A stretch of 64,000 nucleotides of DNA from Salipiger sp. IMCC34102 (GTDB lineage: Bacteria > Pseudomonadota > Alphaproteobacteria > Rhodobacterales > Rhodobacteraceae). Both the position numbers and the translations under genes were made by a program. Below the pieces are notes generated by a model. The model was not told the origin of the DNA, ran no database searches, and saw nothing but the letters and a program-made list of their open reading frames with translations. Below, piece by piece: positions 1-64,000 of this stretch. Positions within the stretch are counted from its first letter, which is position 1, and each line of letters starts with the position of its first letter. The DNA lies in contig NZ_SELQ01000005.1 of the NCBI RefSeq assembly GCF_004145405.1, forward strand, positions 124,001 to 188,000. Reading direction: 5' to 3'.

Positions 1-1
1 C

Positions 2-73
2 ACCACGGCGTTCCAGTGGAACTCGCTGCAGTTGCTGAACCTGGGGCTCATGGAACCGGGGCAATGGTTCTGA
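2..73 (+). CDS. C-terminal end of an unidentified protein
   Basis: Only the last 23 codons and a TGA stop are inside the window, read in the second frame. The fragment ends in Leu-Met-Glu-Pro-Gly-Gln-Trp-Phe. It is too short to name, and no domain motif is visible. It is followed after about 30 bases by the 3' end of a tRNA gene on the other strand, so the two are convergent. The reading frame is inferred only from being open up to a stop at a sensible distance from the next gene. Confidence 0.45.
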   Translation, partial: TTAFQWNSLQLLNLGLMEPGQWF

Positions 74-105
74 GGCACCCCGCGGAATCGTCGCGGGTGC
101 GCGAT

Positions 106-191
106 TGGTGCCTCCGGCCGGACTCGAACCGGCACGACCATAGGGTCAGAAGATTTTAAGTCTCCGGTGTCTACCATTCCACCACGGAGGC
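106..191 (-). tRNA. tRNA-Leu (anticodon UAA)
   Basis: The minus strand folds into a class II tRNA. A 7-bp acceptor stem pairs GCCTCCG with CGGAGGC. The D-arm carries the GGTAGAC sequence, the anticodon loop reads CTTAAAA with anticodon TAA, there is a long variable arm of the leucine type, and the T-loop reads TTCGAGT. A CCA end appears to be encoded (the plus strand reads tgg at 106-108). It lies downstream of putR on the same strand. The UAA anticodon reads the rare UUA/UUG leucine codons in this GC-rich genome. Confidence 0.93.
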
Positions 192-317
192 ACGGGCCCC
201 GTGCTACGCCGCCCGCGCGCGCGCATCAAGCACGCGATGCGTCGGGGCCCGGGACTCTCGGGGCGCGGGGCGTTCGCGGCGTGGGGCATTCTAGGCCGCG
301 GCACGGGCCCGCGCGCG

Positions 318-782
318 TCAGGCGCTGGGGGGCACGGGGGTGACGCCGTCTTCCTTGATCGCCTGCATCGCCACGAAGGTCGATGTCCCCGCCACGTGCG
401 GCAGTTTCGAGATATGTTCTGCCAGGACGGCGCGGTAGTCGCTCATGCCGTGGGTGCGAACCTTCAGAAGGTAGTCGTAATTGCCCGCGATCATGTGGCA
501 TTCCTCGATCTGGGGAATCTCCAGCACGGCGCGGTTGAAGGCGGCGAGGGCCGCCTCGCGGGTGTCGGTCAGGCGGACTTCCACGAAGGCCACGTAGTCG
601 CGGCCCAAGGCTATGGGATCGAAGATCGCGCGGTAGCCCTGGATCACGCCGTCGGCCTCCAGCTTGCGCAGACGCGCCTGGGTGGGGGATTTCGACAGGC
701 CGATCCGCTCGGCCAGGGCGGTGACGCTGATCCGGCCTTCGACGGCCAGCACGTCGAGGATCTTCACGTCGAACCGGTCCAT
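318..782 (-). CDS. putR: Lrp/AsnC-family regulator, probable proline-responsive activator of putA (PutR)
   Basis: The protein has 154 residues, the normal size for an Lrp/AsnC regulator. Residues about 4-60 form the winged helix-turn-helix (KILDVLAVEGRISVTALAERIGLSKSP region) and the rest is the RAM/AsnC effector-binding domain, including a GNYDYLLKV stretch. It is transcribed divergently from putA with about 128 bases between the start codons. In Rhodobacter capsulatus and related alphaproteobacteria an Lrp-like PutR encoded divergently from putA activates proline catabolism; assigning that role here rests on this arrangement. The ATG at 782 gives a standard Lrp N-terminus. The alternative is another AsnC-type regulator that sits here by chance, which is unlikely. 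Confidence 0.85.
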   Translation of the reverse strand: MDRFDVKILDVLAVEGRISVTALAERIGLSKSPTQARLRKLEADGVIQGYRAIFDPIALGRDYVAFVEVRLTDTREAALAAFNRAVLEIPQIEECHMIAGNYDYLLKVRTHGMSDYRAVLAEHISKLPHVAGTSTFVAMQAIKEDGVTPVPPSA

Positions 783-910
783 TGATTTACCCCAATCGAC
801 TGCCGATCGCCCACCAAGAGCGCCGATCAGGCCGCAAAACGGCTCATAACGGGCCGATTGTCGCGAAGCAACGTGCTAGACTGACGCATCATCCCGCACA
901 GGAGCCCGCC
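783..910. promoter_or_regulatory. Divergent putR/putA control region
   Basis: This 128-base gap separates the start codons of two divergent genes, so it must hold both promoters and probably the PutR binding site. No convincing sigma-70 pair was recognised by eye. The sequence is less GC-rich than the flanking genes around 783-850. The reading frame of putA stays open upstream to 782, but that extension has no family counterpart. Confidence 0.5.
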
Positions 911-3900
911 ATGCCCCGCGACACCCAGGACGACCTCCGGTCCCGCATCGACGCAAGGATGTATGCCGACGAGGCCCGCGTGGTCGAGGACCTGGTCCGG
1001 ACCGCCGATCTGGACGCCGGGGACCGCGCGCGGATCGCCGCGGGCGGGGCAGAGCTCGTCCGCAAGATCCGCCGCAGCGCCGAGCCCGGCCTGATGGAGG
1101 TCTTCCTGGCCGAATACGGTCTCTCCACCGACGAGGGCATCGCGCTGATGTGCCTGGCCGAGGCGCTCTTGCGGGTGCCCGACGCGGTCACCATCGACGC
1201 GCTGATCGAGGACAAGATCGCCCCTTCGAACTGGGGGCAGCACCTGGGCCATTCGGCCTCGTCCCTCGTGAACGCCTCGACCTGGGCCTTGATGCTGACG
1301 GGGCGCGTGCTGGACGACGAGCGGCCCGGCATCACGCGGCACCTGCGCCGGGCGGTGAAACGCCTGGGCGAGCCGGTGATCCGCACCGCCGTGGGGCGGG
1401 CCATGCGCGAGATGGGCCGCCAGTTCGTGCTGGGAGAGACCATCGAGACCGCGCTCAAGCGCGCGGACGAGATGCGCGCAAAGGGCTACACCTATTCCTA
1501 CGACATGCTGGGCGAGGCCGCGCGCACCGACCGCGACGCGCGCGGCTACCAGCTGGCCTACTCGCGCGCGATTTCCGTGATCGCGCAGTATTGCACCTAC
1601 GACACCGTGGCCGAGAACCCCGGGATTTCCGTCAAGCTTTCGGCGCTGCATCCGCGCTACGAGGAAGCCCAGCGCGACCGGGTCATGACGGAACTGGTGC
1701 CGCGCGTGACCTCGCTCGCGATCCTCGCCAAGGCCGCCGGCATGGGGTTCAACATCGACGCGGAGGAGGCCGACCGGCTGTCGCTGTCGCTCGACGTAAT
1801 CGAGGAGGTTCTCTCGGAGCCCGCGCTGGCAGGGTGGGACGGCTTCGGCGTCGTCGTCCAGGCCTACGGTCTGCGGGCGGGGCTGGTGATCGATCATCTG
1901 CACGACCTGGCCGCACGGCTGGACCGCCAGATCATGGTGCGGCTTGTGAAAGGCGCCTATTGGGACACCGAGATCAAGCGCGCGCAGGTCATGGGGATCG
2001 ACGGCTTCCCGGTCTTCACCGCCAAGGCGCACACCGACGTCAGCTTCATCGCCAATGCCCGCAAGCTTCTGGCGATGACCGACAGAATCTACCCGCAGTT
2101 TGCCACGCACAACGCGCATACCGTGGCCGCCATCCTCGACATGGCCGACGAGATGGGACGCGGCACGGCGGACTTCGAGTTCCAGCGCCTGCACGGAATG
2201 GGCGAGACGCTGCACACCATCGTGTTGAAGGAGCGCGGCACCCGCTGCCGGATCTACGCCCCCGTGGGCGCGCACGAGGACCTGCTGGCCTATCTCGTCC
2301 GGCGCCTGCTGGAGAACGGGGCGAATTCGTCCTTCGTGAACCAGATCGTCGATGACTCCGTCCCGCCCGAGAAGGTGGCGGGTGATCCGTTCGCGGATGT
2401 GGGCCGGATGCCCGACCTTGCCCACGCGCCGGACCTGTTCCGGCCAGAGCGGGTGAACTCGCAGGGGTTCGACCTGACCCACGGGCCGACGCTGGAGCGG
2501 ATCGACGCGGCAAGGCGCGGGTTCGCCGACACGGTCTGGACGGCGGGACCGGTGCTGGCCGCGGAGGCGACAGCCGGGCGGGAGGAGATCGAGCGGTTCA
2601 ACCCGGCACGTCCGACGGACCTGGTTGGCCGGATCTCTCATGCGACGCCGCAGGACGTGGCCAAGGCCTTCGACGCGGCGGAGCCCTGGGACGTCCCCGT
2701 GGCGGAGCGGGCGCGGATCCTGAATGCCGCCGCCGATGCCTTCGAGGCCAATTTCGGTGAAATCTTCGCTTGTCTCGCGCGCGAGGCGGGCAAGGCGCAG
2801 CCCGATGCCGTGGCCGAGTTGCGCGAGGCGGTGGACTTCCTGCGCTACTACGCGGCCCATGCCAAGGCGCAGGACGATTTCGCGGCGCGCGGCCTCTGGA
2901 CCTGCATCAGCCCGTGGAACTTCCCGCTGGCGATCTTCACCGGCCAGATCGCGGCGGCGCTTGCCGCAGGCAACGCGGTGCTGGCCAAACCGGCGGAGCA
3001 GTCCCCGATCATCGCCGCCATCGCCGTGCGCCTGATGCATGGCGCGGGCGTTCCGCCAAGCGCCCTGCAACTGCTGCCCGGCGGCGGCGACGTGGGCGGG
3101 GCGCTGACCTCCGACGCGCGGGTGAAGGGCGTGGCCTTCACCGGCTCCACCGCGACCGCGCGCAAGATAGCAGGCGCCATGGCCGAGCACTGCGCCCCCG
3201 GCACGCCGCTGATCGCCGAGACGGGCGGGCTGAATGCCATGATCTGCGATTCCACGGCCCTGCCGGAACACGCGGTGCGCGACATCGTGAACGGCGCCTT
3301 CCGCTCGGCGGGGCAGAGGTGCTCCGCCCTGCGCTGTCTCTACGTACAGGAGGACGTGGCCGACCGGATGATCGAGATGCTGAAGGGCGCCATGAACGCG
3401 CTGACGCTCGGCGATCCCTGGGCGCTGTCCACCGACATCGGCCCCGTGATCGACCGGGCGGCGCGCGAGGGGATCGAGGATCACATCGTCACCGCCGCCG
3501 CCGAGGGCCGCGTGCTGCACCAGCTTTCCGTGCCCGCGCAGGGTCATTTCGTGGCGCCCACGATCATCGCGCTCGACGGCATCGAGGCGCTGGAGCGCGA
3601 GGTCTTCGGGCCTGTCCTGCACGTCGTGCGGTTCAAGGCCAAGGACCTGGAGACGGTCATCGACGCGGTGAACGCCACCGGCTACGGGCTGACCTTCGGG
3701 CTGCATACCCGGATAGACGACCGGGTCGAGACGATCGTGAACCGCGTGCACTGCGGCAACATCTACGTCAACCGCGACCAGATCGGCGCTATCGTGGGCT
3801 CCCAACCCTTCGGCGGCGAGGGGCTGTCCGGCACGGGACCGAAGGCGGGCGGTCCGCTTTACCTGCCGCGCTTCAAGGCCCCTGCCCCGGCCGCGGAGGC

Positions 3901-4366
3901 GGGCAGTTGGGATGCGGCGGACGACGTCGAGCGGCTGCAAAGGGCCATCGCGGACATCCCCGAAGCCCCCCTGTCGGAGCCTCTCGACATGCCCGGCCCC
4001 ACGGGCGAATCGAACCGCTGGTCGACCCACGGCCGCGGCGCGATCCTCTGCCTCGGCCCGGGTGCGCAGGCGGCCGAGGCGCAGGCGCGCGCCGTCCGCG
4101 ATCTGGGCGGCCAGCCGGTCGTCGCGCAAGGAGCGGTTCCGGCGGATGCGCTGACCGCCCTCGACGGTCTGGCCGGCGCGATCTGGTGGGGCGACGAAAG
4201 CCGGGGCCGTGCCTACGCGCAGGCGCTGGCGCGGCGCGCGGGGCCGCTCGTCGGTCTCGTCACCGCGGTCCCCGACAAGGCCCACGTCACCCACGAGCGC
4301 CACGTCTGCGTCGACACCACCGCCGCGGGCGGAAACGCGGCCTTGCTGGCAGCGGTGTCGGGCTGA
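911..4366 (+). CDS. putA: Bifunctional proline dehydrogenase / L-glutamate gamma-semialdehyde dehydrogenase
   Basis: The 1151-residue PutA oxidises proline to glutamate in two steps, passing electrons to FAD and then NAD+. The N-terminal half is the FAD-dependent proline dehydrogenase barrel, with the GAYWDTEIKRAQ motif near residue 347. The ALDH domain starts after about residue 600, with WNFPLAIFTGQ near 670. Its general base is Glu770 (AETGG) and its catalytic cysteine is Cys804 (GQRCSALR), the expected 34 residues apart. There is no ribbon-helix-helix domain at the N-terminus, so unlike the E. coli protein it should not repress its own gene; the divergent putR fits this. The frame is open upstream, but the ATG at 911 (MPRDTQDD) is the sensible start, preceded by aggagc. 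Confidence 0.96.
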   Translation: MPRDTQDDLRSRIDARMYADEARVVEDLVRTADLDAGDRARIAAGGAELVRKIRRSAEPGLMEVFLAEYGLSTDEGIALMCLAEALLRVPDAVTIDALIEDKIAPSNWGQHLGHSASSLVNASTWALMLTGRVLDDERPGITRHLRRAVKRLGEPVIRTAVGRAMREMGRQFVLGETIETALKRADEMRAKGYTYSYDMLGEAARTDRDARGYQLAYSRAISVIAQYCTYDTVAENPGISVKLSALHPRYEEAQRDRVMTELVPRVTSLAILAKAAGMGFNIDAEEADRLSLSLDVIEEVLSEPALAGWDGFGVVVQAYGLRAGLVIDHLHDLAARLDRQIMVRLVKGAYWDTEIKRAQVMGIDGFPVFTAKAHTDVSFIANARKLLAMTDRIYPQFATHNAHTVAAILDMADEMGRGTADFEFQRLHGMGETLHTIVLKERGTRCRIYAPVGAHEDLLAYLVRRLLENGANSSFVNQIVDDSVPPEKVAGDPFADVGRMPDLAHAPDLFRPERVNSQGFDLTHGPTLERIDAARRGFADTVWTAGPVLAAEATAGREEIERFNPARPTDLVGRISHATPQDVAKAFDAAEPWDVPVAERARILNAAADAFEANFGEIFACLAREAGKAQPDAVAELREAVDFLRYYAAHAKAQDDFAARGLWTCISPWNFPLAIFTGQIAAALAAGNAVLAKPAEQSPIIAAIAVRLMHGAGVPPSALQLLPGGGDVGGALTSDARVKGVAFTGSTATARKIAGAMAEHCAPGTPLIAETGGLNAMICDSTALPEHAVRDIVNGAFRSAGQRCSALRCLYVQEDVADRMIEMLKGAMNALTLGDPWALSTDIGPVIDRAAREGIEDHIVTAAAEGRVLHQLSVPAQGHFVAPTIIALDGIEALEREVFGPVLHVVRFKAKDLETVIDAVNATGYGLTFGLHTRIDDRVETIVNRVHCGNIYVNRDQIGAIVGSQPFGGEGLSGTGPKAGGPLYLPRFKAPAPAAEAGSWDAADDVERLQRAIADIPEAPLSEPLDMPGPTGESNRWSTHGRGAILCLGPGAQAAEAQARAVRDLGGQPVVAQGAVPADALTALDGLAGAIWWGDESRGRAYAQALARRAGPLVGLVTAVPDKAHVTHERHVCVDTTAAGGNAALLAAVSG

Positions 4367-4388
4367 AAACTCCGTACCTTGCGTGAGG

Positions 4389-4419
4389 CAAGACCGCGCG
4401 TCACCCTCGTGCGGTCTTG
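4389..4419 (+). terminator. Hairpin after putA
   Basis: CAAGACCGC at 4389-4397 pairs with GCGGTCTTG at 4411-4419, and the stem can extend by about three more pairs with one G-T wobble. It begins about 20 bases after the putA stop. There is no clear T-run, so it may act as a weak or Rho-assisted terminator. Confidence 0.5.
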
Positions 4420-4450
4420 ACGCGACGGCCTGGGGCCCCACGGTAGGCGG

Positions 4451-5164
4451 ATGCTTCCGTTCCGAGATCACAACCCCTCGCACACCGTGCCTTACGTCAC
4501 CTACGCGCTCATCGCGGCGAATGTCGCGATCTGGCTGTGGACGGTGGTGGCGGGGGCGGATGCGCAGGCGCTCAACCGGCTCTATTACGATTTCGCGCTG
4601 ATCCCCGCGCGGGTGACGGGCGGCGAGGGTTGGGGCGGCTTCGTGACCTCGACCTTCCTGCACGGGGGGGTCATGCACCTGGCGGGCAACATGCTGTTCC
4701 TTCACATCTACGGCGACAACCTCGAGGACAAGATGGGTCGCCTGCCTTTCCTTGGCTTCTACCTGGCCTGCGGGATCGCGGGCGGGGTGGCGCAGGTCCT
4801 GTCGGAGCCCTTCTCGGCGGTGCCGACGGTGGGCGCGTCCGGGGCGATCGCGGGGGTGATGGGCGGCTACCTGCTGCTGTTTCCGCGCGCGCGGGTCGAC
4901 GTGTTCTTCTACGTCACGGTCTTCGCGCTGCCGGCCTGGCTGTTGCTGGTGGCCTGGTTCGCGCTGCAACTGGCGGGCGGGTTCGGCCCCGGCGACGGCG
5001 TGGCCTACTGGGCGCACAACGGCGGTTTCGTGGCGGGGCTGCTGCTGACGCTGCCGGTCTGGCTGCGCCTCGGCGGTCCGCGGTTCTGGCGCCGCACCGA
5101 AGGGCACCTCGATCACCCGCCTGCCGTCTGGCGGCGCAGCAGCGTGCCGCAGGTCCGGCGGTAG
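4451..5164 (+). CDS. Rhomboid-family intramembrane serine protease
   Basis: This is a polytopic inner-membrane protein of 237 residues. The first membrane segment (YALIAANVAIWLW) follows a short N-terminal stretch. HGGVMHLAGNMLFL is the conserved second region with the HxxxN element. The catalytic serine is Ser130 in GASGAIAG, and the catalytic histidine is His189 in AHNGGFVAG, the usual rhomboid dyad. Rhomboids cleave helices of membrane substrates within the bilayer; the substrate here is unknown. The gene stands alone, after the putA hairpin and before an unrelated amidotransferase. Confidence 0.9.
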   Translation: MLPFRDHNPSHTVPYVTYALIAANVAIWLWTVVAGADAQALNRLYYDFALIPARVTGGEGWGGFVTSTFLHGGVMHLAGNMLFLHIYGDNLEDKMGRLPFLGFYLACGIAGGVAQVLSEPFSAVPTVGASGAIAGVMGGYLLLFPRARVDVFFYVTVFALPAWLLLVAWFALQLAGGFGPGDGVAYWAHNGGFVAGLLLTLPVWLRLGGPRFWRRTEGHLDHPPAVWRRSSVPQVRR

Positions 5165-5370
5165 GTCACCGGCGCCATTGCACGCCATAGGGCTCGCCCC
5201 GTCCCGGTCCACAGTCCCGGGGCGGTTGCAGGGCGGAATTCCCGCAATGCGGTTGCCCGGCAGGGCGCGGATGGCCTAGGGGTAGTGAGACACCGCGATC
5301 CATGCCCCTCCAAGGCGCCGTCCGACGCGGCGCACCGGGCCTTGCGAAGCTGACACGACTGGAAACCGAA

Positions 5371-6321
5371 ATGTGCCGCGTCCTTGCCTACATCGGGCCC
5401 GAACTGCCCCTCGACAGCCTGCTCCTCGCGCCGGAAAACAGCCTCATCAACCAAAGCCTCGACCCGGAGTTGCACCCGCACCTGCAACTGGCCGGCTGGG
5501 GCTTCGGGATGTGGAGCGCGCATCTGCTCAAGCCCGAGGATCCGCTGCTCTATCACCGGCCCAAGGCCGCCTTCTACGATGACAATGCCCGGGGGATCAT
5601 CCCCAGCCTGCAGTGCCATACGCTGCTGTCGCACGTCCGCGCCTCCGCCTACGACGCCAGCGTCGTGCAGGCCGACGAGAACTGCCACCCCTTCTCCTAC
5701 GAGGGCACGCCCTGGATCATCGCGCAGAACGGCGCCCTGCCGAACTGGCGGTTGCTGCAACGCGAGCTTCTGCCCCATTGCAAGGACCGCTGGCTCAAAC
5801 AGGTGCGCGGCACGACGGATACGGAATTCCTCTACGTGCTGCTCCTGTCCTTGCTGGAGGGCGACAGCGACGCGCAGGTGAAGACGGCCTTCGAGCGGAT
5901 GCTGACGCTCATCCGGCAGGCGATGGCGAAGCTGGACCTCGCCGCCCTGACCAAGCTGAAGATCGCGCTGGTGGCGCCGAACCGGATCATCGGGGTGAAC
6001 TACGGCTGCGGCCACAACGGCGAGACGGACCCCGCCGGCGACTGGAAGGAGCTGCGCAAGCGCGAGAGCGCGCCTTACGACTACGCACTCTCGATGCTGC
6101 TGGAGCCGATGTATCTGCTTACGGGGCGGAACTTCGAGAACCACGCCAATTCCTACGAGGTCGACACGGCACCCGAGGGCGAGGCGACCTCGGCCATCTT
6201 CTCGTCCGAGCCGCTGACCGAGGAGGGAGCGGACTGGTTGCAGATCGCGTTCGGCGAGATCGTGATGCTGGAACGCAAGGACGGGACAATCACGAAGAGC
6301 GTGCAGAAGCTCGACGTCTGA
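5371..6321 (+). CDS. Class II glutamine amidotransferase (YafJ/EgtC-like)
   Basis: This 316-residue protein starts MCRVLAYIG, so Cys2 becomes the N-terminal nucleophile after Met removal. That fixes the start at 5371 rather than at the upstream in-frame ATG at 5302. Other class II amidotransferase landmarks are SHVRAS, the QNGALPNW oxyanion/glutamine loop and GTTDTEFL. The domain releases ammonia from glutamine or a gamma-glutamyl substrate. No ergothioneine (egt) genes are nearby, so the specific EgtC role is not supported. The 3' end carries a 15-base tandem duplication that includes the stop codon (see 6308-6345). Confidence 0.85.
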   Translation: MCRVLAYIGPELPLDSLLLAPENSLINQSLDPELHPHLQLAGWGFGMWSAHLLKPEDPLLYHRPKAAFYDDNARGIIPSLQCHTLLSHVRASAYDASVVQADENCHPFSYEGTPWIIAQNGALPNWRLLQRELLPHCKDRWLKQVRGTTDTEFLYVLLLSLLEGDSDAQVKTAFERMLTLIRQAMAKLDLAALTKLKIALVAPNRIIGVNYGCGHNGETDPAGDWKELRKRESAPYDYALSMLLEPMYLLTGRNFENHANSYEVDTAPEGEATSAIFSSEPLTEEGADWLQIAFGEIVMLERKDGTITKSVQKLDV

Positions 6322-6345
6322 CAGCTCGACGTCTGACAGCTCGAC
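6308..6345 (+). repeat. 15-bp tandem repeat across a stop codon
   Basis: The unit agctcgacgtctgac occurs at 6308-6322 and again at 6323-6337, followed by a partial third copy (agctcgac) at 6338-6345. The first copy encodes the last residues and TGA stop of the amidotransferase. The second carries an in-frame copy of the same codons and stop. This looks like a recent slippage duplication. Confidence 0.85.
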
Positions 6346-6364
6346 TGCCGCGAGGAGGTGACCC

Positions 6365-6937
6365 TTGGCTGATCGCTACAGCACTTTCGCGGATCTTGCC
6401 GCGGCATCCCAGGCCGGTGTCGATTACCGCATCCGGTGCGAGGATCGCGGCAGCCGCGTGGTGATCCTGGCCCCGCACGGCGGCAGCATCGAGCCCGAGA
6501 CGGCGATGATCGCGCAGGCCATCGCCGGAGAGACCCTGTCCTTCTACGCCTTCGAGGCGCTCAATCCCGGGGCGCACGGGGATTTCCACATCACGTCCCA
6601 CCTGTTCGACGAGCCGCAGGCCCTGGCCCTCGTGGGCCGGGCGGAGACGGCGGTGGCGCTGCACGGGCGCAAGGACGATGGCACGGACACGGTCTGGCTG
6701 GGCGGCCGGGATGAGGCGCTCGGCGATGCGATCGGGGCGGCGCTGGGGGCGGCGGGGTTCGATGCCGCGCGCGACACCCGCCTGCCCGGCGTGCATAAGA
6801 CCAACATCTGCAACCGGACCCGCTCTGGCCGGGGGGTGCAACTGGAACTGCCGATGACGCTGCGGCGCAGGCTGGCGCGAGATGCGGAAGATCTGGGTGC
6901 CTTCTGCCAGGCGATCCGGTCCGCCCTGCCCGGATGA
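6365..6937 (+). CDS. Poly-gamma-glutamate hydrolase family protein (DUF867-like)
   Basis: The product has 190 residues. It resembles the zinc-dependent poly-gamma-glutamate hydrolase family known from Bacillus YmaC and PGA-degrading phages. Visible landmarks are APHGGSIEPET (His38, Glu43) and VALHGRKD (His100), the expected metal and catalytic elements, plus KTNICNRT near the C-terminus. The start is TTG at 6365, placed just after a strong gaggaggtg ribosome site; a GTG inside that site stops after four codons. There is no signal peptide, so it should act in the cytosol unless released by lysis. The substrate in a Gram-negative host is unknown. Confidence 0.75.
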   Translation: MADRYSTFADLAAASQAGVDYRIRCEDRGSRVVILAPHGGSIEPETAMIAQAIAGETLSFYAFEALNPGAHGDFHITSHLFDEPQALALVGRAETAVALHGRKDDGTDTVWLGGRDEALGDAIGAALGAAGFDAARDTRLPGVHKTNICNRTRSGRGVQLELPMTLRRRLARDAEDLGAFCQAIRSALPG

Positions 6938-7047
6938 CCCATCCGAGGACGCGCGGGCGTATCCGCGCTGTCTTTCAAACACACTGACCACGGTGCTGAT
7001 CGACGCGGGCGACGCATGGCAGACTGTCCGGCGCCGTTCACGTCGCG

Positions 7048-7064
7048 GTCCCCGAACCGGGGAC
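7048..7064 (-). terminator. Short hairpin downstream of the M48 protease gene
   Basis: GTCCCCG at 7048-7054 pairs with CGGGGAC at 7058-7064 around a 3-base loop. It lies just past the stop of the minus-strand M48 gene. There is no T-run, so the terminator role is tentative. Confidence 0.35.
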
Positions 7065-7068
7065 GCCC

Positions 7069-7761
7069 TCAGCGCCCCAAGGCGGCCGCCGTCCCGGCCA
7101 CCGCGCGGAGGCGGTCGGCGTTGGGGGGGTGTGTGCCCAGGAACACGTTGCCCGGATCGGGGATGCGGAAGAAGAACTCGGCCCCCCGCAGGGGATCGTA
7201 GCCCGCGCGCGCGGCAATGAAGGTGCCAAGGCGGTCGGCTTCCAGCTCGAACTCCTTGGCGTAGGTACGGGCCCCCACCGCCGCGCCGAAGGCCACCGCG
7301 TCGCGCAGGCTGCGCCGATCCGGGGCGAGGCCCGCCTTCTGCCCCATGATCGCGGCGCCCATGCGGGCGTTGATGCGCTGCCGGGCGATATGCCCTTCGA
7401 TGTGGTGGGCCGCTTCGTGGGACAGGATGAAGGCCAGCTCGTCCTCGTTGCGGGCCTCGACGATCAGTGGAGCGGTGATGACGATCAGCGGCTGCCCATC
7501 GGGTGCTGCCGTCTGGTAGGCATTGGGCGCCGCCCGCGGGTTGGTGTCGATCAGGAACTCGAAATCGCAGTTGAGCTGCGGCGCGCGTTCGGCGCAGACG
7601 GCCTCGGCGGTGGCTTCGACACGGGGGGTCACCTCGACGATGCGCTGGGCCGCGCTGCGGGCCTGGAACTCGATCGCGGGGTCGTCCGGGACGACGACGT
7701 CCGGGGCCGCGCAGGCGGCAAGGCCCAGGGCCAGAACGGCGGCAAGACAGGATCGAAGCAT
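7069..7761 (-). CDS. M48-family metalloprotease lipoprotein
   Basis: This 230-residue protein has a lipoprotein signal ending LGLAAC, giving a lipidated Cys17, so it should sit in the periplasm on a membrane. The zinc site is His115-Glu116-x-x-His119 in FILSHEAAHH, and the third ligand is probably the glutamate in FELEADRLG. It resembles the single-domain M48 peptidases related to LoiP/BepA that act in envelope quality control. It is transcribed away from the following small-protein/deacetylase pair. Confidence 0.88.
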   Translation of the reverse strand: MLRSCLAAVLALGLAACAAPDVVVPDDPAIEFQARSAAQRIVEVTPRVEATAEAVCAERAPQLNCDFEFLIDTNPRAAPNAYQTAAPDGQPLIVITAPLIVEARNEDELAFILSHEAAHHIEGHIARQRINARMGAAIMGQKAGLAPDRRSLRDAVAFGAAVGARTYAKEFELEADRLGTFIAARAGYDPLRGAEFFFRIPDPGNVFLGTHPPNADRLRAVAGTAAALGR

Positions 7762-7887
7762 CGCGGGGTCCGAGGCAAGGGGTGCGTCGCCCTCAGGCTA
7801 TCACGCCCGTGCGCGCACGCCACCCCCGCCCCGATGACGGATGCGTGCGCCCTTGGCGCTGGTGTGTTCTCGGGCTAAGCTCGCCCC

Positions 7888-8127
7888 ATGTTCAGCATCG
7901 AGCACGACTTCGACGCCACGACCGTCACCCTCGTCGACGAAAGCGGCCCGCCGTTCCAGGAGGACGTAATCGTCAACACCTTCGACGATTGCGTGACCGT
8001 CAGCCAGTTCGATGCGCGGCTGGGAGAGAACCGGACCATCACCCTGTCGCTGGGCCAGGTGCGCGATCTCTTCGCCGCGATGGACCTGCCCGAAGGGGTC
8101 TACAAGCTGAAGGGCCCCGAGCGGTGA
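7888..8127 (+). CDS. Conserved-looking small protein coupled to a deacetylase-like gene
   Basis: The protein has 79 residues, is acidic and probably beta-rich, with no signal peptide or membrane segment. I do not recognise the family. Its stop codon (8125-8127) overlaps the GTG start of the deacetylase-like gene at 8124, a 4-base GTGA overlap, so the two are translationally coupled. The upstream tgttctcgggctaagctcgcccc contains no strong ribosome site. Genuine coding is supported by the tight coupling and by typical GC3 codon use. Confidence 0.7.
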   Translation: MFSIEHDFDATTVTLVDESGPPFQEDVIVNTFDDCVTVSQFDARLGENRTITLSLGQVRDLFAAMDLPEGVYKLKGPER

Positions 8128-9224
8128 GCACGGGCTTTTACTGGGACGAGCGCTGCTTCTGGCACGGTGGCGGCAATTACGCCGGTATCCTGCCCGTGGG
8201 CGGCCTCGTGCAGCCGATGGCCAGCGGTGGCCTGCCCGAAAGCCCCGAGACGAAGCGCCGGTTGAAGAACCTGATCGACGTGACCGGTCTTGCGCGCGAT
8301 CTGGACCTGCGCGCTGCGCCGCCTGCCACATGGGACGATCTGCGGCGGGTGCATCCCGAAAGCTACCTCGCCGAATTCAAGGCCCTTTCGGAGGCCGGTG
8401 GCGGCGAGCTGGGGCGCCGCACGCCCTTCGGCCCCGGCGGGTTCGAGATCGCGGCGCTCTCCGCGGGTCTTGCGCTGCAGGCGCTGCGGGACGTGCTGGA
8501 CGGCGACCTTTCCAATGCCTACGCGCTGTCGCGCCCGCCGGGGCATCATTGCCTGCCGGATTTCCCCAACGGCTTCTGCCTGCTGGCCAATATCGCCATC
8601 GCGATCCGCGCCGTGCAATCCGAAGGCCGCGCCACGCGCGTCGCGGTGCTGGACTGGGACGTGCACCACGGCAACGGGACCGAGGCGATCTTCTACGACG
8701 ACGCCGAGGTGCTGACCGTCTCGATCCACCAGGCGCGGAACTATCCCACCGATACGGGGGATGGCGCCGACCGGGGGCGCGGTGCGGGCGAAGGGTTCAA
8801 CCTGAACATCCCGCTGCCGCCCGGCACCGGGCACACCGGCTACCTGGCCGCCATGGACCGGTTGGCGTTGCCCGCGATCAGGAATTTCCGCCCCAACGTG
8901 ATCGTCGTCGCCTGCGGATATGACGCCGCCGCCAACGACCCCCTGGGCCGGATGCTCGCCACGGCGGAGACCTTCCGCGAGATGACGCGCCGCACCCGCG
9001 TGGTGGCGGATGAGGTCTGCGGGGGACGCCTCGTCCTGGTGCACGAGGGCGGCTACTCGGAAACCTACGTCCCCTTCTGCGGCCACGCGGTGCTGGAGGC
9101 GTTGTCGGACAGCGCCGTCACAGCCCCCGATCCGCTGGCAGAGGTCATGACCGCCCGCCAGCCCGACGCGCGGTTCGATGCCTACCTGGACGGCGTGCTG
9201 GCGGATCTGGCAGCCACCCTCTGA
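8124..9224 (+). CDS. Class II histone-deacetylase-like amidohydrolase
   Basis: The protein has 366 residues with the HDAC/acetylpolyamine amidohydrolase fold. The active-site His-His pair is in RPPGHHC (141-142). The zinc region is LDWDVHHGNGT (about 176-186, ligands Asp179 and His181), and a later CGYDAAANDPLG supplies the third ligand region. Bacterial members deacetylate acetylpolyamines, acetoin-pathway proteins or other N-acetyl amides; the substrate here cannot be read from sequence. The GTG start at 8124 overlaps the previous stop and gives a family-like N-terminus (STGFYWDERCFWH). Confidence 0.88.
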   Translation: MSTGFYWDERCFWHGGGNYAGILPVGGLVQPMASGGLPESPETKRRLKNLIDVTGLARDLDLRAAPPATWDDLRRVHPESYLAEFKALSEAGGGELGRRTPFGPGGFEIAALSAGLALQALRDVLDGDLSNAYALSRPPGHHCLPDFPNGFCLLANIAIAIRAVQSEGRATRVAVLDWDVHHGNGTEAIFYDDAEVLTVSIHQARNYPTDTGDGADRGRGAGEGFNLNIPLPPGTGHTGYLAAMDRLALPAIRNFRPNVIVVACGYDAAANDPLGRMLATAETFREMTRRTRVVADEVCGGRLVLVHEGGYSETYVPFCGHAVLEALSDSAVTAPDPLAEVMTARQPDARFDAYLDGVLADLAATL

Positions 9225-9281
9225 GCGGTTGCGGCCCCCCGGCCTCGCGCCTATCTGTGGCGCGACAGACAGGAGCCTTTT

Positions 9282-9860
9282 ATGCCCGACCGCAACGCCG
9301 CCGCCCTCGACTTTCTGCTGACCCGACGGTCACGCCCGGCGCAGACCCTGACGACCCCGGTGCCCGACCGCGAGACGCTGCGCGAGATCCTGACCGCCGC
9401 CGCCCGCAGCCCCGACCACGGCAAGCTGGAGCCCTGGCGGTTCCTGGTGCTGAACGATGCGGCCCTCGACCGCCTGGCCGAGGCCTGCCCCGCGGCCGCC
9501 GCCCGGCTGGAGATTCCGCAGGACAAGGCCGACAAGCAGCGCGACCGGTTCGCCGCGGCGGACTTGGCCGTGGTGGTGGTCGAGTCTCCGGTCGCATCCG
9601 ACAAGGTCCCGATGGTCGAGCAGACCTACGCCGTCGGCGGCGTCTGCCTTGCGCTGACGAATGCCGCGCTCGCCGCGGGCTTCGGGGCCAACTGGCTGTC
9701 CGGCTGGGCCAGCCACGACCCGTCCTTCGTGCAGGAACACTTGGGCCTTTCGGCCAGCGAGCGGGTTGCGGGGATCATCCACATCGGGACCGAGACCTCG
9801 GCCCCGCCGGACCGGCCGCGTCCCGATCTCGATGCGATCACCACCTGGGTCGAAGCATGA
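9282..9860 (+). CDS. Nitroreductase-family FMN flavoprotein (YdjA-like)
   Basis: This 192-residue cytosolic protein has the compact nitroreductase fold. Its N-terminal TRRSRPA and SPDHGKLEPWRFLVL elements are the FMN-binding arginines and the SPSHGxxQPW-type motif of the YdjA subgroup. The substrate is unknown; relatives reduce nitro compounds or quinones with NAD(P)H. Its TGA stop overlaps the ATG of the next gene by 4 bases. Confidence 0.88.
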   Translation: MPDRNAAALDFLLTRRSRPAQTLTTPVPDRETLREILTAAARSPDHGKLEPWRFLVLNDAALDRLAEACPAAAARLEIPQDKADKQRDRFAAADLAVVVVESPVASDKVPMVEQTYAVGGVCLALTNAALAAGFGANWLSGWASHDPSFVQEHLGLSASERVAGIIHIGTETSAPPDRPRPDLDAITTWVEA

Positions 9861-10567
9861 TCCTCGGCGCCTTCGTCAAGGCCCTGAACCAGTTGCCCGA
9901 TCCTCGCTTTCGGCGGGTCCTGTGGCTGGGGGTAAGCCTGACTCTGGCGCTTCTGGCCGGGATCTACGCGCTGATCCTGTTCGGGATCTCGCTGGTGGCC
10001 TCCGATCCCGTCACCCTGCCCTGGATCGGACCGGTCGGTTGGATCGACAACCTGCTGGGCTGGGGGTCGCTTCTGGGGATGATCGTGGCGTCGGTGTTCC
10101 TGATGATCCCGGTCGCCTCGGCGATCACGTCGCTGTTTCTCGACACCGTGGCAGAGGCGGTGGAGGACCGTCACTACCCTGCCCTGCCGCAGGTCGCGGG
10201 GACCGGGCTATGGGACGGGGTGAAGGATTCGGTAAATTTCCTGGGCGTGCTGATCGCGGCGAACCTGTGTGCGCTGATCCTCTATCTCTTCCTGCCGTTC
10301 GCCGCGCCCTTCATCTTCTACGGGCTGAACGGCTACCTTCTGGGGCGCGAGTACTTCCAGGTCGCGGCGTTGCGCCGCGAAGGCCCGGACGGCGCGCGGC
10401 GGTTGCGCAAGCGGCACATGGGCACGATCTGGGCGGCCGGGGTGCTGATGGCCCTGCCCCTGTCGATCCCGCTGGTGAACCTTTTCGTGCCGATCGTCGG
10501 GGCCGCGACCTTCACGCACCTCTACCACCGGCTGAGCCGGACCGAGGGTGCCATCCGGGCCTCGTGA
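9857..10567 (+). CDS. EI24/CysZ-type integral membrane protein
   Basis: The protein has 236 residues with about four to five hydrophobic segments (near 21-46, 60-90, 125-155 and 185-215). It matches the EI24-domain family (Pfam EI24), which includes the sulfate transporter CysZ. No cysteine-biosynthesis genes are nearby, so a sulfate role is not supported. It starts inside the nitroreductase stop (ATGA), so it is co-translated. Short charged loops (RREGPDGARRLRKRH) follow the inside-positive rule. Confidence 0.75.
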   Translation: MILGAFVKALNQLPDPRFRRVLWLGVSLTLALLAGIYALILFGISLVASDPVTLPWIGPVGWIDNLLGWGSLLGMIVASVFLMIPVASAITSLFLDTVAEAVEDRHYPALPQVAGTGLWDGVKDSVNFLGVLIAANLCALILYLFLPFAAPFIFYGLNGYLLGREYFQVAALRREGPDGARRLRKRHMGTIWAAGVLMALPLSIPLVNLFVPIVGAATFTHLYHRLSRTEGAIRAS

Positions 10568-10568
10568 C

Positions 10569-10856
10569 CTACTCCGGGCGCAGGCTGGGTGCGCCCATGC
10601 GGTTGAACCAGTCGAAGTCGCGCACCTCGATCGCGCCCGACAGGATGATCCCGGCCACCACCACGTAGATCACGGCGGCACACAGCGTCGTCACCTTCGC
10701 CTTCTTCTTGAAGCTGAAGTCGGCGGGGGCCGAGGTATGGGTGCCCGGCTCGACCGCGCCGTCCTCGCCTTGCGTCGTCAGGCGCAGGGGCAGGACCACG
10801 AAGAAGGTCATCCACCAGATGACCGCGAAGAGGACGACGGCGGAGACCCAGCTCAT
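10569..10856 (-). CDS. DUF1467 family small membrane protein
   Basis: This 95-residue protein has two transmembrane segments (about 4-25 and 57-78) joined by a short loop ending KKKAK. It belongs to the DUF1467 family, which in alphaproteobacteria is regularly found next to mce. Its ATG overlaps the mce stop (ATGA). Its function is unknown. Its stop is 1 base from the convergent end of the EI24-type gene. Confidence 0.85.
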   Translation of the reverse strand: MSWVSAVVLFAVIWWMTFFVVLPLRLTTQGEDGAVEPGTHTSAPADFSFKKKAKVTTLCAAVIYVVVAGIILSGAIEVRDFDWFNRMGAPSLRPE

Positions 10857-11260
10857 CAGACCTGCTCCAGCTCGATCAGGCAGCCCTGGAAGTCCTTGGG
10901 GTGCAGGAACAGCACGGGTTTGCCGTGGGCGCCGATCTTCGGCGTCCCGTCGCCAAGGACGCGGGCGCCGCTGGCGGTCAGGCTGTCGCGCGCGGCCTGG
11001 ATGTCGTCCACCTCGTAACAGATGTGATGAATTCCACCGGCGGGGTTCTTGTCGAGGAAGTTGTTGATGGGAGACTCGGCGCCCAGGGGGTGCAGGAACT
11101 CGATCTTGGTATTGGGCAGTTCGACGAAGATCACGGTCACGCCGTGGTCGGGCTGCGCCACGGCAGGGCCGACGACCGCCCCCAGGGCGGCGCGGTACTG
11201 GTTCGCGGCGGCTTCGAGATCCGGGACGGCGATGGCGACGTGGTTCAGGCGACCGATCAT
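10856..11260 (-). CDS. mce: Methylmalonyl-CoA epimerase
   Basis: The protein has 134 residues, the normal length. It interconverts the (R)- and (S)-methylmalonyl-CoA epimers in the propionyl-CoA to succinyl-CoA route. The vicinal-oxygen-chelate fold is seen in LNHVAIAVPDL (metal-ligand His) and GIHHICYEVDD (second His), with a C-terminal glutamate in CLIELEQV. It is the first gene of a two-gene operon with DUF1467. Confidence 0.93.
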   Translation of the reverse strand: MIGRLNHVAIAVPDLEAAANQYRAALGAVVGPAVAQPDHGVTVIFVELPNTKIEFLHPLGAESPINNFLDKNPAGGIHHICYEVDDIQAARDSLTASGARVLGDGTPKIGAHGKPVLFLHPKDFQGCLIELEQV

Positions 11261-11403
11261 GGTGCTCCCCCTTGCGATGCAGGGTTCTTATGCGCGCCCC
11301 TGCGCTGGATGCCAAGCGGTGCGGGATCGAAACCCTGCGGCATTAAGCCCTCGTTCACCTTCTGTTGCTTCTATGGTCGCGAACCTGAGGAAAGGATGTC
11401 CCG

Positions 11404-12123
11404 ATGGACGATCTGCGCGACTACATGGTGGCCCGGCCACCGACGGCCCTGCGTCCGCTTTTGGGGGTGACCGTCCTGATCGTGGAAGACAGCCGCTACA
11501 CCTGCGAAGCAGTGCGTCTGATGTGCATGCGGTCAGGCGCGCGGATAAGGCGGGCCAACAGCCTGTGCGCCGCAATGAAGCACCTGTCGATCTATCGCCC
11601 GGGCGTGGTGATCGTCGACATCGGCCTGCCGGACGGCTCCGGGCTGGACCTCATTCGCCAACTGTCCGAGGCGCAGCCGCGGATCGAGGTGATCTTCGCC
11701 ACCTCCGGCGATCCAGACCTGGCCGCCTCCGCGGTGGAGGCCGGGGCGGATGCCTTCCTGACCAAACCCTTCGGCAGCATCGCGGAGTTCCAGACCGCGA
11801 TCCTGTCGCACCTGCCCAAGGATCGACATCCCCCCGGACCGCGGGCCGTCACCGCCGAACGGGTCCGCCCCGATCCGCTGGCCTACCATGACGACCTGCA
11901 ACACGTGGCGACCCTCCTGGAACGCGACACCTCGGACGTGGCACTGGAATATGCGATCCAGTTCCTCCAGGGCCTCGCCGTGAGCGCGGAGGATCACGAG
12001 TTGCTCGCCGCGACCGAGGCGGTGCGACAGCCGTCCGGGACGACAGGTCGGTCGGGGCCACACCTGAGCAGGCTCACCGCACTGGTGCGCGCCCGGCTCG
12101 AACGGTCGAAAGCCGCGCTGTAA
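11404..12123 (+). CDS. Response regulator receiver-domain protein with undefined C-terminal region
   Basis: The 239-residue protein has a complete CheY-like receiver at about 20-145. Acidic residues are Glu28-Asp29, the phosphoacceptor is Asp72 (IVDIGLPDGSG), the Thr/Ser is Thr100 and the conserved lysine is Lys121 (LTKPF). Residues 150-239 are helical-looking with no recognised output domain or DNA-binding motif. No histidine kinase gene is adjacent, so it may act as an orphan or phosphorelay adaptor. A small peak of lower GC precedes the start. Confidence 0.85.
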   Translation: MDDLRDYMVARPPTALRPLLGVTVLIVEDSRYTCEAVRLMCMRSGARIRRANSLCAAMKHLSIYRPGVVIVDIGLPDGSGLDLIRQLSEAQPRIEVIFATSGDPDLAASAVEAGADAFLTKPFGSIAEFQTAILSHLPKDRHPPGPRAVTAERVRPDPLAYHDDLQHVATLLERDTSDVALEYAIQFLQGLAVSAEDHELLAATEAVRQPSGTTGRSGPHLSRLTALVRARLERSKAAL

Positions 12124-12225
12124 CGGACCCCGGCGGGCGGGACGCCCACCGCTGCGGCTGAAGCAGGGGCAGGTTCGGCCCGACGCGCCTGCCGCCCGGT
12201 GGGGTTGCGCAAGTGGTGAGGAAGG

Positions 12226-12951
12226 TCACCCCAGCGTCGGGTCGCGCTGCACGACCGCAGGCGCGGTCAGCGTCGACAGACGTGTCTTCTGCCGGTCGTC
12301 CGCGTCGAAGTTCGCGGGCGAAAGCCACGCGTCGAAGGCCTTGTGCAGCGTGCTCCAGTCGGCGTCGGTCATGGCGAACCAGGCCGTGTCGCGATTGCGG
12401 CCCTTCACGATCACATGGTTGCGGGACACACCCTCGAAGGAAAAGCCAAGCCGCTGGGCCGCCCGCCGGGACGGCGCGTTGAGCGCGTTGCACTTCCAGA
12501 CCATCCGGCGGTAGCCCGCGCCGAAGGCCCAGCCCAGCATGAGCGCCATGGCTTCGGTGGCGGCTGGCGTGCCCTGCAGCTCGGGCGAGAGGCAGACGTG
12601 CCCGATCTCGATGCTGCCCACGACGGGATCGACGCTCATCAGGCAGGCGACGCCCAGCGGATCCTGCGATCCCGCAGCACAGATCGCGAGCGGCAGGGTC
12701 GGCGCCGGCGGCAAGGCTTCGAGCGCGGCCTGAAGGTCCTCCACCCGGGCGGGCGGCGGTTCGGGAAGGTAGTCGAACAGCCAGCGATGGGCCGCCACGC
12801 GGTCGAAGAACGGTGCCGCGTCGCGCGCGGGGTCGAGCGGCCGCAGGTGGCACCAGCGGCCCGTCAGCGCAAGGTTCCGGGGCGGTGCGGGCACCGGGGC
12901 CCAGCCCTTGACGATCTCTCCCAGTGGGCGCGGGTCTACGGGGGCGGTCAC
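12226..12951 (-). CDS. GNAT-family acetyltransferase (RimJ/RimL-like)
   Basis: This 241-residue protein matches the RimJ/RimL-like GNAT group: HLRPLDPARD near the start of the domain, an IEIGHVCLSPELQGTPAATEA acetyl-CoA loop region, and FGAGYRRMVWKCNALNAPSR, the usual N-acetyltransferase segment. The start is a GTG at 12951 overlapping the DUF1501 stop (GTGA); no ATG in the frame lies between. Its substrate is unknown, and coupling to DUF1501/DUF1800 may be incidental. Confidence 0.85.
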   Translation of the reverse strand: MTAPVDPRPLGEIVKGWAPVPAPPRNLALTGRWCHLRPLDPARDAAPFFDRVAAHRWLFDYLPEPPPARVEDLQAALEALPPAPTLPLAICAAGSQDPLGVACLMSVDPVVGSIEIGHVCLSPELQGTPAATEAMALMLGWAFGAGYRRMVWKCNALNAPSRRAAQRLGFSFEGVSRNHVIVKGRNRDTAWFAMTDADWSTLHKAFDAWLSPANFDADDRQKTRLSTLTAPAVVQRDPTLG

Positions 12952-14138
12952 AGGGTCAACCGCGGGGCCGATGACATGTCCACGCCTGGAAAGACCGTGG
13001 TCTCTATCATCTCGCGCGAGAGGCCGAAGAGGCCCTGCATCACGGATCCGGCAGCGGCCCGCACGTCGGAGGTGGGCATCAGGTCGCGTGCGTCCAGCAG
13101 GTCGACCTCCGCCAGGCCGGGCCAGCGGCCCAGCACCTGACCGCCCCGCAGCGCGCCACCGGCATAGAACATCGTGCCGCCCGTGCCGTGGTCGGTGCCC
13201 TTGGTCCCGTTCTCGCGTGCGGTGCGGCCGAACTCGGTCATGCAGAGCACCGCGGTCTTGCCCCAGACCGGGCCAAGGTTGTCCTTGAGCGTAAGGATCG
13301 TCTCGGACAGGCGGCCCAATGCGCCGCGCAAGCTGCCGACCTGGCCATTGTGCGTGTCCCATCCGTTGAGCGAGAAGCTGGCGATGCGCGTGTCCCCGAC
13401 CAGGCGGCTGGCCGCGAATTGCGCAAGCGCCCGGTGATCGCCGCGCGGGCTGACACGCATCGAGGTTGCGCCATCCTCGCCGGTGGCGGCGGCCAGGGCC
13501 TCTTCGGTGAGACTGTCCGCGATGTCGACCGCCTGCAGCGACGCGTTGCGGAACATCGGATCGTCGTGCAGCACCAGCTCCAGCAGGCGGCGGGCCTGCG
13601 GCGACATGTCGAGCCGGGCCTGCGGCGACCAGCGCAGCCGCGGGTTCGGGCCCGTCAGGATCAGCATCTGCTCCTGCCCGATGGCATAGGCGACCTCGGC
13701 CGTCATGCCCGGCACGGCGCCCAGCATCCGGTTCAGCCAGCCGTCGCTGACGCCATCGATATCCGTGCTGCCCGCTTCCAGGATGTCCTGCCCGTCGAAG
13801 TGACTGCGCTTCCCGCGGTAGGGGGTGGAGGTCGCGTGAACCGCGCCCAGTTCCCCCGCCTGCCAAAGCGGCAGAAGCGGTTCCAGCGCGGGGTGCAGCG
13901 ACCAGAAGGGATCGATCGACAGGCCGGACGCCTGGCCGAGGTTGGGCCGAAGGCTGGCGTAGTCCGGATCGCCCACGGGGCGCAGCGCGTCCAGCCCGTC
14001 CATTCCGCCGCGCAGGACGATCACCACCAGACGGTTGTCCCAGGGGCCCGCGGCCATGGCCACCGGCGTGACGAGCGGGCTGGCCGCCAGCGAGCAGCCC
14101 AGTGCGGTGCCGCCGATCAGGAAATTGCGTCGGTCCAT
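12948..14138 (-). CDS. DUF1501 family Tat-exported protein
   Basis: The protein has 396 residues. MDRRNFLIGG followed by a hydrophobic stretch and an Ala-x-Ala site near residue 30 is a twin-arginine export signal. The body carries VVIVLRGGMDGLD and MTEFGRTARENGTKGTDHGTGG, characteristic of DUF1501, a sulfatase/phosphatase-like fold of unknown role. It lies 2 bases after DUF1800 and overlaps the GNAT gene, forming an operon. DUF1501 and DUF1800 are a well known pair in bacteria with no established function. Confidence 0.9.
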   Translation of the reverse strand: MDRRNFLIGGTALGCSLAASPLVTPVAMAAGPWDNRLVVIVLRGGMDGLDALRPVGDPDYASLRPNLGQASGLSIDPFWSLHPALEPLLPLWQAGELGAVHATSTPYRGKRSHFDGQDILEAGSTDIDGVSDGWLNRMLGAVPGMTAEVAYAIGQEQMLILTGPNPRLRWSPQARLDMSPQARRLLELVLHDDPMFRNASLQAVDIADSLTEEALAAATGEDGATSMRVSPRGDHRALAQFAASRLVGDTRIASFSLNGWDTHNGQVGSLRGALGRLSETILTLKDNLGPVWGKTAVLCMTEFGRTARENGTKGTDHGTGGTMFYAGGALRGGQVLGRWPGLAEVDLLDARDLMPTSDVRAAAGSVMQGLFGLSREMIETTVFPGVDMSSAPRLTL

Positions 14139-14140
14139 GA

Positions 14141-15526
14141 TCAGATCCTTTGAAACGCGGGCGAGGACAGCACCACGCCGATACCGTCGGCACGGGTCTC
14201 GGCGGCGTTTGCCGCGAAGACGACGTTCTGCGCCGGGGACGGCCCCAGCGCCGTGGCCACGAAGGCGCGCGGGTCGGGCAGATCCCCCATCAGCGCATCG
14301 GGCGCGCCGAGCGCCCAGGTGATACGCCCCGCCAGGCCCTGCGGCGTGATCCAGTCGGCGGGCGCCTCGGACCAGCCGTCGGGGCCCGTGGGGTTCTGGA
14401 AGGGCTGCCCCATGATGGTCATGGGCTGGATGATCCAGCGCTGGTAGCTCTTGCGGTCGATCGCAAGCACGTCCTCCGCCTGCAGGCCCAAGGCCCGGAA
14501 CGCGGATGCGATAAAAAGATCGGGCCGACGGACCTTCTGCCGCGCGGGCGTCCAGGCGCCGGGATGCGACAAGAGCGCGTGCGTCGTCGCCAGCAGATCG
14601 CCACCCGATTCGCGAAACGCGAGGGAGATCGCGTCGATGAGCCCTGGCGAAGGGTCCTCTGCCACGAAATGAACCGCGAGCTTTCGCGCGATGTGACGCG
14701 AGACGGCCGGCCGCGACGCGAGGTCGCGCAAGGCCGTGGTCACGGTGCTCAGGTCCGCCTTGTCGCTGTAGCGGCGGCGCATGACCCGCTCGGCCCCCGG
14801 TTCGGCCCAGCGTGGGCTGTAGGAAAAGCCGTGACGCCGGTCGTAGCGCAACCCGGTGAGAAGTTCTGCCAGTTCGGTCACGTCGCGCTGGTCGTAGCCC
14901 GCGTCGACGCCGAAAAGGTGCAGTTCGAGCAATTCCCGGGCGAGGTTCTCGTTCAGGCCGCGCCCGCTGCGCTCACCCACCGGGCTGTTCGGCCCGACCG
15001 AGCCCGACTGGTCGAGATAGGTCAGCATCGCGGGATGCAGCGTGACGGCCACGACCATGTCGGCGAAGGAGCCTGCGACATGGGGACGGATCGCGTCCTC
15101 GACGAAGGGATGGAGCGCGTGGCGGAAGGACTGGTTCTTGGCCTTCACCGTGAAATGGTCGGCCCAGAAAACGACCAGCCGCTCGCGCAGACCATCCTCG
15201 GTCGTCACCGCGCGGGCGATCGCCTGCAGATGCTGCCTGCGCCGGGTGTCGTCGATTGCGCGCTTGAGCGCCTGGAAGGCTTCCCGAGCGTCTTCCTCGC
15301 GGTCGGTGCCGCGGGCGTCGCGGGCGCCGGTAGAGGCCGCGACCCATTCGGTCATCGAGGGGCGCATCGTCTGAAAGCCCGCGATCGGCAGGGCGTCCGC
15401 GGCGACGTCCGGCCCGGCGAGCTGCGACAGCATCGCCTCGACCGAGGCAGGTAGGGCTATCCTCGGTGACAAGCCCGTCCCGAAACGGGTCGCGGCGATG
15501 ATCGGATCGAAGGCGGAAGCGGCCAT
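14141..15526 (-). CDS. DUF1800 family protein
   Basis: The 461-residue protein matches DUF1800: an N-terminal AATRFGTGL, RLVVFWADHFTVKA, ENLARELLELHLFGVDAGY and FVAEDPSPGLID. No signal peptide is obvious, although DUF1501, its partner, is Tat-exported. It is the first gene of the DUF1800-DUF1501-GNAT operon and is divergent from the L,D-transpeptidase gene. Function is not known. Confidence 0.88.
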   Translation of the reverse strand: MAASAFDPIIAATRFGTGLSPRIALPASVEAMLSQLAGPDVAADALPIAGFQTMRPSMTEWVAASTGARDARGTDREEDAREAFQALKRAIDDTRRRQHLQAIARAVTTEDGLRERLVVFWADHFTVKAKNQSFRHALHPFVEDAIRPHVAGSFADMVVAVTLHPAMLTYLDQSGSVGPNSPVGERSGRGLNENLARELLELHLFGVDAGYDQRDVTELAELLTGLRYDRRHGFSYSPRWAEPGAERVMRRRYSDKADLSTVTTALRDLASRPAVSRHIARKLAVHFVAEDPSPGLIDAISLAFRESGGDLLATTHALLSHPGAWTPARQKVRRPDLFIASAFRALGLQAEDVLAIDRKSYQRWIIQPMTIMGQPFQNPTGPDGWSEAPADWITPQGLAGRITWALGAPDALMGDLPDPRAFVATALGPSPAQNVVFAANAAETRADGIGVVLSSPAFQRI

Positions 15527-15697
15527 GGTGTGGGTCCTTGTCGGCCCCGCATATATAGGCGCTTCGCGGTGCGGGCGCCACGGCCCGTGCTCAACATGAG
15601 GTTATCATGGCGCAACATCGCCGTCGGGGCGTGGCAATGGTTGAAAAACCGCCTAAAAACGGCAAATAGTCGAATTGACTTGCAAGAGGAATCGCAG

Positions 15698-16291
15698 ATG
15701 ATCGACCGCCGCCAGTTTCTGACATCGACCGCTTTGGGGCTTGGAGGGCTGACCCTCCCCACCGTCCTGCGCGCGCAGGAAGAGGTGGAAGAACCCGCCT
15801 TCGATCTGTCGCCCAAGCTGGTCAGCCTCGACAACCCTCTGCCGCCGGGTGAAATCCACGTCGTGCCGGATGTTTACTCGCTCTACTGGACGCTGCCGGA
15901 CGCGCAGGCGATCCGCTACTTCGTCGGCGTCGGCCGCGATGCGCTTTACGAAAGCGGAGAGTTCAACGTGGGCGCCAAGAAGGAATGGCCCAGCTGGACG
16001 CCGACGCAGGACATGATCGAGCGGGACCCCGATTCCTACGCGCAATACGCCGACGGCATGCCGGGCGGGCCCGAGAACCCGCTGGGCGCCCGCGCGCTCT
16101 ACCTGTTCCAGCCGGGCGTGGGCGACACCTTTTTGCGCATCCACGGCACCAACAAGCCGTCGACGATCCGCACCGACGTCTCGAACGGCTGCGCGCGCCT
16201 GACCAACGAGCAGGTGATCGACCTCTATCCCCGCGTGCCCGTGGGCGCGCAGGTGTTCCTTTACGAAAAGAATCTCATCGCGCGCAGCTGA
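15698..16291 (+). CDS. L,D-transpeptidase (YkuD) with Tat signal
   Basis: The protein has 197 residues. MIDRRQFLTS plus a hydrophobic core ending LRAQE is a Tat signal. The YkuD catalytic region is present as IHGTNKPSTIRTDVSNGCARL, with His149 and nucleophile Cys165. Such enzymes form 3-3 peptidoglycan crosslinks or anchor outer-membrane proteins to peptidoglycan. The ATG at 15698 is preceded by aagagga; the frame extends upstream to 15530 without a family counterpart. A strong bidirectional terminator follows. Confidence 0.9.
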   Translation: MIDRRQFLTSTALGLGGLTLPTVLRAQEEVEEPAFDLSPKLVSLDNPLPPGEIHVVPDVYSLYWTLPDAQAIRYFVGVGRDALYESGEFNVGAKKEWPSWTPTQDMIERDPDSYAQYADGMPGGPENPLGARALYLFQPGVGDTFLRIHGTNKPSTIRTDVSNGCARLTNEQVIDLYPRVPVGAQVFLYEKNLIARS

Positions 16292-16302
16292 CGCGATAGT
16301 TC

Positions 16303-16340
16303 AAAAAAGGGCGCATCCCCGCGGGGATGCGCCCTTTTTT
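16303..16340. terminator. Strong bidirectional intrinsic terminator
   Basis: An 18-base arm (AAAAAAGGGCGCATCCCC, 16303-16320) and its exact complement (16323-16340) form a hairpin flanked by an A-run on one side and a T-run on the other. It therefore ends transcription both from the L,D-transpeptidase on the plus strand and from the aspS operon on the minus strand. Confidence 0.93.
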
Positions 16341-16344
16341 CATG

Positions 16345-16422
16345 TCAATTCGGTCCGCGACGCGAGCGGCGGAACCGCTGGAAGACTTTCCACAAGGCGA
16401 GATACTTCAACAATTTGCGCAT
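16345..16422 (-). CDS. Candidate 25-residue cationic microprotein, last cistron of the aspS operon
   Basis: A 26-codon frame begins MRKLLKYLALWKVFQ and continues with an arginine-rich tail ending in Gly-Pro-Asn and TGA. The start has an excellent ribosome site, ggagg with a 6-base spacer (16429-16433 on the plus strand). The frame begins 49 bases after the thioesterase stop and ends 4 bases before the strong terminator, as expected for the third gene of the operon. The peptide has about nine Lys/Arg, no acidic residue, and would form an amphipathic helix with a Trp. No function is claimed. It could be a membrane-binding small protein, a leader remnant, or chance. Confidence 0.6.
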   Translation of the reverse strand: MRKLLKYLALWKVFQRFRRSRRGPN

Positions 16423-16471
16423 CGGTTTCCTCCGGTTGAGACCGTGATCAACCAACGCGGGCGCCATTTGT

Positions 16472-16885
16472 TCAATCGGCGGGTGGCAGGGGACGCTTGG
16501 CCCCGGATGCATCGAGGGCCACGAAGGTGAAATCCGCCGCCGTCACCTGGTGCGCACTGTCGCCGTGACGATCCCGCGCCCAGGCTTCCACGTGGATCCG
16601 CATGGAGGTCCGGCCCCGGTGCATCAGCCGCGCGAAGAGCGTGACCTCGTCGCCGACCTTCACGGGGCGGTGGAACGTCATCGCGTCGACCGAAACGGTG
16701 GCCGCCCGCCCCTTGGCCACGCGGCCGGCCATGTTTCCGGCGGCAAGGTCCATCTGGCTCATCAGCCAGCCGCCGAAGATGTCGCCCGCGGGGTTCGTGT
16801 CGCCCGGCATGGCGATGGTGCGAATGGCCAGAACCGTCCCGTCATCGGGGTCGATCACGGGACGGGTTTCGTCCATCCGGTCCAT
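16472..16885 (-). CDS. Acyl-CoA thioesterase (YciA-like hotdog)
   Basis: This 137-residue hotdog-fold protein contains NPAGDIFGGWLMSQMD, the YciA/BACH-type catalytic Asp and helix motif, and VSVDAMTFHRPVKVGDEV. YciA-type enzymes hydrolyse short to long acyl-CoAs in the cytosol. It begins 1 base after the aspS stop and so is in the aspS operon. A second Met three codons in (16876) is an alternative start. Confidence 0.9.
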   Translation of the reverse strand: MDRMDETRPVIDPDDGTVLAIRTIAMPGDTNPAGDIFGGWLMSQMDLAAGNMAGRVAKGRAATVSVDAMTFHRPVKVGDEVTLFARLMHRGRTSMRIHVEAWARDRHGDSAHQVTAADFTFVALDASGAKRPLPPAD

Positions 16886-16886
16886 G

Positions 16887-18665
16887 TCAGCTTTCGGGCG
16901 GCAGGACGCGCAGGCGCAATTCGCGCAACTGCTCGTTCAGCGGCTCGGACGGCGCGCCCATCATCAGGTCCTCGGCGCGCTGGTTCATCGGGAACATGAT
17001 GACCTCGCGGATGTTCGCCTCGTCCGCCAGCAGCATGACGATCCGGTCGATGCCCGCGGCACAGCCCCCGTGCGGCGGCGCGCCGTACTGGAAGGCATTG
17101 ACCATGCCGCCGAAGCGCTTCTCGACCTCTTCGCGTCCGTAGCCCGCGATCTCGAAGGCCTTGAACATGATCTCGGGCCGGTGATTCCGGATCGCGCCCG
17201 ACACCAGCTCGTAGCCGTTGCAGGCGAGGTCGTACTGGTAGCCCAGCACCTGAAGCGGGTCGCCGTCGAGCGCCGCCATCCCGCCCTGCGGCATGGAAAA
17301 GGGGTTATGCTCGAAGTCGATCTTGCCGGTCTCCTCGTCGCGCTCGTAGATCGGGAAGTCCACGATCCAGGCGAAGGCGAAGCGGTCCTCGTCGATGAGC
17401 CCCAGCTCGCGCCCGATCTCGGTCCGCGCGCGGCCCGCGACGCCTTCGAAGGCGTCGGGCTTGCCGCCGAGGAAGAAGGCCGCGTCGCCCACGCCGAGGC
17501 CCAGCTGCTCGCGGATCGCCTCGGTGCGCTCGGGTCCGATGTTCTTGGCCAGCGGCCCGGCGGCTTCCATCCCCTCGCCCTGATCGCGCCAGAAGATGTA
17601 GCCCATCCCCGGCAGGCCCTCTTTCTGGGCGAAGGCGTTCATCCGGTCGCAGAACTTGCGGCTTCCGCCGCCCGGGGCGGGGATGGCGCGCACCTCCGTG
17701 CCCTCCTGCTCCAGCAGCTTGGCGAAAATTGCGAAGCCGGAGTCGCGGAAGTGGTCCGAGACGACCTGCATCTTGATCGGGTTGCGCAGGTCGGGCTTGT
17801 CGGTGCCGTACCACAGGGCCGCGTCGCGGTAGCTGATCTGCTCCCACGTCTGGTCGACGGTGCGGCCACCGCCGAACTCCTCGAAGACGCCCGCGATCAC
17901 GGGCTGGATCGCGTCGAAGACGTCCTGCTGCTCGACGAAGGACATCTCCATGTCGAGCTGGTAGAAGTCCGTGGGCGAGCGGTCGGCGCGCGGGTCCTCG
18001 TCGCGGAAACAGGGTGCGATCTGAAAATACTTGTCGTAGCCCGACACCATGATCAGCTGCTTGAACTGCTGCGGCGCCTGCGGCAGCGCGTAGAACTTGC
18101 CCGGGTGCAGGCGCGAGGGCACGAGAAAATCGCGCGCGCCTTCGGGGCTGGAGGCGGTGATGATCGGCGTCTGGAACTCGCGGAAGCCCTGGTCCCACAT
18201 CCGCTGCCGCATGGAGCGCACCACGTCGGAGCGCAGCTTCATGTTGGCCTGCATCGCCTCGCGCCGCAGGTCGAGGTAGCGATACTTCAGCCGCGTCTCC
18301 TCGGGGTAGTCCTGATCGCCGAAGACCTGCAGCGGCAGCTCTTTCGACTGGCCCAGCACCTCGATGCCGCGGACGAAGACTTCGATCTCTCCGGTGGGCA
18401 GCTTCGGGTTCACCAGTTCGGGGTCGCGGGCCTTCACCTCGCCGTCGATGCGGATGCACCATTCGGCGCGGACCCGCTCGACCTCGGCAAAGGCGGAGGA
18501 GTCAGGATCGCACAGCACCTGCGTCACGCCGTAGGTGTCCCGCAGGTCGATGAACAGGATGCCCCCGTGGTCGCGCACGCGGTGGACCCAGCCCGACAGG
18601 CGCACGGTGTCGCCGACATTGGCGGCGGTCAGGTCGGCGCAGGTGTGGGAGCGATAGGCGTGCAT
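16887..18665 (-). CDS. aspS: Aspartyl-tRNA synthetase
   Basis: The 592-residue protein is the full bacterial-type AspRS. The N-terminal OB-fold anticodon domain contains [20 protein letters not shown]. Class II motif 2 is seen as [19 protein letters not shown], the bacterial GAD insertion lies in the middle, and motif 3 lies near the C-terminus in [13 protein letters not shown]. It charges tRNA-Asp; in bacteria of this group the enzyme is often non-discriminating and also charges tRNA-Asn. The ATG at 18665 follows a short leader, with a plausible sigma-70 promoter at 18702-18730. It is divergent from carB. Confidence 0.97.
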
Positions 18666-18701
18666 GGGGGCCTCCGGGGTGCGGCATGAAACAATCGCCC
18701 C

Positions 18702-18730
18702 GATACACCCCGCGCGCCTCCATAAGTCAA
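18702..18730 (-). promoter_or_regulatory. Probable aspS promoter
   Basis: On the minus strand TTGACT (18730-18725) is followed after 17 bases by TGTATC (18707-18702). This predicts a start about 30 bases upstream of the aspS ATG. The -35 is near consensus and the -10 is weak. Confidence 0.45.
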
Positions 18731-18784
18731 GCGCGCGCCCCCTTCCTTTGCCAGGCCGGGTCAGCGCTCTGCCCGTTCGCGCCC

Positions 18785-18807
18785 GAATTCGTTCACTGGA
18801 CGAATTC
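18785..18807. promoter_or_regulatory. Inverted repeat between aspS and carB, possible operator
   Basis: GAATTCG at 18785-18791 and CGAATTC at 18801-18807 are exact inverted arms separated by 9 bases. The 16-base centre spacing fits a dimeric regulator. It lies upstream of both candidate promoters. No known box was recognised. Confidence 0.4.
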
Positions 18808-18874
18808 CGGGGACGGCGCTCACCCCCCGCCGGAGGCATCGGCGCTCGGTCTGCCGAAAGCCGAAGACCAACCC

Positions 18875-18902
18875 TTGCACCCGCCCCCGGCCCTTCTATA
18901 AC
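18875..18902 (+). promoter_or_regulatory. Probable carB promoter
   Basis: TTGCAC (18875-18880), a 16-base spacer and TATAAC (18897-18902) form a good sigma-70-type promoter. It predicts a roughly 30-base leader before the carB ATG at 18939. Confidence 0.55.
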
Positions 18903-18938
18903 GCGGACAATTTGCGACCACCCACGGGGAGCCTTTCG

Positions 18939-22267
<3,329 letters not shown>

Positions 22268-22271
<4 letters not shown>

Positions 22272-22340
22272 TTTGCGATCCGGGCCGATGGCCCGGCAAT
22301 CCGTCCGGGGGACGGATTGCGCAAATCACGGGCGGAGCCC
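22268..22340. repeat. Hairpin repeat unit 1 (three-way junction)
   Basis: GTGATTTGC (22268-22276, containing the carB stop) pairs perfectly with GCAAATCAC (22321-22329). It encloses hairpin A (22280-22286/22290-22296) and hairpin B (22297-22306/22310-22319). Hairpin C follows at 22330-22340. Only this unit has the enclosing stem. Confidence 0.8.
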
Positions 22341-22361
22341 AGGGCCCAAGGCCATGCCTGT

Positions 22362-22418
22362 CCAGCGTAGCTGGCAAACGGTCCGGTGGACCGTTTGTGG
22401 CAATCACGGGCGGAGCCC
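22362..22418. repeat. Hairpin repeat unit 2
   Basis: Hairpin A is CCAGC gta GCTGG (22362-22374). Hairpin B is CAAACGGTCC ggt GGACCGTTTG (22375-22397), which differs from units 1 and 3 by two compensated base-pair changes. The conserved tail and hairpin C run to 22418. Confidence 0.8.
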
Positions 22419-22434
22419 TGAACTGATGCCCCGG

Positions 22435-22478
22435 CAATCCGTCCGGGGGACGGATTGAGCAAATCACGGGCGGAGCCC
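22435..22478. repeat. Hairpin repeat unit 3
   Basis: Hairpin B (22435-22444/22448-22457) is identical to that of unit 1, followed by the conserved tail ending at 22478. The upstream hairpin A is degenerate. Confidence 0.8.
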
Positions 22479-22499
22479 AGGACCGGAGGTATCGACGGA

Positions 22500-22559
22500 C
22501 CGGGCCGATGGCCCGGCGAAAGGTCCGGTCGACCTTTCTTGCCGATCACGGGCGGGGCC
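22500..22559. repeat. Hairpin repeat unit 4
   Basis: Hairpin A (22500-22516) is identical to unit 1. Hairpin B is GAAAGGTC/GACCTTTC (22518-22525/22531-22538), again a different but paired stem. The tail reads GATCACGGGCGGGGCC, the most diverged copy. Confidence 0.75.
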
Positions 22560-22583
22560 GCGGGTCAGCAAATTGCGGGTTCG

Positions 22584-22720
22584 TTCCAACGGCTTCGTCG
22601 CGCTTGGCGCGAATGCATTGAACCCTCGACGCGACCCAAGAGCACGCCCCCGCGCGGCCTGATTCACGGCCCCCCGCCAATCCGTGCTATGAAGGATCCA
22701 TGCAACCGAAAGGATCCGTC
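22584..22720. other. Remainder of the carB-lipoprotein gap
   Basis: Nothing beyond a possible weak -10 (TATGAA, 22688-22693) ahead of the lipoprotein gene is visible. Open frames here are short, GC-driven and have no ribosome sites. Confidence 0.4.
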
Positions 22721-22993
22721 ATGCTCAGACTACTTCCCCTCGCGCTCGCGGCGGCCTGCGCGGTCCCGACGCCTTACCAGCTTCCTCTGTTCGGCGGGGG
22801 GTATCGGGCCGAGGGCGACCAGTGCCGCAGGGTCGGCGAGGATGTCTATACCAACCAGTTCCTGGGCGATGCCTCGGACCTCGTCGCCTGCCCGGCGGGG
22901 ATGGAGAACCTCGGCGTCTTCGCGCTGGACACCGGCGGGCAGGAAGTCGCGCGCGTGCCGGGCTACGTGCTCTACTCGGTGCCCGTTCGCTGA
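22721..22993 (+). CDS. Small putative lipoprotein
   Basis: The protein has 90 residues. MLRLLPLALAAAC is a short lipoprotein signal with the acylated Cys at position 13, and the mature part carries three further cysteines/aromatics (DQCRRVGEDVYTNQF, DLVACPAG). I do not recognise the family. The ATG at 22721 follows aaaggatcc; another ATG at 22700 preceded by gaaggatcc would add seven residues, and the near-identical ribosome sites look like a small duplication. It is convergent with the GYF/DUF805 gene. Confidence 0.65.
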   Translation: MLRLLPLALAAACAVPTPYQLPLFGGGYRAEGDQCRRVGEDVYTNQFLGDASDLVACPAGMENLGVFALDTGGQEVARVPGYVLYSVPVR

Positions 22994-22996
22994 TCC

Positions 22997-23590
22997 TCAG
23001 CCGAAGCGGTTGGGGTGGTCGTCGGGCTTTTGGCAGTGCCAGACGATCAGCACGATCCATCCGATGAACGGCACCAGCATGAGCAGCGCCCACCAACCGG
23101 ACTTGTCGATGTCGTGCAGGCGGCGCACGGCCAGCGCGATGCTGGGAATGAAGATGACCAGCGACCAGATGTTGCCCAGCACGCCGATCTCTGCCCCCAC
23201 CTCGCCGAAGAGCATCACGTCGAGGATGCCCAGGGCAACTCCCACCAGGATGCTGTCGAGGATGAACCACCAGAACTCGCCCCGGTTGCTGCGACCGCTG
23301 AAATCGAGATACCGCTGGAAGAACTGCACGAAGGCGTCCTTCATCCCGCTTTCGCGGCGGTAGTTGCGCCCGGTGTCGGGGTAGCGCAGATCGTTCCCCG
23401 CGGGCGGGACGGCGGGGCGGGCGTGGGTCAGCCCTTCGACATGGCGATGCGCGGGCTCCCACTCGGCCATGCGGTTGGTCCAGACCAGCGTGTCGCGCGT
23501 CACCACGCCCGAGCGGACGAGGGCGGGAAACTCGCTTTCGTCGATGGGGCCGTGCTCTCTCTCGGCGTTGGCATAATACCACTGGGCCAT
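22997..23590 (-). CDS. GYF_2-DUF805 membrane protein
   Basis: The 197-residue protein opens with a GYF_2-type domain (WYYANAEREHGPIDESEF, VWTNRMAEWEPA) at about 3-50, followed by a DUF805 membrane region with four hydrophobic segments at about 95-190. RRLHDIDKSGWWALL is the DUF805 signature. It is an inner-membrane protein of unknown function. The gene is monocistronic and convergent with the small lipoprotein. Confidence 0.85.
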   Translation of the reverse strand: MAQWYYANAEREHGPIDESEFPALVRSGVVTRDTLVWTNRMAEWEPAHRHVEGLTHARPAVPPAGNDLRYPDTGRNYRRESGMKDAFVQFFQRYLDFSGRSNRGEFWWFILDSILVGVALGILDVMLFGEVGAEIGVLGNIWSLVIFIPSIALAVRRLHDIDKSGWWALLMLVPFIGWIVLIVWHCQKPDDHPNRFG

Positions 23591-23714
23591 CGCTCACTCC
23601 GCTTTTGGTTGCGCCAAACCTGCCCCGAAGTGCGCCGCACTGTAAAGCGCTTGCGCGGGTGGACTTATCGCGCCCCAGGCGGCAGGATCGGCCTCCAGAC
23701 CGAGGAACATTTTC

Positions 23715-24833
23715 ATGCATATCGCCGCCATCACCGGAACCGGTGTCTTCACCGCCCCGGACGTCATAACCAACGCCGAACTGGTCACCGCCTACAACGC
23801 CTACGCCGACCGCTGGAACGCGGAGAACGCCGCTGCGATCGAAGCGGGGGAAGAGGAGGCGAAGGCCCATTCCTCGGAGGATTTCATCGTCGCGGCCTCC
23901 GGCATCGAGCGGCGCTTCGTGATGGACAAGGAGGGCGTGCTGGACCCCGCGCGCATGTATCCGCGCTTTCGCGCGCGCGCCGACGACGCGCCGTCGATGA
24001 TGGCCGAAGTGGCGCAGGACGCCATCGGGAAGGCGCTGGCCCAGGCGGGGGTCGCGGCGGCCGACGTCGATCTGGTGATCTGCGCGGCCTCCAACATGGA
24101 ACGTCCCTACCCCGCCGTCGCGGTCGAGATCCAGGACCTGATCGGCGCGGGCGGTTTCGCCTTCGACATGAACGTGGCCTGTTCCTCGGCCACCTTCGGC
24201 ATCCAGGCGGCGGCGGACATGATCGCGGCCGGCTCGGTGCGGTGCGCGGTGGTCGTGAACCCCGAGATCACCTCCGGCCACCACGAGTGGCGCGACCGGG
24301 ACTGCCATTTCATCTTCGGCGATGTCTGCACTGCGACGGTGCTGCAGCGGGCGGACGACGCGAAGGGCGCGCATTTCCGCATCCTGTCGACCCGGTGCGC
24401 GACGCAATATTCCAACAACATCCGCAACAACAACGGCTTCCTGCGCCGCACCCGCGACCAGCAGGAGGACCGCCGCGATATGCAATTCATGCAGAACGGG
24501 CGAAAGGTCTTCAAGGAAGTGCTGCCGCTCGTGTCGGACCACATGGCCGCGCATATGGCCGAGGAAGGGCTGGCGGCGGAGGACATCAAGCGCCTCTGGC
24601 TGCATCAGGCCAACAAGTCGATGAACGCCTACATCGGCCGCAAGGTGATGGGACGGGAGCCCGACGAGGCGGAGCAGCCCAACATCCTGCAGGACTACGC
24701 CAATACCTCCTCGGCGGGGTCGATCATCGCGTTCTCGAAGTATTCCGACGACCTGGCCCCCGGCGATACGGGCATCATCTGCTCGTTCGGGGCGGGCTAC
24801 TCGGTCGGGTCGGTGATCGTCGAGCGGGCCTGA
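23715..24833 (+). CDS. Beta-ketoacyl-ACP synthase III-like protein (FabH family)
   Basis: The 372-residue thiolase-fold condensing enzyme has the FabH triad. Cys156 is in NVACSSATFG, His297 in WLHQANKSMN and Asn330 in YANTSSAGS. It is about 50 residues longer than E. coli FabH, with an Ala/Glu-rich insertion near 35-55. FabH enzymes condense acyl-CoA with malonyl-ACP. It is not beside fabD/fabG or plsX, so it is probably a secondary FabH that uses other acyl primers; that specificity is inference. Confidence 0.85.
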   Translation: MHIAAITGTGVFTAPDVITNAELVTAYNAYADRWNAENAAAIEAGEEEAKAHSSEDFIVAASGIERRFVMDKEGVLDPARMYPRFRARADDAPSMMAEVAQDAIGKALAQAGVAAADVDLVICAASNMERPYPAVAVEIQDLIGAGGFAFDMNVACSSATFGIQAAADMIAAGSVRCAVVVNPEITSGHHEWRDRDCHFIFGDVCTATVLQRADDAKGAHFRILSTRCATQYSNNIRNNNGFLRRTRDQQEDRRDMQFMQNGRKVFKEVLPLVSDHMAAHMAEEGLAAEDIKRLWLHQANKSMNAYIGRKVMGREPDEAEQPNILQDYANTSSAGSIIAFSKYSDDLAPGDTGIICSFGAGYSVGSVIVERA

Positions 24834-24852
24834 ACGGCCCGCCCGCGCGGCC

Positions 24853-25683
24853 TTACTTGCCGTTGAAGCTGTCGGGATCGGGACCGCTGCGGTCGCCGAC
24901 GTCCAGCGTCTTGATCGCCTCGATCTCGTCCGGCGTCAGCGCGAAGTCGAAGATCTCCATGTTGGCCTTGAGGTGATCGGGGTTGGTCGAGCGGCTGATG
25001 ACCGCGTTGCCGATATCCAGGTGCCAGCGCAGGATCACTTGCGCCGGGGATTTCCCGGTCCGTTCCGCCACCGCCTTGATGGGGTCCGCGTCGAAGGAGC
25101 GGGCATTGCCCAGGGGCGTCCAGCTTTGCGTGACGATGTCGCGGGCGGCGTTCACGCGGGCCATCTCGTGCTGCTGGATCTTGGGGTTCACCTCGATCTG
25201 GTTGAGCACCGGCAGGACGCCGGTTTCCTCCTTCAGGCGGTCGAGGTGCGGCTCGTGGAAGTTCGCCACCCCGATCGAAGTCGTCTGCCCGTCCTTCTGC
25301 GCGTCGATCAACGCCTTCCAGACGTCGACGTAGGTGTCCTGCGCCGGGAAGGGCCAGTGGATCAGCATCAGGTCCATGCGGTCCACGCCGATCTTTCGCA
25401 GGCTCTCGTCGATGGACTTGCGCGTCTCGTCGTAGCCCAAGCCGTCGTTCCAGACCTTGGAGGTCAGGAAAAGGTCGTCACGGGCGATGCCCGCGTCCGC
25501 CACGCCCTGGCCGAACTCTTCTTCGTTGCCGTAGGCCGCGGCGCCGTCGATGTGCCGGTAGCCCATCTCGATCGCCTCGCGGACGACGCGGGCGCATTCG
25601 GCCTTGTCGACCTGCCAGATCCCGAGGCCGAAGGCGGGGATCGCATGGCCGTCGTGAAACTGCTTGTTGGGAATGTCGGTCAT
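24853..25683 (-). CDS. Aldo/keto reductase (AKR5-like, 2,5-diketogluconate reductase type)
   Basis: The 276-residue TIM-barrel oxidoreductase has the catalytic tetrad regions: GYRHIDGAAAYGNE (Asp, Tyr), FLTSKVWN (Lys) and DLMLIHWPF (His). NADPH-binding residues lie in a SRSTNPDHLKANMEIFDF segment. The ATG at 25683 (MTDIPNK) matches the family. The substrate is unknown. Confidence 0.9.
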   Translation of the reverse strand: MTDIPNKQFHDGHAIPAFGLGIWQVDKAECARVVREAIEMGYRHIDGAAAYGNEEEFGQGVADAGIARDDLFLTSKVWNDGLGYDETRKSIDESLRKIGVDRMDLMLIHWPFPAQDTYVDVWKALIDAQKDGQTTSIGVANFHEPHLDRLKEETGVLPVLNQIEVNPKIQQHEMARVNAARDIVTQSWTPLGNARSFDADPIKAVAERTGKSPAQVILRWHLDIGNAVISRSTNPDHLKANMEIFDFALTPDEIEAIKTLDVGDRSGPDPDSFNGK

Positions 25684-25787
25684 TCTCGTGCCTTTCGATT
25701 TTGCACGGGCCAACACGGGCCGTGGGGGCCTTGTTCCGCATCACATGCGCTTGCAATGGGACACGGACGGGCGCTATCCCGGCGGCC

Positions 25788-26387
25788 ATGGCCAAGCTCT
25801 ATTTCAACTACTCGACCATGAACGCCGGCAAGTCGACCGTGCTGCTGCAGGCCAGCCACAACTACATCGAGCGCGGGATGCAGACCTACCTGCTGACCGC
25901 CCGGCTCGACACCCGCGCCGGCCAGGGCCGGATCGCCAGCCGGATCGGCATCGGCGCCCCCGCCGACACCTTCGCGCCCGGCGAGAACCTCTTCACCCGC
26001 ATCGAGCGGAGGTTGGCGGACGGCCCCTGCGCCTGCGTCTTCCTCGACGAGGCGCAGTTCCTGGAGCCGGAGCAGGTCTGGCAGTTGGCCCACGTGGTCG
26101 ATGACCTGGACGTTCCGGTGATGTGCTACGGGCTGCGGGTGGATTTCCGGGGCGAGCTCTTTCCCGGCTCGGCCACGTTGCTGGCGCTGGCCGACGATCT
26201 GCGCGAGGTGCGCACGATCTGCCATTGCGGGCGCAAGGCGACGATGGTCGTGCGCAAGGATGCGTCCGGACGGGTGGTGCAGGCGGGCGATCAGGTGCAG
26301 GTCGGCGGCAACGACCGCTACGTCTCGCTCTGCCGCCGACACTGGCGCGCCGCGATGGAGGATGCAGCGCCCGACAGGTTGCTCTAG
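25788..26387 (+). CDS. tdk: Thymidine kinase
   Basis: This 199-residue type II thymidine kinase phosphorylates thymidine for salvage. It has the P-loop TMNAGKST near residue 10, the Walker B/DEAQ box FLDEAQFL, the lasso substrate region near 165-180, and a zinc site built from CHC and a later cysteine (SLCRRHW). The ATG at 25788 gives the standard MAKLYFNYS start. It is followed 32 bases later by the cytochrome b gene. Confidence 0.95.
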   Translation: MAKLYFNYSTMNAGKSTVLLQASHNYIERGMQTYLLTARLDTRAGQGRIASRIGIGAPADTFAPGENLFTRIERRLADGPCACVFLDEAQFLEPEQVWQLAHVVDDLDVPVMCYGLRVDFRGELFPGSATLLALADDLREVRTICHCGRKATMVVRKDASGRVVQAGDQVQVGGNDRYVSLCRRHWRAAMEDAAPDRLL

Positions 26388-26419
26388 GATCGCAGCTGAC
26401 CGCTTCGGGAAAGAAAGCC

Positions 26420-26908
26420 ATGTCGGACACCCTTCGCTATCGCCGTCGTCACAAGCTGCTGCATTGGATCATCGCCCTGCTGGTCGCGGTGCAACTGATC
26501 CTTGCCCGCGGCATGGGGCATGCCTTCGCCATCCGGATGGAAGCCGCCAATGCAAGTTGGGATTCCGCCGCCGTGATCCACGCCCTGCTGGGGACCACCA
26601 TCGCGGTGCTGATGCTCTGGCGGCTGATGATCCGCCTGACGAGCGACATTCCCCCGCCCCCCGCCAGCGCGCCCCCCTTTGTCCAGTGGGCCAGCCGCGC
26701 CACCCACTGGCTGTTCTACGCGATCCTGATCGGCATGCCCTTCGTCGGCGCGCTGGCCTGGGCACTGAAGGCCGCCTGGATCGGTCAGGTCCACGCGACC
26801 ACGGGCAAGGTGCTGATCGCGCTGATCGCGCTGCATATCGCAGGCGCGGGCTATCATCACTTCATCGCGGGCGACAGGCAGGTGATCCGCCGGATGATCC
26901 CGCGCTGA
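26420..26908 (+). CDS. Cytochrome b561-family membrane protein
   Basis: The 162-residue, four-helix membrane protein has histidines suited to bind two hemes: HKLLHW (helix 1), IHALLG, ATHWLF and LHIAGAGYHHF. It belongs to the prokaryotic b561 group that moves electrons from quinols in the inner membrane, often as a superoxide:quinone reductase like CybB. Its partner is not visible. Confidence 0.88.
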   Translation: MSDTLRYRRRHKLLHWIIALLVAVQLILARGMGHAFAIRMEAANASWDSAAVIHALLGTTIAVLMLWRLMIRLTSDIPPPPASAPPFVQWASRATHWLFYAILIGMPFVGALAWALKAAWIGQVHATTGKVLIALIALHIAGAGYHHFIAGDRQVIRRMIPR

Positions 26909-26932
26909 TCCACGTCCGCGCGGCCCGCCGGG

Positions 26933-27871
26933 TCAGACCGCGTTGGGCGGCGTCCCGCCCTCGGCCCAGGCCAGGAGGTTCTCTGCCGCCATCCGGCCCA
27001 TCGCCTCGCGCACTTCGAGCGCGGCGGTGCCCAGGTGCGGCAGCAAGGTCACGTTGTCGAGGTCGCGCAGCGCCTGCGGCACCTCGGGCTCGTTCTCGTA
27101 GACGTCGAGGCCGGCGCGGATCCGCCCGGTGGAGAGTTCGGCGATCAAGGCCGTCTCGTCCACCACGTCCCCGCGCGAGATATTGACGAAGACGGACCCG
27201 TCCGAAAGCCGCGCCAGGGCGTCGGCGTCGATCAGGTGGTGCGTCTCGGCCCCGCCGGGGACGGTGACCACGACCACGTCGGACTGGCTCATCAGGCCGT
27301 GCAGATCGTCCACCTGGGCGGAGGGAACGTCGACCTGCTTGCGCGAGCGGTTGTGATAGATCACCGGCATCCCGAAGCCATGGTGCGCCCGGCGCGCGAC
27401 GGCCTGGCCGATCCGGCCCATGCCGACGATCCCCAGCCGCTTGCCGGTCAGATGCGTGCCCAGGAACTGGCCCGGTCCCCATCCCGTCCAGCCGCCGGAG
27501 CGGACCACGCGCTCGCCCTCGCTGGCGCGGCGGGCGGCCATCAGCATCAAGGTCATCCCGATGTCGGCGGTGGCGTCGGTGACGGCGCCGGGCGTATTCG
27601 ACACGGTGATCCCCGCGGCGCGGGCGGCCTCGGCGTCGATGTGGTTGTAGCCCACGCCGAAGTTGGCGATCATCCCGCAGCGCAGATCGTCCCGGAAGGC
27701 CTCCGCCGGGAAGGCATCGCCGAGGGTGCACATGATCGCGTCGAACTCTTCCATGGCATCGCGCGCGGCGTCGGGCGTGAGTCCTTCGTCGGTGCGCAAG
27801 GTCACGTCGAAGCGGTCGCGGACCACATCCAGCGCACCGGGGAATTCGCGGGTCAGCAAAAGCCGTTTCAA
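26933..27871 (-). CDS. D-2-hydroxyacid dehydrogenase (NAD(P)-dependent)
   Basis: The protein has 312 residues. The NAD-binding Rossmann motif GIVGMGRIGQAVARR is near residue 150. The active-site arginine lies in VNISRGDVVDE, followed by a glutamate and LLPHLGTA (His), the catalytic triad of the glyoxylate/hydroxypyruvate reductase group. The start is an unusual TTG at 27871 forming a TTGA overlap with the upstream tRNA-binding-protein gene; no ATG or GTG lies nearby in frame. It is the last gene of the proC operon. Confidence 0.85.
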   Translation of the reverse strand: MKRLLLTREFPGALDVVRDRFDVTLRTDEGLTPDAARDAMEEFDAIMCTLGDAFPAEAFRDDLRCGMIANFGVGYNHIDAEAARAAGITVSNTPGAVTDATADIGMTLMLMAARRASEGERVVRSGGWTGWGPGQFLGTHLTGKRLGIVGMGRIGQAVARRAHHGFGMPVIYHNRSRKQVDVPSAQVDDLHGLMSQSDVVVVTVPGGAETHHLIDADALARLSDGSVFVNISRGDVVDETALIAELSTGRIRAGLDVYENEPEVPQALRDLDNVTLLPHLGTAALEVREAMGRMAAENLLAWAEGGTPPNAV

Positions 27872-28209
27872 TGCAGCCGCCCTCCGTTCGGGATGGTCTT
27901 GTCCGGCCGGGCGAGGATGACCTCGCCGGCCTCGTCGGGAAAGCCGAGGACGAGCACCTCGGACATGAACTTGCCGATTTGGCGGGGCGGGAAGTTGACC
28001 ACCGCCATGACCTGCATCCCCACCAGCATCTGCGGCGTGTAATGCGCCGTGATCTGGGCCGAGGTCTTGCGGATCCCGATCTCGCCGCCGAAGTCGACCC
28101 ACAGCTTGATCGCGGGTTTGCGCGCCTCCGGGTAAGGTTCGGCGCGGGTGACGGTGCCTGCGCGCACGTCGACCTTCAGGAAGTCGTCGAAGCCGATCTC
28201 ATCCGTCAC
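27868..28209 (-). CDS. csaA: CsaA-like tRNA-binding domain protein
   Basis: The 113-residue single-domain EMAP/CsaA OB-fold protein has IGFDDFLKVDVRAGTV and EARKPAIKLWVDFGGE, the family hallmarks. CsaA proteins bind tRNA and have been described as export-related chaperones; the role in this group is not settled. I prefer the GTG at 28209 (VTDEIGFD), preceded by gggag. It overlaps the proC end by 11 bases; the ATG at 28227 would add six atypical residues. Confidence 0.82.
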   Translation of the reverse strand: MTDEIGFDDFLKVDVRAGTVTRAEPYPEARKPAIKLWVDFGGEIGIRKTSAQITAHYTPQMLVGMQVMAVVNFPPRQIGKFMSEVLVLGFPDEAGEVILARPDKTIPNGGRLH

Positions 28210-29017
28210 GGGACAGCTCCCGGCCACGCTCGGCAGCGGCAGTGACGGCGCGGCTGATCAGCTTCGGAAAGCCGGTCTGTTGGTCCATCAGGACCTCCAA
28301 TGCGGCCTGGGTGGTCCCGTTGGGGCTTGTCACGTTGCGGCGCAGCTGGGCGGGGTCCTCGTTTGAGTCTTCCGCCAGCTGCCCGGCCCCGCCGACCGTC
28401 GCCTTGGCAAGCTGCATCGCCACGGCCGGGTCGAGACCCTGTTCCACGCCGGCGGCGGCCAGGGTCTCTATCAGGTGAAAGACGTAAGCCGGCCCCGAGC
28501 CGGAGACGCCGGTCACCGCGTCGATCTGGCCTTCGTCTTCGAGCCGCACGGTCTGCCCGACCGCCGCCATCAGCGTCTCCGCCAAGGCAAGGTGCGCCTC
28601 TGTCGCCGCCGCGTTGCCGACGAGCGCGCTGATCCCGCGACCGATGGCGGCGGGCGTGTTGGGCATCGTGCGCACGATGGGACTTTGAGCGCCGAAAGCC
28701 GCCTCGAACCGCGCGATCGGCGTGCCCGCCGCGACGGAGACGAAAAGCGTGGCACCGCCGCCAAGGGATTGCATCGCGGGCAGGGCTTCTCCCATCATCT
28801 GCGGCTTCACCGCCACCAGGGCGACGGCGGGGGCCTCAGGCAGGCCCGCGTTCACCTGCACCCCGGTCGCGCTCAACCAGTCGCCGGGGGCCGGGTCCAG
28901 CACCCAGACGGAGCTTGCGGGAAGCCCCGCTTTCAGCCAGCCATCCAGCAGGGCAGAGCCCATGCGCCCGCATCCCAGCAGGACCAACCCGCGGTCTGCA
29001 ACTTCTTCCAGATTCAC
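28199..29017 (-). CDS. proC: Pyrroline-5-carboxylate reductase
   Basis: The 272-residue enzyme catalyses the last step of proline synthesis. The N-terminal NAD(P) fold is in LVLLGCGRMGSALLDGWL, and the C-terminal helical dimer domain carries the signature GSGPAYVFHLIE. The start is a GTG at 29017, chosen because ggagg lies exactly 6 bases upstream. It also gives the standard length; the frame extends to 29104 without family sequence. It is the first gene of an operon with csaA and the hydroxyacid dehydrogenase. Confidence 0.94.
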   Translation of the reverse strand: MNLEEVADRGLVLLGCGRMGSALLDGWLKAGLPASSVWVLDPAPGDWLSATGVQVNAGLPEAPAVALVAVKPQMMGEALPAMQSLGGGATLFVSVAAGTPIARFEAAFGAQSPIVRTMPNTPAAIGRGISALVGNAAATEAHLALAETLMAAVGQTVRLEDEGQIDAVTGVSGSGPAYVFHLIETLAAAGVEQGLDPAVAMQLAKATVGGAGQLAEDSNEDPAQLRRNVTSPNGTTQAALEVLMDQQTGFPKLISRAVTAAAERGRELSRDG

Positions 29018-29246
29018 CCTGCACCTCCTTTTCGTCGCACGGGACAGGCTAGGCCGCGCCCTGCCCCGGTTCAACCGATCACGCGGCCCGAACCGGCGCG
29101 CCACGCCTAGGCTTCACCTGGCAAGTAAACTCACGTCACAACCGCCCCGAAGGCGCACCACCTGCAGCAAGGCGAGCCATTGCGCACGGGCCCGCGCTAT
29201 GGCCTGCGACGCGCGACAGGCGCGGCGCAAAACTTCGTGGTCCAAC

Positions 29247-29759
29247 TCAGGCGCGGCCCACGGTTTCCGCCATGGCGATCTTGAGCGCCTCCTCGGGCGA
29301 ACGTTCGGCCCAGGTGACGAGTTGGAGGACGGGATAGTAACGCTCGCAGGCGGTGACGGCGGTGTGGATCATCGTGTCGATCTGCTCTGGCGTGGCGACC
29401 TGATCGCCGGCCAGCACCAGCCCGTAGCGATAGACCATCATCCGCTGATCGTTCCACCAGGTGAAGTTGCCGCCCCACCCGTGATCGTTGATCGCATTGA
29501 GCGCCTCATAGAGCGCACCCAGACGTTTCTCGGGCGGTTCCATCTCGAAGGTGCAGATCAGCTGCAGCGTCTCGTCCATGTCCGACCAGGCGAGGGTCAG
29601 CGCGTAGTTGCGCCATTGTCCTTCCACCGCCATGGCGATGCGGTCGTCATGGGTCCGGTCGAATTCCCAGGCGTGATGCTCGGCCAGGTGTTCGACCAGG
29701 TCGATCGGATGGACTTCGTCGAAGTCCGCGAAGCTTTCTGCAAATGCCACGGTGTTCAC
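29247..29759 (-). CDS. YbjN-domain protein
   Basis: The 170-residue (GTG at 29759) cytosolic protein has the YbjN / type III chaperone-like fold as recognised from HPIDLVEHLAEHHAWEF, ICTFEMEPPEKRL and MVYRYGLVLAG. In Rhodobacteraceae this gene is regularly found just upstream of proC, as here. Function is unknown; E. coli YbjN is a stress-sensitivity regulator. No ATG lies near the conserved start: a further GTG at 29750 and the ATG at 29783 are alternatives. Confidence 0.8.
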   Translation of the reverse strand: MNTVAFAESFADFDEVHPIDLVEHLAEHHAWEFDRTHDDRIAMAVEGQWRNYALTLAWSDMDETLQLICTFEMEPPEKRLGALYEALNAINDHGWGGNFTWWNDQRMMVYRYGLVLAGDQVATPEQIDTMIHTAVTACERYYPVLQLVTWAERSPEEALKIAMAETVGRA

Positions 29760-29811
29760 CCTTCTGCGGGGCCCAGGGTACATGCCCGGCCCTCTTTGTT
29801 GACTGCTCTAG

Positions 29812-29830
29812 AACGGGTATTGTTCCCGTT
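29812..29830. promoter_or_regulatory. Inverted repeat in the ybjN-like/M42 divergent gap
   Basis: AACGGG (29812-29817) and CCCGTT (29825-29830) are inverted around a 7-base AT-rich core. The divergent gap (29760-30013) is the only place for both promoters, so this may be an operator; the evidence is weak. Confidence 0.25.
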
Positions 29831-30013
29831 ACGTCCTCACCACATATCGTGGCGGCAGGGGGAGTCCCTGTAAAGCAAAAAAGGACCGCCCTGAACGGGT
29901 TGTCCACAGCTTTCGTGCGCCATCCGCGCCTTTTGGCCTATGGCGGCCCACCTTGCGGCGCCGCGCGCCAGGGCCTAGCGTGCGGCCGAATTCTCCCAAA
30001 GAGGCCCTGCCCC

Positions 30014-31045
30014 ATGAATATCGACCTTCTGCGCCGGCTGTGCGAAACCCCCGGCGTTCCCGGCCGCGAGGACCGGGTCCGCGCCCTGATCGAGACCGAG
30101 ATCGAGGGTCTGTTCGACCACGTCGAGACAGACCCGATGGGCAGCCTGCTGTGCCGCCGGGACGCGACCGCCGAGGATGCCCCGCGGATCATGCTTTTGT
30201 GCCACATGGACGAGATCGGCTTTCTCGTCAGCCATATCGACGAGGACGGCTTCCTTTACGTCCAGCCCGTGGGTGGCTTCGATCCGCGCAACCTCTTTTC
30301 GCGCCGCGTGCTGGTCTGCACGGACGACGGTGATCTCAAGGGCGTGATGAACCCCGGGGGCAAGCCCGTGCACATCTCCTCCCAGGAGGATCGCAAGAAG
30401 GTGCCCGAGATCGCCGAGTTCTTCATCGACACCGGGCTCGGCAAGGCCGTGAAGGACCGCGTCCAGATCGGCGACTACGTGGTGATGGACGAGCCCCTGC
30501 TGGAGATGGGCGACAAGATCGTCTCCAAGGCGCTCGACAACCGCGTCGCCTGCTGGCTCGGGATCGAGGCGATCCGGGCGCTCGGCGACAAGGGCCGCGG
30601 GGCGGAGATTCACGTGGCCTTCACCAGCCAGGAAGAGGTCGGGCTGCGCGGGGCGAAGACGGCCGCCTATCGCGTCCGCCCCGACATCGGGATCGGCATC
30701 GACACCACCCTGTCGGTCGACACGCCCGGCGTGGCCAAGCATCTTGCGACGACCCGGCAGGGCGAGGGCTTCGGACTGCACGTGCGCGACAGTTCCTTCA
30801 TCGCGGACACGCGGTTGGTTAAGGACTTCGCCGCCCTGGCCGACCGCGAGGGCATTCCCTACCAGCGCACGATGCTGGCCGCCGGCGGACAGGACGGGGC
30901 GGCCGCGCAACAGGCTGCCGCGGGCGCGCGCGCGATCGGGATCGTGGTCGGCACGCGCTACATCCACACGGTGACAGAGATGATCCATCGCGGCGACCTG
31001 GAGGCGGCCCGCAAGATCCTGACGGCCTATCTCTCGGAGTTCTGA
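30014..31045 (+). CDS. M42-family aminopeptidase
   Basis: The 343-residue M42 (PepA-like, tetrahedral aminopeptidase / FrvX type) metallopeptidase shows the binuclear metal site: CHMDEIGF (His), KALDNRVA (bridging Asp), TSQEEVGLRGA (catalytic Glu and ligand), GIDTT (Asp) and IHTVTEM (His). These cytosolic dodecamers trim oligopeptides. The ATG at 30014 gives the family start MNIDLLRRLCETPG; the upstream open frame is not conserved. Confidence 0.92.
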   Translation: MNIDLLRRLCETPGVPGREDRVRALIETEIEGLFDHVETDPMGSLLCRRDATAEDAPRIMLLCHMDEIGFLVSHIDEDGFLYVQPVGGFDPRNLFSRRVLVCTDDGDLKGVMNPGGKPVHISSQEDRKKVPEIAEFFIDTGLGKAVKDRVQIGDYVVMDEPLLEMGDKIVSKALDNRVACWLGIEAIRALGDKGRGAEIHVAFTSQEEVGLRGAKTAAYRVRPDIGIGIDTTLSVDTPGVAKHLATTRQGEGFGLHVRDSSFIADTRLVKDFAALADREGIPYQRTMLAAGGQDGAAAQQAAAGARAIGIVVGTRYIHTVTEMIHRGDLEAARKILTAYLSEF

Positions 31046-31151
31046 TCGGCTCGCGCCTCTCCCCGACCGGCGCCGTAAAGCGATCGACCGGGGGAAGGCC
31101 TACCGGAACATGCGCGCCTGATCGTTCAGAGATCGGAACGCGAGAACGCAA

Positions 31152-31184
31152 AAGCCCCCCGCGCAGGTGATGCGCGGGGGGCTT
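31152..31184 (-). terminator. Terminator after the fasciclin gene
   Basis: AAGCCCCCCGCGCA (31152-31165) and TGCGCGGGGGGCTT (31171-31184) pair perfectly over 14 bp with a 5-base loop. On the minus strand it is followed by TTTT, so it best serves the fasciclin gene. It may also stop the M42 transcript. Confidence 0.85.
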
Positions 31185-31234
31185 CGTTGTTCACCGGGGC
31201 CCGTGGGGGTGCGGACCGCCTGCGAAGATCGTGA

Positions 31235-31849
31235 TTACATGTCGGTTTCGGCTTCCGCGTCGGCGTCCATGTCAGCTTCCATGTCGGCTTCGGCCATCTC
31301 GGGCAGCAGCACCGTGTCGATCACGTGCACGACACCGTTCGACTGCATGACGTCGGCCTGGATCACGGTCGCCACCTGGCCGCGCTCGTCGGTCAGCGTG
31401 ATGGTCTCGCCGTCCTGCATCGCGGTCAGCGTGCAACCACCGACGGTCTCGACCGGGTGCTCGCCGTTGTCGTCGGCGATCATGCCGGCGATGGCGGTCG
31501 AGTCAGCGTTCGCCGCCACGACGTGGCAGGTCAGGATCTCGGCCAGCTGGGCTTGGGCTTCGGGGGCCATAAGCGCCTCGAGCTGGGCGGGGTCCAGCGC
31601 CTCGAAGGCTTCGTTGGTGGGGGCGAACACGGTGAAGGGGCCTTCGCCGGACAGCGTCTCGACCAGGCCGGCAGCCTCGACGGCAGCGACGAGCGTGGTC
31701 AGGTTGTCGGCGTTGGACGCGTTCTCGACGATGGTCATGTCGGGCATCATCTCGGCGCCACCGACCATCGGGTTGTCTTGTGCGAAAGCCGCACCGGTGG
31801 ACAGGGCCAGAACGGCGGCGGCGGCGGTCATGTTGGACTTGAAGTTCAT
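31235..31849 (-). CDS. Secreted fasciclin-domain protein with acidic repeat tail
   Basis: The protein has 204 residues. MNFKSNMTAAAAVLALSTGA ending AFAQ is a Sec signal. The FAS1 domain (about 35-180) contains GPFTVFAPTNEAFEAL and VVHVIDTVLLP, its two usual motifs. The C-terminus is a short acidic repeat of Glu/Asp-Ala-Asp-Met type. Fasciclin domains mediate adhesion and surface contact. The ATG at 31849 follows aagga. It is monocistronic with its own terminator. Confidence 0.9.
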   Translation of the reverse strand: MNFKSNMTAAAAVLALSTGAAFAQDNPMVGGAEMMPDMTIVENASNADNLTTLVAAVEAAGLVETLSGEGPFTVFAPTNEAFEALDPAQLEALMAPEAQAQLAEILTCHVVAANADSTAIAGMIADDNGEHPVETVGGCTLTAMQDGETITLTDERGQVATVIQADVMQSNGVVHVIDTVLLPEMAEADMEADMDADAEAETDM

Positions 31850-32008
31850 TACTATTTCCTTTTCTTCGGGGCGGTCATTTCCGCCTTGCGATGACCCAGA
31901 AACGTCGCCCCCGTCCAACAGGTTTCGTTACGTTAACCTTAATGCGTTCACAAACACGTCAGGGCGCAAAGGGCGAGGCGCGATTTGGTAGCCCTCCGAA
32001 GGCTTGCG

Positions 32009-32710
32009 TCATCCCGTGCGCGCGTCCAGCCAGTCGAAAAGATCCGCGATCGTGTCCAGGACGACGTCCGCCATGGGGGTCAGTTCCGCGCGCGGCGCAG
32101 GCCCCGTCAGGACACCGACACAGACCATCCCCGCCGCGCGTCCCGCTTCAAGATCATGCGTGCTGTCACCGATCATGGCACAGGCCCCGGGCGCGAGGCC
32201 CGTCCGATCGAGGAAGGCCAGCAGCTGCCCCGGTCCCGGCTTGTGGCCGTGGCCGCTGTCGGCCCCCGCTATGAAGTCGAACCGGTCGGTAATACCCTCC
32301 GCCTGCAGATGGGCGCGGGCCGGCGCCTCGGCGTCGTTGGTGGCAAGGCCGAGCGTCAGCCCCCGGGCGCGCAAGTGGTCCAGAAGGCGCGGCAGATCGG
32401 CCGCCGGGCGCTGGGGCACCTCGGCCGCCTGAGCGTTCATGCGGGCGATCAGCGCGGCGCGGTCGGTGGCACCGGTGATCGCCATGATGCGATCGGCCAC
32501 GGTGTGCACGGGTTCGGCGATGACCACGCTGCCGGGGCGGAACCGCTCGGTCGCGGCGTCGAAGCCCAGGGCCTCTGCCAGGCGGTGCGCCATTCCCGGG
32601 TCGCCGTTCGATTCGCGGACCAGCATCCGGCGGGTCCAGGCGCCCCAGGTCGCGTTGAAATCGAACAGCGTGCCGTCCTTGTCGAAAACCAGGCCTGCCA
32701 GGTCCGTCAT
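32009..32710 (-). CDS. HAD-family phosphatase (phosphoglycolate phosphatase-like)
   Basis: The 233-residue HAD hydrolase has motif I VFDKDGTLFDF, a helical cap, motif II LATND, a lysine in GHGHKPG and motif IV IGDSTHDLEA. It resembles Gph-type phosphatases; the specific substrate is unknown. Its ATG (32710) overlaps the DUF3572 stop, so they are coupled. Confidence 0.88.
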   Translation of the reverse strand: MTDLAGLVFDKDGTLFDFNATWGAWTRRMLVRESNGDPGMAHRLAEALGFDAATERFRPGSVVIAEPVHTVADRIMAITGATDRAALIARMNAQAAEVPQRPAADLPRLLDHLRARGLTLGLATNDAEAPARAHLQAEGITDRFDFIAGADSGHGHKPGPGQLLAFLDRTGLAPGACAMIGDSTHDLEAGRAAGMVCVGVLTGPAPRAELTPMADVVLDTIADLFDWLDARTG

Positions 32711-33000
32711 GTCCAATGCGTTTCCTGCGCGCCCGGCAGCGCGTAACGCGCCTGCATCGGCGCATCGTAGGGCCAGCCGTGCGCATCGCAGAAGGCGATC
32801 ACCGTCTCGTCCCGCTGGCACAGGAAATCCAGGACCGAGGCCAGGAACACCGGGTCGCGCGCACCGCGCCGCAGATCCTGCGCATCGAGGCCGTTGGCCC
32901 CCATGAAGTCCGCGCCAAGATCCGGGTCGGAGGCCACGTGCCCCAAGGCTTGCAAGGCCAGTGTCTCGGCCCGGTCTGGCGTCATCTCGAAGCCGCCCAT
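32707..33000 (-). CDS. DUF3572 family protein
   Basis: The 97-residue small alpha-helical protein has ETLALQALGHVASDP, FMGANGLDAQDLR and VLDFLCQRDETVIAFC, matching the alphaproteobacterial DUF3572 family. Function is unknown. It is divergent from the PleD-like gene across an AT-rich gap of about 75 bases. Ends in an ATGA overlap with the HAD phosphatase. Confidence 0.85.
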   Translation of the reverse strand: MGGFEMTPDRAETLALQALGHVASDPDLGADFMGANGLDAQDLRRGARDPVFLASVLDFLCQRDETVIAFCDAHGWPYDAPMQARYALPGAQETHWT

Positions 33001-33075
33001 GCGTGTGAACCTTTTTTTAAGTTATGTGGGTCAACTCTTAAAAATATAGGGAAACAAATAGTGAAGGGCCACGCC
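33001..33075. promoter_or_regulatory. AT-rich divergent control region (DUF3572 / PleD-like)
   Basis: This is the most AT-rich stretch in the window (cctttttttaag and cttaaaaatatagg). It separates two divergent starts. TATAGG at 33045-33050 could be a -10 for the PleD-like gene, but no clear -35 is visible. No paired CtrA-type TTAA-N7-TTAA box is present. Confidence 0.4.
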
Positions 33076-34473
33076 ATGCCCAGCAGAATTCTGATCATCG
33101 ACGAAGTCCATTCACGCCGTACGATCCTGCGGGTGAAGCTTCTGACCGCCCGCTACGACGTCGATGCCGTCGACAGCTGCAAGGAAGCCTATGACCTGAT
33201 GGACAAACGGCGGCCCGATCTGATCATCCTCGCCTCATCCGCCAACACAGCGGATTACGAGGATCTGTGCACCTCGGTGCGCAAGAAGGCTGCGACGCGC
33301 AGCCTGCCGATCCTGATGCTGGGCGGGCCGGACACCAGCGTCGCGCGGTTCACGGCCCTCGACCTGGGGGCGGAGGACGTGATCCCCGATCCGGTCCCGG
33401 AAGCGCTGATGATGTCGCGCATCCGCAGCCTGCTGCGCCGCGCGACGGTCATGCGCGATCTCGATCTGCAGGCCGATACGCTGCGGTTCATGGGATTCCA
33501 CGAAAGCCGCCGGGCGCGGTTCGCCCCCGCCTGCGTCCTTCTGCAAAGCGACCGTGGCGACGTGGCGACGACATTGGCCGCGACACTGCAGGCGGGACTG
33601 GGACAGCGCGTGCGCTGCGTGCCGCTGTTCTTCGTCGCCGACGACGATCCGGCGTGCCCGGCCCCCGATCTGGTGGTGCTGGATGCCACGCAAGGCGCGC
33701 TGGATCGCCAGCAGCTTTCGGCCCGGCTGGCGGATCTGCGGGCGCGCGAACGTTCGCGCGGGGCGGCGACGCTGGTCCTGTTGTCCGCGGAATCGCAGGA
33801 TCTCGCCGCACTCGCCTTCGACCTGGGCGCCTACGACGTCATCGTGGGGCAGACCGATCAGCAGGAACTGGGCCACCGCGCCCGCCGCCTGCTCGAGGTG
33901 AAGGACATGCACGACCGGCTGACGAAACAGGTGAACCGCAACCTGGCGGAAGCCGGGCGCGACACGCTGACCGGCTTGTCGAACCGACGCACGGCGATGG
34001 CCCACCTGGAACGGATCGCCGAACGCGCGCAGGACAGCGGGATGGACTACGCGGTCATCCTGGCCGACATCGACCATTTCAAATCCGTCAACGACCGTCA
34101 CGGCCATGCCGCGGGCGACCAGGTCCTGCGGGCCGTGGCGGAGCGCCTGGTCGCCGCCGCGCGGCCCGACGACCTGGTCGCCCGCGTCGGGGGGGAGGAG
34201 TTTCTGATCGCCCTGCCCGACACCACGGTGGAGGAGGCGCTGGAGATCGCGGGCCGGATGCGGCGGCGGATCGGCGACAGCCCCTTCGCCGTCAGCGGGG
34301 CCGATACAAAGATCGCGGTGACGATCTCGATGGGCGTGACCGTCGACCGACGCGACGCGCTATCGGGCTGCGTCTTCGATGCGCTTTTCGAGAAAGCGGA
34401 TGCCGCCCTCTATCGCTCGAAGTCCGATGGGCGCGATACCGTGTCCTTGGCCGATCAGATCGCGGCGGCCTGA
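33076..34473 (+). CDS. PleD-like diguanylate cyclase with degenerate receiver domains
   Basis: The 465-residue protein has the PleD order: receiver (about 1-120), second receiver-like domain (about 150-280) and a GGDEF domain (about 295-460). The cyclase site is GGEEF (372-376). The product-inhibition RxxD site is intact (Arg363-Asp366). In the first receiver the acidic pair Asp-Glu is kept, but the phosphoacceptor position reads Ala (LIILASSAN), the Thr/Ser is Gly (LMLGG) and the switch lysine is Asp (VIPDPVP). It should make c-di-GMP without normal phospho-activation. The ATG at 33076 follows gaaggg; a GTG at 33061 is possible. No divK is adjacent. Confidence 0.88.
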   Translation: MPSRILIIDEVHSRRTILRVKLLTARYDVDAVDSCKEAYDLMDKRRPDLIILASSANTADYEDLCTSVRKKAATRSLPILMLGGPDTSVARFTALDLGAEDVIPDPVPEALMMSRIRSLLRRATVMRDLDLQADTLRFMGFHESRRARFAPACVLLQSDRGDVATTLAATLQAGLGQRVRCVPLFFVADDDPACPAPDLVVLDATQGALDRQQLSARLADLRARERSRGAATLVLLSAESQDLAALAFDLGAYDVIVGQTDQQELGHRARRLLEVKDMHDRLTKQVNRNLAEAGRDTLTGLSNRRTAMAHLERIAERAQDSGMDYAVILADIDHFKSVNDRHGHAAGDQVLRAVAERLVAAARPDDLVARVGGEEFLIALPDTTVEEALEIAGRMRRRIGDSPFAVSGADTKIAVTISMGVTVDRRDALSGCVFDALFEKADAALYRSKSDGRDTVSLADQIAAA

Positions 34474-34742
34474 CCTGTCGCACCCCGGTCGTCATGGTTC
34501 GGAATGCGAAAAGGATGCCGGCCGGACCGATCGACAAAGACGACGGCTGCGACCCGGGTTCTTCGGGACAACCGGGGCGAGATTGTCGCTCCACGGCACC
34601 GCATCGCAACTGCGGGCGATCCGGTCCGGCAGGCGACATCGCTTCGAACGGTCGCGGGGGGCGCCGCGTCGTTTTCGATTGCGACAGGCGGCGGGGGCAG
34701 GCAGACTCGGCGCATCCCGGATCCAGACCCAAGGCCAGCTCC

Positions 34743-35138
34743 ATGTCGCAGACGCCCCCCCGCATCCCCGTCGCGGACCGCGAGATGAAACCGGCCATGC
34801 TGCGCGGCTTCCGGCGCCGCTGCCCGAATTGCGGCGAGGGCCGGATGTTCGACGGCTATCTTCATGTCACGCCGGAATGCAGCGCCTGCGGGACCGACCT
34901 GTCGCAGCACCGCGCCGACGACGGTCCGGCCTATCTGACCATCCTGGTGGTGGGCCACCTGCTGGCCCCCCTGATGATCTGGGTCTTCACCGAATTCCGC
35001 CCCGGGGCCGTCACGCTGGCGGTGATCTTCACCGTCTCGACGGTGCTTTTGTCGCTCTACCTTCTTCCACGACTGAAGGGCCTCGTGGTCGGCATCCAGT
35101 GGTCGAAGGGCATGTATGGTTTCGGCCGCCCCGACTGA
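34743..35138 (+). CDS. DUF983 zinc-ribbon membrane protein
   Basis: The 131-residue protein has an N-terminal zinc ribbon (Cys27/Cys30 in RCPNCGEG and Cys46/Cys49 in ECSACGTD) followed by two membrane segments. It ends IQWSKGMYGFG, the DUF983 hallmark. Function is unknown. The Nudix gene starts inside its last codons. A 269-base gap with no convincing gene precedes it. Confidence 0.88.
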   Translation: MSQTPPRIPVADREMKPAMLRGFRRRCPNCGEGRMFDGYLHVTPECSACGTDLSQHRADDGPAYLTILVVGHLLAPLMIWVFTEFRPGAVTLAVIFTVSTVLLSLYLLPRLKGLVVGIQWSKGMYGFGRPD

Positions 35139-35805
35139 CCCCGCCATCCGCGATGCCGCCACGGTGATCGTGATCCGGCGCGATCCGGACCCCGCGGTCC
35201 TGATGGGCCAGCGCGGCGCGGCTGCGGTCTTCATGCCCGACAAGTTCGTCTTTCCCGGTGGCCGGGTCGAGGACTGCGACGCGGGCCTGCCCGGCCCCGC
35301 CTTGCCCGACGCCCAAACGAAGGCATTGTCGAACGAAAGCCTCCGCCCGCCCCGCGACCTTGCCTGCGCCGCGATCCGCGAGCTTTACGAGGAAACCGGC
35401 CAGATCCTGGGCACACCCGCGCCGTGGCCCGATGCACCGCCTCCCTGGCAGGCCTTTGCCGCGACGGGCCACCATCCGGACCCGCAGACCCTGCGCTACT
35501 TCTTCCGGGCCGTCACGCCGCAGGGGCGTCCACGCCGGTTCGACGCTCGCTTCTTTCTGGCCGAGGCCGAAGACCTGGCAAGCGATCCCGACGATTTCGC
35601 CACCGCCGACGGAGAGCTGTCGCACCTGCGCTGGATCCCGCTTCCCTCCGTCCGGGACCTCGATCTGCCGTTCATCACGCAAGTGGCGCTGAGGGAACTG
35701 ATCGCCCACCTGGCCGACCCGCAGGCGCCGCTCAGCATCCCCTACTTCCGCAACGACGACGAACGGCACCTCGTCACCCGGTTGGGCGGCAAAAGCCCGA
35801 TCTAG
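35116..35805 (+). CDS. Nudix hydrolase with split Nudix box (NUDT19-like)
   Basis: The 229-residue protein has the Nudix helix REL-x-EE-x-G as RELYEETGQI. The leading Gly part is KFVFPGGRVED, with about 25 residues inserted between it and the Arg-Glu helix. NUDT19/RP2-type CoA-diphosphohydrolases carry an insertion of this kind, so acyl-CoA or CoA cleavage is one possibility. The start overlaps DUF983 by 23 bases; the two are adjacent in many alphaproteobacteria. Confidence 0.85.
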   Translation: MVSAAPTDPAIRDAATVIVIRRDPDPAVLMGQRGAAAVFMPDKFVFPGGRVEDCDAGLPGPALPDAQTKALSNESLRPPRDLACAAIRELYEETGQILGTPAPWPDAPPPWQAFAATGHHPDPQTLRYFFRAVTPQGRPRRFDARFFLAEAEDLASDPDDFATADGELSHLRWIPLPSVRDLDLPFITQVALRELIAHLADPQAPLSIPYFRNDDERHLVTRLGGKSPI

Positions 35806-35811
35806 AATACC

Positions 35812-37272
35812 CTACTTGCGGCCCACCGCGCGTCCCGCCCCTTCGGGCCGCGGCAGGGTGGCATGGGCCTGCGCCAGCTTCGCAAGCGAGCCTGCCACGG
35901 CCTCGAGCGGCGCGCAGGCCCGCCGCGTGGCAAGGTCGACGTGGATCAGCATGTGCTCGCCGGTCGCAAGCAGGCGGTCGTCCCCCCACAGCCGGTGAAA
36001 GAGGTGCATCTTGCGTCCCGCGCCTTCCAGCACCTGGCTGTCGACGCGGATGCCTTCGCCCGCCCGGACCTCGCCCAGGTGCCGGATATGCGTCTCGGCC
36101 GTGAAGAAACTGTGCCCGGCGGCCACGTAGTCGGGCGTGCATCCGACGAGCAGCATCATGCGGTCCGTCGCGTCGCCGAAGACCTGCAGGTAGCGCGCTT
36201 CGGTCATGTGCCCGTTGTAATCGGTCCAGTCGAGCGGCACCGCACGCGCGACCGTGGGCAGCGGTGCCGAGACATCCGCCGCGTCCAGCGTTCGCGGCAG
36301 CCTGTCCAGCCGGGCATCCTGCGCGTTCAACACCGCTCCCGCCGCGTGATCGCGCGCCTTCAGCCCGCGCAGAAGCGTGACGAGGTTGTCGTCGCGGATG
36401 CGTTCCAGCGCGCGCACGTCCCTCGCGCCCGACTGCGCGTCCGACTGGGCCGCGATCTTCGCGATCAACGCGTCGTCCAGCTCGGGTACGTCCATCAGCC
36501 GTGTCCAGGGCCAGGCCAGCGCCGGGCCGAACTGGGCCAGGAAATGCGACATGCCGGCTTCGCCACCGGCGATGCGGTAGGTCTCGAACAGGCCCATCTG
36601 CGCCCAGCGCAGACCGAAGCCCATGCGGATCGCCTCGTCGATCTCCTGCGTGGTGGCGATCCCGTCGCGCACCAACCAGAGCGCCTCGCGCCAGACGGAT
36701 TCCAGAAGACGGTCGGCGATATGGGCGTCGATCTCAGCCCGGACGCGCAGCGGGTACATGCCAAGGCCGGTCAGAACCTCCGCCGCGCAGTCGAGCGTGT
36801 CCCCGGGCGTCGCGGGCGATCCCACAAGCTCCACCAGCGGCAGCAGATAGACCGGGTTGAACGGATGCGCGACGACGATCTGCTCGGGCCGGACGCTGCC
36901 CTTCTGCAGGTCCGACGGCTTGAACCCGCTGGTGGAGGATCCGACGATCGCCTCTGCCGGGCAGGCCGCCTGGATCGCAGCCAGGGTCGCGTGCTTGAGG
37001 TCCAACCGTTCGGGCACACTCTCCTGCACCCAGTCGGCGCCTGCGACGGCCTCTTCGAGGGTCGCGGCAAAGGTGATCTCGCCCTCGCGCGGCATCGCGC
37101 TGTCGCTCAAGCCCGGCAGGGCGCGGCGGGCATTGTCCAGAACGAACTCCGCCCGGGTCCGCGCGCCCGGGACGGGATCGAAGATGGCAACCTCCCACCC
37201 CATCAGGGCAAAGCGCGCGGCCCACCCGCCGCCGATGACTCCGCCACCGACGATGGCCGCCTTGCGGGTCAT
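35812..37272 (-). CDS. lcdH: L-carnitine dehydrogenase-thioesterase fusion
   Basis: The 486-residue protein fuses two enzymes. Residues 1 to about 320 are a 3-hydroxyacyl-CoA-dehydrogenase-like L-carnitine 3-dehydrogenase: Rossmann GGGVIGGGWAARF, STSGFKPSDLQ and HPFNPVYLLPLVELV. Residues about 340-470 are a 4HBT hotdog thioesterase (PLDWTDYNGHMTEARYL). The first oxidises carnitine to 3-dehydrocarnitine. The second probably hydrolyses betainyl-CoA, the job done by separate genes in Pseudomonas. It closes the carnitine operon. The substrate follows from the fusion and the adjacent BKACE gene. Confidence 0.9.
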   Translation of the reverse strand: MTRKAAIVGGGVIGGGWAARFALMGWEVAIFDPVPGARTRAEFVLDNARRALPGLSDSAMPREGEITFAATLEEAVAGADWVQESVPERLDLKHATLAAIQAACPAEAIVGSSTSGFKPSDLQKGSVRPEQIVVAHPFNPVYLLPLVELVGSPATPGDTLDCAAEVLTGLGMYPLRVRAEIDAHIADRLLESVWREALWLVRDGIATTQEIDEAIRMGFGLRWAQMGLFETYRIAGGEAGMSHFLAQFGPALAWPWTRLMDVPELDDALIAKIAAQSDAQSGARDVRALERIRDDNLVTLLRGLKARDHAAGAVLNAQDARLDRLPRTLDAADVSAPLPTVARAVPLDWTDYNGHMTEARYLQVFGDATDRMMLLVGCTPDYVAAGHSFFTAETHIRHLGEVRAGEGIRVDSQVLEGAGRKMHLFHRLWGDDRLLATGEHMLIHVDLATRRACAPLEAVAGSLAKLAQAHATLPRPEGAGRAVGRK

Positions 37273-37273
37273 C

Positions 37274-37573
37274 TCAGCGTGCCTCCGCCAGGTCTTGCAT
37301 CTCCAGCGTGGCGTTCAGGTCGGTGTCATCCACGGCCGTGTCCGGGGCGGTCTGCGGCACCGGTCGCCGCTTGACCGAGGGGTCGCAGGCGATCATCGGG
37401 CTGCCCGCGTCGCGGATGATCAGTCCGCCCCCGGCGCGGCAATCCTCGAAGGACATGGACGATCCGATGACCAGCCGTTCCTGCACCGCGCCGCCTGCGT
37501 CGGCGCCGAGCATCGCCCCCCCTTCGCATCCCGCCACGGCCATCAGTGCCAAAAGTGTCAAACGTCGTGTCAT
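37274..37573 (-). CDS. Small lipoprotein in the carnitine operon
   Basis: This 99-residue protein has a short signal ending LMAVAGC (lipidated Cys16). The mature part includes ERLVIGSSMSFEDCRAGGG and an acidic, Thr-rich C-terminus. Family unknown to me. Its start overlaps the lipocalin-like stop by 4 bases and it ends 1 base before the dehydrogenase gene. It is therefore inside the operon, but no link to carnitine can be shown. Confidence 0.7.
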   Translation of the reverse strand: MTRRLTLLALMAVAGCEGGAMLGADAGGAVQERLVIGSSMSFEDCRAGGGLIIRDAGSPMIACDPSVKRRPVPQTAPDTAVDDTDLNATLEMQDLAEAR

Positions 37574-38085
37574 GGGGTCACCTCTTGCAGGGGCTTCAGA
37601 TCGAAGCCGTTGAAATCAAGGACGATCCGTGCCGCGGCCAGCCGGTCCGGTGGGATCGCGGCGCCTCGGTCCAGGATCCACGCGCCGGTGCCTTGCGGAT
37701 CGGCCAGCACCGCGGTGCGATAGCCTTCGTCGACCCAAAGCACCCAGCGCGCGCCGCCACCCAGGTCCGGCGACAGTTGCAATCGTCCCGGTCCCGCATG
37801 GCGCGCGCGCCCCGCCCTTTGGCTGCCGTCCGCACAGTCTTCGCGCAGCGTCAGCTGTGTCGGAGTGACACGCGCGTAGCTCACGGACCGCGCCGCGCAA
37901 TCGTCGGCGTCTGGGTAGCGCGCCACGACCTGCCAGTCCCCCGCAAACCGATCCGGATCGAACAGCGCCGCCGAGGCCACGGGGACGGAGGCATCCCGAA
38001 ACCCTCTGGTCGGTGCCTCGGCGACCGGCGCGGGGTCGCTTGCGGCACAGCCCGCCAACAGCAGGATCCCGACAAGCGCCCTCAT
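37570..38085 (-). CDS. Lipocalin-like lipoprotein
   Basis: The 171-residue protein has a signal peptide MRALVGILLLAGC. The mature part has lipocalin/Blc-like features: DPDRFAGDWQVVARYPD (the GxW-type first strand), GARWVLWVDEGYRTAVLADP and a closing strand DFNGF. It probably binds a small hydrophobic ligand in the periplasm. Its ATG overlaps the BKACE stop, and its stop overlaps the next lipoprotein start. Confidence 0.72.
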   Translation of the reverse strand: MRALVGILLLAGCAASDPAPVAEAPTRGFRDASVPVASAALFDPDRFAGDWQVVARYPDADDCAARSVSYARVTPTQLTLREDCADGSQRAGRARHAGPGRLQLSPDLGGGARWVLWVDEGYRTAVLADPQGTGAWILDRGAAIPPDRLAAARIVLDFNGFDLKPLQEVTP

Positions 38086-38990
38086 GCCGGGTCCCGCCGG
38101 GTCAGGCCAAGGCGCGTGCGCACCTCCGCCGGCGTCAGGATCCGCGCGCCGAGGCTTTCGACGATGCCCACCGCCCGCGCGACCAGTTGGGCATTGGTGG
38201 CGAGGGTGCCGCGATCCAGCATCAGGTTGTCCTCCAGCCCCACGCGCACGTGCCCGCCGGCCAGGACGCTTGCGGCCACGAAAGGCATCTGGTGCCGTCC
38301 CAGCCCGAAGGCCGAGAAGGTCCAGTCGTCGGGCACGGCGTTGCGCATCGCAAGGAAGGTCTGCAGATCGTCCGGCGCGCCCCAGGGCACGCCCATGCAA
38401 AGCTGGACCAGGGCCGGGGCGGTGAGCACTCCTTCGGCGACCAGTTGCTTGGCGAACCACAGATGCCCGGTGTCGAAGGCTTCGATCTCGGGCCGCACAC
38501 CCGCCTGCGTCATGGCGGCCCCCATCGCGCGCAACATGCCGGGGGTGTTGGTCATCACGTAATCGGCCTCGGCGAAGTTCATCGTGCCGCAATCCAGCGT
38601 GCAGATCTCTGGCCGGCAGTCGAGGACATGCGCCAGCCGCTCCGAGGCGCCGATCATGTCGGTGCCCGCCGCCGGCGGCAGGGGACGCTCGGGTCCGCCG
38701 AAGACGATGTCGCCGCCCATCCCGGCGGTCAGGTTCAACACCACGTCGACGTCGGAGGCGCGGATCCGCTCCGTCACCTCGCGGTAGAGGTCGCGCCGCC
38801 GCGAGGGCGCACCGCTGTCGGGATCGCGCACGTGGCAATGCACGATCGCCGCCCCGGCCCGGGCGGCGGCGATGGCGCTTTCGGCGATCTGTTCCGGCGA
38901 ACGGGGCACGTGGGGCGAGCGATCCTGCGTCGCCCCCGATCCGGTCACGGCGCAGGTCACGAAAACTTCGCGGTTCATCTGCAACGGCAT
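38082..38990 (-). CDS. BKACE (DUF849) protein, probable 3-dehydrocarnitine:acetyl-CoA trimethylamine transferase/cleavage enzyme
   Basis: The 302-residue zinc-dependent beta-keto acid cleavage enzyme has AGAAIVHCHVRDPDSG (zinc ligands His51, His53) near the start. SLGARILTPAEVR closes the barrel. BKACE enzymes cleave beta-keto acids with acetyl-CoA. Beside a carnitine dehydrogenase the natural reaction is 3-dehydrocarnitine plus acetyl-CoA to betainyl-CoA plus acetoacetate, as for CdhC. The ATG at 38990 has ggag upstream; a second Met at 38978 is possible. The aldo/keto reductase precedes it by about 180 bases. Confidence 0.88.
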   Translation of the reverse strand: MPLQMNREVFVTCAVTGSGATQDRSPHVPRSPEQIAESAIAAARAGAAIVHCHVRDPDSGAPSRRRDLYREVTERIRASDVDVVLNLTAGMGGDIVFGGPERPLPPAAGTDMIGASERLAHVLDCRPEICTLDCGTMNFAEADYVMTNTPGMLRAMGAAMTQAGVRPEIEAFDTGHLWFAKQLVAEGVLTAPALVQLCMGVPWGAPDDLQTFLAMRNAVPDDWTFSAFGLGRHQMPFVAASVLAGGHVRVGLEDNLMLDRGTLATNAQLVARAVGIVESLGARILTPAEVRTRLGLTRRDPA

Positions 38991-39169
38991 CTCGCTCTCC
39001 TGTCCCGCGATCTTGCGGCGCGCACCGCGGCCCCGGCAAGCGCGGCCGCATTCTCTGTTCCACAAATATCCGCCCCGCCGGCGAGGCGTCCCGCAATCTC
39101 CACCCCTGACCGACGCCCGCAGCGGTGCGGCAAAGGTATCGTCCGTGGGGCCATGGCCCCGCGGTCCGC

Positions 39170-40213
39170 TCAGTAAGGCATCGGGTGCGCGCGGTGGGCG
39201 GTGTCGATCTCGTCCAGCACGGCCTCCGACAGCGTGACGTCGCGCCCGGCCAGCGTCCGCTCCAGCTGGGCGGAGGTCGTCGCCCCGAAGATGGCCGAAA
39301 CCGCGAAGGGCCGCGTCCGTTGCCAGGCCAGCGCCATGTGCACCGGATCGAGGTCGTGGCGCACGGCGATATCGAGGTAGGCCTGCACGGCATCGTAGAC
39401 CCGGTCGGTGTTGCGCCCGCCCAGATCGCCGTTGATCGCCATGCGGCTTCCCTCCGGCCGGGCGCCGTTCTGGTACTTGCCGGTCAGCATCCCGCAGGCC
39501 AGGGGAGAGAAGGACAAAAGCGTGATGTCCTCGTTCACCGCCATTTCGGCCGCGTCGGTGTCGAACAGGCGGTAGAGCAGCGAATACTCGTTCTGTACCG
39601 ACACCATCCGCGGCAGGCCGTGCTCTTCGGCCAGATCGCACCACTTCGTCATGCCCCAGGCGCTTTCGTTGCTCATCCCGATGGCGCGGATCTTGCCGGC
39701 CTGCACCGCCTCGCCCAGCGCGCGCAGAACCGCGTGCATGTGATCCAGCGTCTGCGCCCGGTCCTGGCCAGAGGGATCGAAGGTCCAGTTCTGCCGGAAC
39801 GCGTAGGAGCCCCGCAGCGGCCAGTGCATCTGGTAGAGGTCGATCACGTCCGTCTTCAGCCGGCGCAGGGACCCGTCGATGCCGTCCGCGATGTTGTGCG
39901 GCCCGTAACCTTCGCCGTCCCGCACGAAGCCGCCGTTGTCGCCTGAGATCTTCGTCGCCACGACCCATTCGTCGCGCCGTCCCGTCCGGGCGAACCAGTC
40001 GCCCAGCACCTCCTCCGACAGGCCGACCGTGTCCTTGGCGACCGGGTTCACAGGATACATCTCGGCACAGTCGAGGAAATCGATGCCCGCGTCGCGGGCC
40101 ATGTCCATCTGCCGGTGTGCGTCTTCCGCCGGGGTATGGGTCCCGAAGGTCATCGTGCCCAGGCACCAGTCGGTGACCTTCAGGTCCGAGCGTCCCAGTG
40201 TCAGCCTGTCCAT
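39170..40213 (-). CDS. Aldo/keto reductase (Tas/YajO-like)
   Basis: The 347-residue AKR of the Tas group has FLDCAEMYPVNP (Asp, Tyr), VVATKISG (Lys) and YQMHWPLRG (His). RWxxNEYS-type residues occur in VSVQNEYSLLYR. The start at 40213 (MDRLTLGRSDLKVTD) matches the family. It is divergent from the SDR gene. It might be in the same transcript as BKACE, but the 179-base gap leaves this open. Confidence 0.88.
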   Translation of the reverse strand: MDRLTLGRSDLKVTDWCLGTMTFGTHTPAEDAHRQMDMARDAGIDFLDCAEMYPVNPVAKDTVGLSEEVLGDWFARTGRRDEWVVATKISGDNGGFVRDGEGYGPHNIADGIDGSLRRLKTDVIDLYQMHWPLRGSYAFRQNWTFDPSGQDRAQTLDHMHAVLRALGEAVQAGKIRAIGMSNESAWGMTKWCDLAEEHGLPRMVSVQNEYSLLYRLFDTDAAEMAVNEDITLLSFSPLACGMLTGKYQNGARPEGSRMAINGDLGGRNTDRVYDAVQAYLDIAVRHDLDPVHMALAWQRTRPFAVSAIFGATTSAQLERTLAGRDVTLSEAVLDEIDTAHRAHPMPY

Positions 40214-40437
40214 GTCGCATCTCCAAGTCATGTCGCGCGCAACCCTACGCCCTGCGACAGCCGCCGCAAGGGCGACGGGGCGCGCCGCCCGGCGAAAGGG
40301 CCGGGTCGAATCGCGCGCCCGGCAGGATTGCGCGCTCATGGGCGCCAAGTCGCCGGGAGGATCGGCACACGTGCGCGGCAGGAACCTGCGACCGTTGCCA
40401 ACCGTTGCCCGGATGACGACAAACGAAGGAACGCCCC

Positions 40438-41190
40438 ATGGATATCCGCCTGACAGACAAGACCGCCCTCGTGACCGGTGCCGCCTCCGGCATCGGGGCC
40501 GCCATCGCCGAGAAGCTGGCGCAAAGCGGCGCGCGCGTGATCGTGGCCGACCTCGAAGAGGACGCGGCACAGAAGACCGTCGACCGGATCGAGACCGCGG
40601 GTGGCCAGGCCCGCGCGATCGCCTGCGACGTGAGCGATGCCGCGGCAGTCGAAGGCATGATGAAGGATATTGCGGCCGACGGCGGGTTGCATCTGCTGGT
40701 CAACAACGCGGGCATCGGCGGTGCGCAGGCCCCGACGGGCGCCTATCCGGTCGACAGTTGGAACAAGGTGATCGGCGTGAACCTGACGGGTGTCTTCCAC
40801 GGGTTGCGCTTCGGCATACCGGCCATCAAGGACAGCGGCGGCGGTGCGATCGTGAACGTGGCCTCGATCCTCGGCACCGTCGGCACGCAAGGGTCCTGCG
40901 CCTACGTCGCGGCCAAGCACGCGGTCGTGGGGCTGACGAAGGCCGCCGCGCTCGAACACGCGGGCGACGGCGTGCGCGTCAACGCGGTCTGCCCCGGCTA
41001 CATCAACACGCCCCTGATCGAGGAGAACCTCGACGACGAGACCCGCGAAGGGCTGGTCGGCCTGCACCCAATGGGCCGGTTGGGAGAAGCGGACGAGATC
41101 GCCTCCATGGTGGTTTACCTGTTGTCGGATGCGGCCTCCTTCGTGACAGGCTCTCATCACCTCGTCGACGGCGGCTACACCGCGCGATAG
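40438..41190 (+). CDS. Short-chain dehydrogenase/reductase
   Basis: The 250-residue classical SDR has the cofactor motif TGAASGIG, LVNNAGIGG, a serine in VNVASILGT and the active-site Tyr-x-x-x-Lys in YVAAKHAV. The Asp after the second beta-strand (VADLEED) predicts NAD+ preference. The substrate is unknown. Upstream sequence has no clear operator. The gene is about 70 bases ahead of metG. Confidence 0.88.
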   Translation: MDIRLTDKTALVTGAASGIGAAIAEKLAQSGARVIVADLEEDAAQKTVDRIETAGGQARAIACDVSDAAAVEGMMKDIAADGGLHLLVNNAGIGGAQAPTGAYPVDSWNKVIGVNLTGVFHGLRFGIPAIKDSGGGAIVNVASILGTVGTQGSCAYVAAKHAVVGLTKAAALEHAGDGVRVNAVCPGYINTPLIEENLDDETREGLVGLHPMGRLGEADEIASMVVYLLSDAASFVTGSHHLVDGGYTAR

Positions 41191-41259
41191 CGCCCCGCCT
41201 TGCCAGCGGGCCATGGTCTGGGTAAGTCCGGCGCAGCCAAACGCAAGGACCCGCCCGCC

Positions 41260-43002
41260 ATGGCCCGCCATCTCATCACCTCCGCCATTCCCTACATCAA
41301 CGGGATCAAGCACCTGGGCAACCTGGTGGGGAGCCAGCTGCCGGCGGATCTCTATGCGCGCTACCAGCGGGCGCGCGGCAACGAGGTCCTGTTCCTCTGC
41401 GCCACCGACGAACACGGCACGCCCGCGGAACTCGCCGCCGCCAAGGCGGGCGAGCCGGTGGCAGACTATTGCGCGCGCATGCACGAAGTGCAGGCCGATA
41501 TCGCCGCGCGCTTCGGTCTGTCGTTCGACCACTTCGGACGCTCTTCCAGCCCGCAGAACCACGCGCTGACCCAGGCGTTCGCCGGCCGCCTGGCCGAGCG
41601 CGGCCTGATCCGCGAAGTGACCGAGGACCAGGTCTATTCCGTCACCGACGGCCGATTCCTGCCCGACCGCTATATCGAGGGCACCTGCCCCAACTGCGGC
41701 TTCGAGGACGCCCGCGGCGACCAATGCGACAATTGCACCAAGCAACTCGACCCCACGGACCTCATCAACCCGCGCTCGACGATCTCGGGCGCCACGGATC
41801 TGGAGGTGCGTTCGACCAAGCACCTCTACCTCGAGCAATCCAAGCTGAAAGGCGACATCGCCGCCTGGATCGACAGCAAGACCGATTGGCCGGTCCTCAC
41901 GACCTCCATCGCCCGGAAGTGGCTGAACGACGGCGAGGGCCTGCAGGACCGGGGCATCACCCGCGACCTGCACTGGGGCATTCCGGTCAAGCGCGGCGAT
42001 CAGGACTGGCCGGGCATGGAAGGCAAGGTCTTCTACGTCTGGTTCGACGCGCCCATCGAATATATCGCCTGCGCGCAGGAATGGGTCGATGCGGGCAAGG
42101 CCCCCGCCCCCGGGGACGGCGCGGACAAGGACAGCCTCTGGGAAAGCTGGTGGCGCACCGACCGGGGCGCGGACGACGTGCGCTACACGCAGTTCATGGG
42201 CAAGGACAACGTGCCCTTCCACACCCTGTCCTTTCCGGCCACGATCATGGGCGCGGACCAGGACTGGAAGCTGGTCGATTACATCAAGTCATTCAACTAC
42301 CTCAACTACGACGGCGGTCAGTTCAGCACGTCCCGCGGGCGCGGCGTCTTCATGGACCAGGCGCTGGAGATCCTGCCCGCCGACGTCTGGCGCTGGTGGC
42401 TTCTGTCCCACGCGCCCGAATCCTCTGACGCGGAGTTCACGTGGGAGGCGTTCCAGCAAGACGTGAACAAGGATCTGGCCGACGTACTGGGCAACTTCGT
42501 CAGCCGGATCACGAAGTTCTGCCGCTCGAAGTTCGGCGAAGCCGTCCCCGACAGCGGCACCCCGGGAGAGGCCGAGGCCGAGCTTACGCAAGAACTTCAG
42601 TCCCGCATGGACGCCTACGTCCGTCACATGGATGCCATCGAGGTCCGCAAGGCCGCCGCCGAACTGCGCGCGATCTGGGTCGCTGGCAACGAGTACCTGC
42701 AATCGACCGCCCCCTGGACGACCTTCAAAACCGACCCCGAACAGGCCGCCTGCCAGGTGCGCCACGGTCTGAACCTGATCCGGCTCTACGGCATCCTCTC
42801 GGCGCCCTTCATTCCCGAGATGGCGCGCACCATGCGCGATGCGGTGGGCGCGGACGACGAGGCATGGCCCACCGACGCCGCCGCGGCGCTGGGCGCCCTG
42901 CCTTCCGGCCACGCCTTTACGGTGCCGGAGAACCTCTTCACGAAGATCACCGACGACCAGCGCGCCGAATGGGCCGCGCGGTTCGCCGGCACGCGCGACT
43001 GA
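41260..43002 (+). CDS. metG: Methionyl-tRNA synthetase
   Basis: The 580-residue enzyme has the Rossmann HIGH-type motif as HLGN ([10 protein letters not shown]). Zinc knuckles are CPNCG and CDNC near 140-165. The KMSKS loop is replaced by FSTSRGRG ([11 protein letters not shown]), as in the proteobacterial group without a canonical lysine motif. The C-terminal anticodon domain carries [14 protein letters not shown]. There is no C-terminal tRNA-binding dimer domain. The ATG at 41260 ([15 protein letters not shown]) is typical. Confidence 0.95.
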
Positions 43003-43041
43003 CCCCGCAACTGGCCCGGCCGCGCGCTGGTTAAGAAGAAA

Positions 43042-43062
43042 AAGCGCCCCGCACGGGCGCTT
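43042..43062 (+). terminator. Hairpin after metG
   Basis: AAGCGCCC (43042-43049) pairs with GGGCGCTT (43055-43062). A purine-rich run precedes it, and there is only a short T stretch, so it is a moderate terminator. Confidence 0.6.
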
Positions 43063-43133
43063 GGTGGCCCTGATATTGGATAACGCCGCGCTCGTGCTAG
43101 GTTCTGGCGAAATCAACCAGATGGACCTTACAC

Positions 43134-43925
43134 ATGCGCACATTCGCACTCGCCGCCGCCCTTGCCTTCACCGCGGGCTCCGCCGTGGCCGCCACTTGTG
43201 GCAACGATGCCTCGGGCTTCAACGCCTGGAAGCAACAGTTCGCCCAGGAAGCCGCCGCGCAAGGCGTGGGCCAGCGCGGGCTCGACGCCCTCGCAAACAC
43301 CTCCTACGCCCAGCGCACGATCAACGCCGACCGCAACCAGAAGTCCTTCCGCTACAGCCTGGACGAGTTCATGCGGATCCGCGGGGCCGACACCATCGTG
43401 GCGCAGGGCCGTCAGCGCATCGCCGCCAACCCCGGCTTCTACCAGCAGCTCGAGGCGACCTACGGTGTCCCCGCCTCGGTCATCGTGGCGATCCACGGGA
43501 TGGAGACGGCCTTCGGCAACTTCATGGGCGACAGCAACGTGCTGAGCGCGATCTCCACGCTGGCCTACGATTGCCGCCGGTCGGACTTCTTCTCGACCCA
43601 CGCGATGGCGGCGCTGATGCTGGTCGACCGTGGCGCGATCAATGGCGGCACGATCGGGGCGATGCACGGTGAGCTGGGCCACACCCAGTTCCTGCCGGCC
43701 AACGTGATCCGCTACGGCGTGGACGCGGATGGCAACGGTGTCGTGGACCTCACGAACCAGACGGACGCGCTTTACTCCACCGCCAACTTCCTGCGTCAGA
43801 AAGGCTGGCAGCCCGGCCAGGGCTACCAAGAGGGGCAGCGCAACTTCAGCGTGATCCAGGAATGGAACGCGGCGACGGTCTACCAGCAGGCCATCGCGAT
43901 CATGGGCGCGCGTATCGCGCAATAA
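43134..43925 (+). CDS. Lytic murein transglycosylase (MltB-like)
   Basis: The 263-residue exported protein has a Sec signal ending AVAATCGN. The SLT_2 domain has its catalytic Glu124 in IHGMETAFG, and MHGELGHTQFLPANV. DADGNGVVDL is an EF-hand-type loop that probably binds calcium, as in MltB. It cleaves peptidoglycan strands. A strong terminator follows. The cleavage site (Ala-Ala-Thr-Cys) is not a lipobox, so the enzyme should be soluble in the periplasm. Confidence 0.9.
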   Translation: MRTFALAAALAFTAGSAVAATCGNDASGFNAWKQQFAQEAAAQGVGQRGLDALANTSYAQRTINADRNQKSFRYSLDEFMRIRGADTIVAQGRQRIAANPGFYQQLEATYGVPASVIVAIHGMETAFGNFMGDSNVLSAISTLAYDCRRSDFFSTHAMAALMLVDRGAINGGTIGAMHGELGHTQFLPANVIRYGVDADGNGVVDLTNQTDALYSTANFLRQKGWQPGQGYQEGQRNFSVIQEWNAATVYQQAIAIMGARIAQ

Positions 43926-43965
43926 GGGTCCGGCGGGATATGTCCCGCCGCCCGGACGACATACG

Positions 43966-43991
43966 AAAGGCGGGGCATGCCCCGCCTTTTT
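43966..43991 (+). terminator. Intrinsic terminator after the lytic transglycosylase gene
   Basis: A perfect 24-base palindrome (AAAGGCGGGGCA/TGCCCCGCCTTT, 43966-43989) is followed by TT, giving a GC stem with a T-run. It can also serve the convergent irr gene. A second, smaller hairpin pair (CGGCGGGA/TCCCGCCG) lies just upstream. Confidence 0.85.
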
Positions 43992-44040
43992 CACGTCTCG
44001 CGATGCAGATTGCCGTTCGATCGGTCGCGCGCGCCGGACC

Positions 44041-44481
44041 TTATCCGTCGGATTTGCGCAGGCGCAGGATGACGTCGACCGCGACCAGCTCCGCGCCTTC
44101 GGGGGCCGCGGGCAGGCCGCGGATATCCAGCGCCTCGCGCGGGGCGTCGGAGAGCTCCGAGGTATCTTCCCAGAAGTAATGGGGGTGGTCGTGCATGTCG
44201 GTGTCGAAGTAGCTTTTCGCACCGTCGACCGTGATCTCGCGAAGGACGCCTGCGTCGCAGAAGGCGCGCAAAGTGTTGTAGACCGTGGCCAGCGACACGC
44301 CCGCCTCGCGGGTGCCGGCGGCCTCGTACAGGCCTTCCGCGGTGACGTGGCGGTCCTGTCCGTCGCCCATCAGCAAGGCGGCCAAGGTCACGCGCTGCCG
44401 CGTGGGCCGCAGCCCGGCATGGCCGAGCCAGTCGGTGGCGCGACGCGTGGCCGCTTCGGTCAAGGCAGGAAAATCGGTCAT
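44041..44481 (-). CDS. irr: Irr-type Fur family iron/heme response regulator
   Basis: The 146-residue Fur-family protein has the DNA-binding helix [15 protein letters not shown] and [12 protein letters not shown]. Its [14 protein letters not shown] dimer/metal region is characteristic of Irr rather than Fur. In alphaproteobacteria Irr controls iron and heme genes under iron limitation. It is divergent from fabA, a frequent arrangement in Rhodobacteraceae. A TTGAAC (44512-44517) and TATGAG (44488-44493) pair would place transcription start almost at the ATG (44481), so the message may be leaderless; that is inference. Confidence 0.9.
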
Positions 44482-44611
44482 ACCCGTCTCATATGGTACC
44501 TGTGCCCCGGCGTTCAATGGTTTTCGCGCAAGCCCCGCGACACCGCTTGCCTGCGTTGCAAGGCGAATGTTATGCCCCCGCCAATCCAGAGCTTATCCCC
44601 GGGGGCCGCCC

Positions 44612-45121
44612 ATGTCAGACTATCCGACTTCTTTCGACCGCGAGGACCTGCTGAAATGTGCGCGTGGAGAGCTTTTCGGCCCCGGCAACGCGCAACTTCC
44701 CGAACCGCCGATGCTGATGATGGACCGGATCACCGACATCTCTGGCGACGGCGGCCTGCATGGCAAGGGCCACGTGGTGGCGGAATTCGACATCACGCCC
44801 GACCTGTGGTTCTTCGAATGCCATTTTCCCGGCAACCCGATCATGCCGGGCTGCCTCGGCCTCGACGGGCTTTGGCAGCTCACCGGTTTCAATCTGGGCT
44901 GGCGCGGCTGGCAGGGGCGTGGCTATGCCCTCGGCGTGGGCGAGGTCAAGCTGACCGGCATGGTGCGCCCCGACCGCAAGATGCTGACCTACAAGGTGGA
45001 TTTCACCAAGGCCGTGCAGACCCGCCGCCTGACCATGGGCGTGGCCGACGGCATCGTCGAAGCCGACGGCGAGGTGATCTACCAGGTCAAGGACATGAAG
45101 GTCGCCCTGTCGGAAAGCTGA
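44612..45121 (+). CDS. fabA: 3-hydroxydecanoyl-ACP dehydratase/isomerase
   Basis: The 169-residue hotdog dehydratase-isomerase makes cis-3-decenoyl-ACP, the branch point of unsaturated fatty acids. The active-site His71 is in [12 protein letters not shown] and Asp85 in GLDGLW. It heads the fabA-fabB-fabI cluster, although a methyltransferase gene is inserted after it. The ATG at 44612 follows gggggcc. TTGCCT-N17-TTATGC at 44547-44575 could be a promoter, weakly supported. Confidence 0.95.
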
Positions 45122-45155
45122 CGGACCCCAAGGCGCACGCACGGCGTTGGACGGC

Positions 45156-45857
45156 ATGGCAGACCGCAACGACCTGAGCATCTACGACACCCACGCCGAC
45201 CGCTGGTGGAGCGACGAGGTCCGCTGGATCCGCACGCTCAAGAACATGGTGCCGGGGCGGCTGTCGTTCTTCGACGATTTCATCGACTGGCAGGACAAGC
45301 AGGTGCTCGACGTGGGCTGCGCCGGAGGGTTCCTGGCCGAGGCACTCGACGCGCGCGGCGCGACCGTCACAGGCATCGACCCCGCCGAGGACGCGCTCCG
45401 CGCCGCCCGCGATCACGCCGAGCAGAACGGACGTGACATCCGCTACGACACCGGCGTCGGAGAGGACCTTCCCTACACCGACGCGATGTTCCACGCCGTG
45501 GCCTGCGTCGACGTGCTGGAGCATGTGACGGACGTGCAAGCGACCCTTCACGAGATCGCCCGCGTCCTCAAACCCGGCGGGTTGTTCTTCTACGACACGA
45601 TCAACCGCAATCCGGTCGCCCGGCTTGCCGCGATCACGATGGCCGAGGACGTGCTGAAGATCTTGCCCAAGGGCACCCACGACCCGGACATGTTCATCAA
45701 ACCCGCCGAACTGCACGCGATGATGCGGACCGCAGGTCTGGTACCGCTGAAAGAGACCGGGCTGGGACCGCGCGGCGTGACCCGCAGGCTCGACCCCAGC
45801 TTCGGCCGGGTGCCGACCAAGGCCGTGATCTACATGGGTGTCGCGCGCAAGGATTAG
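45156..45857 (+). CDS. UbiG-like SAM-dependent methyltransferase
   Basis: The 233-residue class I methyltransferase has motif I VLDVGCAGGFLAE and VDVLEHV. KPGGLFFYDTINR and PKGTHDPDMFIKP resemble UbiG, the ubiquinone O-methyltransferase. The N-terminal region (WWSDEVRWIRTLKNMVPGR) departs from typical UbiG (WWDPxGxFxxLHxxNPxR), so identity as UbiG is not firm. It is inside the fab cluster, between fabA and fabB. The ATG at 45156 is preferred over a TTG at 45147. Confidence 0.75.
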   Translation: MADRNDLSIYDTHADRWWSDEVRWIRTLKNMVPGRLSFFDDFIDWQDKQVLDVGCAGGFLAEALDARGATVTGIDPAEDALRAARDHAEQNGRDIRYDTGVGEDLPYTDAMFHAVACVDVLEHVTDVQATLHEIARVLKPGGLFFYDTINRNPVARLAAITMAEDVLKILPKGTHDPDMFIKPAELHAMMRTAGLVPLKETGLGPRGVTRRLDPSFGRVPTKAVIYMGVARKD

Positions 45858-45923
45858 CCTTTCGCCTTGCCGATCCGCGCCCCCGTCCACTAGACAGGGA
45901 TCAATTCACCGAGAGGAGCGTCC

Positions 45924-47153
45924 ATGCGTCGTGTCGTCATCACCGGGCTGGGAATCGTCTCGCCCATCGGAAACAATGCGCAGGAGGTGCTGGACAGCCT
46001 CAAGGCCGGACGCTCCGGGATCGAAGCCAGCGCCGAGATGGCCGAACACGGCTTCCGCAGCCAGGTCGCGGGCACCCTGAAGCTGGACGTGGCCGATCAC
46101 GTGGACAAGCGGACGCTGCGGTTCATGGGCCCCGGGGCCGCCTACGCGCATATCGCCATGACCCAGGCGATCGCGGACGCGGGCCTGTCGGAGGCGCAGG
46201 TGGTCGACCCGATGACCGGCGTGATCGCGGGTTCCGGCGGGCCGTCGACCTCTGCCATGTTCTCCGCGCACCAGACGGTCCTGAAGACCGGCGGCACCAA
46301 GCGGATCGGGCCCTTCGCCGTGCCCAAGACGATGTCCTCCACGGTCAGCGCCAACCTTGCCACGGCGTTCCAGATCAAGGGGATGAACTTCTCGATCACC
46401 TCCGCCTGCTCGACCTCGCTGCACTGCATCGGCATGGCGGCGCAGCAGGTGGCGCTTGGGGCGCAGGACATCATGTTCGCGGGCGGTGGAGAGGAGCTGG
46501 ACTGGACGCTGTCCTGCCTCTTCGACGCGATGGGCGCGATGAGCAGCAAGTACAACGACACGCCGGAACGTGCCAGCCGCGCCTTCGATGCGAACCGCGA
46601 CGGGTTCGTGATCGCGGGGGGCGGCGCGATGGTGGTGCTGGAAACGCTCGATGCAGCCCAGGCCCGCGGTGCGAAGATCTACGCCGAGGTCACGGGCTTC
46701 GCCGCGACCTCCGACGGGGCGGACATGGTGGCACCGTCAGGCGAAGGAGGAGAACGCGCCATGCGCGGCGCGCTCAAGACCCTGCCCGATGGTCGCAAGG
46801 TGTCCTACATCAACGCCCACGGGACCAGCACCCCCGTCGGCGACGTGGGCGAGATCGAGGCCGTCCGCCGGGTCTTCGGTGAGGGCAGCACGCCGCCCGT
46901 CAGTTCCACGAAGTCGATGACCGGCCACAGCCAGGGCGCCACGGGCGCACAGGAAACCGTCTACTGCCTGCTGATGCTGCAGGACGATTTCATCGCCCCT
47001 TCGATCAACGTCGAAACGCTCGATCCCGCGCTGAAGCCCGAGGAGATCGCCACCGCCCGCGTCGAGGCCGCGGGACTCGACACGGTGATGACGAACTCCT
47101 TCGGGTTCGGCGGCACCAACGGGTCGATGCTGCTTTCGAAACTGGGAAACTGA
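45924..47153 (+). CDS. fabB: 3-oxoacyl-ACP synthase I
   Basis: The 409-residue condensing enzyme elongates cis-3-decenoyl-ACP. Its Cys-His-His triad is Cys162 (TSACSTSLHCIG), His299 (NAHGTSTPVGD) and His335 (GHSQGATG). It has the N-terminal VVITGLGIVSPIG. fabI follows 2 bases after its stop, and gagagg lies upstream of the ATG. With fabA it forms the classical anaerobic unsaturated fatty acid route. Confidence 0.95.
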   Translation: MRRVVITGLGIVSPIGNNAQEVLDSLKAGRSGIEASAEMAEHGFRSQVAGTLKLDVADHVDKRTLRFMGPGAAYAHIAMTQAIADAGLSEAQVVDPMTGVIAGSGGPSTSAMFSAHQTVLKTGGTKRIGPFAVPKTMSSTVSANLATAFQIKGMNFSITSACSTSLHCIGMAAQQVALGAQDIMFAGGGEELDWTLSCLFDAMGAMSSKYNDTPERASRAFDANRDGFVIAGGGAMVVLETLDAAQARGAKIYAEVTGFAATSDGADMVAPSGEGGERAMRGALKTLPDGRKVSYINAHGTSTPVGDVGEIEAVRRVFGEGSTPPVSSTKSMTGHSQGATGAQETVYCLLMLQDDFIAPSINVETLDPALKPEEIATARVEAAGLDTVMTNSFGFGGTNGSMLLSKLGN

Positions 47154-47155
47154 CG

Positions 47156-47941
47156 ATGATTACGATGCAGGGAAAACGCGGGCTTATCATGGGGGTGGCC
47201 AACGACCGCTCCATCGCCTGGGGGATCGCCAAGGCGATGGCGGAGGCCGGGGCGGAACTGGCCTTCACCTACCAAGGCGAGGCTTTCGGCAAACGGCTGG
47301 AACCCCTGGCCCAGAGCGTCGGCTCGGACCTGATGGTGGACGTGGACGTGAACGACGACGCCTCCATGGACGCGGCTTTCCAGATGCTGAAGGACCGCTG
47401 GGGCACGATCGACTTCGTGGTCCATGCCATCGCCTATTCCGACAAGTCGGAACTGGCGGGGCGGTTCATCAATACCACCCGGGCGAATTTCAAGAACTCG
47501 CTCACGATCAGCTGCTATTCGTTCATCGACGTGGCCAAGCGCGCGTCGGAACTGATGCCGGAGGGGGGCACGCTGCTCACTCTGACCTACCAGGGCAGCA
47601 ACAAGGTAACGCCATACTACAACGTGATGGGGGTGGCGAAGGCCGCACTCGAGTCCGCCGTGCGGTATCTGGCGAACGATCTCGGCCCGCAGGGCATCCG
47701 CGTGAACGCCCTTTCGCCGGGGCCGATGAAGACGCTCGCGGGCAGTGCCATCGCGGGCGCGCGCAAGACCTTCAAGCATACCGCGAGCAATGCGCCGATG
47801 CGCGAAAACGCGACGCTCGACGCGGTCGGCGGCACGGCGGTCTACCTTGCCTCCGACGCGGGCGCCTACACGACCGGCGAGATCCTGCACATCGATGGCG
47901 GTTTCCACATCCTCGGCATGCCGCAGCCCGATCAGCTGTGA
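47156..47941 (+). CDS. fabI: Enoyl-ACP reductase (NADH)
   Basis: The 261-residue divergent SDR has the FabI-type Tyr-x6-Lys (Tyr155, Lys162 in YYNVMGVAK). IMGVANDRSIAWGIA is the cofactor motif and ALSPGPMKTLA the loop that closes on the substrate. It reduces trans-2-enoyl-ACP. It starts 2 bases after fabB, so it is in the same transcript. FabI is the target of triclosan-type inhibitors. Confidence 0.95.
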   Translation: MITMQGKRGLIMGVANDRSIAWGIAKAMAEAGAELAFTYQGEAFGKRLEPLAQSVGSDLMVDVDVNDDASMDAAFQMLKDRWGTIDFVVHAIAYSDKSELAGRFINTTRANFKNSLTISCYSFIDVAKRASELMPEGGTLLTLTYQGSNKVTPYYNVMGVAKAALESAVRYLANDLGPQGIRVNALSPGPMKTLAGSAIAGARKTFKHTASNAPMRENATLDAVGGTAVYLASDAGAYTTGEILHIDGGFHILGMPQPDQL

Positions 47942-48034
47942 CGAAGGCCGCCGTGGGGGGCCGTTCCGCAATCTCGGGCGCGCGCATCGAAGCGCGATCC
48001 CCCTGCTTCTTCTGGCCGGAAATATCCCGGGGGT

Positions 48035-48084
48035 CTGGGGGCAGAGCCCCCAGGACGGGGTGGGCGGGCGGGCCCGCCCACCCC
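48035..48084. terminator. Two adjacent GC-rich hairpins between convergent fabI and FKBP genes
   Basis: CTGGGGGC aga GCCCCCAG (48035-48053) and GGGGTGGGCGGG cggg CCCGCCCACCCC (48057-48084) are perfect stems of 8 and 12 bp. They lie after ggaaatatcccgggg (48019-48033), and this combination resembles a repeat seen after genes in Rhodobacteraceae. They probably stop transcription from both sides. Confidence 0.6.
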
Positions 48085-48106
48085 CTTCATGTTACGCCGC
48101 GCGGGC

Positions 48107-48541
48107 TCAGGCGGATTTGACCTCGACCATGGTCACATCGAAGGTCAGGTCCTTGCCGGCCAGCGGGTGATTGGCGTCCAGCGTCACCGTGTCCTCGTTT
48201 ACGGAAGCGACCGTCACGGGGACGACCTGGCCCTGCGGCGTCTGCATCTGCAGTTGCAGGCCTTCCTCCAGCGTGATCTCGGCGGGGATATCGCTGCGCG
48301 GCACGTCTTGGCGCGCCTCGGCGTTGACCGGGCCGTAGGCTTCGTCGACGGGGATGTTCACCGTCTTGGCCTCGCCCTCGGCCATGCCGGGGATGGCATT
48401 GTCGAGGCCGGGGATGATCTGTCCGGATCCCACGGTGAATTCCAGCGGGTCACGGCCTTCGGAGCTGTCGAACACGGTGCCGTCCTGAAGGGTGCCCGTG
48501 TAGTGGATGCGGACGGTGTCGCCCTGTTTTGCTTCGGTCAT
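48107..48541 (-). CDS. FKBP-type peptidyl-prolyl isomerase (SlyD-like)
   Basis: The 144-residue protein has GDTVRIHYTGTLQDGTVFDSS and the FKBP core split by an insert-in-flap domain (about 65-125), as in SlyD-type FKBPs: PVDEAYGPVN and NHPLAGKDLTFDV. There is no signal peptide, so it should be cytosolic and assist folding of Pro-containing proteins. SlyD's C-terminal histidine tail is missing. It faces away from the alpha/beta hydrolase gene. Confidence 0.9.
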   Translation of the reverse strand: MTEAKQGDTVRIHYTGTLQDGTVFDSSEGRDPLEFTVGSGQIIPGLDNAIPGMAEGEAKTVNIPVDEAYGPVNAEARQDVPRSDIPAEITLEEGLQLQMQTPQGQVVPVTVASVNEDTVTLDANHPLAGKDLTFDVTMVEVKSA

Positions 48542-48658
48542 GTCTATGTCCTTTCTTGCGAATCGCGTCGTGCCTATCGGGGACACCCGCGGGATGCAAA
48601 CCGCTTTGCCCTTGGCGGGGGACCGTGCCACAGTCGCACGAAACCGCGAGGAGGCCGC

Positions 48659-49474
48659 ATGCCACAGATCACCGCCGCCGACGGCACGCCGCTTTACTAC
48701 GAAGAGAAAGGCAGTGGCACGCCGGTCCTCGCCCTGCCCGGCCTGACGCGCAACACCACCGATTTCGACCACGTCGCACCGCATCTGGACTGCCGCCTGA
48801 TCCGGGTGGACTACCGCGGGCGCGGCCAGTCGGGGTGGGCCGATCCCGCCACCTACACCGTTCCGGACGAGACCCGCGACGTGCTGGCGGTCATGGATCA
48901 CCTGGGGCTCGAGAAGGCCGCCTGCATCGGCACCTCCCGCGGGGGGATGATCGCAATGTTCCTCGCAGCGACCGCCAAGGACCGGCTGCTGGGCGTGGCG
49001 CTCAACGATATCGGGCCGGAGCTGGACGAAGGCGGGCTGAACCTGATCCGTGCCTACGTGGGCAAGCGTCCGGCGCAGAAGACCTACGACGAGGCCGCCG
49101 CCACCCGCGCCACGCTCATGACGCAGTTCCCCGGCGTGCCGATGGACCGCTGGCGCGCCGAGGTGGAGCAGCACTACGCCCAGACCGACGACGGTCTGGC
49201 GCTGCGCTACGATCCCGCGCTCTCCTCTGCCTTGGGCGACGGCTCGGAGCCGAGCGCCGACCTCTGGCCGCTCTTCGACGCGCTGGCTGGACTGCCGCTG
49301 GCGATGATCCGGGGCGCGAACTCCGACTTGCTGACGCAGGAGACCTTCGAAGAGATGCAGCGCCGCCGCCCAGACGCCATCGCGGCCGAAGTTCCCGATC
49401 GCGGCCACGTCCCCTTCCTCGACGAGCCGGAATCGCTCGCCGCCCTGCACGACTGGCTGGAGCAGATCCGATGA
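48659..49474 (+). CDS. Alpha/beta hydrolase
   Basis: The 271-residue alpha/beta hydrolase has LIRVDYRGRGQSG, the nucleophile elbow IGTSRGGMIAM (Ser), and a late RGHVPFLDEP (His). gaggagg sits just upstream of the ATG at 48659. The substrate is unknown. Its stop overlaps the ATG of the PLP dehydratase gene, so they are coupled, forming the start of the catabolic-looking run. Confidence 0.85.
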   Translation: MPQITAADGTPLYYEEKGSGTPVLALPGLTRNTTDFDHVAPHLDCRLIRVDYRGRGQSGWADPATYTVPDETRDVLAVMDHLGLEKAACIGTSRGGMIAMFLAATAKDRLLGVALNDIGPELDEGGLNLIRAYVGKRPAQKTYDEAAATRATLMTQFPGVPMDRWRAEVEQHYAQTDDGLALRYDPALSSALGDGSEPSADLWPLFDALAGLPLAMIRGANSDLLTQETFEEMQRRRPDAIAAEVPDRGHVPFLDEPESLAALHDWLEQIR

Positions 49475-50430
49475 ACATAGAGATGATCCGTGCCGCGGCA
49501 GACAGGCTCGACGGCCGCGCCCGCGTGACGCCCCTGCTGTCCTCGCCCTTCCTCGACGATCTGGCCGGGCGGCGGGTGCTGGTGAAGGCCGAATGCCTGC
49601 AGCATACCGGCAGCTTCAAGTTCCGCGGGGCCTGGTCGGCGCTCTCGGCCATGGATGGGGCGACACGCGCCAACGGCGTCTTCGCCTATTCCTCCGGCAA
49701 TCACGCGCAAGGCGTGGCACTGGCCGCCCGATTGCACAGCGTACCCGCGGTGATCCTGATGCCCTCCGACGCGCCTGCGGTGAAGATCGCCAACACCCGT
49801 GCCCTCGGGGCCGAGGTCGTGGTCTACGACCGCGCCACCGAAAGCCGGGAGGAGATCGGCACAGCCCTCGCCGCCGAGCGCGGCCTCACCCTGGTGCGCC
49901 CCTACGACGAGCCGCTCGTGATCGCGGGCCAGGGCACCGCGGGGCTGGAAATCGCGGCCCAGGCGCGCGCGCTCGGCGTGAGTGAAGCGGAAGTGCTGGT
50001 CTGTTGCGGCGGCGGGGGTCTGACCGCTGGCGTCGCCCTGGCGCTGGAGGCCGAGGCGCCGCGGATGCGGGTCCATCCCTGCGAGCCGCAGGGCTTCGAC
50101 GACACGGCCCGCAGCCTCGACGCGGGAGAGATCCGCAGCAACCCCAGCCCGTCCGGTTCGATCTGCGACGCCATCGTGACACCCGCCCCGGGCGAGCTGA
50201 CCTTTCCGATCCTCAAGCGGTTGTGCGGGCCCGGCTACGTCGTCGGCGACGACGATGCCCTGCGCGCTATGGCCCAGGCCTTCCAGCGTCTGCGCATCGT
50301 GACCGAACCGGGTGGCGCCGTGGCGCTGGCCGCGGCCCTGACCCGGTCGAAGGCAGACACCGTCATCGCCATCGCCACCGGCGGCAACGTCGATCCGACC
50401 CTATTTACCCGCGCCTTGGAGACCTTGTGA
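49471..50430 (+). CDS. PLP-dependent threonine/serine dehydratase-like enzyme
   Basis: The 319-residue fold type II PLP enzyme has the Schiff-base Lys50 in HTGSFKFRGA, the YSSGNHAQGVA loop and the glycine-rich phosphate-binding CCGGGGLTAG. It is like the catabolic serine/threonine dehydratases and serine racemases, and lacks the ACT regulatory domain of IlvA. It would yield 2-oxobutanoate or pyruvate plus ammonia. It starts in an ATGA overlap and ends overlapping the next ATG. Confidence 0.88.
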   Translation: MNIEMIRAAADRLDGRARVTPLLSSPFLDDLAGRRVLVKAECLQHTGSFKFRGAWSALSAMDGATRANGVFAYSSGNHAQGVALAARLHSVPAVILMPSDAPAVKIANTRALGAEVVVYDRATESREEIGTALAAERGLTLVRPYDEPLVIAGQGTAGLEIAAQARALGVSEAEVLVCCGGGGLTAGVALALEAEAPRMRVHPCEPQGFDDTARSLDAGEIRSNPSPSGSICDAIVTPAPGELTFPILKRLCGPGYVVGDDDALRAMAQAFQRLRIVTEPGGAVALAAALTRSKADTVIAIATGGNVDPTLFTRALETL

Positions 50431-51215
50431 TGTTCATCGATAACAACGGCGTCCGCCTGAACCTGCGCGAGGACGGCGACCCAAGCGGTCCGGCGGTCGT
50501 CTTCGCCAATTCGCTGGGCACCGATCTGCACCTGTGGGACCCGATCATGGACCTGCTGCCCGCGGGGCCGCGCTACATCCGCTGGGACAAGCGAGGGCAC
50601 GGTGCCTCCGACGTGCCCAAGGGGCCCTACACGATGGGTCAGCTCGTCTCCGACGCCGAAGCGGTCTGCGACGCGCTGGAGGTGCGCGACTGCGTCTTCG
50701 TCGGCCTCTCGGTCGGCGGGATGATCGCGCAGGGCCTGGCCGCCAAGCGGCTGGACATCGTGCGGGCGTTGGTGCTGTCGAACACCGGCGCGCGGATCGG
50801 CACCCGCGCGCTGTGGGAGGACCGGATCGCTGCGGTGAAGTCCCGCGGGATGGAGCCGCTCGCCGACGGCATCATGGAACGCTGGTTCACCGATGCCTTT
50901 CGCACCTCCGACGCCGTGGCACCTTGGCGCGAGATGGTCGCAAGCCAGAGTGCCGAAGGCTACGCCGGCGTCTGTGCCGCCATCGCGGGGACCGATTTCA
51001 TCACGCCCACCAGCGGCTTGCGGCTGCCGACACTCGGGATCGCGGGCTCCGACGACAAGGCGACCCCGGCCGATCTGGTACGCGAGACGACGGACCTCAT
51101 CCCCGGCGCGCAGTTCACGGTGATCCGCCGCGCGGGGCACCTGCCTTGCGTCGAACAGCCAAAGGAGTACGCCCGCACCTTGAGCGACTTCCTGGCCCGG
51201 ACCGGCACGATCTGA
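50430..51215 (+). CDS. 3-oxoadipate enol-lactonase-like alpha/beta hydrolase
   Basis: The 261-residue protein resembles PcaD. The nucleophile elbow is VGLSVGGMIAQ (Ser) and the catalytic His is in RRAGHLPCVEQP. It would open a muconolactone-type lactone, but no other beta-ketoadipate pathway genes are in the window, so the pcaD name is not assigned. The ATG overlaps the last base of the dehydratase stop (TGATG), so the three genes are coupled. Confidence 0.78.
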   Translation: MFIDNNGVRLNLREDGDPSGPAVVFANSLGTDLHLWDPIMDLLPAGPRYIRWDKRGHGASDVPKGPYTMGQLVSDAEAVCDALEVRDCVFVGLSVGGMIAQGLAAKRLDIVRALVLSNTGARIGTRALWEDRIAAVKSRGMEPLADGIMERWFTDAFRTSDAVAPWREMVASQSAEGYAGVCAAIAGTDFITPTSGLRLPTLGIAGSDDKATPADLVRETTDLIPGAQFTVIRRAGHLPCVEQPKEYARTLSDFLARTGTI

Positions 51216-51334
51216 GGCCGTCTCGCCGCGTCGGCCGCCCCTGCGTCCGGCTAACCGCGCCGTTTCACCCAGGCGCGGCATCGACCTGACGCGCCATCGT
51301 CCCCGTTTCATCCCGTCCTGCTTACGGAGCTCCC

Positions 51335-52420
51335 ATGACCACCGCCATCAAAGCCGCCGTCTGCCATGACTTCGCCCAGCCCCTCTCGGTCGAGACCGTC
51401 CACATCCGCCCGCCCGGCGCCGGAGAGGTCGAGGTCAAGCTGAAGGCCTGCGCGATCTGTCACTCCGACATCTCCTACGCCGAAGGCGCCTGGGGCGGCC
51501 AGCTTCCGGCCATCTACGGCCACGAGGCGGCGGGAGAGATCACCGCGATGGGCGACGGCGTGCGCGGGCTGGCCTTGGGCGACACGGTGGTCGTCACGCT
51601 GATCCGTGCCTGCGGGTCCTGTGCGACCTGCGGATCGGGGCAGCCCACGCTCTGCGCCACGCCGCCCGCGTTCAACACGCCGCTCGCCACGCAGGACGGC
51701 GCGCCCATCGTGCAGGCGATGAACGCGGGCGCCTTCGCCGAACGGGTGGTGGTCGACCCCAGCCAATGCGTGAAACTGCCCGTGGACATGGACCCCGTCG
51801 CGGCCTCTCTCCTGGCGTGCGGGGTCATCACCGGCGTCGGCGCGGTGGTGAACGCGGCCAACCTGCGCGCGGGTCAGGACGTGGTGGTGATCGGCGCGGG
51901 CGGCGTCGGCCTCAACGCGATCCAGGGGGCGCGGATCGCCGGCGCGCGCCGCATCGTGGCCGTCGACATGAGCGAGGAGAAGCTGGCCATCGCGCGCGAC
52001 TTCGGCGCCACGGACGGGGTTCTCGCAACCGAAGCCAAGCCTTGGCGCGCGGCCAAGGCCGCCATGGGTCGCGGCGCCGACGCCGTCATCGTGACGGTGG
52101 GCGCGATCCCCGCCTTCGACAGCGCGCCGCAGTACCTTGCGATGGGCGGTCAGGTCATCATGGTCGGCATGCCGCATTCGGGCGCCACCTCGACCTACGA
52201 GCCGGTGATGTTCGCGGCCACCTCGCAAGGGCTGAAGGGATCCAAGATGGGCGACGTGGTCATCGCGCGCGACATCCCCTGGATGGTGGACCTCTACGGC
52301 CAGGGCCGCTTGAAGCTGGACGAACTCGTCTCGAAGACCTGGCCGCTGAGCCAGATCAACGAGGCCATCGCCGATACCAAGACGGGATCCGCCAAGCGCA
52401 ACGTCATCGTCTTCGAATGA
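51335..52420 (+). CDS. Zinc-dependent alcohol dehydrogenase (class III-like)
   Basis: The 361-residue medium-chain dehydrogenase has catalytic zinc ligands Cys42 (ICHSD) and His63-Glu64 (YGHEAAG). The structural zinc lobe has four cysteines in CGSCATCGSGQPTLC, and the Rossmann motif is VIGAGGVGLNAIQGA. It is like the benzyl/aryl alcohol and formaldehyde dehydrogenase-like group. The substrate is unknown. It starts about 120 bases after the enol-lactonase-like gene. Confidence 0.88.
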   Translation: MTTAIKAAVCHDFAQPLSVETVHIRPPGAGEVEVKLKACAICHSDISYAEGAWGGQLPAIYGHEAAGEITAMGDGVRGLALGDTVVVTLIRACGSCATCGSGQPTLCATPPAFNTPLATQDGAPIVQAMNAGAFAERVVVDPSQCVKLPVDMDPVAASLLACGVITGVGAVVNAANLRAGQDVVVIGAGGVGLNAIQGARIAGARRIVAVDMSEEKLAIARDFGATDGVLATEAKPWRAAKAAMGRGADAVIVTVGAIPAFDSAPQYLAMGGQVIMVGMPHSGATSTYEPVMFAATSQGLKGSKMGDVVIARDIPWMVDLYGQGRLKLDELVSKTWPLSQINEAIADTKTGSAKRNVIVFE

Positions 52421-52564
52421 CCCGCCGAGGCCCCACCGAATGCGCGTGGGCGCGAGGCGCGGACGCCAGGCCCCGACCGCCTATCCCGCCGCAACCAGCG
52501 CAGCGCGTCAACAAGGCGCTCAACGTCCTCTTTCACCTGGCGAAATAAACTCACGGAGACCGGC

Positions 52565-53794
52565 ATGCAGCTGCGCGACCTCGACATCATCGTGACGGCC
52601 CCGCCCGCGCCGGGCTGGGGCGGGCGCTACTGGATCCTGGTGAAGCTGACCACCGACGACGGGATCACCGGCTGGGGCGAGTGCTACGCGGCTTCCGTGG
52701 GACCGCAGGCGATGCAGGCGGTGATCGCGGATGTCTTCGCGCGGCACATGGAGGGCGAAAACCCCGAGAATATCGACCTGATGTTCCGCCGCGCCTATTC
52801 CGCGGGGTTCACCCAGCGGCCCGACCTCACCGTGATGGGCGCCTTCTCGGGGCTGGAGATCGCCTGCTGGGACATCCTCGGCAAGGCGCGCGACCGGCCC
52901 GTGCATGCGTTGATCGGCGGGCGCACGAACGACCGCATCCGCGCCTATACCTACCTCTACCCGCAGCCGGGCCACGACCTTCCCGAGTTCTGGACCAGCC
53001 CCGAGATGGCCGCCGAATCCGCCTACGCCATGGTCGAGCGCGGCTACACGGCGGTGAAGTTCGACCCTGCCGGCCCCTACACGATCCGGGGCGGGCACAT
53101 GCCGTCGATGCCGGACATCTCGCTCTCCGTCGCCTTTTGCCGCGCGATCCGCGCCGCCGTGGGCGACCGCGCGGACCTGCTCTTCGGCACGCACGGGCAG
53201 TTCTCCAGCGCGGGCGCGATCCGGCTGGGCCGGGCCGTGGCCCCCTACGATCCGCTCTGGTTCGAGGAACCGGTTCCCCCCGACAACACCCACGAGATGT
53301 CCCGCGTCGCTGGGGCCACGGGCATCCCCGTGGCGACGGGAGAGCGGCTGACCACCCGCGCGGAATTCGCGCCCGTCCTGCGCACCGGGGCGGCCGCGAT
53401 CCTGCAGCCTGCGCTTGGCCGCTGCGGCGGGATCTGGGAGGCGCGCAAGATCGCCGTCCTGGCGGAAGCCTACAACGCGCAACTGGCGCCGCACCTTTAC
53501 GCGGGCCCCGTCGAATGGGCCGCCAACGTGCAACTGGCCGCCGCGATTCCCAACATCCTGATGGCCGAAACCATCGAGACGCCGTTCCATTTCGACCTCA
53601 TCAAGCACGGGTTGTCGGTCGAGAACGGCTACATCCCCGTCCCCACGGCCCCGGGCCTGGGGATCGAGGTGGACGAGGACCTGGCCCGCGCGCATCCCTA
53701 TACGGGCACGGGGCTGCACCTCGAGATGCAGGAGGATCCCATCGGCTATCACGGCGTGAACCTCTTCGAAGGCGGCGCCCCGCCCGTCGAGTGA
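52565..53794 (+). CDS. Enolase-superfamily (mandelate racemase/muconate lactonizing type) protein
   Basis: The 409-residue protein has the N-terminal capping domain (to about 130) and a modified barrel. GYTAVKFDPAG carries the base lysine. Later LWFEEPVPPDN and PVATGERLTTR supply Glu metal ligands. The first metal-ligand strand, usually like LMVDANGRW, reads LLFGTHGQF, so the Asp is replaced by Gly and the Asn by His. It should dehydrate or isomerise a sugar acid, but substrate and metal mode cannot be assigned. The ATG at 52565 has cggag upstream. Confidence 0.8.
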   Translation: MQLRDLDIIVTAPPAPGWGGRYWILVKLTTDDGITGWGECYAASVGPQAMQAVIADVFARHMEGENPENIDLMFRRAYSAGFTQRPDLTVMGAFSGLEIACWDILGKARDRPVHALIGGRTNDRIRAYTYLYPQPGHDLPEFWTSPEMAAESAYAMVERGYTAVKFDPAGPYTIRGGHMPSMPDISLSVAFCRAIRAAVGDRADLLFGTHGQFSSAGAIRLGRAVAPYDPLWFEEPVPPDNTHEMSRVAGATGIPVATGERLTTRAEFAPVLRTGAAAILQPALGRCGGIWEARKIAVLAEAYNAQLAPHLYAGPVEWAANVQLAAAIPNILMAETIETPFHFDLIKHGLSVENGYIPVPTAPGLGIEVDEDLARAHPYTGTGLHLEMQEDPIGYHGVNLFEGGAPPVE

Positions 53795-53834
53795 GCCCTT
53801 TCCAAAGCCCGCGCCCCGCGTCAGGATCGGCCCC

Positions 53835-54503
53835 ATGTCACGTCTGACCGCGTCACGTCTGACCGCCCTGCCCCGCAAGTTCGCCGCCGCCGTCGCGGGC
53901 CAGGCGTTGCGGCTCTTCGCGCTCTTCGTGACCGCGGCCCGGGCCGAGTGGAAAGGTATCACCCCCGAACCCGGTCTGCGGGTCTATTACGCCAACCACA
54001 CCAGCAACGGCGATCTGCCGATGATCTGGGCGGTGCTGCCCACGGCCCTGCGCCGCCAGACCCGTCCCGTGGCCGCGGCGGACTATTGGCTGACCTCGCC
54101 ATTGCGGGCGTTTTGCGGGCGCGACATCTTCAACGCCGTGCTGATCGACCGCAGGCCGGAGGTCGACGACAAGCCGATGGAGAAGATCCTCGCCGCCCTC
54201 GACGACGGGTCGTCGCTGATCCTCTTTCCCGAAGGCAACCGCAACATGACCGAGGATCCCCTGCTGCCCTTCAAGTCCGGGCTCTACAACATCGCTGCGG
54301 CTCGCCCGCAGGTCGAGCTGGTGCCGACCTGGATCGCCAATCTCAACGCCATCATGCCCAAGGGCGAGGTCATTCCCCTGCCGCTGATCTGCACCGTCAC
54401 CTTCGGCACGCCCGTTCATTTGCACGAGGGCGAGGACCGCAAGGCCTTCCTCGCGCGCGCGGCGACGGCCCTTTCGGACCTCGCACCGGAGCGGCGCGCA
54501 TGA
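53835..54503 (+). CDS. 1-acyl-sn-glycerol-3-phosphate acyltransferase-like protein
   Basis: The 222-residue PlsC-type acyltransferase has NHTSNGD (His55 and Asp60 of the NHxxxxD motif). The glycerol-phosphate motif is LFPEGNRNM. It should acylate lysophosphatidic acid or a related lipid at the inner membrane. Its N-terminus starts with a 15-base tandem duplication (SRLTASRLTA), giving a slightly basic start. It overlaps the CdsA-like gene by ATGA, so they work in one transcript. Confidence 0.88.
   Translation: MSRLTASRLTALPRKFAAAVAGQALRLFALFVTAARAEWKGITPEPGLRVYYANHTSNGDLPMIWAVLPTALRRQTRPVAAADYWLTSPLRAFCGRDIFNAVLIDRRPEVDDKPMEKILAALDDGSSLILFPEGNRNMTEDPLLPFKSGLYNIAAARPQVELVPTWIANLNAIMPKGEVIPLPLICTVTFGTPVHLHEGEDRKAFLARAATALSDLAPERRA
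53838..53867 (+). repeat. 15-bp tandem duplication at an N-terminus
   Basis: tcacgtctgaccgcg (53838-53852) is followed by tcacgtctgaccgcc (53853-53867). It encodes Ser-Arg-Leu-Thr-Ala twice. It is in frame and probably a slippage event. Confidence 0.85.
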
Positions 54504-55441
54504 CCGAGACGACCGCCAATGTGGCGCTGCTGGCGCTGGGGGTCTGCGCGATCCTGGTGGCGCTGACCATCCTGGGCGAGGTGCTGCGCGCCCGCCAGCC
54601 CGCGGGACGCGCGAACCCGGTGCTCGACACCTACCAGACCCGGGTGGAGAGCTGGTGGGTCATCGTCGTGCTGGTCTCGCTGGCCTTGCTGGCCGGACGC
54701 GCGGGCGCCGTGATCCTGTCGCTCTTCGCGTCCTTCGCGGCCCTGCGGGAGTTCCTGACGCTGACCACCAAGACACGGGCGGATCACCTGTCGCTGGCGC
54801 TGGCCTTCTTCGCGGTCCTTCCGGTGCAGTACCTTTTCGTCTGGCTGGGCTGGACCGGGGCCTTCACCGTCTTCATCCCGGTCTACGCCTTCCTGCTCCT
54901 GCCCGTCGTCTCTGCCCTGCGGGGGGAGTCGCGGCGCTTTCTCGTGCGCGTGGCCGAAACCCAGTGGGCGCTGATGATCTGCGTCTATTGCCTGTCCCAC
55001 GTACCCGCCTTGCTGACCCTGCGGATCGAGGACGCGGACGACGGCCCGGTGCTGCTGATCGCGTTCCTCTTCCTCACCGTCCAGTTCGGGGACCTGCTGG
55101 ACTACTTCTTCGGCCGCCGCATCGGACGCCACAAGATCGCACCCGACCTGTCGCCCAAGACGCGCGAGGGCATGGCCTGCGGCATCGCCTGTGCCGCGCT
55201 GATCGGGGCCGGGCTGCACTGGATCACGCCCTTCTGCCTGTTCGGGGCGGCGGCGATGGCGGCGCTGATCTCGGCCGCGGGCATGATGGGGCACCTCGTC
55301 TTCGCCGCGATCAAGCGTGACAAGGGCGTGCGCGACTGGTCCCACCTGATCCCCGGCCAGGGCGGCGTCATGGACCAGCTCGATTCCGTCATGTTCGCGG
55401 CCCCCGTGTTCTACCACGTGACGCGGCTGATCTGGGGCTAA
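54500..55441 (+). CDS. CdsA-like phosphatidate cytidylyltransferase
   Basis: The 313-residue membrane protein has at least six hydrophobic segments and the CdsA signature region IKRDKGVRDWSHLIPGQGG followed by the MDQLDS end. It would make CDP-diacylglycerol from phosphatidic acid made by the preceding acyltransferase. The HGG of typical CdsA is replaced by QGG, as in YnbB-type relatives. It is probably a secondary CdsA, since the main one normally sits with uppS/dxr. It is convergent with the acidic-tail protein by a 4-base overlap. Confidence 0.85.
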   Translation: MTETTANVALLALGVCAILVALTILGEVLRARQPAGRANPVLDTYQTRVESWWVIVVLVSLALLAGRAGAVILSLFASFAALREFLTLTTKTRADHLSLALAFFAVLPVQYLFVWLGWTGAFTVFIPVYAFLLLPVVSALRGESRRFLVRVAETQWALMICVYCLSHVPALLTLRIEDADDGPVLLIAFLFLTVQFGDLLDYFFGRRIGRHKIAPDLSPKTREGMACGIACAALIGAGLHWITPFCLFGAAAMAALISAAGMMGHLVFAAIKRDKGVRDWSHLIPGQGGVMDQLDSVMFAAPVFYHVTRLIWG

Positions 55442-56193
55442 CCGCCGATTCCGGTCTCTTCGCCTCCGGTGTCGCCGGAGGGAACATCGTCCGTATTGGC
55501 GTCGGCGTCGGGGCTGGCCGCGGTACCTGCGGGCGCGTCCGACGCCTCCTCCTCGTCGACGGGCGTGTCTTCACTGGTCGTGGAAGCCGCGTCATCGTCG
55601 GCGGAAACGTTATCCAAATCCAAGGAGGCGGCAGGGGGCGCGTTCTCACCTGACGTGGTCGGCGCCTCCTCGGCATTCGAGGAGGGATCCTCCGCATCAG
55701 GCGAGACGTCCGCCGTATCGGTCCCCCCATCGTCACCGGCGGCAGCCTCGACCTCGATGGAGCCGTCCTCGGTGGCGGACGCCTCCTCGATATCTGCCGC
55801 GGGGGGATCCGCCTCTGCGGTGGTCCGGGGCGGCGGCGCGTCGGGATCGGGGCAGCGGTCGTAGACGAAGGCATAGCCGTTCCAGACCATGATGATCCCG
55901 TCGTCCTGCGCCTTGTCCATCACCATGGCGCGTTCGGTGAAGATCTCGTCCTCGCCCGAGCACTGCATGGTGTACAAAAGGGCATCCATGTCGATCACGT
56001 TTACCGGGTCGGACATCCGGCATTCCGCGCCGACCCCGTAGAAGATGTCGTCCTCGATCCGCACGGCACCACCATCCACGCCAACGAGGCCGCATTCGCT
56101 GTTGGCGGCTTGCTTGTAGGTCCCGTCGTAGGGTCCGGCGAAGGCGGGCGTCACTAGCATGGCTAGGGCAAAAGCGGTTCGGGTCATCGTCAA
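55438..56193 (-). CDS. Exported protein with a long acidic low-complexity tail
   Basis: The 251-residue protein has a Sec signal MTMTRTAFALAMLVTPAFAG. A globular part of about 100 residues follows with four cysteines (NSECGLVG, GAECRMSDP, MQCSGEDE, YDRCPDPD). Residues about 120-251 are rich in Asp, Glu, Ala, Ser and Thr, so they should be disordered. Family unknown. A Met two codons in is an alternative start. It lies next to the type I secretion genes but has no RTX repeats and has its own Sec signal, so it is unlikely to be their substrate. Confidence 0.75.
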   Translation of the reverse strand: MTMTRTAFALAMLVTPAFAGPYDGTYKQAANSECGLVGVDGGAVRIEDDIFYGVGAECRMSDPVNVIDMDALLYTMQCSGEDEIFTERAMVMDKAQDDGIIMVWNGYAFVYDRCPDPDAPPPRTTAEADPPAADIEEASATEDGSIEVEAAAGDDGGTDTADVSPDAEDPSSNAEEAPTTSGENAPPAASLDLDNVSADDDAASTTSEDTPVDEEEASDAPAGTAASPDADANTDDVPSGDTGGEETGIGG

Positions 56194-56376
56194 TCCTCCT
56201 GCCCGGTGTTCTAGGATGCGGGCGGGGGAATGTCACGCGGGCGGCGGGGCCCGTGTCCGATGGGGCGCGTTCACCGGTTTTATCCCAAATTTACGAAAAA
56301 TTCAGGTGATCGGGCGATGACGGGCCGCTACACCACGCCAGGACGCGGGGATGACGGCGACGAGCGGGGAACGGAC

Positions 56377-58122
56377 ATGTCGGTGAGCGACCAGATGCGA
56401 CGCGAAGGACTGGCCGAACTGGTGGCCGTGCGCCGCGAGGGTCGCGTGCTTTACTGGGCGGTCGGAATTTTCAGCTTCTTCGTGAACATGCTGATGCTGA
56501 CCGGCCCGCTCTACATGCTCAACGTCTACGACCGCGTGCTGGGCTCGCGCAGCTACGAGACGCTGATCGCGCTGACGGTTCTGGTGGCGTTCCTCTACGG
56601 GATGATGGGGATCCTGGATTACGTGCGGGGCCGCGTCATGGGCCGGTTAGGCGCGCGGTTCCAGGCCCGGCTGGACCGCCGCGTCTTCGGCGCGGTGCTG
56701 CAGGCCAGCACGCTCAACCGCGCCCCGGCGGAGGCGAAGACCGGCATGCGCGACCTGGAATCGGTGCAGCGGCTCATCACCTCGCCCGCGCTGATGTCGC
56801 TGTTCGACCTGCCGTGGACGCCGCTGTTCTTCCTGGGGATCTTCATCTTCCACCCCTACCTCGGCATCCTCGCGGTCTGCGGCGGGCTGGTGCTGATCGT
56901 GGTCGCGGTGTTCAACCAGATCACCTCGCGCAAGCCGCTGGAGGTGGCGAACGCCGCCTCCTTCCACGCGGAGACGCTGGGCGGCCAGATCCGCTCGGAG
57001 GCCGAGATGGTGCACGCCATGGGCATGCGTGGTGCGAGCTTCGATCGCTGGCAGATCGCGCGCGGCCAGTCGCTCGACGCCACGATCGGGGCGGCGGACA
57101 CGTCGGGCACCTACACGGCGATGACCAAGACGTTCCGGCTGTTCCTGCAATCGGCGATGCTGGGCCTCGGGGCCTACCTGGTGCTGCAGGGGCAGTTGAC
57201 GCCGGGGGCGATGATCGCGGGGTCGATCCTGATGGGCCGCGCGCTGGCGCCGGTCGAGCAGATCGTGGGCCAATGGGCCGTCTTCCAGCGCGGCCGCGAA
57301 GGCTGGCGCAACCTTGCCACCCTTCTGGGCAGCATCCCGGCCGAGGCCCGGCGCACCGAACTGCCCGCCCCCCGCGCCCGCATCGTGGCCGACCAGGTGA
57401 CGGTGGTCCCGCCGGGGGAGACCCAGGCCTCGCTGCGGATGATAAGCTTCGAGGTGGCACCCGGTCAGGCGGTCGGCGTGATCGGCACCTCCGGCGCGGG
57501 CAAGTCGACGCTGGCGCGTGCGCTGACCGGGGTCTGGCGGCCCGCGGGCGGCAAGATCCGGCTCGATGGCGCGGCACTGGATCAATACGATCCCGACACG
57601 CTGGGGCGCTACGTGGGCTACCTGCCGCAGCGGGTGCAGCTTTTCGAGGGCACCATCGCCGAGAACATCGCCCGCATGTCCCTGCAGCCCGAAGATGCCG
57701 CCGTGGTCCGCGCCGCGCGGAAGGCCGCCGCGCACGAGATGATCCTCAAGCTGCCGGACGGTTACGACACGAAGATCACCGCCAGCGGCGGCCGCCTGTC
57801 GGGAGGGCAGATCCAGCGGATCGGGCTGGCCCGCGCGATGTACGGCGATCCGGTCGTGCTGGTGCTGGACGAGCCGAACAGCAACCTCGACAACGACGGA
57901 TCCACGGCGCTCAATGCCGCGATCAAGGTGGCGAAATCCGAAGGGCGGGCCGTGTTCATCATGGCCCACCGCCCCGCCGCCATCCAGGAATGCGACCTGC
58001 TGCTTGTGATCGAGAACGGCACCCGTCGCGCCTTTGGACCGAAGGAGGACGTGATGAACGAAGTCGTCAGGAACGCGGGCCAGATCAGCGCCGCCACCGG
58101 TCGCGCGGCAGGCGTGCAATGA
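56377..58122 (+). CDS. Type I secretion system permease/ATPase (PrtD family)
   Basis: The 581-residue ABC half-transporter has an N-terminal membrane domain (about 25-320, with [17 protein letters not shown] as first segment). Walker A is GTSGAGKST (about 371-379), the signature [15 protein letters not shown] starts at 474, and Walker B/H-loop are VLVLDEPN and AHRPAA. It lacks the C39 peptidase domain. It pairs with the HlyD protein to export a substrate across both membranes with a TolC partner. I chose ATG 56377 with ggggaacgg upstream; ATG 56317 would add 20 residues. Confidence 0.9.
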
Positions 58123-59420
58123 CCGGCGACGTCCCCTCGCGCTGGTCGGCGTCCAGGCCGCTTCTCGTCGGGGTGCTGGCGCTCGTGGTGCTCGTCGGCG
58201 GCTTCGGCGCCTGGGCTGTCTTCGCCAACATCAGCGGCGCGGTCATCACCTCGGGCCAGATAGAGGTGGATCAGAACCGGCAGGTGATCCAGCATCCCGA
58301 CGGCGGAGTCGTGGACCGGATCCTGGTGGGCGAAGGTGACGAAGTCGCTGCGGGCGATCTGCTGATCATGCTGGACCGGGACGAACTGGCGAGCGAGCTG
58401 GCCATCGTCGAAGGGCAGCTCTTCGAGATTCTCGCCCGCCGCGCGCGGCTCGAAGCCGAACGCGACGGGGCCGAGACGCTGAACTTCGATCCCCTGCTGG
58501 AGGCCGGCGGCGCGGATGCGGCGGACCTGATGGACGGCCAGCAGCGCCTGTTCGAGGCGCGCAACGAAACCATCCAGCGCAACACCGAACAACTGACCCA
58601 GCAGCGCAACCAAATCGCCAAGCAGGTCGAAGGGTTCGACGCCCAGCAAGCCGCCTTGACAGCACAGAAGGCCCTGATCGAACAGGAGCTGACCGACCAG
58701 CAAAGCCTGCTCGACCGGGGACTTGCCCAAGCCAGCCGCGTCCTTGCCCTGCAGCGCGAGGAGGCGAACATGCAAGGCAGCGTGGGCAGCCTGACCGCCC
58801 AGGCCGCCCAGGCGGCCGAGCGCATGACCGAGATCGACATCCAGATCCTGGGCCTGACCTCCACCCGCCGGGAAGAGGCGATTACCCGGCTGCGCGATCT
58901 GCAATACACCGCGCTGGAACTGGCCGAACGCCGCCGCACCCTGACGCAGCGGCTGGACCGGCTGGACATCCGCGCCCCCGTCTCGGGCGTCATCTACGGG
59001 TTGGAGGTCTTCGCCCCCCGCTCGGTCATCCAGCCGGCGGAACCGTTGATGTACCTCGTCCCGCAGGACAGGCCGCTGGTGATCACCACGCAGGTGCAGG
59101 TCACGGACGTGGACCAGATCTTCGTGGGTCAGGACGTGGTGGTGCGTTTCTCCGCCTTCGATCAGCGCCGCACACCGGAACTTTTCGGCACCGTCACCCA
59201 GATCTCCGCCGATGCTTTCCGCAACGAGCAGACCGGCGTCTCCTATTACCGTGCTGAGGTGCGGTTGAACGACGGCGAGATCGAGAAGATGCCCCAGGAC
59301 ATGATCCTGATCCCCGGCATGCCGGTCGAGGCCTACGTGCGCACCGCCGAACGCACGCCGATGGCCTACCTCGTCAAGCCGCTGTCGGATTATTTCGCAA
59401 GGGCATTCCGCGAGTCCTGA
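58119..59420 (+). CDS. HlyD-family periplasmic adaptor (PrtE-like)
   Basis: The 433-residue membrane-fusion protein has one transmembrane helix near 14-36 and a lipoyl-like half ([19 protein letters not shown]). A long coiled-coil hairpin (about 95-270) and the return [16 protein letters not shown] and beta-barrel complete the adaptor. It bridges the ABC protein and a TolC-like outer-membrane channel. Its ATG overlaps the ABC gene stop. The third component (TolC) is not present in the window. Confidence 0.9.
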
Positions 59421-59475
59421 TTGCCCTTCCGCGCCCGCGTGGCTAGCCTGCGGGCGAACTGCAAGGAGCCGCGCG

Positions 59476-59937
59476 ATGAGCCGCATCGAAGACAAACTGG
59501 CCGAGCTGGGAGAGACCCTGCCCGACGCCCCCGCCCCGGCCGCGAACTACGCGCCTTACGTCGTCACGGGCCAGACCGTCTACGTCTCGGGCCAGATCAG
59601 CCAGGGGCCGCAGGGCAACCTGCTGGGCAAGCTGGGAGAGACCGCGACGATCGAGGATGGCGCCGCGGCCGCCCGCGCCTGCGCGCTGTCGATCCTGGCC
59701 CAGGTGAAGGCGGCGGCGGGCGGCGATCTCGACCGGCTGGCGCGGGTCGTGAAGCTGACCGGCTTCGTGAACTCGACCTCGGGCTTCACCGATCAGCCCA
59801 AGGTGATCAACGGCGCCTCCGACTTCCTGGTCGAGGTGCTGGGCGACAAGGGCCGTCACGCACGCTCTGCCGTTTCGGCGGCCAGCTTGCCGCTGGGGGT
59901 GATGGTCGAAATCGAAGCGATCGTCGAACTTTCGTGA
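59476..59937 (+). CDS. RidA-family enamine/imine deaminase
   Basis: The 153-residue YjgF/RidA-family protein has VYVSGQISQG, the conserved arginine in GRHARSAVSAASLPLG and EIEAIVEL at the end. RidA hydrolyses reactive enamines released by PLP enzymes. This copy is the longer subgroup, with an N-terminal helix. Cytosolic. It ends in a GTGA overlap with the GDPD gene, which is unexpected functionally. Confidence 0.9.
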   Translation: MSRIEDKLAELGETLPDAPAPAANYAPYVVTGQTVYVSGQISQGPQGNLLGKLGETATIEDGAAAARACALSILAQVKAAAGGDLDRLARVVKLTGFVNSTSGFTDQPKVINGASDFLVEVLGDKGRHARSAVSAASLPLGVMVEIEAIVELS

Positions 59938-60686
59938 CCCTGCCCGCGAGCTTTCTCGACCGCCCGATCGCGCACCGCGCCCTTCACGACAGCGCCGCAG
60001 GGCGGGTGGAGAATTCGCGCGCTTCGATCGAAGCCGCGGTCGCGGCGGGCTACGGGATCGAGATCGACCTGCAATGCGCCTCTGACGGGGTGCCGATGGT
60101 GTTTCACGACTACGACCTGCGCCGCCTGACGATCGAGATGGGGCCCCTCGCCCAGCGCAGCAGCGCGCAACTGGCGCAGATCCCGCTGATGGGTGACAGG
60201 GGCGGCATCCCGACGCTGGAAGAGGTGCTGACCCTCGTCGCGGGCCGCGTGCCGCTCTTGCTGGAGATCAAGGACCAGGACGGTGCGCTGGGTCCCGCGA
60301 CCGGCCCCATGGGCAAGACGATCGCCGCCCTGCTGGACCGCTACGATGGCGACGTGGCGGTGATGTCGTTCAATCCAAACCACGTCGCCGAGATGGCCCG
60401 GCTGGCCCCCGAGGTGGCCCGCGGGTTGACGACCTGCGCCTTTGCACCCGGGGATTGGCCCGGCATCCCGCGCCCCACCCTGGAACGCCTGCGGCAGGTG
60501 CCGGACTACGGCCACCTGGGCGCCTGCTTCGTCAGCCACGACCGCGAGGATCTGGACGCGCCGGTGATCGCGGATCTCAAGAGCCAGGGTGCCAAGGTGC
60601 TGACCTGGACGATCAAGAGCGCCGAGCAGGAAACGCAGGCGCGCAAAGTGGCGGACAACATCACGTTCGAGGGATACCCGGCTTGA
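59934..60686 (+). CDS. Glycerophosphodiester phosphodiesterase
   Basis: The 250-residue GDPD TIM-barrel protein has IAHRALHD (His), NSRASIEAAVAAGYGIEIDLQ (Glu, Asp) and MVFHDYDLRRL (His), the canonical GDPD active-site set. There is no signal peptide, so it works in the cytosol on glycerophosphodiesters. The start is GTG at 59934, overlapping the RidA stop. Phospholipid turnover is a likely role. Confidence 0.88.
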   Translation: MTLPASFLDRPIAHRALHDSAAGRVENSRASIEAAVAAGYGIEIDLQCASDGVPMVFHDYDLRRLTIEMGPLAQRSSAQLAQIPLMGDRGGIPTLEEVLTLVAGRVPLLLEIKDQDGALGPATGPMGKTIAALLDRYDGDVAVMSFNPNHVAEMARLAPEVARGLTTCAFAPGDWPGIPRPTLERLRQVPDYGHLGACFVSHDREDLDAPVIADLKSQGAKVLTWTIKSAEQETQARKVADNITFEGYPA

Positions 60687-60717
60687 CGCGCGAGCCTCGC
60701 CGCCCACCTCAAGGCGC

Positions 60718-61896
60718 ATGACCGAAACCGCCATCGAACTGACCGCCCACCCCAGCCTCGACGGCATCGCCGAAAGCGACTGGGACGCCTGCGCCTGTCC
60801 GGGCGACGGCCCGCCGGTCGACCCCTTCACGACATACCGCTTCCTCAAGGCGCTTGAGGATTCGGGCTCCGTCGGGGGGCGATCGGGCTGGCAGCCGCGC
60901 TACCTGGTGGCCCGCGCGGACGACCAGGTGATCGCCTGCGCGCCGCTCTACGCCAAGGGGCACAGCCAGGGCGAATACATCTTCGATTTCAACTGGGCCC
61001 ACGCCTACGAGAACGCGGGCGGGCGCTACTATCCCAAGCTGCAGATCGCCGTCCCCTTCACCCCGGCCACGGGCCGCCGTTTCCTCACCCGCCCGGGGTT
61101 CGAGGAGGTCGGCATCTCGGCCCTCGTGCAGGGCGCCGTCCAGATCGCGGCGGACAATGACCTCAGTTCCGTGCACGCGACCTTCTGCACCGAGGAGGAA
61201 GCCGCGGCGGGAGAAGAGCTTGGCCTTCTGCGCCGGACGGGGCAGCAGTTCCACTGGCTCAACGATGCCTATGCGGACTTCGACGGGTTCCTCGCCGACC
61301 TTTCCAGCCGCAAGCGCAAGAACATCCGCAAGGAACGTGCGCAGGCCCAAGCCTTCGGTGGAGAGATCGTCCAACTGACCGGCGACGACATCAGGCCGCA
61401 CCACTGGGATGCCTTCTGGCAGTTCTACCAGGACACCGGCAACCGCAAGTGGGGCACACCTTACCTGACGCGCGCCTTCTTCGACCGCGCGCAGGAGAGC
61501 TTGCGCGACGACATGCTGCTGGTACTGGCCCTGGACGGTGCGCGTCCCGTGGCCGGCGCGCTGAACTTCATCGGGCGCGACACGCTTTACGGCCGCTACT
61601 GGGGCAGCGTCGAGTATCACCCCAGCCTGCATTTCGAGCTATGCTACTACCAGGCCATCGACTTCGCGATCGCCCGTGGCCTCGACCGGGTCGAGGCGGG
61701 CGCGCAAGGAGAGCACAAGCTCGCCCGCGGTTACCTGCCCACGCCCGTCCATTCGTTGCACTGGATCGGCGATCCGAATTTCCGCGACGCCATCGCCCGT
61801 TACCTGGCCCAGGAAGCCCGCGCCGTGGACGAGGAGATCGAGGTGCTCACCGCCTACGGCCCCTTCCGGCGCGACCACAGAGAGGAACAGCAATGA
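60718..61896 (+). CDS. FemAB-like GNAT acyltransferase (peptidogalycan biosynthesis/recognition family)
   Basis: The 392-residue protein has [40 protein letters not shown] and [21 protein letters not shown], characteristic of a large double-GNAT family (Pfam FemAB_like, PF04339). Function is not known. Its stop overlaps the pterin dehydratase gene ATG. There is no signal or membrane segment, so it is cytosolic. Confidence 0.85.
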
Positions 61897-62189
61897 CCGA
61901 CCTTCTGACCGGAGACGACCGCGATCACGCCCTCACCGAACTGACAACGTCTGGCTGGCGCCAAGTCGAGGACCGCGACGCGATCCGCAAGACGTTCACC
62001 TTCAAGAACTTCGTCGAGGCCTTCGGGTTCATGACCCGTGCCGCGATCCATGCCGAGAAGATGAACCACCACCCCGAATGGTCCAACGTCTACAAGACGG
62101 TCGAGGTGACCTTGACGACCCATGACGTGGATGGTTTGAGCGCGCTCGACGTGAAACTGGCGAAGATACTGGACCGACTGGCGGACTGA
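61893..62189 (+). CDS. phhB: Pterin-4a-carbinolamine dehydratase
   Basis: The 98-residue protein has the PCD motif [20 protein letters not shown] and [17 protein letters not shown] enzymes regenerate dihydrobiopterin after phenylalanine hydroxylation, and are common in alphaproteobacteria. No phenylalanine hydroxylase is nearby. The start overlaps the FemAB-like stop. Confidence 0.93.
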
Positions 62190-62193
62190 TGAG

Positions 62194-63045
62194 ATGGAAA
62201 ACCTGCTGACCCAACCGATCATGAACGGCAAATCCCTCGCGGATCTGCTGACGCTGGAATTCCTGGTCTCGATCCTGGGCAACGTGCTGGCCGCGATCGT
62301 GATCCTGTTCCTGGGCTTCGTGATCGCGGGATGGGTCGGTCGCCGGATCGAGAGTGTCGGGCAGAAGAACGTCCACCTCGACGAGACGCTCTTCGGGTTC
62401 CTGGGCAATATCGTCCGCTACATCATCATCGGCTTCTCCCTCCTCTTCGTTCTGAACACCTTCGGGGTGCAGACGACGAGTGTCGTGGCCGTCATCGGTG
62501 CCGCGGGTCTGGCCATCGGCCTGGCCTTGCAGGGCACCTTGTCGAACGTCGCGGCGGGGGTCATGATCGTCTTCTTCCGCCCCATCAAGCTGGGCGATTT
62601 CGTCGACATCGGCGGGTCGATGGGCACCGTGAAGGCGATCAACCTCAACTACATCGAACTGGCCAGCATCGGCAATTTCCAGATCATCGTCCCCAACTCC
62701 GAAGTCTGGGGCAACACGATCACCAATTACTCGGTCTACCCCCAGCGCCGGGCCGAATGGACCTTCGGCGTGGCCTATGGCGCGGACCTCGACCTGGCGC
62801 ACCGGACGATCATCGACACAATTATGGCCGACGAACGCTCCCTGGCCGAGCCGGAGCCCTTCATCCAGGTCAACAACCTGAACGCCAGTTCGGTGGATTT
62901 CCTGGTGCGGGTCTGGTGCGAGCGCGCCGAATTCTTCCAGTACCAGGCCGACATGACCCGCAAGGTCAAGGTGGCGCTGGACCAGGCGGGGGTCGAGATC
63001 CCATTCCCCACGCGCACCGTCGTCAACGTCAGCGACGGCGACTGA
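62194..63045 (+). CDS. Small MscS-family mechanosensitive channel
   Basis: The 283-residue protein has three membrane segments (about 25-50, 68-90, 95-130). The pore helix TM3 is AVIGAAGLAIGLALQGTLSN with the Gly/Ala packing of MscS. The beta domain follows at RPIKLGDFVDIGG, and NSEVWGNTITNYS closes it. It releases osmolytes under hypo-osmotic stress. Its ATG is 2 bases after the phhB stop; it may be in the same operon. Confidence 0.93.
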   Translation: MENLLTQPIMNGKSLADLLTLEFLVSILGNVLAAIVILFLGFVIAGWVGRRIESVGQKNVHLDETLFGFLGNIVRYIIIGFSLLFVLNTFGVQTTSVVAVIGAAGLAIGLALQGTLSNVAAGVMIVFFRPIKLGDFVDIGGSMGTVKAINLNYIELASIGNFQIIVPNSEVWGNTITNYSVYPQRRAEWTFGVAYGADLDLAHRTIIDTIMADERSLAEPEPFIQVNNLNASSVDFLVRVWCERAEFFQYQADMTRKVKVALDQAGVEIPFPTRTVVNVSDGD

Positions 63046-63062
63046 ACCGGCACGGGCCGTCC

Positions 63063-63082
63063 CGCCGGGCCCCTGCCCGGCG
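63063..63082. terminator. Hairpin between convergent MscS and peroxiredoxin genes
   Basis: CGCCGGGC (63063-63070) pairs with GCCCGGCG (63075-63082) around a 4-base loop. No T-run. It is probably a transcript end for either gene. Confidence 0.5.
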
Positions 63083-63110
63083 CGATTGCCGGGCCATGCG
63101 CCCGCACGGA

Positions 63111-63602
63111 CTAGTCTAGCCGGGCCAGCAGCGCCTCACCGCCGGAGATGTCGCATTCGCCCCCCGCGGGCTCTTCGTTCAGGATCGTCACCACGCCGTC
63201 CTCGATTAGCGCCGCATAGCGCTTCGAGCGGTCGATGAACCCGCGTTCGGGGACGCTGAAGTCCATGCCGACCGCCTTGGTGAAGGCGGCCTGCGTGTCG
63301 GCCACCATGGTGATACCCGCGTCGCTGGCGCCGGTCGATGCGCCCCATGCGGCCATCACGAAGGGATCGTTCACCGAAAGGCACAGGATCTGGTCCACGC
63401 CCTTGTCGGCGAAGGCCTTTGCGGTGCGGATGAAACTGGGGACATGGGCGGTGGTGCAGGTGCCCGTGTAGGCCCCGGGCAGGGCGAAAAGCACCACCTT
63501 GCGCCCTTTCAGCAGGTCTTGCAGCTGCACCTGTTCGGGGCCGTCGCCACCCATGATCAGGACGGTTGCATCGGGCAGGGTCTGGCCGGTCTGGAGTGGC
63601 AT
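63111..63602 (-). CDS. Peroxiredoxin (Prx5-like)
   Basis: The 163-residue Prx5/AhpE-type peroxiredoxin has the peroxidatic Cys49 in PGAYTGTCTTAHVPSF. A C-terminal cysteine occurs in GGECDISGG. It reduces hydrogen and organic peroxides. The ATG at 63602 (MPLQTGQTLP) has aagga at about 8 bases; the frame extends upstream but is not conserved. It is divergent from the ferredoxin reductase gene. Confidence 0.92.
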   Translation of the reverse strand: MPLQTGQTLPDATVLIMGGDGPEQVQLQDLLKGRKVVLFALPGAYTGTCTTAHVPSFIRTAKAFADKGVDQILCLSVNDPFVMAAWGASTGASDAGITMVADTQAAFTKAVGMDFSVPERGFIDRSKRYAALIEDGVVTILNEEPAGGECDISGGEALLARLD

Positions 63603-63682
63603 CGCATCGGTCCTTTGATTGCGCTTTGGTCTGGCCCCGATATACAACGGATTGTTAAGGGATGTAACGAAGGGTTGGAGAC

Positions 63683-64000
63683 ATGCGCAAGATTGTTGTC
63701 GTGGGCGGCGGACAGGCGGGCTCCGCCCTGATTGCCAAACTGGTGTCCGAAGGGGCCGAGGCGCAGATTACGCTCCTCTGCGCCGAACCGCGTCTGCCCT
63801 ACCAGCGCCCGCCCCTTTCCAAGGCCTACCTGCTGGGAGAGATGGAGGAAGCCCGGCTCTATTTCCGGCCCGCGGAGTGGTACGATCAGCACGGTATCGA
63901 CGTGCGGCTGGGCGCCCGGGCGGAGGCGATCGACCCGGTCGCCAGGACCGTCACTTTGGAGGGGGAAGCGATCGCCTACGACGATCTGGTGCTGACCACC
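63683..64000 (+). CDS. FAD-dependent ferredoxin reductase, N-terminal part
   Basis: The first 106 codons are present and run off the window. The start MRKIVVVGGGQAGSALIAKL is an FAD-binding GxGxxG fold. LPYQRPPLSKAYLLGEM and a later YDDLVLTT match the rhodocoxin/putidaredoxin reductase family (NAD-dependent ferredoxin reductases). The ATG at 63683 is preceded by ggttggag. The redox partner cannot be seen. A divergent promoter region with AT-rich sequence lies between this gene and the peroxiredoxin. Confidence 0.85.
   Translation, partial: MRKIVVVGGGQAGSALIAKLVSEGAEAQITLLCAEPRLPYQRPPLSKAYLLGEMEEARLYFRPAEWYDQHGIDVRLGARAEAIDPVARTVTLEGEAIAYDDLVLTT

Follow-up and report, generated by a model that had tools for sequence, protein, structure and literature searches.

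GTAG and CGTC REPs have both been described, and the ends of GTAG REPs often supply a stop codon (PMC3733652); the same paper also reports that some TIRs of Y1 genes have the motif GGGGWSAS in common. In E. coli, TnpA-REP requires the GTAG tag together with an unpaired bulge in the stem (PMC8266576). The array of hairpin repeats that lies after carB in the 64-kb stretch of Salipiger sp. IMCC34102 DNA analyzed here (the window, whose position numbers are used below) is best read as a REP-like repeat in the broad sense that belongs to a new family, one defined by structure first. Short folded DNA repeats of this family occur across many Rhodobacteraceae, and they have apparently not yet been described: we did not recognize them in any published description in a search by titles and abstract openings in which subscription journals were thinly covered, and Rfam 15 has no match over the window element or in five other loci, in agreement with an earlier sequence-only reading of this DNA that could assign the array to no named family. 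A widespread repeat family is thus added to a major bacterial family; its fold defines it more than its sequence does, so sequence searches easily miss it.

Results

Four folded units after carB

The carB gene (carbamoyl-phosphate synthase large subunit; 18939–22271, + strand, from the ORF list, with Pfam CPSase_L domains and MGS) ends in a TGA stop codon (22269–22271) at which the first repeat unit starts. Unit 1 (22269–22340, + strand) is complete and scores 94.2 bits with covariance model R1 and 85.4 bits with R2 (described below), in both of which it is a training row. The carB TGA pairs with TCA at 22326–22328 in its outer stem (22269–22277/22320–22328, TGATTTGCG/CGCAAATCA), and this stem surrounds hairpin A (22280–22296, CCGGGCC-GAT-GGCCCGG) and hairpin B (22297–22319, CAATCCGTCC-GGG-GGACGGATTG), so that a three-way junction is predicted; a tail hairpin (22330–22340, GGGC-GGA-GCCC) follows. 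Immediately 5′ of the unit is a GGGG flank (22265–22268, + strand; the last carB codon is GGG) whose base 22268 is able, by its sequence, to pair with C 22329.

The other units lie on the same strand. Unit 2 (22355–22418, 56.5 bits with R1) has a reduced 5′ arm and contains hairpin A at 22362–22374 (loop GTA), hairpin B at 22375–22397 and the tail hairpin at 22408–22418. In unit 3 (22419–22478, 53.2 bits) the 5′ half is truncated and hairpin A is lost, and hairpin B (22435–22457) is the same as in unit 1 and is followed by the tail hairpin at 22468–22478. Unit 4 (22490–22560, 48.4 bits) has hairpin A at 22500–22516, hairpin B at 22518–22538 and a degenerate tail at 22550–22560. The whole array therefore spans 22269–22560 with four units. 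The sequence-only reading had seen four to five units between carB and a small lipoprotein gene; all the letters it quoted are present, and four of its units are real and the fifth is not. The tail that it called conserved, AATCACGGGCGGAGCCC, is exact in units 1–3 and degenerate (GATCACGGGCGGGGCCG) in unit 4. Its account of hairpin B is correct throughout: the arms are CAATCCGTCC/GGACGGATTG in units 1 and 3, CAAACGGTCC/GGACCGTTTG with compensated changes in unit 2, and a separate paired stem, GAAAGGTC/GACCTTTC, in unit 4. It missed the outer stem, the overlap with the carB TGA, hairpin A and a minus-strand copy at 18764–18822. The fold energy of the array is far below that of dinucleotide shuffles with both RNA (z −6.5) and DNA (z −7.8) parameters, and 0 of 100 shuffles equaled it in each case.

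The minus-strand copy (18764–18822; a GGGG flank followed by TGAGCGCC...GGGCGCGAACGGGCAGAGCGC) is degenerate, with an R2 score of 38.3 bits and an E-value of 5.1e-4 in the genome search. It lies before carB and before a divergent aspS-like gene (named by eye), and is not at the stop of any ORF of at least 80 codons. R2 has eight matches in the Salipiger sp. IMCC34102 genome: the four array units, this copy, a copy at another gene end (C19:612747) and two weak, unconfirmed matches. The array is absent at carB in eight congeners, where the model finds no match; the last carB codon is GGG in the window and GGC or GGT in these eight array-less congeners. No target duplication is demonstrable at the carB site, where the congener sequences are too diverged.

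Two observations concern the surroundings of the array. Several congeners (L014, L015, L016 and L018) have, by eye, a GC-rich, terminator-like hairpin shortly past the carB stop; no such hairpin is recognizable in the window (22561–22620 compared), where the array occupies that place. The small lipoprotein-like ORF after the array (22700–22993, + strand) has no Pfam match, and a similar small ORF beside carB is kept in several congeners (by eye).

A repeat family of the Rhodobacteraceae

Covariance model R1 was built from nine units and R2 from 70 units; the elements that they find are 52–85 nt long, mostly 55–79 nt. With R1 at E ≤ 0.001, the element is present in at least 55 of 198 Rhodobacteraceae genomes (up to 24 candidates were scored in each genome), so that the copies in relatives for which the sequence-only reading had proposed a search do exist. 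R2 matched nine genomes in a class draw of 385, four of them Rhodobacteraceae and five outside that family, the latter all weak (E 2.6e-5 to 1e-3). NCBI now places such Rhodobacteraceae organisms in Roseobacteraceae or Paracoccaceae. An exact search for the tail in GTDB genomes returned 22 stretches, of which 14 are from named Rhodobacteraceae-type organisms, each of these 14 with a significant R1 match. The other eight (Thermomicrobiales, two Chloroflexi, Sphingomonas, Tsukamurella, Streptomyces, Acidobacteriia and Halomarina) gave no R1 match better than E 0.02 and were used as controls for chance. The tail motif alone, with up to two mismatches, occurs 11 times in the window's genome, four times in the array and seven times without the fold (by eye).

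The unit set analyzed below contains 197 units in 140 loci, and 48 of these units come after another unit. The loci are the best model matches and not a random sample, and the counts of first units take in weak rows (E up to 1e-3).

Some copies have unusual settings. Three copies in one genome (L156, L157 and L158 in G195) have identical flanks, and the reading frame upstream of them, which we take to resemble OrfA of an IS3-family element, raises the idea that an insertion sequence may carry the repeat there. At two loci of another genome, G090 (L182 and L183), an additional inverted repeat, GCGCCCTCCC...GGGAGGGCGC, surrounds the element and suggests a larger composite palindrome. In the conjugative plasmids NZ_CP049814.1 (L186) and CP070881.2 (L187), a TTC-type element at 2325–2597 lies antisense inside a small gene that is annotated as DUF6330 in the former and as hypothetical in the latter; the frame is open through the element, which would contribute about 22 residues to the product. 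Similar matches are present in about 40 other plasmid records.

Stem covariation

Pairing is kept in these elements across many stem sequences. Double changes affect 23 of the 29 pairs in alignment A5 (70 units, 69 distinct), in 366 cells versus 110 in shuffles. They affect 27 of the 29 pairs in alignment A7 (104 units, 96 distinct), in 501 cells versus 160 in shuffles; A7 comes from 80 loci that were not used for R2, and none of its rows is identical to any A5 row. Covariation is 0.44 in A7, and slid partners give no more than 0.07 (A7) and 0.08 (A5), values to be read with the knowledge that both alignments were fitted to the model and so lean towards structure. When hairpin B was anchored on its loop instead of its pairing (17 of the 197 units have no anchor and were left out), its outer 7 bp were 93% Watson-Crick over 121 distinct stems. 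Stem sequences differ widely, yet the fold persists. The sequence-only reading had argued from the carB array that compensatory changes put the folded structure under selection; compensation recurs at loci outside model training, further copies were found, and stems decaying through unpaired changes were not. The kept pairing is thus observed, and we infer that selection, not hairpin-correcting mutation, maintains it (below).

Stop-codon anchoring and the G-rich flank

Occurrence at gene 3′ ends is common: in 77 of 149 first units (or of 146, if each site is counted once) the first base is that of the stop codon of an ORF with 80 or more codons, and the next most frequent offset has five units. 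The codon before these 77 stops is GGG in 57, GAG in eight, GTG in seven and another in five. Of 148 first units, 96 have an exact GGRG 5′ flank (as do 53 of the 77 stop-anchored ones) and 52, about a third, do not; a G-rich flank is also found where no such ORF stop is involved. Among TGA-starting units with 700 nt of upstream sequence available, 70 of 104 end such an ORF, versus 17 of 84 control GGRGTGA sites elsewhere in the same loci. Much of the stop anchoring could come from a G-rich TGA target if insertions that fall within genes are lost. We rejected the idea that the GGGG flank pairs with the final CCC, since these Cs are unchanged beside GGAG flanks (by eye).

Host genes that recur in at least four loci each are frr, dnaJ, sucC, carB and a response regulator (carB was named by Pfam, the others by eye, frr by its ending). 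Anchoring at the stops of housekeeping genes such as frr, carB, dnaJ and sucC makes effects on translation termination and on mRNA ends directly testable.

The frr gene serves as a natural experiment. It was found in 148 of 149 genomes, and its end was read in the best 130 of these 148 (30 loci and 100 stretches). Six of the 130 ends carry the element, and their last codon is GTG or GTT, with a last coding base of G in three and T in three; in the 124 element-free genes this base is C in 92, T in 17, G in eight and A in seven. G or T is thus the last base in 6/6 genes with the element versus 25/124 without it (p 1.2e-4, for a grouping chosen post hoc), and comparison of C with not-C gives p 4.6e-4; the cases are few and partly related, which limits these statistics. 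A last base of T goes with A past the stem and G goes mostly with C, which makes position −1 part of the fold, and among all first units without G at −1, 7 of 14 are compensated. The footprint of the element seems to reach into the last codon of the host gene. The frr elements of four genomes (G056, G079, G152 and G180) have TTGA...TCAAAGGGCG in common at one and the same site and keep their pairing with different stems, which suggests descent from one insertion.

A fold of DNA or of RNA

The ends of the outer stem in the 149 first units are TGA/GAA in 76, TGA/TCA in 29, TTC/GAA in six and TTG/CAA in five, and the TGA/GAA foot consists of a T-A pair followed by tandem G·A/A·G, which is a stable mismatch pair. 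Of 171 distinct units, 151 have a C-GNA-G tail loop, and each of the four bases is found at N (GGA 126, GAA 20, GCA 3 and GTA 2). Hairpin A, which has no perfect 4-bp stem in 72 of the 171 distinct units, has a GNA loop in 45 of 79 triloops (GCA 24, GAA 11, GTA 6 and GGA 4). This GNA rule holds on the sense strand; the complement loops read TNC. In DNA, GNA loops form unusually stable mini-hairpins with a sheared G·A pair (Yoshizawa et al. 1997, cited in PMC6479982).

These features bear on the idea that template-switch repair at replication perfects the stems by correcting both arms of an inverted repeat at once; selection for the fold would then be unnecessary, and the common tail and loops would reflect recent copying. 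Such repair would account for the scarcity of wobble or mismatch intermediates (80 of the 121 distinct B stems are perfect over the anchored 7 bp) and for arrays that look homogenized, as at frr in G056 and G152. However, arm correction alone is not expected to keep, in two different hairpins, GNA loops in which all four bases occur at N, to keep the TGA/GAA foot, or to pair position −1 by T-A, A-T and C-G besides G-C, as happens in half of the first units without G there, and we consider this explanation unlikely.

An RNA under selection should have many more G·U than A·C pairs, a difference not expected on DNA. With the TGA/GAA positions set aside, all helices together have 66 G·T versus 54 A·C beside 3,736 Watson-Crick cells (p 0.32). 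By helix, the numbers are 21 versus 12 in hairpin B, 17 versus 27 in the outer stem, 5 versus 6 in the tail and 23 versus 9 in hairpin A. The hairpin A excess (p 0.02; the closing pair accounts for 15 of the 23) is RNA-like and counts against a DNA reading; hairpin B anchored on its loop has 14 versus 13. As a small control, the 132 pairs of six tRNAs that ARAGORN called in these loci contain 6 G·T and 0 A·C; its seventh call was judged spurious and left out.

Could the element nevertheless be a 3′-UTR RNA, selected as a transcript structure that folds at the stop and acts by shielding the 3′ end, delaying termination or stalling ribosomes? The TGA stop lies inside a sense-strand stem, the same host genes (frr, dnaJ, sucC, carB and the response regulator) recur, hairpin A has its G·T excess, and E. 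coli REPs no more than 15 nt from a stop codon are reported to stall ribosomes (PMC5082802). We nonetheless hold this to be quite unlikely, since G·T and A·C are about equal overall, the loops obey the DNA GNA rule with few TTCG (2) and GCAA (2) loops among the tetraloops listed, some copies are antisense within an annotated gene or lie before genes, and Rfam has no match. The sequence-only reading had left DNA and carB 3′-UTR RNA side by side. The near equality of G·T and A·C, the C-GNA-G loops and the tandem G·A formed by TGA/GAA favor folded sense-strand DNA over RNA, and that the elements act as folded single-stranded DNA repeats is, in our judgment, rather probable; first units at stops are co-oriented with their gene by construction and are probably transcribed, a caveat to this reading. 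GNA loops together with equal G·T and A·C counts offer a general computational way to tell conserved hairpins that act as DNA from those that act as RNA.

Mobility and Y1/RAYT genes

The elements have formed tandem arrays, and units in one genome are often nearly identical (for example at L064 and L127, and at frr in G056 and G152). In one genome (G202), copies that hardly differ from one another occur in several contexts, and some of these copies lie at contig ends.

No mobilizing enzyme was found when Y1/RAYT genes were searched for with Pfam PF01797 and NCBIfam NF047646, and the window's genome has no match to either, so the Y1 REP-associated transposase raised in the sequence-only reading is missing there. 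NF047646 matches 140 of 394 Rhodobacteraceae genomes (114 above cut-off); PF01797 matches 18 of 198 and misses most Rhodobacteraceae RAYTs, and because of the NF047646 count PF01797 would mislead as a test for REP transposases. We searched 54 Y1/RAYT loci (30 RAYT, 16 further NF047646 and 8 PF01797 loci), which hold about 49 distinct genes, five repeats of one gene being included. The element is near one of the 54 (L188), about 580 bp off, and abuts none, and the RAYT gene at that locus has its own GTAG REP. The 16 NF047646 loci, weak and strong, contain no element (two loci with E 0.34 and 0.69 were left out), the eight PF01797 loci gave one insignificant match (E 0.51), and no autonomous transposon relative (the MITE criterion) was found among the Y1 loci. 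Of the 30 RAYT loci, 20 have, no more than 450 nt away, an 8-bp GTAG hairpin whose sequence is not that of the element. The GTAG REPs of these RAYT loci (L188–L217), such as GTAGGGTGGGC...GCCCACC, are close to Haemophilus REP sequences given in PMC2817692.

NF047646 is present in 31 of 55 element genomes versus 45 of 143 others (p 0.002), and in 21 of 55 versus 41 of 143 (p 0.23) if 14 genomes whose best match is weaker than 1e-20 are counted as negative; both tallies were made by hand and assume that all 198 genomes are within the 394. A classical REP family moved by Rhodobacteraceae RAYT transposases, which this weak co-occurrence, the frequency of NF047646 in the family and the element's likeness to GTAG REPs in its G-rich foot, its mismatched stem and its overlap with stop codons might recommend, is highly improbable, given an element that has no GTAG tag and is near only one of the 54 Y1/RAYT loci searched, a window whose genome has no RAYT, and RAYT loci that mostly have GTAG hairpins of their own.

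Discussion

How might such a repeat work? The sense strand of the upstream gene would fold into an outer stem around the 10-bp hairpin B, often with hairpin A, and then a tail hairpin. Copies would insert at G-rich, TGA-ended gene ends, where they are presumably harmless, and then multiply locally. The GNA loops, the tandem G·A foot and the G-rich tag might be read by a putative protein that binds or cuts folded single-stranded DNA, and such a recognizer would act as TnpA-REP does on E. coli REPs. Effects on the host would be those of a REP near a stop, on the mRNA end, translation termination and supercoiling. In its fullest form, which we offer tentatively and regard as rather unlikely, this model makes the element a self-spreading or mobile, structure-only DNA repeat on G-rich TGA stops whose folded sense strand is read by a putative non-Y1 enzyme and which reshapes the last codon of its host into pairing with the repeat.

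Each of the described repeat types resembles the element in part. CGTC REPs are likewise mainly alphaproteobacterial and have no dedicated transposase known (PMC3733652), but the same source gives them a CGTC tag, 4–5 nt loops and a mostly head-to-head dimer arrangement, whereas the element is flanked by G-rich sequence, has loops that are mostly of 3 nt and forms arrays in direct tandem. TIRYT TIRs can form clustered repeat families (PMC3733652), and 44 of 149 first flanks plus units fit their GGGGWSAS motif, although window unit 1 (GGGGTGAT) does not; they differ in that no Y1 gene flanked by the element was found in the loci searched, and the comparison with them was made on this motif. Br-REP1 and Br-REP2 of Bradyrhizobium are also alphaproteobacterial palindrome repeats in 3′ UTRs, but the consensus quoted for them is another one, and Br-REP1 is a palindrome of fixed sequence at about 200 sites (PMC5082802).

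The likeness to GTAG REPs and their RAYTs extends further. These too are short, mostly extragenic palindromes, single or clustered (PMC3733652, PMC8266576, PMC2817692), with an unpaired tag at the 5′ foot and, in E. coli REPs, a stem mismatch. However, the tag of the carB-type element is GGGG or GGAG, with T at position −3 in about 1% or fewer. In place of a single hairpin of 20–40 bp, the element is 52–85 nt long and has a tail hairpin besides an outer stem that holds one or two inner hairpins. Its stems are nearly free in sequence, the TGA stop begins with the element's own first base, and no RAYT abuts it in the loci searched. Because it thus departs from GTAG REPs in tag, in single-hairpin form and in RAYT association, we class it among REP-like repeats in the broad sense, as a family of repeated palindromes that are mostly extragenic and occur singly or in clusters.
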